From positions 1 to 35,625 of the forward strand of contig JAOUMO010000003.1 in the NCBI GenBank assembly GCA_029881425.1: 35,625 nucleotides of DNA, read 5' to 3'. This document shows, one piece after another, positions 1-35,625 of the stretch; position 1 is the first letter of the stretch, and the number at the start of each line of letters is the position of its first letter. Under the pieces are notes generated by a model that saw only the letters and a list, made by a program, of their open reading frames with translations, was not told the origin of the DNA and ran no database searches. The position numbers were made by a program, and so were the translations under genes. The DNA comes from Gammaproteobacteria bacterium (GTDB lineage Bacteria; Pseudomonadota; Gammaproteobacteria; SZUA-229).

Positions 1-435
1 GACCTCAGACTCGATCTTTTCCAGCAGGGGCTTCGCAGCACTGCCCGAGGCGATGACCGATGGGCGTGCAAATAAGGCACTGGTTTTGCCTGCCTTTTCA
101 ACCAGGCTCATACGCAGGGGACAGAGTGCCAGCATATCGGGATCGGCATTACTCACTGCATTGGCATACCAGCCATTACAGAACACCATACTCCTGATCG
201 ATTCCAGTTGATTACGGTTGTAATTGTCACCCCATTTTTCTGCAAACCGCGAGATATTGGCACCGATATCGGCCTCGAATACCACATAGAAACCCGCATT
301 TTCCAGACCCTTATAGACATCGGCATAAACCAGGTCCATGGATTTATTCACCGTGTATTTAAATACAGCGTCATTAGCCGCAGATGCCAGCGAGGCATTG
401 ATCAACAGCATAAAGACTAGACATTTCCTGAGCAT
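1..435 (-). CDS. Secreted DUF302-like protein, C-terminus truncated by the window edge
   Basis: Reverse-strand ORF open to the window edge (missing from the ORF track), beginning MLRKCLVFMLLINASLASAANDAVFKYTVNKSMDLVYADVYKGLENAGFYVVFEADIGANIS; signal peptide plus a DUF302-like pattern. Confidence 0.65.
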   Translation of the reverse strand, partial: MLRKCLVFMLLINASLASAANDAVFKYTVNKSMDLVYADVYKGLENAGFYVVFEADIGANISRFAEKWGDNYNRNQLESIRSMVFCNGWYANAVSNADPDMLALCPLRMSLVEKAGKTSALFARPSVIASGSAAKPLLEKIESEV

Positions 436-476
436 CAGCCTATTTTCTCCTGTCAGCAATCGTTAAGTCTGTTTAA

Positions 477-1519
<1,043 letters not shown>

Positions 1520-1520
<1 letters not shown>

Positions 1521-2344
1521 TGGATCGTTATGCGGTTATCGGTAATCCCATAGCCCACAGTAAATCCCCCCTGATCCATGCCGAGTTTGCACGACAGACC
1601 GGACAGGTGCTTAGCTACACAGCCGAGCGGGTTGAGCCGGGCAAGGTGGCCGAGTTTGTCGCGCACTTCCAGGCCAATAATGGCAGGGGCCTGAATGTTA
1701 CCGTACCCTTCAAGCTAGACGCCTATCAACTGGCCACCTCACTCAGTGATCGTGCACAACGTGCCGGTGCGGTAAATACACTGGTACTGAATGGTGTTGG
1801 TGACTATTACGGTGATACCACCGATGGCACCGGGCTGGTGAATGACCTCAGCCACAATCATCATATCCACCTCAATGCCAAACGTATTTTAATACTGGGT
1901 GCAGGCGGTGCCGTACGTGGTGTACTCGAACCCATCCTGCAACAGCTACCCTCTACACTGGTGATTGCCAATCGCACAGCCGACAGGGCACATCAACTGG
2001 CCCATGATTTTTCAGACATGGGCCATATCCAGGGCTGTGGTTTTGCTGATCTCGCAAGTGAAACATTTGATTTAATTATTAACGGCACATCCGCCAGTTT
2101 AAGCGGTGAACTACCGCCCCTGCCCGATGGCATACTGGCACAGGGCGCGACGGTTTATGACATGATGTACGCCGCCGAAGCCACGCCCTTTATGCGCTGG
2201 GGTAAACAGCAGGGCGCTACTGGCTGCCTGGATGGTCTCGGCATGCTGGTTGAACAGGCGGCAGAATCCTTTGCCATCTGGCGTGGTGTTCGACCGCAAA
2301 CGGCACCGGTCATTCAACTTATTCGCGCATCACTCAGGGCATAA
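1520..2344 (+). CDS. aroE: Shikimate dehydrogenase
   Basis: MDRYAVIGNPIAHSKSPLIHAEFARQTGQ, GLNVTVPFK, GAGGAVRGV; start overlaps the hemB stop (TAATG). Confidence 0.97.
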
Positions 2345-2369
2345 AAAAAGCCCGACCAGCGGGCTTTTT
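2345..2369. terminator. Bidirectional Rho-independent terminator between convergent aroE and the DUF2914 gene
   Basis: AAAAAGCCCG-ACCAG-CGGGCTTTTT, a perfect 10-bp stem with A/T tracts on both sides. Confidence 0.92.
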
Positions 2370-2388
2370 CAATTCAAACAAAGTAAAT

Positions 2389-2916
2389 CTACTGAGCTGC
2401 AGGCGCTTCTGCATCACCACCGGCAGCAGGTGCAATGTTAGGCAGGTCTTCTTCTGCCACTTCACCTGTCTCCATTGTGGGAGCCTCTTCAGCAGTAACC
2501 GCTGTTGTTTCGCCAGTTGATTCAGTGTTTGCTGCCACATAATTAAAGCTGTTTTGCGACAGTACGTTACCTGCTTCATCGACAACCATGACCTGCCATT
2601 CGCCGGTCCATTCCGGTTGCAGGTTTTTACTGGACCAGATGCGCCAGCGATTGCCACCCACGGTAAATGACACATTGGCCTGCACTTCACCATTCTGTTC
2701 CCAACGATGCGTAATCGTCTGGCCTTCCAGGCCCTGGATTTCAGTAAAGTAATAAATTTTTGTTGTATCGTTTGCCAGCTCGGTGACTTCATCAACCGGC
2801 TCACGATTTTCTATCGCCGTGGTAAAGTTTGCACGCGCAATACCATCAGCGGCCAGTGACTGGAATGCAACCGATGCACAGATAACGGCCAGGACATATT
2901 TAACTAATTTCATCAT
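2389..2916 (-). CDS. DUF2914-like secreted protein
   Basis: Signal peptide MMKLVKYVLAVICASVAFQSLAA; YYFTEIQGLEGQTITHRWEQNGEVQANVSFTVGGNRWRIWSSKNL resembles DUF2914; low-complexity acidic C-terminus. Confidence 0.75.
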   Translation of the reverse strand: MMKLVKYVLAVICASVAFQSLAADGIARANFTTAIENREPVDEVTELANDTTKIYYFTEIQGLEGQTITHRWEQNGEVQANVSFTVGGNRWRIWSSKNLQPEWTGEWQVMVVDEAGNVLSQNSFNYVAANTESTGETTAVTAEEAPTMETGEVAEEDLPNIAPAAGGDAEAPAAQ

Positions 2917-2954
2917 CTCGCTCCTTGTGAGCCTGTGTATAAAAGTAAACCCGG

Positions 2955-3497
2955 CTAATTATCGTCATTCATGTAATCATTTTTGAGACTTACATAATGT
3001 TTTGATGAATAGGCCAGGAAATCTTTTTCCTTTTCCGTCAGTTCACGAATTTTTTTTGCCGGCGCTCCCAGGTACAGGCAACCGCCTTCAAGCACCTTAC
3101 CCGGTGACACGACACTACCGGCACCGACTATAGCACCGGACTTAATCACCGCACCGTCCAGTATCACTGAACCCATACCAATCAGGCACCGGTCTTCGAT
3201 AGTACAGGCATGCAATACCGCATTGTGGCCAATGGTCACCTCATCCCCAATGGCCAGTGAAAAGCCACCGGGACTGAGCGGGCCATCATGGGTCACATGC
3301 AACACGCAGCCATCCTGTACATTGGTCCTGGCTCCTATGCGAATGCTATTCACATCGCCCCGGATTGCCACCATCGGCCAGACGGATGCATCGTCGCCAA
3401 TCACCACATCACCAATTACCACCGCCGCATCATCAATGTAGGCACTGGCTGCAATTTTGGGTTCGATTGTTTTATAAGGGCGAATATTTTTTTTCAT
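2955..3497 (-). CDS. Gamma-class carbonic anhydrase family protein (left-handed beta-helix, YrdA-like)
   Basis: GDVVIGDDASVWPMVAIRGDVNSIRIGARTNVQDGCVLHVTHDGP... hexapeptide repeat pattern. Confidence 0.9.
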   Translation of the reverse strand: MKKNIRPYKTIEPKIAASAYIDDAAVVIGDVVIGDDASVWPMVAIRGDVNSIRIGARTNVQDGCVLHVTHDGPLSPGGFSLAIGDEVTIGHNAVLHACTIEDRCLIGMGSVILDGAVIKSGAIVGAGSVVSPGKVLEGGCLYLGAPAKKIRELTEKEKDFLAYSSKHYVSLKNDYMNDDN

Positions 3498-3513
3498 TCC
3501 ATGGACCCACTAT

Positions 3514-4869
3514 TTAACGCATGGTGACCAGCTCTTCAGAACTGGTGGGGTGTATTGCAATCGTATCATCCAGGTCTTTCTTGGTGGCGCCCATACGGAT
3601 CGCTACCGCAAAGCCCTGCATCATTTCATCGGCACCGGGGCCGATCACATGACAACCGATGACCTTTTCCTGTGCGCCCACGCACACCAGCTTCATTGCG
3701 GTCTGTACCTTGTGGCGGGTCAGGGCGTTATACATCGCAGTAAACCGTGTTTGATAAACCTTTACGGCCTCACCATGCTGTTCACGCGCGTCCTCTTCAG
3801 TCAACCCCACGGTGCCAATAGGCGGGTGACTAAACACCACCGTCGGCACCAGTGAATAATCCAGGTGGCGATCGACCTGGTTGTTATACAAACGGTCGGC
3901 GAGTCGACGACCCGCAGCTATGGCCACCGGCGTCAGGGGTGCGCGACCGGTAACGTCACCCAGTGCAAAGATATGATCGACATTGGTTTTCTGGAATTTA
4001 TCGGTCGGGATATAACCCTGCTCATCGACTGCAATGCCTGCAGCATCCAGCTTCATCCCCTCGGTATTGGGGTCACGGCCTATGGCCCAGATAAGCTGAT
4101 CGAAACCGCTATTTTCACGGCCCTTTTCATCAACCAGTGTCAACTTGCCATCGGCCTCCTGGCGTATTTCTACCAGCTGGGTACGGGACATGATATCTAT
4201 GCCACTATCGAGCATTTCCTCCAGCAGTGACTCGCGCAACATGGCATCAAAGGAACGCAGCACATGCTCCTTGCGCAAATACATACAGACATCAGCACCC
4301 AGGCTATTGAGGACACCGGCCAGCTCCACGGCAATATAACCGGAACCGACAATGGCGACCTGTTTAGGCATATCCTGCAACTCAAAAAAACCATCGGAGG
4401 TGATGCCCAGCTCGGCACCAGGGATATCGGGCACCATCGGTTTTGTACCCGGTGAGACCACGATATGTTTTGCGGTGTAGCGTTTGCCATCGACATCCAG
4501 CGTGTGTGCATCGATGAAGGATGCAAAACCCTGTATCTCATCGATATTCGAATCGGCCAGGTAGGTGTGATACCAGCTGTTGATGCCCTTGATATAGTCA
4601 TCGCGTTTGGTGACCAGTTGCTGCCAGTCGAAGCCCCGGTTTTCCACATCAAAACCATAGTCCTGCGCATCCTTCAGCGCATGTGCCAGGTTGGCACCAA
4701 ACCACATCACCTTCTTCGGCACGCAACCAACATTAACGCAGGTACCGCCCATTTTACCGCTCTCGACGACGGCACATTTAATACCGTAAGATGCGGCTCG
4801 CTCTGCCACCGAGAGGCCGCCACTGCCGCCGCCAATGGCAATCAGCTCATAATCGTATTGTTTTGTCAT
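3514..4869 (-). CDS. gor: Glutathione-disulfide reductase
   Basis: [52 protein letters not shown]-terminal [15 protein letters not shown]. Confidence 0.94.
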
Positions 4870-4943
4870 GAAAAAACCTTAAGTGAAATTCTCCGCTCGG
4901 GTAATATAGCAGTCTGACGACAGCCAGAACACCTGCATAGCTC

Positions 4944-5855
4944 ATGTTATTGTTTAAAATATTAAAAGCCCTATACCCCTCCACACCCTGTCCGGCATGG
5001 ATTGAGCGACTGGAGCACTATGCCTACCTGATCCGGCTGGATCGGCCGATCGGCACCTATCTATTGCTATGGCCTACGCTATGGGCGCTTTGGATTGCAG
5101 CCAAAGGCTGGCCCGATTCACTGGTACTGTTCGTGTTTGTCACCGGTGTGTTCCTGATGCGTTCAGCTGGCTGCGCAATTAACGACTTTGCGGATCGCGA
5201 TATTGATCCCCACGTGGAACGCACCCGCAATCGCCCTCTGGCCGCAGGGAAAATTACCGTCAAGGAAGCCCTGGTCGTATTCAGCGTACTCTCACTCAGC
5301 GCCTTTGCCCTGGTGTTACTGATGAACGAACTGACCATTTACATGTCATTCGTTGGCATCGCCCTGGCGGCCAGTTACCCGTTCATGAAGCGCTTTCACT
5401 ATATGCCCCAGGTCCACCTGGGCGCGGCCTTTGGCTGGGCCGCCCCCATGGCCTTTACGGCACAGGCCAACGAGATCACCCCGGTGACCTGGCTACTGTT
5501 TATGGCCACCGTCTTATGGGCCACGGCCTATGACACCATGTACGCCATGGCGGACAAGAAGGATGATCTAAAAATAGGCGTCAAATCCACGGCCATATTA
5601 TTTGGCGACGCGGACCGTTTCATTATCGGTATGCTGCAGACCCTGCTGTTACTGGATCTACTGCTCATTGGACAACAGTCGGAACTGGGGCTGTATTACT
5701 ACCTGGGCCTGTTGGCTGGTAGCGGCCTTATGATCTACCAGCAGTACCTGATCAGGCACCGTCAGCCAGCCCCCTGCATACAGGCCTTCCTTAACAACAA
5801 CTGGTTCGGCCTGGTTGTATTCGCCGGCATTTTTATTGATTACTGGGTTGAATGA
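4944..5855 (+). CDS. ubiA: 4-hydroxybenzoate polyprenyltransferase
   Basis: [80 protein letters not shown]. Confidence 0.96.
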
Positions 5856-5948
5856 TTTCACTCTTCGGGGCATTATATTTAAATATATTCGGGCTTTGGC
5901 CTGGCCATTAGTAACACGATGGATATTGTTGTACAAAGGACTACCCCT

Positions 5949-6335
5949 ATGCCTATTCATACCCACATTAACAGCGAACTCCATTGCGTTGAACGTATAG
6001 TCGAGGGCGAGTTCAATTTCAATAAATTTTTCAGCAGTTTCCATGAGATTGATACCGTGCCGGGCTTTGTCAAGGGCATGGATGCACTCTGGGATTTACG
6101 CCAGGCAGACCTGAGCCAAATGTCTGTCGATACAGTAGATAAAATTTCCCACTACATTGCCAACAACACCGATAAACGCGGTGTAGATTATCGTATAGCA
6201 CTGGTTGTTAGCACCGATCTGGCCTATGGACTGGCGAGGATGTTCAGGACCATGAGTGACCAGATACCCGTGAATATAAACATTTTTCGCAGCATGGACG
6301 ATGCCTGCGACTGGCTGAAGGCCACCCAGCAATAA
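5949..6335 (+). CDS. Conserved hypothetical protein, possibly STAS/SpoIIAA-like fold
   Basis: 129 aa from ATG at 5949 (AAAGGA upstream); GMDALWDLRQADLSQMS...RIALVVSTDLAYGLARMFRTMS resembles small STAS-like proteins. Confidence 0.6.
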   Translation: MPIHTHINSELHCVERIVEGEFNFNKFFSSFHEIDTVPGFVKGMDALWDLRQADLSQMSVDTVDKISHYIANNTDKRGVDYRIALVVSTDLAYGLARMFRTMSDQIPVNINIFRSMDDACDWLKATQQ

Positions 6336-6337
6336 CC

Positions 6338-7036
6338 TCACCAGGACTTATCCGCCCGCGCCAGGCTCCATACATCCACGCGCCGGACACCTTCACGTTT
6401 TATCACCCGTGCCAGCTCCGAAACCGTTGAGCCGGTAGTGATAACATCATCAAACACGACCACGTAGTCATAGGCCGCAGGGTTCTCAAAACTAAATGCC
6501 CCCCTGATATTTTTACGCCGCTGTTTAGCATCCATACCGGTCTGGGGCGAGGTATGGATCAGTCGCCGGCAGTGACGGCTATCCAGCGGTAATGACAGGG
6601 CCCGTGCCAGGGGCCTGGCCAGCTCCAGTGCCTGGTTAAAACCACGCGCTCGAAGGCGTGAAGGATGCAGGGGTACGGGCAGAATACAGTCGGGGATTTC
6701 ATCCAGTTGCGGTAGCTGCTTGCAGGCCAGCTCGGCCAGCCACTTCGCATACAGCAACCGGCCATTGAATTTGAGCTGGTGGATCATCCATTCCAGCGGC
6801 TGGGCGTAGATAAAGGGGCTCCAGGCCGCATCAAATACCGGGCCTTTTTGCAGGCACTGGCCACAGAGCAAATGACGGGATGCCGCTGCCAGGGGCAAAG
6901 CACAACGTGCGCAGGCCGTCGGATTAGCCAGCAGATCAGCCTGGCAATCGACACATAAACCGGCCTCACTGGCGCTGCTGGCACCACATAACACACAATT
7001 TTGCGGATAAATCCGCTGCAAGATCCGTTTTAACAT
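6338..7036 (-). CDS. comF: ComF family phosphoribosyltransferase-like protein
   Basis: Zn-ribbon CVLCGA..CVDCQ...CARC...CGQC; PRTase motif [22 protein letters not shown]; divergent from bioB, a common arrangement. Likely start at 7036; the longest ORF begins at 7084. Confidence 0.93.
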
Positions 7037-7111
7037 ACAAGTCCCTGTCAGCATGGCCGGAAAAACGGTATTATTAGCGGCCATTTTCCGTTGAATTGCA
7101 AGACCTACATC

Positions 7112-8107
7112 ATGACTCAGACAGCCCTAAGACACGACTGGACCCTGGACGAAATCGCCAGCCTGTTCACCCTGCCCTTCAATGACCTGCTGTTCAGGGC
7201 ACATTCGATTCACCGTGAATTCCATAATCCTAACGAGGTGCAGATCAGCTCCCTGCTGAGCATCAAGACCGGTGCCTGTTCCGAGGACTGTGGTTACTGC
7301 TCACAGAGCGCTCACCACAAAACTGAAATTGAACGTGAGCGCCTGCTGCCGCTGGATGAGGTACTGGAAAAGGCAAAAATTGCCAGGGCCAATGGCTCTA
7401 CCCGGTTCTGCATGGGTGCCGCATGGCGCAACCCGACCGACAAGAATCTGGAAAAAGTCGCCGAGATGATTTCTGCGGTCAAGGCACTGGGCATGGAGAC
7501 CTGCGTCACCCTCGGCATGCTTACCCAGAGCCAGAGCGAACAGCTAAAACAGTCGGGGCTGGATTATTACAACCATAACCTCGACACCTCACCGGAGTTT
7601 TACGGTAACGTCATCACCACCCGCACCTTCCAGGATCGCCTCGATACGCTGAACCATATTCGCGACTCCGGTATCAATATCTGTAGTGGTGGCATCCTGG
7701 GTATGGGCGAGACCTCGACCGACCGCGCCTCGATGCTACAGCAGCTGGCTAACCTTGCGCAGCACCCGGAAAGCGTACCGATTAATATGCTGGTACAAAT
7801 CGAGGGCACCCCACTGTATGGCGCCGACAGTATTGACCCGATCGAGTTTGTAAAATCCATCGCGGTCGCCCGCCTGCTGATGCCAAAATCGCAGGTACGC
7901 CTCTCTGCCGGTCGCCATGAAATGAGTGACGAGATGCAGGCACTATGCTTCTTTGCCGGTGCCAACTCCATTTTCTATGGCGAAAAACTGCTGACCACGG
8001 AAAACTGTGAAACCAATGATGATATGGCGCTGTTTAACCACTTAGGCATTACCCCTTCCACCCTTGACGACACGTCCGAGTTCAAGGCATCCGCCTGCTC
8101 ATCCTAG
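7112..8107 (+). CDS. bioB: Biotin synthase
   Basis: [18 protein letters not shown] radical-SAM motif; [23 protein letters not shown]. Likely start at 7112; ORF extends to 7091. Confidence 0.97.
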
Positions 8108-8114
8108 TTACCCC

Positions 8115-9263
8115 ATGAAGAACCTGCGCGCCGAACTGGAGCAGCGACAACAACACCAGCTGTATCGCAGCCGGCGCATTGTTGATTCACCGCAGGGACC
8201 GGTGATCACCATTGATGGCCAGCAACGGCTCAACTTCTGTAGTAACGATTACCTGGGATTCGCCAACCACCCGGACATCAGGCGCGCCTTCATCCGGGGC
8301 ATAGAAACCTACGGTAACGGCAGCGGTGCCGCGCACCTGGTGAATGGCCACAGCCGTGCCCACCATGCACTGGAGGAGGAACTGGCCGCGTTCAGTGGTT
8401 ATCCCCGTGCACTGTTATTTTCTACCGGCTACATGGCCAACCTGGCGATAGCACAGGCACTCTGCGGTCGAGGCGACCTGGTACTCGAAGATCGACTCAA
8501 CCATGCCTCGCTGCTGGATGCCGGCCTGCTTAGCGGCGCCCGCCTGCAACGCTACCAGCACCTCGATACGGATGACCTGTCGGCCAAACTGGCTGGCCGC
8601 GACCGGGGTGAAAAGCTGGTACTCACCGATGCCGTGTTTAGTATGGATGGCGATATGGCGCCGCTTGCCGCCATCAGCAAAACCTGTCGCGAGAATGACA
8701 GCTGGCTGATGGTTGATGATGCGCACGGCATCGGCGTGCTCGGCAAACAGGGGCGCGGCAGCCTTTCACACCAGTTGATACAGGGCACCGATGTCCCCAT
8801 TTATATGGCGACACTGGGCAAGGCCTTCGGCACGGCCGGTGCCTTTATCGCCGCCTCAGAAGACATCATCGAATACCTGATTCAAACTGCACGCAGCTAT
8901 ATCTACACCACCGCCATGCCCGCAGCCCTGGCCGAGGCCAGCCGTGAAGCCCTTAGACAGCTGCAACAGGATGAATGGCGTCGCGAGCATCTAGGGGCAC
9001 TGATTACACGATTCAAACAGGGGGCCAGAGAGATGGGCATAAACCTGATGCCATCGGATACCGCCATTCAGCCCATCATGATAGGTGATACAGGCAGGGC
9101 CGTAGCATTGAGCCAGCAACTCTTCGAACAGGGTATTCTCATTACTGCAATTCGCCCGCCTACCGTACCGGAAGGCACGGCACGGCTGCGCGTTACCCTC
9201 TCCGCCGCCCACAGCAACCAACAGGTCGAGCAGCTGCTGGACGTACTAAACAGTCTCATTTAG
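8115..9263 (+). CDS. bioF: 8-amino-7-oxononanoate synthase
   Basis: NFCSNDYLGFANHPDI, HNASLLDAGLLSGA-like motif, MVDDAHGIGVLG, TLGKAFGTAGAF; ATG at 8115 follows the bioB stop (ORF extends to 8064). Confidence 0.96.
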   Translation: MKNLRAELEQRQQHQLYRSRRIVDSPQGPVITIDGQQRLNFCSNDYLGFANHPDIRRAFIRGIETYGNGSGAAHLVNGHSRAHHALEEELAAFSGYPRALLFSTGYMANLAIAQALCGRGDLVLEDRLNHASLLDAGLLSGARLQRYQHLDTDDLSAKLAGRDRGEKLVLTDAVFSMDGDMAPLAAISKTCRENDSWLMVDDAHGIGVLGKQGRGSLSHQLIQGTDVPIYMATLGKAFGTAGAFIAASEDIIEYLIQTARSYIYTTAMPAALAEASREALRQLQQDEWRREHLGALITRFKQGAREMGINLMPSDTAIQPIMIGDTGRAVALSQQLFEQGILITAIRPPTVPEGTARLRVTLSAAHSNQQVEQLLDVLNSLI

Positions 9264-9329
9264 CATATGTCAAAATACCTGCCTCAACTTGTTGTACACT
9301 TAAGCCATTAGCCTAACCCAATAGATACC

Positions 9330-10712
9330 ATGCCAGATATTACTTTTGATCTTGAACTTATAAAGCGCTATGACAGGGCTGGCCCCCGTTATACCTCCTA
9401 TCCTACGGCAGTACAGTTTACCGACGAGTACACACTGGACGATTACCGGCGTAATGCCGACCTGTCGAACAGGAGCGGCAAGGACCTCTCGCTGTACTTC
9501 CACCTGCCCTTCTGTGACACCATCTGTTACTACTGCGCCTGTAACAAGGTCATTACCAAGGATCGCAGCAAGGCCGACCCTTACCTGTCACGCCTACACA
9601 AAGAGATCGAAATGCAGGCCAGCCTGTTCGACCCACAGCGCAAGGTCAACCAATTACACTGGGGCGGTGGTACACCCACCTTTATCAGCCATGACCAGAT
9701 GCGCGAACTCATGGCCGTGACACGTCGTCATTTTAATCTGCACGACGATGACAGCGGTGAATACTCGATTGAGATTGATCCCCGCGAAGTCACCGGTGAC
9801 AGCATCGCGTTGCTGCGTGAAATTGGTTTTAACCGTATGAGCCTGGGTGTACAGGATTTTAACCCCGCCGTACAGAAAGCGGTTAATCGCATCCAGACCG
9901 AAGAGCAGACCCTGTCCGCCCTGGCGGCAGCACGCAGCGAAGGCTTTAAATCAATCAGTGTCGACCTGATCTACGGCCTGCCGCTACAGACCGTTGATAG
10001 CTTTGCTGAGACCCTGCAAAAAATTATCGATATTAACCCGGATCGCCTGTCGATCTTTAATTACGCCCATTTACCGGAACTGTTCAAACCCCAGCGCCGC
10101 ATTAACCCGGAAGACATGCCGGAAGCTGCGGTAAAACTCGACATCCTGAAAATGAGTATCGAACGGCTCACCCAGGCCGGTTATGTTTACATCGGTATGG
10201 ATCATTTTGCCAAACCCGATGATGAACTGGCCATCGCACAAAAAAATGGCAAGCTCTACCGGAATTTCCAGGGCTATGCCACCCATGCGGATTGCGACCT
10301 TATTGGCCTCGGTATCACCTCCATTGGCACCGTCGGCCGGAGCTTCGCACAAAACGTAAAAACACTGGAAGAATACAGTGAGCGCATCGACGCCGGCCAG
10401 CTGGCTGTATTCCGCGGCGTTGAAATAGATGACGACGATATCATTCGTCGTAATGCCATAATGCAGTTAATTTGTCATTTCCAATTGAAATTTTCTGACT
10501 TTGAGAGTAATAATAATATTAATTTCAAACAGTATTTCGCGGATGAGTTAAAGCAACTAGTCCCAATGCATGAAGATGGTTTAATTGAACTGGATGATGA
10601 AGGCATTAAGGTAACCGATAAGGGCCGATTATTAATTCGTAACATCTGCATGAATTTCGACCGTTACCTTAAACAGCCGCAAGATTCAAAACGTTTTTCG
10701 AAAGCAATCTAA
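9330..10712 (+). CDS. hemN: Oxygen-independent coproporphyrinogen III oxidase
   Basis: RYDRAGPRYTSYPTAVQF; HLPFCDTICYYCACNKVIT; LHWGGGTPTFIS. Confidence 0.96.
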   Translation: MPDITFDLELIKRYDRAGPRYTSYPTAVQFTDEYTLDDYRRNADLSNRSGKDLSLYFHLPFCDTICYYCACNKVITKDRSKADPYLSRLHKEIEMQASLFDPQRKVNQLHWGGGTPTFISHDQMRELMAVTRRHFNLHDDDSGEYSIEIDPREVTGDSIALLREIGFNRMSLGVQDFNPAVQKAVNRIQTEEQTLSALAAARSEGFKSISVDLIYGLPLQTVDSFAETLQKIIDINPDRLSIFNYAHLPELFKPQRRINPEDMPEAAVKLDILKMSIERLTQAGYVYIGMDHFAKPDDELAIAQKNGKLYRNFQGYATHADCDLIGLGITSIGTVGRSFAQNVKTLEEYSERIDAGQLAVFRGVEIDDDDIIRRNAIMQLICHFQLKFSDFESNNNINFKQYFADELKQLVPMHEDGLIELDDEGIKVTDKGRLLIRNICMNFDRYLKQPQDSKRFSKAI

Positions 10713-10733
10713 TGACAAAAGCAGGGTACCGAC

Positions 10734-11195
10734 ATGCCGTCAAAGACGCTCAAGAACTTCCTGGACAATAACGATATTAAGTATATCTCCATTATGCACT
10801 CGCTGGCCTTTACCGCAGTAGACATAGCCAAGAGCGTACATATACCCAGTAAGGAAATGGCGAAAACCGTGATCGTGAAAAATGACGGGGAACTGGCAAT
10901 GGCCGTGGTACCGGCCAACTTCAAGGTCAACCTGGACACCCTGCGACTGGCGCTGAATTCCGACACACTGGAACTTGCCTCTGAACAGGAGTTCTTCAGC
11001 CGCTTCAATGATTGTGAAGTTGGCGCCATGCCCCCCTTCGGCAACCTTTATGATATGGATGTATATGTTGCTGAAAGCCTCACCGAGGATGAAAAAATAT
11101 CATTCAATGCCGGCACACACTCTGAAGTCCTGCAAATGAATTACAAGGACTATGAGTCCCTGGTAAAACCCCAGTTTATTATGCTAGAGAATTGA
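10734..11195 (+). CDS. YbaK/EbsC (aminoacyl-tRNA deacylase-like) protein
   Basis: HSLAFTAVDIAKSVHIPSKEMAKTVIVKNDGELAMAVVPANFKVNLDTL...GAMPPFGNLYDMDVYV. Confidence 0.88.
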   Translation: MPSKTLKNFLDNNDIKYISIMHSLAFTAVDIAKSVHIPSKEMAKTVIVKNDGELAMAVVPANFKVNLDTLRLALNSDTLELASEQEFFSRFNDCEVGAMPPFGNLYDMDVYVAESLTEDEKISFNAGTHSEVLQMNYKDYESLVKPQFIMLEN

Positions 11196-11205
11196 AGAAC
11201 TCACC

Positions 11206-11397
11206 ATGACAGAACCCAGCACAAGAAAAGACGAAGCAACAGTTAAAACGGATCGCATGGAGCGAACCTATAACATCAATAATCTCTGGTATTTTGAGCT
11301 GCGCGGCGGTGGCCAGCAGGGGCCATTTGACTCGGAAGAAGAAATGCAGGCAGCACTGGAAGAATTTATTAAACTTAACAAAGAATTCCAGAATTAA
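11206..11397 (+). CDS. Small WYFE/GPF protein (DUF6316-like), copy A
   Basis: 63 aa; RTYNINNLWYFELRGGGQQGPFDSEEEMQAALEEF, paralogous to 11547-11750. Confidence 0.72.
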   Translation: MTEPSTRKDEATVKTDRMERTYNINNLWYFELRGGGQQGPFDSEEEMQAALEEFIKLNKEFQN

Positions 11398-11546
11398 CTG
11401 ACCGGTGAGCGTTTAATTAATTTGGTGCCACTGCAGCTACCGCCGGTCATATAGCCCTTGCAAAAAAGAACAGGTTATTTATGCTTGAAGCTGTACCTTT
11501 TTTATTTTGTACACTCCCATCACACTATTAATAACCGGAGGCATAC

Positions 11547-11750
11547 ATGAGCGACCACAGAGCGGGGGAAGAAGACAAGAACATCCCTTTCAGGAGTGAA
11601 CGCTATTTCTGCACCAATGGTATGTGGTATTTTGAAACACGCGAAGGCAAACAGGTGGGCCCCTTTACCAGCAAGGATGAAATGCAGGGCGAACTACTGC
11701 TCTATATGCGTGAAATGAATATGGTCACTGGCCGCATCACCAAAGACTAA
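11547..11750 (+). CDS. Small WYFE/GPF protein (DUF6316-like), copy B
   Basis: 67 aa; ERYFCTNGMWYFETREGKQVGPFTSKDEMQGELLLYMREM; CCGGAGG Shine-Dalgarno before the ATG. Confidence 0.78.
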   Translation: MSDHRAGEEDKNIPFRSERYFCTNGMWYFETREGKQVGPFTSKDEMQGELLLYMREMNMVTGRITKD

Positions 11751-11866
11751 ACCACACCGTGTATCTATTGCATTATTCACAGTAAATGCCAATTTACTCG
11801 TTCTTTATCCGATAATTAGCAATTCTCCAAACTAGTCATCAGTGACTGTTTAGAAATCAAAACAAC

Positions 11867-11985
11867 AAGAAAACGCAAATGGACGCGAACAGTGCTAATA
11901 AAACATTAACCCTGTAAACACCCCCAGCCTCAGCATAAAGCCATTCCTGTTATTTGCGTATATTCGCGTTCACTTGCATTTTCTC
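11867..11985. repeat. Imperfect inverted-repeat intergenic element, copy 1
   Basis: Left arm GAAAACGCAAATGGACGCGAAC (about 11869-11890); reverse complement of the right arm reads GAGAAAATGCAAGTGAACGCGAATATACGCAAATA (about 11951-11985). Similar element at 20297-20410. Confidence 0.6.
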
Positions 11986-11996
11986 CTGTACTACAT

Positions 11997-12326
11997 CTAA
12001 TCCCTGAACTCGGAGACCCTTATCCGTCCATTGACCATACGTGATTCACGTTTCATGATTTTTTGCATTTTATCCCAGAAGGCCTGGTTCAAATCAAAGT
12101 CCTGCGCAATGGCTGTGCCCATGACCAGGATCAACAGGTCGGCACACTCCTCTGCCAGCGCCTCGACGGGCTTGCCCTTGGTGACACAGGCAGAAATTTC
12201 ACCCAGCTCTTCCGCCATCAGGGCCACACGATAACTGAGCTCTTCACCACCGGTATTTTTAAAATCATGTTTATCATGGAAGGCCTGGACCTCGGATAAC
12301 ATCGCTTCATATGAATCTTTTTTCAT
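11997..12326 (-). CDS. MazG-like nucleotide pyrophosphohydrolase family protein
   Basis: VALMAEELGEISACVTKGKPVEALAEECADLLILVMGTA: EExxE/ExxD helices typical of all-alpha NTP pyrophosphatases. Likely start at 12326 (ORF to 12353). Confidence 0.85.
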   Translation of the reverse strand: MKKDSYEAMLSEVQAFHDKHDFKNTGGEELSYRVALMAEELGEISACVTKGKPVEALAEECADLLILVMGTAIAQDFDLNQAFWDKMQKIMKRESRMVNGRIRVSEFRD

Positions 12327-12352
12327 TATTTCTTTACCCTTAAAAATAATCA

Positions 12353-13150
12353 TTACACCTGTTTTAACAGCTGGTCAAAACGCAATCTATGGCGCTCATC
12401 AAACAAACGTCGGGACATTAACCACAGCACCGAAATAACACCAAAACCCGTACCGCTGGTAATCAGGAACATGATCAGGATCTGGTATTTCACTGCCTCG
12501 ACCGGGGCCGCGCCGGCCAGAATCTGGCCCGTCATCATACCAGGCAAGCTCACAATACCCGCTGCCGCCATTGAATTAATAATGGGGATCATGCCGGCAC
12601 GCATACTGTCACGGCGTATTTCTGCCAGTGCCTGACTACTGGTCTGCCCCAGCATTAGACGCTGCTCAATAATCATGCGCTGCTGCCAGGCCGTTTGAAT
12701 CAGGCGATCCATACCCAGTGCAATACCGGTCATAGTATTACCCAGCAACATGCCCAGCAAGGGAATCGCATACTGGGGGTGATACCAGGGATCGGCCTGG
12801 ATAATGGTGGTCAGTGCCAGCAAGGTCACCATAAAGGAGGAAACAAATAGTGAGGCCGTACTGATACCAAAGCCCCACCAGACTTTTAATTTTCGATGTT
12901 GCCGCGACAGGATTTCCCAGCCCGCCACCGATAACATGACCAGGGTAATCATGATCACCCAGGCAATGTTTACATTGGAAAATACCGACTTCAGCACCAG
13001 GCCAATTAGTAACAACTGCACGGTTGTACGCAGGCCGGCGACCAGCAACTGGCGCGTGATCAGCAGCTGCATCTTCCAGCTCAGCAAAGCCAGCAACAAC
13101 ACCAGGCATGCGGCGAGTGATAGATCAAATGCAGTTAATTTAATCAGCAT
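12353..13150 (-). CDS. fetB: FetB/YbbM family (UPF0014) ABC transporter permease
   Basis: Multi-TM; GMLLGNTMTGIALGMDRLIQ, AGMIPIINSMAAAGIVSLPGMMTGQILAGAAPVEAVKYQILIMFLI are characteristic; directly after an ABC ATPase. Confidence 0.9.
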   Translation of the reverse strand: MLIKLTAFDLSLAACLVLLLALLSWKMQLLITRQLLVAGLRTTVQLLLIGLVLKSVFSNVNIAWVIMITLVMLSVAGWEILSRQHRKLKVWWGFGISTASLFVSSFMVTLLALTTIIQADPWYHPQYAIPLLGMLLGNTMTGIALGMDRLIQTAWQQRMIIEQRLMLGQTSSQALAEIRRDSMRAGMIPIINSMAAAGIVSLPGMMTGQILAGAAPVEAVKYQILIMFLITSGTGFGVISVLWLMSRRLFDERHRLRFDQLLKQV

Positions 13151-13737
13151 AAATTGAGTCGTCCTTTTTCTATGGTGTATATTTTATGCGTGATACGCTG
13201 TAATTGCTCCCGGTCGTGGCTGACCCAGATGGCACAGGCATTATGCGTCGCAAGATAATCGGCAACAATCTGTTCGAAGCCGGTTGTGTTCTGCCGATCC
13301 AGGTTGGCAGTGGGCTCGTCCAGTAATAAAACCCGTGGTTGACTCGCCAGCATACGAATTAATGCCAGTCGCTGCTTTTCACCACTGGATAAACGGCTCA
13401 CCATCCAGTCAGCTACCTGTGGTTTAAAACCCAGTCGCTGAAATAGCTCAGTATCTGTGGCATTAAAATGCTCGCCAACGGTATCAAACCACCACTGGCT
13501 ATCTGCCGGCAACAGGGCAACCTGCTGGCGCCACTCCGGCGCCGCCACCGACTTACAATTGACATCGCCCAATAACACATCACCACGATGCTCATCCAGA
13601 TCGGCAATAGCCCTTAATAATAAACTTTTGCCACTACCCGACTCACCGGTCAGGCCGATACATTCACCCGCCTCGATCGCCAGGTCTACAGGACCACAGC
13701 CCTGGTACACCAGCTGGCTTACTTTTAATACGCTCAA
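13144..13737 (-). CDS. fetA: FetA-like ABC transporter ATP-binding protein
   Basis: Walker A GESGSGKS, signature LSSGEKQRLALIRML, Walker B VLLLDEPTANLD; overlaps fetB. Confidence 0.88.
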   Translation of the reverse strand: MSVLKVSQLVYQGCGPVDLAIEAGECIGLTGESGSGKSLLLRAIADLDEHRGDVLLGDVNCKSVAAPEWRQQVALLPADSQWWFDTVGEHFNATDTELFQRLGFKPQVADWMVSRLSSGEKQRLALIRMLASQPRVLLLDEPTANLDRQNTTGFEQIVADYLATHNACAIWVSHDREQLQRITHKIYTIEKGRLNLC

Positions 13738-15035
13738 TACATTACCTTTTTTATTTTATGGATCAGCCAGGTTGTCAGGATCGCCACCAGCAACAAACCC
13801 AGGGCGACCCATGGATTATTCAGTGTTTCTGGTGCGGTTACCAGTAGCAGCCCCAGCATCAGTAGCATATTACCCGAGATCAGCTTTAATAACCGACCCT
13901 CCTGCTCTGTCAGCTTGCGTGAACCCAGCTTTAATATAAACAACAACAGGATAAAAAGCAGCGGCACAATATAGATCAGGTTATACAACAGCAGGTAAAG
14001 ATAATACTGTGCGACGGATAAATCACTCAGCGTCAATAGACGCGTATACACCATAGGAAAACCAGCGGTACATAATAATTCATAACTATTCGCGGCCAGT
14101 GCCAGCACCAGGGTGGCCAACAGCATTGCCGGCAGGCTGTTAACGTTTAATAGCCTGCGCATGCGCCCAAACAGTCCCGACTTTAGGCTGTCCGGAATAC
14201 TCAGGCTTATACCTTCTCTAAACCAGAAATAATCTTTTATATTAATTATGGCCATAACTATCGCCACGACCCCGGCAACCAGGGTCATGATTCGCAGCTC
14301 GCCAAGGTACATAAACATATTCAACCAGGCCGCCATAAATACGAAGTACATCAGGCCTGAACAAAAGATAAACAGGCCACCAATGAACGCAATACGTGCA
14401 CGGCTTTGTACATGCACCAGCATACTCAGCAAAAAAAGCAGCACGAAGAATGCACAGGGATTAAAGGCATCCATCGCCGCTATCACCAACGTCATCACCG
14501 GCAACGAAAATGTATCGGCAGATAACTGGCCGATCAGTGGCAGTTCGAGATCTACCTGTCGACTTGCCCAGTCGAAGACCCTGCTATTATCGGGATGCTC
14601 AAGCCGTGCAAAGTTATAACAGGCCGCCAGCCATGATTTTAATTCCCTGCCGGTGGTCTGATAATCAGCATAACCGGTTACCATTTGCCCGCAGGCCATG
14701 AAGGCCGGCACGCTACTGGCCTGCTGTTTAAGCGCCTCGGCCATGCGTATATAGGCCTCTACATTATCTGCGTGCTCAGACAGTTCCAGCGAGTGTAAAG
14801 ACAGCCACGGATACTCAGCCGCGATACGTCGAACATCCGGCTCAGCCGTCAGGCAATGTGGGCATTTTTTTGACCAGAAAAAATACAGGTGAATCACTGG
14901 CTGCTGGTGCGTGTCGAGTCCATACCAGACAATATCGGTATCTGCCGCCCCAGCATACAGTACTGACAAGGACATCAGGATACTCGCCAATAGCAGTTTT
15001 AATACTCGCTGTCTCACACGCAGATACATTGCCAT
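13734..15035 (-). CDS. Membrane protein with N-terminal periplasmic thioredoxin-like (CPHC) domain and C-terminal CcdA/DsbD-like transmembrane domain
   Basis: Signal sequence; VIHLYFFWSKKCPHCLTAEPDVRR; SVPAFMACGQMVTGY cis-Pro-type loop; TM segments carrying DAFNPCAFFVLLFLLSML and NSYELLCTAGFPMVYT. Confidence 0.82.
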   Translation of the reverse strand: MAMYLRVRQRVLKLLLASILMSLSVLYAGAADTDIVWYGLDTHQQPVIHLYFFWSKKCPHCLTAEPDVRRIAAEYPWLSLHSLELSEHADNVEAYIRMAEALKQQASSVPAFMACGQMVTGYADYQTTGRELKSWLAACYNFARLEHPDNSRVFDWASRQVDLELPLIGQLSADTFSLPVMTLVIAAMDAFNPCAFFVLLFLLSMLVHVQSRARIAFIGGLFIFCSGLMYFVFMAAWLNMFMYLGELRIMTLVAGVVAIVMAIINIKDYFWFREGISLSIPDSLKSGLFGRMRRLLNVNSLPAMLLATLVLALAANSYELLCTAGFPMVYTRLLTLSDLSVAQYYLYLLLYNLIYIVPLLFILLLFILKLGSRKLTEQEGRLLKLISGNMLLMLGLLLVTAPETLNNPWVALGLLLVAILTTWLIHKIKKVMY

Positions 15036-15121
15036 AACTCCTTAACGGTCACGGGTTCACCGCCACGCATCAAATCATTAGCTGCTATACTCTATGCTAA
15101 CAAAGGCCCCTGTCAGTCACT

Positions 15122-15475
15122 ATGAAATATTTATTTATTGCCAGTATTTTATTTTTGTCCGGAAATCTGCATGCTGAGTCAAAAATAATTCAGGTTTATG
15201 GTATCAGCCAGACCTACTGGGATGTTAAGCCCGGCGATACGCTGGGCGAAATTATGCAACAGCTATTACCCCGCAACCGGTTTTTGCGCAAGCCGCTAAT
15301 GGAAGACATCGTTGCGATGAATCCGCAGGCTTTTATCAATAATGACCCAGCCAGGATGCGAGCCAACCAGCGTCTATGGCTACCTAACCATACCGCCCAT
15401 TTACGGGAAAATATAAACAGCGACAGGTATGCTATTCAGCAATTCAGCTGGGGCTATTTACAGCGCCTCAAATAA
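15122..15475 (+). CDS. Secreted stand-alone FimV-type LysM-like protein
   Basis: Signal peptide [40 protein letters not shown]...[30 protein letters not shown] resembles the FimV N-terminal LysM. Confidence 0.7.
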
Positions 15476-16139
15476 GGCCGCGCTCGGCAAAGGACACCAC
15501 CTCGTCGCCAATCACAAAGTGATCCAGTACACGCACGTCGATCAGCGCCAGTGCGTCGATAAGACGCCGTGTAATACGTTCATCCGCTGAGCTTGGCTCG
15601 GCGACACCCGAGGGGTGATTGTGCGCAAAGATCACAGCGGCCGAATTATAGTGCAATGCCTTTTTCACTACCTCGCGCGGATAAACCGAGGCACCATCGA
15701 TGGTCCCCATGAACAACTCCTCAAAACAGATCACCCGGTGACGCTGGTCCAGGAACAGTGCAGCAAACACCTCATGCTGATAATCACGTAACTGATCGGT
15801 TAAATACTGGCGTGTCTCCGTCGGGCTGGTCAGTGCATCGCCCCGTTTCAGGGTTTCAAACAAATAACGCCGTGCCATTTCCAGTACCGCCTGTAACTGG
15901 GCGTACTTGGCATTACCAAGACCCGCATGACTACAGAACTCCGGCATATCCGCCTTTAGCAAATGGCGTAGACCACCAAAACCCTGCAACAGGTCCTGCG
16001 ATAAATCGACTGCGGTTTTGCCGCGGATACCGGTACGTAAAAAGATCGCCAGTAGTTCCGCATCACTGAGTGATGCAGCACCCTGTGCAAGTAATTTTTC
16101 CCTGGGGCGTTCTGCCAGGGGCCAGTCGGTTATTGCCAT
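15468..16139 (-). CDS. radC: DNA repair protein RadC (JAB/MPN domain)
   Basis: [65 protein letters not shown]. Likely start at 16139 (ORF to 16256). Confidence 0.95.
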
Positions 16140-16255
16140 TTCACATCCCTGTTTGAAAAAGACCAAGTCTACTGCTGTGCCAATACTACCGCATTCGATA
16201 CGCTCTTTAACAGTTGTAAGATAAAGCCGGTAACAATCTGGTAAAATGTCCCACA

Positions 16256-17488
16256 ATGAGCCATTTAAACAACAAACATATTCTACTCGCCATCAGCGGC
16301 GGTATTGCCGCCTATAAGAGTGCCGAGCTTTTGCGTCGCCTACAGGATGCGGGCGCCAAGGTGCGCGTGGTGATGACCCGGGCAGCCACGGCGTTTGTAA
16401 CACCACTCACCTTCCAGGCCCTGTCTGGCCAGCCTGTACACCTCGACCTGCTGGATTCCGAGTCAGAAGCGGCGATGGGCCATATCGAACTGGCACGCTG
16501 GGCCGATGCCATACTGTTAGCACCGGCAACGGCTAACACCCTGGCGAAACTGGCCCATGGCCGTGCCGATGACCTGGTCTCTGCCGTGTGTCTCGCCAGC
16601 AAGGCACCGCTGGCTGTGGCGCCTGCAATGAACCACGTGATGTGGTCAGCCGAGGCAACACAGGACAACCTTCGACAACTGGTCGATCGGGGCGTACACA
16701 TCTTTGGTCCCGATGCGGGCTACCAGGCCTGCGGCGAAACCGGTGAGGGCCGTATGCTCGCAGTCGGCGATCTGCTGGATAGAACGGCTGCACTATTTGC
16801 ACCAGGGCCACTCCAGGATATCAACATCATGATTACGGCCGGCCCCACCTATGAGGCCATTGACCCGGTACGTTTTATTGGTAACCGGAGTTCGGGGCGC
16901 ATGGGCTATGCGCTGGCACAGGCGGCACAACAGGCCGGCGCCCATGTGACGCTGGTCAGTGGACCGGTCGCCCTGCCACCACCACCCGGGGTGACCACCA
17001 TCAGGGTAGAATCCGCACGGCAGATGTATGACGCGGTGATGAGCGATATCGCCCAGCAGGCCATTTTTATCGCCACCGCCGCTGTTGCTGATTACACCCC
17101 GGCACAAACCCATGACCAGAAAATAAAAAAATCTGCTGAACAGCTGAGCATCCAGCTACAGCGTAATCCCGATATCCTCGGCGAGGTAGCCGCACAAAAC
17201 AGGCCGCCCTTCAGCGTTGGTTTTGCTGCCGAAACACAGGATGTGCAGGCCCATGCCCGAGCCAAATTACGCCAGAAAAAACTGGATATGATTGCCGCCA
17301 ATCTTGTCGCATGCAATCCAGCCGATGAAGAAGACATTGGCTTCAACAGCGAATACAATGCACTGGATGTCTTCTGGGGCGAACACCATGTTCACCTGGA
17401 AAAAGCCAGAAAAACCGAGATTGCACGCCAGCTGATGCAATTAATTACCGAACACTATCAACTAAAAAACCATTCAAAATCCCTATGA
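16256..17488 (+). CDS. coaBC: Bifunctional phosphopantothenoylcysteine decarboxylase/synthetase
   Basis: [59 protein letters not shown]. Confidence 0.96.
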
Positions 17489-17940
17489 AAAAAATCCAGT
17501 TAAAAGTACTCGACCCCCGTATTGGCAATGAAATCCCCCTGCCCAGACACGCCACCGAAGGCTCGGCCGGCATGGACCTGCGCGCCTGTATTGACGATAC
17601 CTTTATACTCAGGCCCGGTGATACCGAGCTGATTCCCACCGGCATTGCGATCCATATCGGCGACCCCTCACTGGCAGCAACCATCCTGCCCCGCTCGGGC
17701 CTGGGCCACAAGCACGGCATCGTACTCGGCAACCTGGTGGGCCTGATTGACTCGGACTACCAGGGCCAGCTGTTTGTCTCTATCTGGAACCGGGGCAATA
17801 AGGACTTCACCATCGAGGTCGGTGACCGTATTGCACAACTGGTCTTCCTGCCCGTAATACAGGTGGATTTCGACGAGGTTGAAGAATTTGATGACAGTGC
17901 CCGCGGTGCAGGCGGCTTTGGGCATTCGGGCCAGAAATAA
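17485..17940 (+). CDS. dut: dUTP diphosphatase
   Basis: [52 protein letters not shown]. Confidence 0.97.
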
Positions 17941-17960
17941 GTTTACGTGTCTATTGTGCA

Positions 17961-20235
<2,275 letters not shown>

Positions 20236-20296
20236 TAGATGAAGCTAAATGCCTGAATAACAGCATTACTTTTTGCTAGTTATTTGTGCAACGAAA

Positions 20297-20410
20297 AAGA
20301 AAACGCGAATAAAGGCAGCTATTATTTATAGACACTTGCCTTCGCTCAGAATAACAATGAAATCATTATTATTTATTTGCGTGCATTCGCGTGAATTTGC
20401 GTTCTCTTTT
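20297..20410. repeat. Imperfect inverted-repeat intergenic element, copy 2
   Basis: Left arm AAAAGAAAACGCGAAT (about 20295-20310); reverse complement of the right end reads AAAAGAGAACGCAAATTCACGCGAATGCACGCAAAT. Shares words and arrangement with 11867-11985. Confidence 0.6.
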
Positions 20411-20466
20411 AATATCGAATTGGCCAATACTGGCTATCTACCCTGAAATATTAAGCAACAATAAAT

Positions 20467-21180
20467 TCAAGGTGATTTCTTACGCAACCACTCGGTAAGC
20501 CCTTCATTACTGAAAGTCTTGCTATCGGCTACTGGCTCGATAATTTCGGCCTCATCATTAATTTCGGGATAGGGGATTTTTTTCGCCTTACAGTACCGTG
20601 TTACCTGGGGGTGACAGCCCTCGAACAACAGTCGCTTATAAACATCATCGCTCAATCGTCGTTGCTCATACATGCCCGCCAGCTCTCGCTGGCGTTGTGC
20701 CTCATACAATACCAGCGCGGTCGCTACCGAGACATTGAGTGACTGCACATGGCCAAACATGGGAATGGTAATATGCTCGTCGGCCAGTGCCATGGCCTGT
20801 TCACTGATGCCTTCGAGTTCTGTGCCAACGAGGATCGCTGTCGGCTTTGTATAATCCACTTCACGAAAATTTTTCGAATCATCGGCAAGACAGGTGGTAA
20901 CGATCTGCATCCCCTGTGCCTTAAGCTGTTGCACACAGGCTTCTGTCGTCTTGTGGCAATGCAACTGGATCCATTTACGCACACCACCGGCCGACATTTG
21001 TGACAGCTTGATGGATTTCTTTTCTGTAATGGCATGTACATCCAGGCAGCCTACCGCATCGGAACTCCTGGCTACAGCCGCCAGGTTATGCGGCTTGATG
21101 ACATTCTCCATAATCACGGTTAAATCTGGCTGGCGACGATTGAGACTGGCAATAATAATCTGTAGACGGTCTGGCGTCAT
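20467..21180 (-). CDS. trmH: tRNA (guanosine-2'-O-)-methyltransferase, SpoU family
   Basis: TVIMENVIKPHNLAAVARSSDAVG, ILVGTELEGIS, IPMFGHVQSLNVSVATALVLYEAQRQRE. Confidence 0.95.
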   Translation of the reverse strand: MTPDRLQIIIASLNRRQPDLTVIMENVIKPHNLAAVARSSDAVGCLDVHAITEKKSIKLSQMSAGGVRKWIQLHCHKTTEACVQQLKAQGMQIVTTCLADDSKNFREVDYTKPTAILVGTELEGISEQAMALADEHITIPMFGHVQSLNVSVATALVLYEAQRQRELAGMYEQRRLSDDVYKRLLFEGCHPQVTRYCKAKKIPYPEINDEAEIIEPVADSKTFSNEGLTEWLRKKSP

Positions 21181-21255
21181 ATAAGCAACAAAGGGTTAAT
21201 ATCAGGGGGCCTGAATGTTAACAGATCTATTGGCTGGGTGGGCAAACGACAAAGG

Positions 21256-21879
21256 CTATTTTTTCTTTCGTGCCTGCTTCAGGGTACGGAAACGCCTGAT
21301 ATCCTGGTCGAAGCTCTGTAATATCTTTTCACGTTCCTGGCTTTTTGTCTCGACATAGTGATAACTGGTTTCGAGCTGCCGGGTGACACCTTTCAGTTCA
21401 TCGAGGGTATTTTCGGGTACTTCCCTGCCCGATTTTTCAATATTTTCAATGTGTGCCCTGAGTTTTTTTACCTTCTTCTCGTGATCCTTAATAATGGTCT
21501 CTGTGAGGTTGATCTGTGAATCGATGGAGTCAATGCGCGCGTCACGCACCATCAGGATATCCCGTTCCGTAGTAAAGGTATCCAGCAGCACGCGGTCCCT
21601 CAGGTCCTTTTTCTTCTGTTCGATCAGGGCCTGCTTCTGTATTTCTAACTGCCTCGCCTCCTCGGTCAGCTCCTTCTCCGTCTTCATCGCATTGACTTCT
21701 TCGATGACCACGCCCTGAGAACTCAGTACGGCCCGATCCTTACCTAAATATTCAGAAGGTACCGCATCACCATAGTGGACATGCCCCTCTTCATCGACCC
21801 ATCGGTTGAGCCCGGCCTGCACTGGGGTTATCGCAACAACCACAACTAACTGTACAAACCATCGAGAAAACTGCTTCAC
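21256..21879 (-). CDS. DUF4124-domain protein with long coiled coil
   Basis: Signal peptide; LNRWVDEEGHVHYGDAVPSEYLGKDRAVLSSQG, then Glu/Lys/Arg-rich coiled coil. Confidence 0.82.
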   Translation of the reverse strand: MKQFSRWFVQLVVVVAITPVQAGLNRWVDEEGHVHYGDAVPSEYLGKDRAVLSSQGVVIEEVNAMKTEKELTEEARQLEIQKQALIEQKKKDLRDRVLLDTFTTERDILMVRDARIDSIDSQINLTETIIKDHEKKVKKLRAHIENIEKSGREVPENTLDELKGVTRQLETSYHYVETKSQEREKILQSFDQDIRRFRTLKQARKKK

Positions 21880-21985
21880 CCCTTACCTCCACAACTATTT
21901 ATTTACGTTAATGAGTATATACAGCATTTGGGCTTTTTGCCCCGATGCGGCAAAATAAGCACCAACATCCTGAAAAGCCCCTGTA

Positions 21986-22738
21986 ATGGAACTAGACCAG
22001 CTACTTTTATTTATTATTTCCCTGATGGCCAACCTGTTTTCCGCACTGGCCGGTGGTGGTGCGGGGCTGATCCAGCTACCCGCGCTGATTTTCCTTGGCC
22101 TGCCCTTTGGTATCGCCCTGGCGACGCACAAGGTCGCCAGCGTTGCCCTGGGGGTGGGCGCGACACTACGCCATCTCAGGAGCAGCCCACTGGAACGCCG
22201 TTTTGCCCTGTTGATACTGGCTTACGGTATGCCCGGTGTCATCCTCGGTGCCAGCATCATCCTCACCGTGCCCGACCGGATGGCGGAACTCGCGCTTGGC
22301 ATACTCACCATGGGGCTGGGTATTTACTCCTGGCTGTCACCAGAGCTGGGGCAGCACCTCAAACCCAGTCACCGCAAGGGCCCCAGCCTGGTTTTTGGTG
22401 GTCTGGTCCTGTTTCTAATTGGCGTGCTGAACGGCTCGCTCACCTCGGGCACCGGCCTGTTCGTAACCCTCTGGCTGGTACGCTGGTTTGGTATGGACTA
22501 CAAGCTGGCGGTTGCCTACACCTTAATCCTGGTCGGTCTCTTCTGGAACGGCATAGGCGCGGTCACCCTAGGCCTGCTCGGTGATATTTACTGGCAGTGG
22601 TTACCCGCCCTGCTACTGGGTTCACTGATTGGTGGCTACCTGGGCGCGCACCTGTCAATCATCAAGGGCAACCGGCTCATCAAACGTAGCTACGAAGTGA
22701 TTACACTACTGGTCGGGCTCAAGCTGATCCTGAGTTAA
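21986..22738 (+). CDS. TSUP family (TauE/SafE) membrane transporter
   Basis: Multi-[47 protein letters not shown]. Confidence 0.87.
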
Positions 22739-23376
22739 CAGCCATACTCGGCACGATAGAATTTCATGGCATCCAGCATCTCATTTTCTTCGCCCTTTTC
22801 TGACAGGTACTGGATCAGGTGCTCCATATTCACGATACTGGCCACATCCAGGCCGTACTCCTGCTTCACCTGCTGGATGGCCGACAGGTCACCCGTGCCC
22901 TTCTCCTGCCGATCCAGCGCAATCACCACGCCGACGCTGGTGGCATCTGCCGCATCGATAATATCAATCGCCTCGCGGATCGCGGTACCGGCAGTGATGA
23001 CGTCATCCAGGATCAGCACACGGCCGGCCAGTGGCGCACCGACAATATTGCCCCCCTCGCCATGCGCCTTCTTCTCCTTACGGTTAAAGGCATAGGGCAT
23101 ATCAATGCCATGGTCCTGGTACATCGCCATCGCGGTCACCGCCACCAGTGGGATCCCCTTATAGGCAGGGCCGAACATAACATCATAGGCGATACCGCTA
23201 TCCACTATCGCCTGGGCATAGCAACGCCCCAGCTCGGCCAGCGCCTTACCGGTATTGAACAGCCCCGCATTAAAGAAATAGGGACTGACACGACCCGACT
23301 TGAGTTTAAATTCACCAAATCGAAGGACATTGTACTCGAGTGCGAGCTCAATGAAGCGGTGCTGGTTATATTGCAT
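22735..23376 (-). CDS. pyrE: Orotate phosphoribosyltransferase
   Basis: [61 protein letters not shown]. Likely start at 23376 (ORF to 23415). Confidence 0.96.
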
Positions 23377-23438
23377 GATCCTGCCTGTGTAGTTGTGTAG
23401 AATAGCTGCACTCATAATTATAAATGCAATTTGATTTG

Positions 23439-24212
23439 ATGCGAATTATATCAGTAAATACCAATGGTATCCGCGCCGCCGCGCGCAAGGGCTTCTTCGA
23501 CTGGCTAAAGAAACAGAAGGCCGATGTGATCTGCATCCAGGAGACCAAGGCACAGGAACACCAGCTGAGCGACGAGATCTTCTGCCCCCGGGGCTATCAC
23601 TGCTACTATCACGATGCCGAAAAAAAGGGCTACAGCGGCGTTGCTATTTATAGTAAAAAGGAACCGAAAAAGATCATCAATGGCATTGGCATGCATGATA
23701 TTGATGTCGAGGGGCGCTACATCGAAGTTCAGTTCGATCAACTGAGCGTAATCTCCCTCTACATGCATTCAGGTTCCTCCAGTGAAGAACGCCAGCTATT
23801 AAAGTTTGATTTCATGGCACGCTTCAAACTCTATTTACAGAAACTCCGGCGCAAACGCCGTGAGTACATCATCTGTGGTGACTGGAACATCGCGCATAAA
23901 AATATCGATATAAAAAACTGGCGTAGCAACCAGAAAAATTCCGGCTTCCTGCCCGAAGAGCGCGAATGGCTGGACCAGCTGTTTGATGAGGTGGGTTATG
24001 TGGACGCCTTCCGTGTCGTGGATCAGCGACCCGACCAGTACACCTGGTGGAGCAACCGGGGCCAGGCCTGGGCCAATAATACGGGCTGGCGCATTGATTA
24101 CCAGATCATCACGCCCAGGCTAAAAGACACGGTGAAAAAGGCCAGCATCTATAAAGACGAACGCTTCTCGGATCACGCCCCCTTAATTATTGATTACGAC
24201 TACGAACTCTAA
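23439..24212 (+). CDS. xthA: Exodeoxyribonuclease III
   Basis: [58 protein letters not shown]. Likely start at 23439 (ORF from 23424). Confidence 0.93.
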
Positions 24213-25568
24213 ATGACAGACCATAAAGCAATGCATAACTGGCGTGATGCCCTAAGCGTCTATTCGCAGCCACGTATCCTGGTGATGTTATTGCTCGGCT
24301 TCTCCGCCGGCCTGCCTTTTTTGCTGGTCTTTTCCACCCTCTCTGCCTGGCTCAGTGAATCCGATATCAGCCGTACCACGATTGGCTTCTTCAGCTGGAT
24401 CGGCATCATGTATTCGATCAAGATCTTCTGGGCACCGATTGTTGACCGCATCCCCCTGCCCCTGCTCACGCGGCGATTTGGCCAGCGTCGCAGCTGGTTG
24501 CTACTGGCACAATCGGGTATAGCCTGCGGGCTGTTATTACTCGCCATAACCACGCCAGCAAATAACATTCAACTGTTCGCAATCTATGCCTTACTGGTTG
24601 CCTTTTCATCGGCAACACAGGACGTGGTGATCGATGCCTATCGCATCGAAGCCGTAGACAAGGAATACCAGGCCGCGATGGCGGCCACCTATGTACTGGG
24701 TTATCGCGTTGCCACCCTGGCGGCAGGCGCAGGCTCACTCTATATTGCCGATTTCATCAACTGGCAGGTAGCCTATATAGTGATGGCGGCACTCACTGCC
24801 GTTGGCATTATCACCACCCTGGTGATTAATGAACCCGAACGCAACATCAAAGCCGACACCCTGGCCTATGAAGAACAGCTGGCGCATCGCATCGATTCAA
24901 GGCTACACATCCATGGCCGCACACAGGCCTTCAGCGACTGGTTCAGCAGTGCAGTGATCAGCCCCTTTGCAGAATTTTTCCGCCGCACCGGCAAGATAGC
25001 CTGGGTCATTTTATTACTCATTGGCACCTACCGGATCACCGACATCACCATGGCGGTAATGGCCAATCCCTTTTACCTGGATCTTGGTTTCAGCAAGACA
25101 GAAATCGCCAGTGTCACCAAACTGTTTGGATTTTTTCTCACCATCGTCGGTGTAGCACTCGGCGGCATACTGGTAGTGCGTTACGGCATTATGAAAATTT
25201 TATTACTGGGTGGCGTACTGGTAATCCTGAGTAATTTATTATTCGCACTACTCGCCAACCTTGGTCCCGACATCAACATGCTGGCCCTGGTCATCAGTGC
25301 CGACAGCCTCGCCGGCGGCATCGCCACCGCTGTATTCATCGCCTATCTATCCAGCCTCACCAATACGGCCTACACCGCCACCCAATACGCCCTGTTCAGT
25401 TCACTCATGACCCTGTTCCCCAAACTCATTGCCGGCTTCTCGGGTATCGTTGTAGATAGTTATGGCTATTTTGTATTTTATATTTATGCGTCAGTATTGG
25501 GTTTGCCAGCAATCCTGATAATTAGTTATTTAATAAAACAAAATAAAGCCGCCGGGACAAACATATAA
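24213..25568 (+). CDS. AmpG-like MFS permease (muropeptide transporter family)
   Basis: PRILVMLLLGFSAGLPFLLVFSTLSAWLSE, GFFSWIGIMYSIKIFWAPIVDRI, TQDVVIDAYRIE. Confidence 0.88.
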   Translation: MTDHKAMHNWRDALSVYSQPRILVMLLLGFSAGLPFLLVFSTLSAWLSESDISRTTIGFFSWIGIMYSIKIFWAPIVDRIPLPLLTRRFGQRRSWLLLAQSGIACGLLLLAITTPANNIQLFAIYALLVAFSSATQDVVIDAYRIEAVDKEYQAAMAATYVLGYRVATLAAGAGSLYIADFINWQVAYIVMAALTAVGIITTLVINEPERNIKADTLAYEEQLAHRIDSRLHIHGRTQAFSDWFSSAVISPFAEFFRRTGKIAWVILLLIGTYRITDITMAVMANPFYLDLGFSKTEIASVTKLFGFFLTIVGVALGGILVVRYGIMKILLLGGVLVILSNLLFALLANLGPDINMLALVISADSLAGGIATAVFIAYLSSLTNTAYTATQYALFSSLMTLFPKLIAGFSGIVVDSYGYFVFYIYASVLGLPAILIISYLIKQNKAAGTNI

Positions 25569-25912
25569 GCCTGTTCAAACAGGCATCGATCACCTCTGCT
25601 ACAACTTTCTTGAAAGCGCGGCATTTAAAAAATGCTTTCATTAAACATCGCAGCAATGTTACAAAATCGTTACAAATAAGCCGCCTCACTCACTGGCATT
25701 TTTGATTCTTATCAATTCAATCACAATGCAAGCCGAACAAATCTACTGTAATACTTTTTCTTTTATTTCATCGTCTATACTCCTGATGATTAATTATTGT
25801 CATTTTATTTATTTCACTATATTACTGGAGCTTTACCACTACGGACTTACCCATGGTGGTCATTTTCTATATTACACAGACGGTGCTGATCTAATGCCTG
25901 CGGGATACTGAT

Positions 25913-28558
25913 ATGAAACTTAACACACCAGTTACAGACCATGAAATTTCGCTCAGCAACGACCATGTGATCGTTTCAAAAACAAATCTAAAAGGCATTA
26001 TTACTTATGTGAATAAGGACTTCATTGAGATCAGTGGTTACACGGAAAAGGAACTGATTGGCATTAATCACAATTTAGTTCGCCACCCGGATATGCCCGC
26101 TATCGCTTTCCAGGATTTATGGGACACCATCAAGCTTGGCAAGCCGTGGACAGGCATAGTAAAAAATCGCGCAAAAAATGGTGATTATTACTGGGTCGAA
26201 GCCAATGTCACCCCCATCACTAAAAATGGGCATATATCTGAATATCTTTCGGTACGGCGCAAGCCTACAAGCCAACAGGTAAAAAATGCCGACGATCTTT
26301 ACCACCGACTCAATGCCGGCAAAATACCCAGGCCATCGATTTTACAAAAACTCTCGGCACTTAAATCTTTATCCTTAATGAAAAAGTTTTATATCCTGAT
26401 GCTCTTCATGGCCATCAGTTTTGCGCTCTCCGGCGTATTTGCATGGACGCCAATGAACCTCATTGGTGGCCACTGGTTTGATTACCAGGAACATGTATTA
26501 AAGCGCCAGACCCTGCAGAAAAACATAATGCAGCAATTTGGCTATGGTGGCGCTATCCACCAATTTAAAAACTACGTATTACGTGGCGCCGAAAAACATA
26601 AGCAACAATTTGAAGAAAATCATTTACAGCTCAAACAGACAATTACTACCTATCGTGCGCTCGAAGACATACAACCAGAAGAACTACAGGCGCTCATCAT
26701 TATTGAATCGGTTGCCAACGATTATGCATCGATGCTTGAGCCTATTAAGGCGATGATCCGGGACGGCAATACAGCCATGGAAATCGATGGTCGCGTTAAG
26801 ATCAGCGATGCACCAGCCATCGAGGCACTGAAAAAACTGGATACCGTATTTATTCAACGCACCGAGAAAGTAAGTGCTGATATAAAACAAATACTGGATA
26901 TAGGTTCCAAAGCCGTTGCCATAATGCCGGTTATTGGCTTTATTCTCCTGTTTTCTATTTTCTGGCTATCCTTGCGCTACAGCATCATAAACCCACTGGA
27001 GGCCGTCCGCGGTATATTCAAGAATATTGCTGAAGGTAAGCTATTTAACGACATTGATATATCATCCGGGGATGAAATAGGACGTGTCAGGCGTGAACTC
27101 AAATCAATGCAAATTAAATTGAGTTATGACATGAATGAATCCAGTCGACTGGTAACTGAAGGCTTGCGCATCAAGACAGCCCTGGATAATGTATCGACTA
27201 GCGTTATGCTGGCCGATGACAATAGAAACATATTGTATGTTAACAAAACTTTGCACGATATCCTGCAAAATGCCGAATCCGACATACAAAAGGATTTGCC
27301 CAACTTTAATGCCGACAAACTACTGGGCGAAAGCATTGACCAGTTCCATAAAAAACCGGAACACCAGAAAGGCATCCTGGCCAGGCTAACCACTGAACAC
27401 AGGGCGCGCGTAAATCTTGGTGGACGCAGTTTTGATCTGGTTGTAAATCCTGTTGTCGACAAAAATGGAAAACGAGAAGGCACCGCTGTTGAATGGGCGG
27501 ATGTTACCGAACAATTAATCATGGAACAGGAAATCGACAGGGTGGTTAATGCTGTTGCAAAGGGCGAACTTCAAAACCGTATTAATCTTGAAAACAAGGA
27601 AGGCTTTATAAGAAACCTGGGGCAGGGCGTAAATGAAATGACCCATGTCGTAAACGACAGCATTAAGGAAGTCGAAGAAGTACTATCATCCATGGCGACT
27701 GGTGACCTGACCCATAATGTCAGTACGGGTTATAGCGGTGCATTTGGCAACCTGGCCAATAGTGCCAATGACACCATCAATAAACTAAAGGATATTGTAC
27801 AGAAAATACGTACTTCCGCAGAAAACATAAATACTGCAAGCTCTGAAATTTCCCAGGGCAATTCCGACCTGAGCTCAAGGACAGAACAACAGGCATCCTC
27901 GCTTGAGGAAACCGCATCCAGCATGGAAGAATTGACCAGCACCGTAAAACAAAACTCAGACAATGCAAATAATGCAGACAAACTGGCGATGGGTGCACGA
28001 ACACAGGCACAGCATGGCGGTGAAATTGTTGGTCGCGCCATCAATGCCATGTCCGCCATCAATGAAAGCTCAGGCAAGATTGCGGATATTATTAGCGTCA
28101 TTGATGAAATCGCTTTCCAGACCAATTTGCTGGCACTCAACGCCTCTGTAGAAGCCGCACGTGCAGGCGACCAGGGACGTGGCTTTGCCGTAGTGGCCAG
28201 TGAAGTACGAAACCTTGCCCAGCGTAGTGCGACGGCTGCGAAACAGATTAAAGACCTGATTTCCGACAGTGTCGTAAAGGTAAAGGATGGATCACAACTT
28301 GTTAATGAATCAGGCGTAGCCCTTGAAGAGATTGTTAAGTCTGTTAACCAGGTGAGTGAAATTGTTGCCAATATCGCAACCGCCAGCCAGGAACAAACAC
28401 TGGGTATAGAACAGATCAACAAGGCCATAATGTCGATGGATGAAATGACTCAACAGAATGCCGCACTAGTTGAAGAGGCTGCCGCAGCAAGTGAATCACT
28501 CGATCAACAGGCCGGTGAACTAACCCAGCTGGTAGGCTATTTCAACACCATGAAATAA
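25913..28558 (+). CDS. Methyl-accepting chemotaxis protein: Aer-type PAS, two TMs, HAMP, second PAS-like domain, signalling domain
   Basis: N-terminal PAS ([46 protein letters not shown]...[10 protein letters not shown]), two TM segments, HAMP-like region, second PAS-like region ([27 protein letters not shown]...VEWADVTEQ), signalling hairpin [44 protein letters not shown]. Confidence 0.93.
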
Positions 28559-28622
28559 AATCAGGCCCCATAAAGATAAGACGTTTCACTTTCGACAACA
28601 ACAGATAGACCCGGGTTAAATA

Positions 28623-29066
28623 TCAACCAGGCCTGTATTGCATTAAACAAACATTTTTTCCGCTATTCTGGTAACACCTGAATCGTTCAGCAACAATTAA
28701 AGGCACCTGTTCAACTTCTATTAACTTAAAACCTGTAGACTGGTAAAACACCACCAGGTGTTCATAGGCAAAACAATAACATTCTGTTTCTGCAAAAACA
28801 TTTAGTAATGACTTCAAAAAATGGCGCCCTATTCCCTGTCCACGATAACTGGATTCCACGCACATACTACGCAACACCCAATTATCGCCAAACGGACACA
28901 GACGTAACGCAGCTAGCAGCTTATCTTCATGTAAGGCCATGTAAACCCGATCCGACTTTGCCGCCTGGGGACGCATCCCCTGCTCGCGAAAAAAACGTTT
29001 CACACGTAGCAGCCCGATATCATCAGCTTTATTAATTATGATATTATGTAGCAATGTCTCGTCCAT
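28623..29066 (-). CDS. GNAT family N-acetyltransferase
   Basis: LRSMCVESSYRGQGIGRHFLKSLLNVFAE (motif A), YEHLVVFYQSTGFKLIE (motif B). Confidence 0.85.
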   Translation of the reverse strand: MDETLLHNIIINKADDIGLLRVKRFFREQGMRPQAAKSDRVYMALHEDKLLAALRLCPFGDNWVLRSMCVESSYRGQGIGRHFLKSLLNVFAETECYCFAYEHLVVFYQSTGFKLIEVEQVPLIVAERFRCYQNSGKNVCLMQYRPG

Positions 29067-29671
29067 TCTGTTACCAGTGTTATCGCGCCAGCACGGCCTG
29101 TATTTGCGGGCTAATACCGACCATCAATAATAAAACCCATATCACCCTGCTACAGCACCCAACAGAAGCCACTCACAGTAAGGGCACAGCCATTATAGCC
29201 CAGTTGTACCTGGAAAATATCACCACTTTTGTCGCTGAAGATTTTAGCCAGCACACCAGCTTGAATAAGCTTTTACAACAGCATAACAAATCAACTGCGA
29301 TTGTTTACCCCGACCATGCCGCAAGCAGTTTAAGTGATTTCAACGAGAGTCAACAGAAACCCGTTAGCAACCTGATATTTATCGATGCCACATGGCGCAA
29401 GGCAAAAAAAATTTGGCTAACATCACCCAATCTGCAACAGTTACCCTGTATAAAACTCAATATTAATAAGGCATCAAACTACCGTATACGTAAAGCAACC
29501 GACCCTGGCCACCTGTCCACTATCGAGGCCATGCATCATTGCTTGCAGCATTTAGAGCCCGCATCCAGAGGATACGACAAGTTACTTTTCGTCTTTAATA
29601 AAATGATTGATTTCCAGATTCAGAAAATGGGTGAAGATACCTACCAAAATAACCATAGCCCCAAAGATTAA
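29054..29671 (+). CDS. DTW-domain protein, probable tRNA-uridine aminocarboxypropyltransferase
   Basis: CYQCYRASTACICGLIP cysteine motif, LLQHPTEATHSKGTA, LIFIDATWRKAKKIWLTSPNLQQLP (DTW-type motif). Confidence 0.88.
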   Translation: MSRPFCYQCYRASTACICGLIPTINNKTHITLLQHPTEATHSKGTAIIAQLYLENITTFVAEDFSQHTSLNKLLQQHNKSTAIVYPDHAASSLSDFNESQQKPVSNLIFIDATWRKAKKIWLTSPNLQQLPCIKLNINKASNYRIRKATDPGHLSTIEAMHHCLQHLEPASRGYDKLLFVFNKMIDFQIQKMGEDTYQNNHSPKD

Positions 29672-29738
29672 TTACTCGACAATTAAAATTATGTCAGTAT
29701 GATTTATATCACCCATTATTATTTACCCCGGATCCATT

Positions 29739-30149
29739 ATGAATTCCACTATTGAGGCAACGATTAAATTTTCATTCAAAGGCGAAAACTTTGACCTGTG
29801 CGAAACCCTGGATCTCGATGCGATAATGACGTCAACCGGAAAATTACCTGACCTTCACTTACAGCTTGCCCGTGCCAATAACATCGACACCTACTCATAC
29901 ATGTACGACGCCATGGAGTCATACCCAATAGTCTTTAGAAACCCTACGGGACTAGCCTGCTCTTTTCTGGATGACACCCGTTTTGCAATAATAGAGTTTG
30001 AACAGGCCTGGAACAACCAGGAAATTGATCAACTCATTGATGGCATTGCAAAAAAACACCTGGACAAAATACCTGCCGACATCCAGCTCAATATCAAGCT
30101 TGCCTTACTCGATGCCTACAACCTGGGAAAATCATCCCGGCAAACATAA
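29739..30149 (+). CDS. Hypothetical protein
   Basis: 136 aa ORF with plausible start and non-random composition; family not recognised. Confidence 0.6.
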   Translation: MNSTIEATIKFSFKGENFDLCETLDLDAIMTSTGKLPDLHLQLARANNIDTYSYMYDAMESYPIVFRNPTGLACSFLDDTRFAIIEFEQAWNNQEIDQLIDGIAKKHLDKIPADIQLNIKLALLDAYNLGKSSRQT

Positions 30150-30182
30150 GCCAATCTAGCCGGATTGGGTATTCTATCCATA

Positions 30183-31103
30183 TCAGGTTTTTATTTTCGG
30201 CGCCTTATCCAGGATATGTTCACCCTTCTCATAGATGTCCACCGCAGAACCTACAATCAATTCATCTGGCGGTATGGCAATCGCTTTATTCTTATTCGGG
30301 TAATCCAGTTTATTCAGCACAAAACGCATTGCATTTATGCGTGCACGTTTTTTGCAATCGGACTTGACCACGGTCCAGGGGGCATCCGCAGTATCGGTAT
30401 AGAAAAACATGGCCTCCTTGGCCTCGGTGTACTCTTCCCACTTATCCAGTGATGACAAATCAATCGGGCTCAACTTCCACTGTTTCAGGGGATCATGCTG
30501 GCGCCCCTGGAAGCGCCTGAACTGCTCGTTGCGACTCACCGAAAACCAGAGCTTGAATAACGTAATACCACTACGCACCAGCATACGTTCCAGCTCGGGC
30601 GCCTGTCGCATAAATTCCAGGTACTCACCGGGCTTGCAGAACCCCATTACACGCTCGACACCAGCGCGGTTATACCAGGAACGATCAAACATGACGATTT
30701 CACCCTTACTCGGCAGGTGACGCAAATAACGCTGGAAATACCACTCGCCCTGTTCCAGTTCACTCGGCTTTTCCAGCGCAACCACGCGTGCTCCACGCGG
30801 GTTCATATGCTCCATCATGCGTTTAATCGTACCCCCCTTACCCGCCGCGTCACGGCCCTCGAAAAAAATCAGCACGCGCTGCCCGGTCTCCTTCACCCAG
30901 CCCTGCATTTTTAAAAACTCGATCTGCAGCTCTGTTTTTAAGCGCTCATATTCCCCCCGTTTCATTTTCGTTTTATAGGGGTAATTGGCATCTGCAAATA
31001 TTTTTCGTTTATCCAGCCGATCAACAACATCGGAACCGGCCAGTTTCTGGTCTTTTCTATCGGCTGAAATTTTTGGCATACTGAAATTTACGTCCTTACT
31101 CAT
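30183..31103 (-). CDS. ppk2: Polyphosphate kinase 2
   Basis: RVLIFFEGRDAAGKGGTIKRMMEHMNPRGARVVALEKPS, VMFDRSWYNRAGVERVMGF, KLWFSVSRNEQFRRFQGRQHDPLKQWKLSPID. Confidence 0.95.
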   Translation of the reverse strand: MSKDVNFSMPKISADRKDQKLAGSDVVDRLDKRKIFADANYPYKTKMKRGEYERLKTELQIEFLKMQGWVKETGQRVLIFFEGRDAAGKGGTIKRMMEHMNPRGARVVALEKPSELEQGEWYFQRYLRHLPSKGEIVMFDRSWYNRAGVERVMGFCKPGEYLEFMRQAPELERMLVRSGITLFKLWFSVSRNEQFRRFQGRQHDPLKQWKLSPIDLSSLDKWEEYTEAKEAMFFYTDTADAPWTVVKSDCKKRARINAMRFVLNKLDYPNKNKAIAIPPDELIVGSAVDIYEKGEHILDKAPKIKT

Positions 31104-31184
31104 CGGCTGACCTCGAAAAAATAGTGCGGATATAATTACAAGTTTAGTATGAATTACCCACTTTATCTCACTGGCATCGAACAG

Positions 31185-31604
31185 TTATGGTGCATCAACA
31201 TACAATACAGACCCTGGTGTAATACGGTATTTTGGCCCCTTCAAATCCAGCTCGGTCTTACTGCCAGCGATCACCCGACCCTGTAAGTCAAACCGGGACT
31301 CTACACAGGCAGATTTGAATTCCTGTTTTTCCTGCTGATACTCAAGCGGGCAACCATAGACAGGATCAATGGCCCAGGCGACATAGTATTGCGTGCCATA
31401 GACCACCACCAGTTTGCGCCGCCCCGCCTGCATATATTTAACCTCGCCGGGCTGCATACTACCCAGCTCGAAACTGTACTGATGGCTTTCACCTGTATCC
31501 GGGCCCAGCATCAGGCCGCTCAAAAAAACATACATCAGCCAGGCCAGCGCAAAGCCTGCCATCAATTTTAAAACCACACGAAGTATTTGTTTTGTATCAC
31601 TCAT
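31185..31604 (-). CDS. Membrane-anchored Rieske-like protein lacking cluster ligands
   Basis: N-terminal TM; FELGSMQPGEVKYMQAGRRKLVVVYGTQ matches the start of UCR Rieske domains; DPVYGCPLEY...EFKSACVESRFDLQGRVIAG aligns with CTHLGC...CPCHGSxYDxxGRxxxG with the C and H ligands replaced. Confidence 0.62.
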   Translation of the reverse strand: MSDTKQILRVVLKLMAGFALAWLMYVFLSGLMLGPDTGESHQYSFELGSMQPGEVKYMQAGRRKLVVVYGTQYYVAWAIDPVYGCPLEYQQEKQEFKSACVESRFDLQGRVIAGSKTELDLKGPKYRITPGSVLYVDAP

Positions 31605-31638
31605 GCTCAGGGTAAACTTATTGTTAATGAGTCACATT

Positions 31639-32784
31639 ATGCCTGAATTTTCCTGCCTGCCACCCCTTTCACTTTATATCCACATCCCCTGGTGTGTGCG
31701 TAAGTGCCCCTATTGTGATTTTAATTCCCATGCGGTGAAGCACGAGATTCCCGAGTCACAATATATCGACTGCCTGCTAAATGACCTGGAACAACAGTTG
31801 CCCGGCATCTGGGGGCGACGACTCAGCTCCATCTTTATCGGTGGCGGTACACCTAGCCTGTTTTCTGCGGAGGGCATTCATCGCCTGCTCAGTGGCATAC
31901 GCGCCCGCATGCAAACCGTGGCTACCATGGAGATTACGCTGGAGGCCAACCCCGGCACCTTTGAACAGGAAAAATTCAATGGTTTTTATGAGGCGGGCAT
32001 AAATCGACTGTCCATCGGCATCCAGAGTTTCGATAGCGATAAGCTCAAACGCCTTGGACGGATACACGATGGTAGAGAGGCAATCCAGGCAATAGAGACG
32101 GCACGAAAGGCCGGCTTTGAAAATATTAATCTCGACCTGATGTTTGCCCTGCCAGAACAAACCATAGAACAGGGACTGGCTGACTTACAAACTGCAATAC
32201 AGCTCCAGCCTTCACATATTTCCTGGTACCAATTGACGATCGAGCCCAATACTTATTTCTATACTCACCCACCGGTGACCCCCGATGACGAGCTCAGTTT
32301 TGAATGTCAGCTACAGGGCCAGGCACTACTGGCGTCTGCCGGCTATGCCCAATATGAAATTTCTGCCTACGCCCGTAACGGCCAACAGTGCAAACACAAC
32401 CTGAACTACTGGGAATTTGGTGATTACCTTGCCATAGGCGCCGGCGCACATGGCAAGATTAGCCGAGCCGATGACCAGAGCATCCATCGCTACTGGCAGG
32501 TTCGTAAACCTGAAGACTATATGGACGCCACACTGCGCACAGCGGGTAAAGAAATTCTCAGTGAGAAGGACAGGGTTTTTGAATTTATGCTGAATGCCCT
32601 GCGCCTTAAACAGGGCTTTGATCTCGAACTGTTTGAAAACCACACCGGCCTGTCGAGAAAATTGATTGAGGCGGATTGCGCCACTGCGATAGATAGCGGA
32701 CTACTCACGCAACAGGGCAACCGACTGCATGCTACGGACCGGGGCTACCTGTTCCTGAATGAGCTGATTAATATGTTCAGTTAA
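31639..32784 (+). CDS. hemW: HemW-type radical SAM protein (formerly annotated as HemN-like)
   Basis: PPLSLYIHIPWCVRKCPYCDFNSHAV, FIGGGTPSLFS, RLSIGIQSFDSDKLKRLGRIHD. Likely start at 31639 or 31627 (ORF from 31603). Confidence 0.93.
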   Translation: MPEFSCLPPLSLYIHIPWCVRKCPYCDFNSHAVKHEIPESQYIDCLLNDLEQQLPGIWGRRLSSIFIGGGTPSLFSAEGIHRLLSGIRARMQTVATMEITLEANPGTFEQEKFNGFYEAGINRLSIGIQSFDSDKLKRLGRIHDGREAIQAIETARKAGFENINLDLMFALPEQTIEQGLADLQTAIQLQPSHISWYQLTIEPNTYFYTHPPVTPDDELSFECQLQGQALLASAGYAQYEISAYARNGQQCKHNLNYWEFGDYLAIGAGAHGKISRADDQSIHRYWQVRKPEDYMDATLRTAGKEILSEKDRVFEFMLNALRLKQGFDLELFENHTGLSRKLIEADCATAIDSGLLTQQGNRLHATDRGYLFLNELINMFS

Positions 32785-32793
32785 GCCACCCGT

Positions 32794-33285
32794 CTATTGT
32801 TTGTTTATACCGTCCAGGGCTTCTTTCTGTGACTCGAAACGCTGATTCAGCATATCACCGACATTTTTCGCATCATCCACCAGCTTTTCTACACCTTCTT
32901 TTGAATAAGGACTATACAAACCCTCACCCACTTTTGTCACACGTGACCCCTGCCCCTGCTCTTCATCTTCCTCTTCTTTTTCAGGCAACTTCATCGCTGG
33001 CAAAACATTCACATCGGGCTTCAACTGCCGCACCTCTGCCTCCAGCCCCACCGGAGGGACACTACTGAAGTTAACATGCCCCTGTTCATCCATCCACTTA
33101 TAAACGGTCACTTCCTCGTCTGTAACCACATTCGTTATATTTTCCGGCATAGCAACCTGTTCGGGCTTCTGTCCCGGCAGCATCTGCTGTAAAAAATCAG
33201 GCAATCCACCACCGCCCAGCATGTAATAGGGTACTGCCAGCAGGATACCGCTCAACACCACGAGCTTTATAAATAACTTCTTCAT
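32794..33285 (-). CDS. DUF4124-domain protein, second in window
   Basis: N-terminal TM MKKLFIKLVVLSGILLAVPYYMLG; VTVYKWMDEQGHVNFSSVPPVG. Likely start at 33285 (ORF to 33318). Confidence 0.75.
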   Translation of the reverse strand: MKKLFIKLVVLSGILLAVPYYMLGGGGLPDFLQQMLPGQKPEQVAMPENITNVVTDEEVTVYKWMDEQGHVNFSSVPPVGLEAEVRQLKPDVNVLPAMKLPEKEEEDEEQGQGSRVTKVGEGLYSPYSKEGVEKLVDDAKNVGDMLNQRFESQKEALDGINKQ

Positions 33286-33456
33286 CAGGCCATTTTCCTT
33301 TAATTTCCCGTCTGGCACATTATCAACCAGCCAGCAGGTTTTGCCAATCGCCCCCCCGTGATTTAAAAAATATGCAAAACGGACTTGCCGGATAGGGGGT
33401 GACGGAGTAATATACCCGGCTCCTTACGGACCCAAACAGATTTTAGAGGACTCGAA

Positions 33457-33666
33457 ATGAGGCCAGATATACACCCAGAATACAATGAAGTAAACGTAAC
33501 CTGCAGCTGCGGCAACAACTACGTTACACGTTCGACTTATAGCAAAGACAGCATGTCTATCGAAGTTTGCTCTCTGTGTCACCCCTTCTACACGGGTAAA
33601 CAGAAGGTAATGGATACAGGCGGCCAGATCGATAAGTTCAACAAGCGTTTTGGTGGCAAGAAGTAG
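33457..33666 (+). CDS. rpmE: 50S ribosomal protein L31, zinc-binding type
   Basis: [28 protein letters not shown]...[32 protein letters not shown]. Confidence 0.97.
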
Positions 33667-33680
33667 AAACCACCCGTTTG

Positions 33681-34454
33681 ATGCGTAATATCAAAAAGGC
33701 GCTATTCATTGGCGCCTTTTTTTATGCCGGAACGATTAGCGCCAGCAATACCATCAGCTGCCCTGCGACACACATCAATGAACGCGCGCATGTCAGCAAG
33801 GTACACGATGGCGATACACTACGCCTGGATGATGGCCGCAAAGTACGCCTGATTGGCATAGACACACCGGAGCTGGCACGCAGGAACCAGGCCGAGCAAC
33901 CGCTGGCGGCCGAGGCGCGCACCGTACTCAAACAACTCGTCCAGGATGCAGGCGGCAACATTAAACTGCAATTCGGCGCAGAGCGTGCCGATAGATACCA
34001 GCGCACCCTGGCACATATCTACCTGCCCGATGGACGTAATGTACAGGCGATACTGATTGCTCGCGGACTGGCCACCGCCTACACCACACCACCCAATAGC
34101 CGCCTTGGCGCCTGCTATCGGGCACTGGAAGATCAGGCCATCGCCAGTCGAACCGGCATCTGGGCGTTAAAGGACTACCAGCTCAAGTCTGTCCCTGAGC
34201 TCACCCGCGACGATGACGGCTTCCGTCGCATCCAGGGCACAGTAACCCGGCAGTACACGGGCAAAAAAGGCGAGTGGCTCATTATTGATGACAAATTACG
34301 CATACACATTGCCCAGAAAGACATCATCCACTTTAAGGATATCAGGCTACCGGAACTCATCGGCAGACCTGTCCAGCTGCACGGCTGGTTACATCCTCGC
34401 AAGACAGATTTTTTCATGGCCCTGCGCCATCCCAGCGCTTTAATTATGAAATAA
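33681..34454 (+). CDS. Secreted thermonuclease-like (SNase) protein
   Basis: Signal peptide MRNIKKALFIGAFFYAGTISAS; VSKVHDGDTLRLDDGRKVRLIGIDTPELAR; AERADRYQRTLAHIYLPDGRNVQAILIARGLA. ORF track starts at TTG 33678. Confidence 0.9.
   Translation: MRNIKKALFIGAFFYAGTISASNTISCPATHINERAHVSKVHDGDTLRLDDGRKVRLIGIDTPELARRNQAEQPLAAEARTVLKQLVQDAGGNIKLQFGAERADRYQRTLAHIYLPDGRNVQAILIARGLATAYTTPPNSRLGACYRALEDQAIASRTGIWALKDYQLKSVPELTRDDDGFRRIQGTVTRQYTGKKGEWLIIDDKLRIHIAQKDIIHFKDIRLPELIGRPVQLHGWLHPRKTDFFMALRHPSALIMK
33693..33723 (+). terminator. Intrinsic terminator hairpin inside the 5' end of the SNase coding region
   Basis: AAAAAGGCGC-TATTCATTG-GCGCCTTTTT followed by TT; perfect 10-bp stem, 26 nt after the rpmE stop codon. 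Confidence 0.8.
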
Positions 34455-34515
34455 TCCGCGGCAAAGTGGTAATATACGCACCTTTCACGAACCCTGGCCG
34501 TAAGCAGCAACACCT

Positions 34516-35625
34516 ATGAACGAAAAAGACAAACTCGCCGCACTGGAATACCATCAGCACCCCAAACCTGGCAAAATCGCTACCGAGATTACCAAGTCCA
34601 CTAATACCCAACGTGACCTGTCTCTGGCCTATACACCGGGTGTTGCCGAGCCGGTTCTCGCCATAGCGGCCAATCCTGAAAATGCCTACAAATATACCGC
34701 CAAGGGTAATCTTGTCGGCGTCATTACCGATGGTAGCGCTGTACTCGGCCTTGGCAACATGGGTGCACTGGCGAGTAAACCGGTAATGGAAGGCAAGGCC
34801 GTTCTTTTCAAACGCTTTGCAGATATCGATGTCTTCGATATCGAAGTCAATGCAGACACACCACAGGACTTTATCGACACAGTGATGCGCATTGCGCCGA
34901 CCTTTGGTGGCATTAACCTGGAAGATATTACCGCGCCACGCTGCTTTGAAATTGAGCGCAAACTGGATGCCATGCTCGATATTCCTGTATTCCATGATGA
35001 TCAGCACGGCACGGCCATCATCATTGCCGCCGGCCTGAAAAATGCGATGGAGCTCCAGGGCAAAGATATAGAGACAGCACGTATCGTCTGCATGGGTGCC
35101 GGTGCTGCAGGTATCGCCTCAATGAAGCTACTCCTTGGCCTGGGCGCTAAGAAAAAGAATATGACCCTGCTGGATCGCAATGGTGTGATCCATATTGGCC
35201 GTAAGGACCTCAACCCCTACAAGGCCGAGTTCGCCAATTTCACCGACAAGCGTACCGCCATGGACGCGATGAAAGACGCCGATATTTTTATTGGCGTCTC
35301 TGGCCCCGACCTGATGACACCGGATATGCTCAGGGTGATGGCGCCTAAACCCATCGTATTTGCATTATCCAACCCTAACCCGGAAATCAAACCCGAACTG
35401 GCGCACGAGACTCGCGAAGACGTACTCATGGCAACAGGCCGCAGTGACTACCCCAACCAGGTCAATAATGTTCTGGGCTTCCCCTATATTTTCCGAGGTG
35501 CGCTGGATGCCGGTGCCACCAGCATCACCCAGGAAATGCATATTGCTGCGGTGAACGAAATCTGCGCGCTCACCCACGAGCCCGTTCCCCAGGAAGTACT
35601 CGATGCCTACGGCCTGGACCACCTC
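34516..35625 (+). CDS. maeB: NADP-dependent malic enzyme (MaeB-type), truncated at the window edge
   Basis: [83 protein letters not shown]; frame open to the end. Confidence 0.92.

Follow-up and report, generated by a model that had tools for sequence, protein, structure and literature searches.

Can a protein keep the Rieske fold, lose every residue that holds the [2Fe-2S] cluster, and still be of use to the cell, and if so, what might it do? This question is raised by an open reading frame of 139 aa near the end of the window, by which we mean the whole stretch of 35,625 nucleotides that was analysed. In UCR-type Rieske proteins the cluster site is made of two boxes, CTHLGC and CPCHGS, in which the first Cys and the His of each box bind the cluster and the remaining Cys pair forms a disulfide. 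A sequence-only reading of the window had claimed that the product of this frame is a Rieske-fold protein with altered boxes, whose gene shares its strand with ppk2, lies upstream of it and diverges from hemW. The gene was found at exactly the position given there, and its neighbours are as described: it lies 82 bases upstream of ppk2, both on the minus strand, and its start is 34 bases from that of hemW when hemW begins at the ATG supported by its homologues (MPEF...). The mechanical ORF call puts the hemW start at 31603, where it overlaps that of the ligandless gene. ppk2 is taken here as a neighbour, a functional link to the ligandless gene being at most a possibility. Between a DTW-domain gene and ppk2 the window also holds a 136-aa ORF without a Pfam match (29739-30149).

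Table 1. Features of the ligandless Rieske locus in the window
Feature	Position	Strand	Basis
Ligandless PetA (Rieske) paralogue, 139 aa	31185..31604	minus	ORF; TIGR01416 E=8e-5; AF2 pLDDT 91.7; Foldseek to Rieske proteins; homologues
N-terminal membrane helix, about residues 12-32, after the motif R9-V-x-x-K13-L-M, no twin arginine	31509..31571	minus	helix 3-32 in model; motif conservation
Former cluster box 1, CTHLGC to D80-P-V-Y-G-C85	31350..31367	minus	alignment with 66 canonical PetA
Former cluster box 2, CPCHGS to S98-A-C100-V-E-S103	31296..31313	minus	alignment with 66 canonical PetA
ppk2 (polyphosphate kinase 2), downstream neighbour on the same strand	30183..31103	minus	PF03976 E=9.5e-102; TIGR03707
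hemW (heme chaperone), divergent neighbour	31639..32784	plus	TIGR00539 E=3.5e-122

The predicted structure bears out the proposed Rieske fold. An AF2 model built from an alignment of the window protein with the named-locus proteins (mean pLDDT 91.7) shows one N-terminal helix, residues 3-32, followed by a beta head with the sandwich and cluster-loop subdomain of a PF00355-like domain. When this model was searched with Foldseek, the top matches were all Rieske proteins at a probability of 1.00, and the TM scores to soluble Rieske domains were roughly 0.5-0.7. A full-length member from Ectothiorhodospira mobilis was modelled at a pLDDT of 90.8; its matches include the Rieske subunit of Pseudomonas aeruginosa bc1 (8smr_C, E=1.7e-18) and T. 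tepidum PetA (7yr9, TM 0.91 over that chain, by target length).

Could the two boxes have been paired by eye through chance, in a protein that is not Rieske at all? The window protein has no match in Pfam, its Rieske model included, and the ligandless members have none to that model; a PDB search with the single sequence was weak. However, common ancestry with PetA is detectable by sequence as well as by Foldseek. The NCBIfam PetA model TIGR01416 is matched by the window protein alone at E=8e-5 (22.7 bits, below the curated cut-off of 97.4 bits; the true petA of the same genome scores 244.6 bits) and by 32 of 36 ligandless members, the best at 1e-30, while a profile of the ligandless family retrieves from the PDB, at 2.4e-41, the Rieske subunit of P. 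aeruginosa bc1, so that the profile searches proposed as a check came out in favour of a Rieske origin. These TIGR01416 and PDB profile matches rule out an artefact of chance or of the eye, which we consider next to impossible, and the protein is almost certainly a ligandless Rieske paralogue of PetA. Neither Pfam nor NCBIfam contains a model that describes the family.

In the window protein the loss of the ligands is complete. In an independent alignment of 67 ligandless and 66 canonical proteins, with duplicates removed, the letters in the CTHLGC and CPCHGS columns of the window protein were the same as those paired by eye: in the first box the ligand Cys has become Asp80 and the ligand His Val82, in the second they have become Ser98 and Val101, and Cys85 and Cys100 are retained. 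None of the residues that ligate a Rieske [2Fe-2S] cluster, a pair of Cys and a pair of His arranged as CxH and CxxH, is left, and the xFDxxGR motif said to remain is present after the second box as R-F-D-L-Q-G-R. The proposed test on homologues gave the same answer. Both disulfide Cys are found in 67/67 ligandless proteins and a ligand Cys in 0/67; in 66/67 the four former ligand sites, corresponding to 80, 82, 98 and 101, are free of both Cys and His, the exception being a lone His in one protein (locus L049). The canonical set reads C-T-H-L-G-C and C-P/A-C-H-G-S with nearly no exceptions. The earlier picture of a disulfide-stabilised, cluster-free Rieske scaffold is thus supported by the fold, by the conservation of the Cys pair and by a normal petA-petB in the same genome, and we infer that the protein has no cluster in vivo and that Cys85 and Cys100 form a disulfide.

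What has replaced the ligands differs among lineages. At the first ligand Cys position stand G, S, D, A or P. D predominates in place of the first His (40/67) and of the second ligand Cys (49/67, otherwise E, P, S or A), and R in place of the second His. The frequency of Asp at the first His and second Cys positions could be taken to mean that another metal or cofactor occupies the old cluster site, and Zn can bind canonical PetA there (PMC10492824). In PetA, however, Zn is held by the two ligand Cys, which are missing from 67/67 ligandless proteins, and the residues vary from D/V/S/V in the window to D, D and R elsewhere with no constant set of four ligands, making this a very unlikely alternative. 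We also noted a coupling between D/E in place of the first His and R/K in place of the second (40 proteins with both, 4 with D/E only, 0 with R/K only and 23 with neither). A salt bridge in place of the cluster was nevertheless rejected as a candidate, as only two independent pairs are supported, which is not significant, and the window lineage has V and V.

The Cys pair is the sole invariant feature of the former cluster site, and exactly two Cys occur in the head of 65/67 ligandless proteins. It is conceivable that the protein is a periplasmic thiol-redox sensor or switch, in which Cys85-Cys100 would open and close with the periplasmic redox state and the helix or a partner would relay the signal. 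The same disulfide is nonetheless structural in every canonical UCR-type Rieske protein, so that its retention is expected without any switching; moreover, the cytoplasmic tail is very short and no conserved gene for a signalling partner was found among the loci compared. We therefore regard a switch as unlikely, though less so than another metal at the site.

The ligandless family is old and conserved across the Gammaproteobacteria. We collected 67 distinct homologues from at least 17 gammaproteobacterial families. A single-sequence scan of the named genomes found no relative; relatives came by way of kinship genomes and profiles. In the family of the window, as defined in the manner of GTDB, a clear member was present in 8/54 genomes and 5/14 genera, and a profile of these eight members retrieves ligandless proteins in many other gammaproteobacterial families, along with normal petA, including that of the window's own genome. 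Another scan of named genomes yielded 41 ligandless members, whose hosts include Ectothiorhodospira mobilis, E. haloalkaliphila, E. marina, E. shaposhnikovii, many Thioalkalivibrio and Granulosicoccaceae, with cultured Ectothiorhodospira and Thioalkalivibrio among them. Of 369 genomes sampled evenly over the class, at least 26 carried the gene, in about 18 families, one partly masked; this count is a lower bound, the weak matches having been read only in part. At the level of the phylum, the best matches whose sequences were inspected were canonical PetA only, and ligandless proteins outside the Gammaproteobacteria are possible. In one GTDB family of another class of the same phylum (f200), many PetA-like matches contain one in-frame stop inside the profile match.

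Maximum-likelihood trees, read as unrooted and with no root inferred, separate ligandless from canonical proteins by one branch with a support of 100/100. When the tree was rebuilt without the 12 box columns the same split was recovered at 100/100, which disposes of a long-branch or ligand-column artefact as its source. To our knowledge all other Rieske electron carriers possess the ligands, and for this reason the simplest reading of the trees would be that PetA was anciently duplicated once, that the cluster was lost once, and that the gene then spread and disappeared again from some lineages.

The ligandless proteins have longer branches than canonical PetA, that is, they evolve faster, and within the window's own family the gene is patchy, as a decaying pseudogene copy of petA might be. 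Against decay stand the intact ORFs of 67 distinct homologues, the invariant Cys pair, and a motif peculiar to the family in which one Lys is conserved at 96%. In 14 close pairs dN/dS was 0.05-0.33, indicating purifying selection; this rules out the pseudogene reading, to which we attach hardly any probability.

That motif stands at the start of the helix. It has the form R/L-[VALITSMG]-x-x-K-[LVAIMY], or R-V-x-x-K-L type, and occurs in 57/67 ligandless proteins vs 1/66 canonical ones. The Tat motif RRx[FL][LMVI] shows the opposite distribution, with 61/66 canonical vs 9/67 ligandless proteins; the N-terminus of the window protein, MSDTKQILRVVLKLM, has no RR and lacks the twin-arginine signal anchor of PetA. 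Canonical Rieske proteins use Tat, being folded around their cluster in the cytoplasm, and loss of the Tat motif is what loss of the cluster predicts. Export of Rieske proteins by Tat has been described (PMC6256036). The core of the fold, YDxAGRV...NLxVPxY, is retained in the ligandless set. The Pro-loop, PAP in the canonical set (66, 66 and 64 of 66), is gone: its first P is present in 10/67 ligandless proteins and its second P is most often R. The Pro-loop is part of the contact with cytochrome b, and without it the surface by which a Rieske protein docks has probably not been preserved, judging from these alignments.

The window's own genome encodes a normal petA, which the sequence-only reading had named as something to look for; the full gene adjoins petB on another contig (C203), and petB and petC are not neighbours of the ligandless gene in the window. 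Among 33 genomes searched as hosts, one of which (G412) has no confirmed ligandless gene, 30 have cytochrome b. The exceptions are G033, where petA is present and the assembly is broken; G239, which is 86% complete and whose sister G343 has bc1; and G184, which is 95% complete, carries the ligandless gene (locus L042) and gave neither petA nor petB in our searches, reflecting either a gap in the assembly or a role independent of bc1. In the even sample petA occurs in 24/26 hosts vs 262/343 other genomes, a slight excess (one-sided Fisher p=0.04, without phylogenetic correction).

The genes around the ligandless gene vary with the lineage, and a comparison of the loci found no constant operon or signalling partner. 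hemW adjoins it divergently in 6/8 genomes of the window's family, the window included; in other lineages its neighbours are yajQ, rsmJ, DUF423 or cyaY, and elsewhere there are dnaQ/rnhA-like, ycgL-like or transporter genes, names assigned from the look of their sequences. With no fixed operon partner, the context gives no direct link to bc1. At three loci a short, conserved, unannotated ORF of about 107 aa lies divergently beside the ligandless gene (L044 1124-1447, L046 2079-2549, L049 1125-1457), on the yajQ side in L044 and L049, and contains the motif GGMTPxGxxxxDAWxFGLxPExxxCxGW. In genome G005 the ligandless gene is convergent with genes that resemble cytochrome oxidase subunits III/IV (NorE/NorF-like by reading; L005 1-1731), a possible respiratory link suggested by adjacency.

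The origin from PetA, the overall shape shared with it and the co-occurrence of bc1 in most hosts would all suit a competitor or regulator of the real Rieske protein, which would take the site of PetA on cytochrome b and tune bc1 down. This reading is doubtful, more so than a thiol switch: with the Pro-loop PAP lost and the helix-start motif changed, neither known contact surface looks preserved, and one host may lack bc1 altogether.

We consider it fairly probable, taking the statement as a whole, that the family is an ancient, cofactor-free side branch of PetA with a structural or assembly role. In this proposal a copy of PetA would have kept its architecture, with one N-terminal helix, a hinge and a periplasmic Rieske head, while all four residues that bind the [2Fe-2S] cluster were lost, as were the Pro-loop and the Tat signal. 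There would be no cluster to insert in the cytoplasm and therefore no further need of Tat, and insertion would probably follow the Sec/YidC route usual for signal-anchor proteins. A disulfide between the two remaining Cys would hold both loops of the former cluster site in place. Electron transfer of the Rieske type would be impossible for such a protein, which would most likely work by binding other proteins, whether to help in assembly, to lend stability or as an accessory. Speaking against the proposal are the lack of a fixed operon partner, the host G184 with neither petA nor petB, the weakness of the association with bc1, and the lost Pro-loop. The more specific role, one at a respiratory complex of the inner membrane, be it bc1 or a partner, is a reasonable possibility, held with less confidence than the proposal as a whole.

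No published description of a cluster-less PetA family was found in the literature searched. What is new here is a family derived from PetA, anchored at its N-terminus and gammaproteobacterial, for which there is no Pfam or NCBIfam model. Relatives of iron-sulfur proteins that lack the cluster are rare and informative, as they separate the role of the fold from that of the cofactor, and the present family arose from bc1's own catalytic Rieske subunit and has been maintained by selection in many families of Gammaproteobacteria, cultured strains among them. It may represent an unrecognised component in the biogenesis of bacterial respiratory complexes and offers a ready target for knockout. It is also a hazard for annotation: a protein that matches a PetA profile and lacks the ligands should not be entered as an electron carrier of the Rieske kind.

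With PetA of cytochrome bc1 (TIGR01416; 8smr_C, 7yr9) the ligandless family shares the fold, the arrangement of N-terminal helix and head, the disulfide Cys pair and the YDxAGR and NLxVPxY motifs. It differs from PetA in having no cluster ligands or Pro-loop, in having mostly lost the Tat motif, in the motif of its helix, in lying outside the petABC operon, and in forming a separate clade (100/100). Cluster-free Rieske folds as such are already known. NirD, the small subunit of the assimilatory nitrite reductase, has a Rieske fold without cluster ligands, and its structure (PDB 3c0d) ranks 39th among the Foldseek matches of the window model. Unlike the ligandless family, NirD is soluble, has NirB as its partner and has no membrane helix; the window protein has its N-terminal helix and no nirB neighbour in the window, and no Pfam or NCBIfam match to NirD was obtained with it or with the ligandless members.

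PSB33/TEF5 is a second known case (PMC12164590). Chloroplast PSB33/TEF5/LIL8 likewise has a membrane-anchored, Rieske-like head without cluster residues and exists beside a normal Rieske protein; it assists PSII assembly, TEF5 of Chlamydomonas being an assembly factor for an electron-transfer complex (PMC12164590). It differs in having one or two C-terminal membrane helices after the Rieske-like domain, where the window protein has its single helix at the N-terminus (residues 3-32), and in being restricted to the green lineage (PMC12164590); the likeness drawn here is one of description. In the complex I ferredoxin bridge of plants, mFDX-like is a paralogue of an iron-sulfur carrier that has lost its cluster and is now a structural subunit of complex I (PMC10069907); its fold is that of a ferredoxin and it is eukaryotic, making the analogy one of history only. 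TEF5/PSB33 and mFDX-like are the nearest functional models, and it is on this ground that we favour a structural or assembly role. Tentatively, then, the ligandless protein could be a subunit of the respiratory chain of Gammaproteobacteria that has so far escaped description, without a cofactor and with an accessory or assembly role, and thus a bacterial counterpart, made from PetA, of the cluster-less Rieske assembly factor of PSII.
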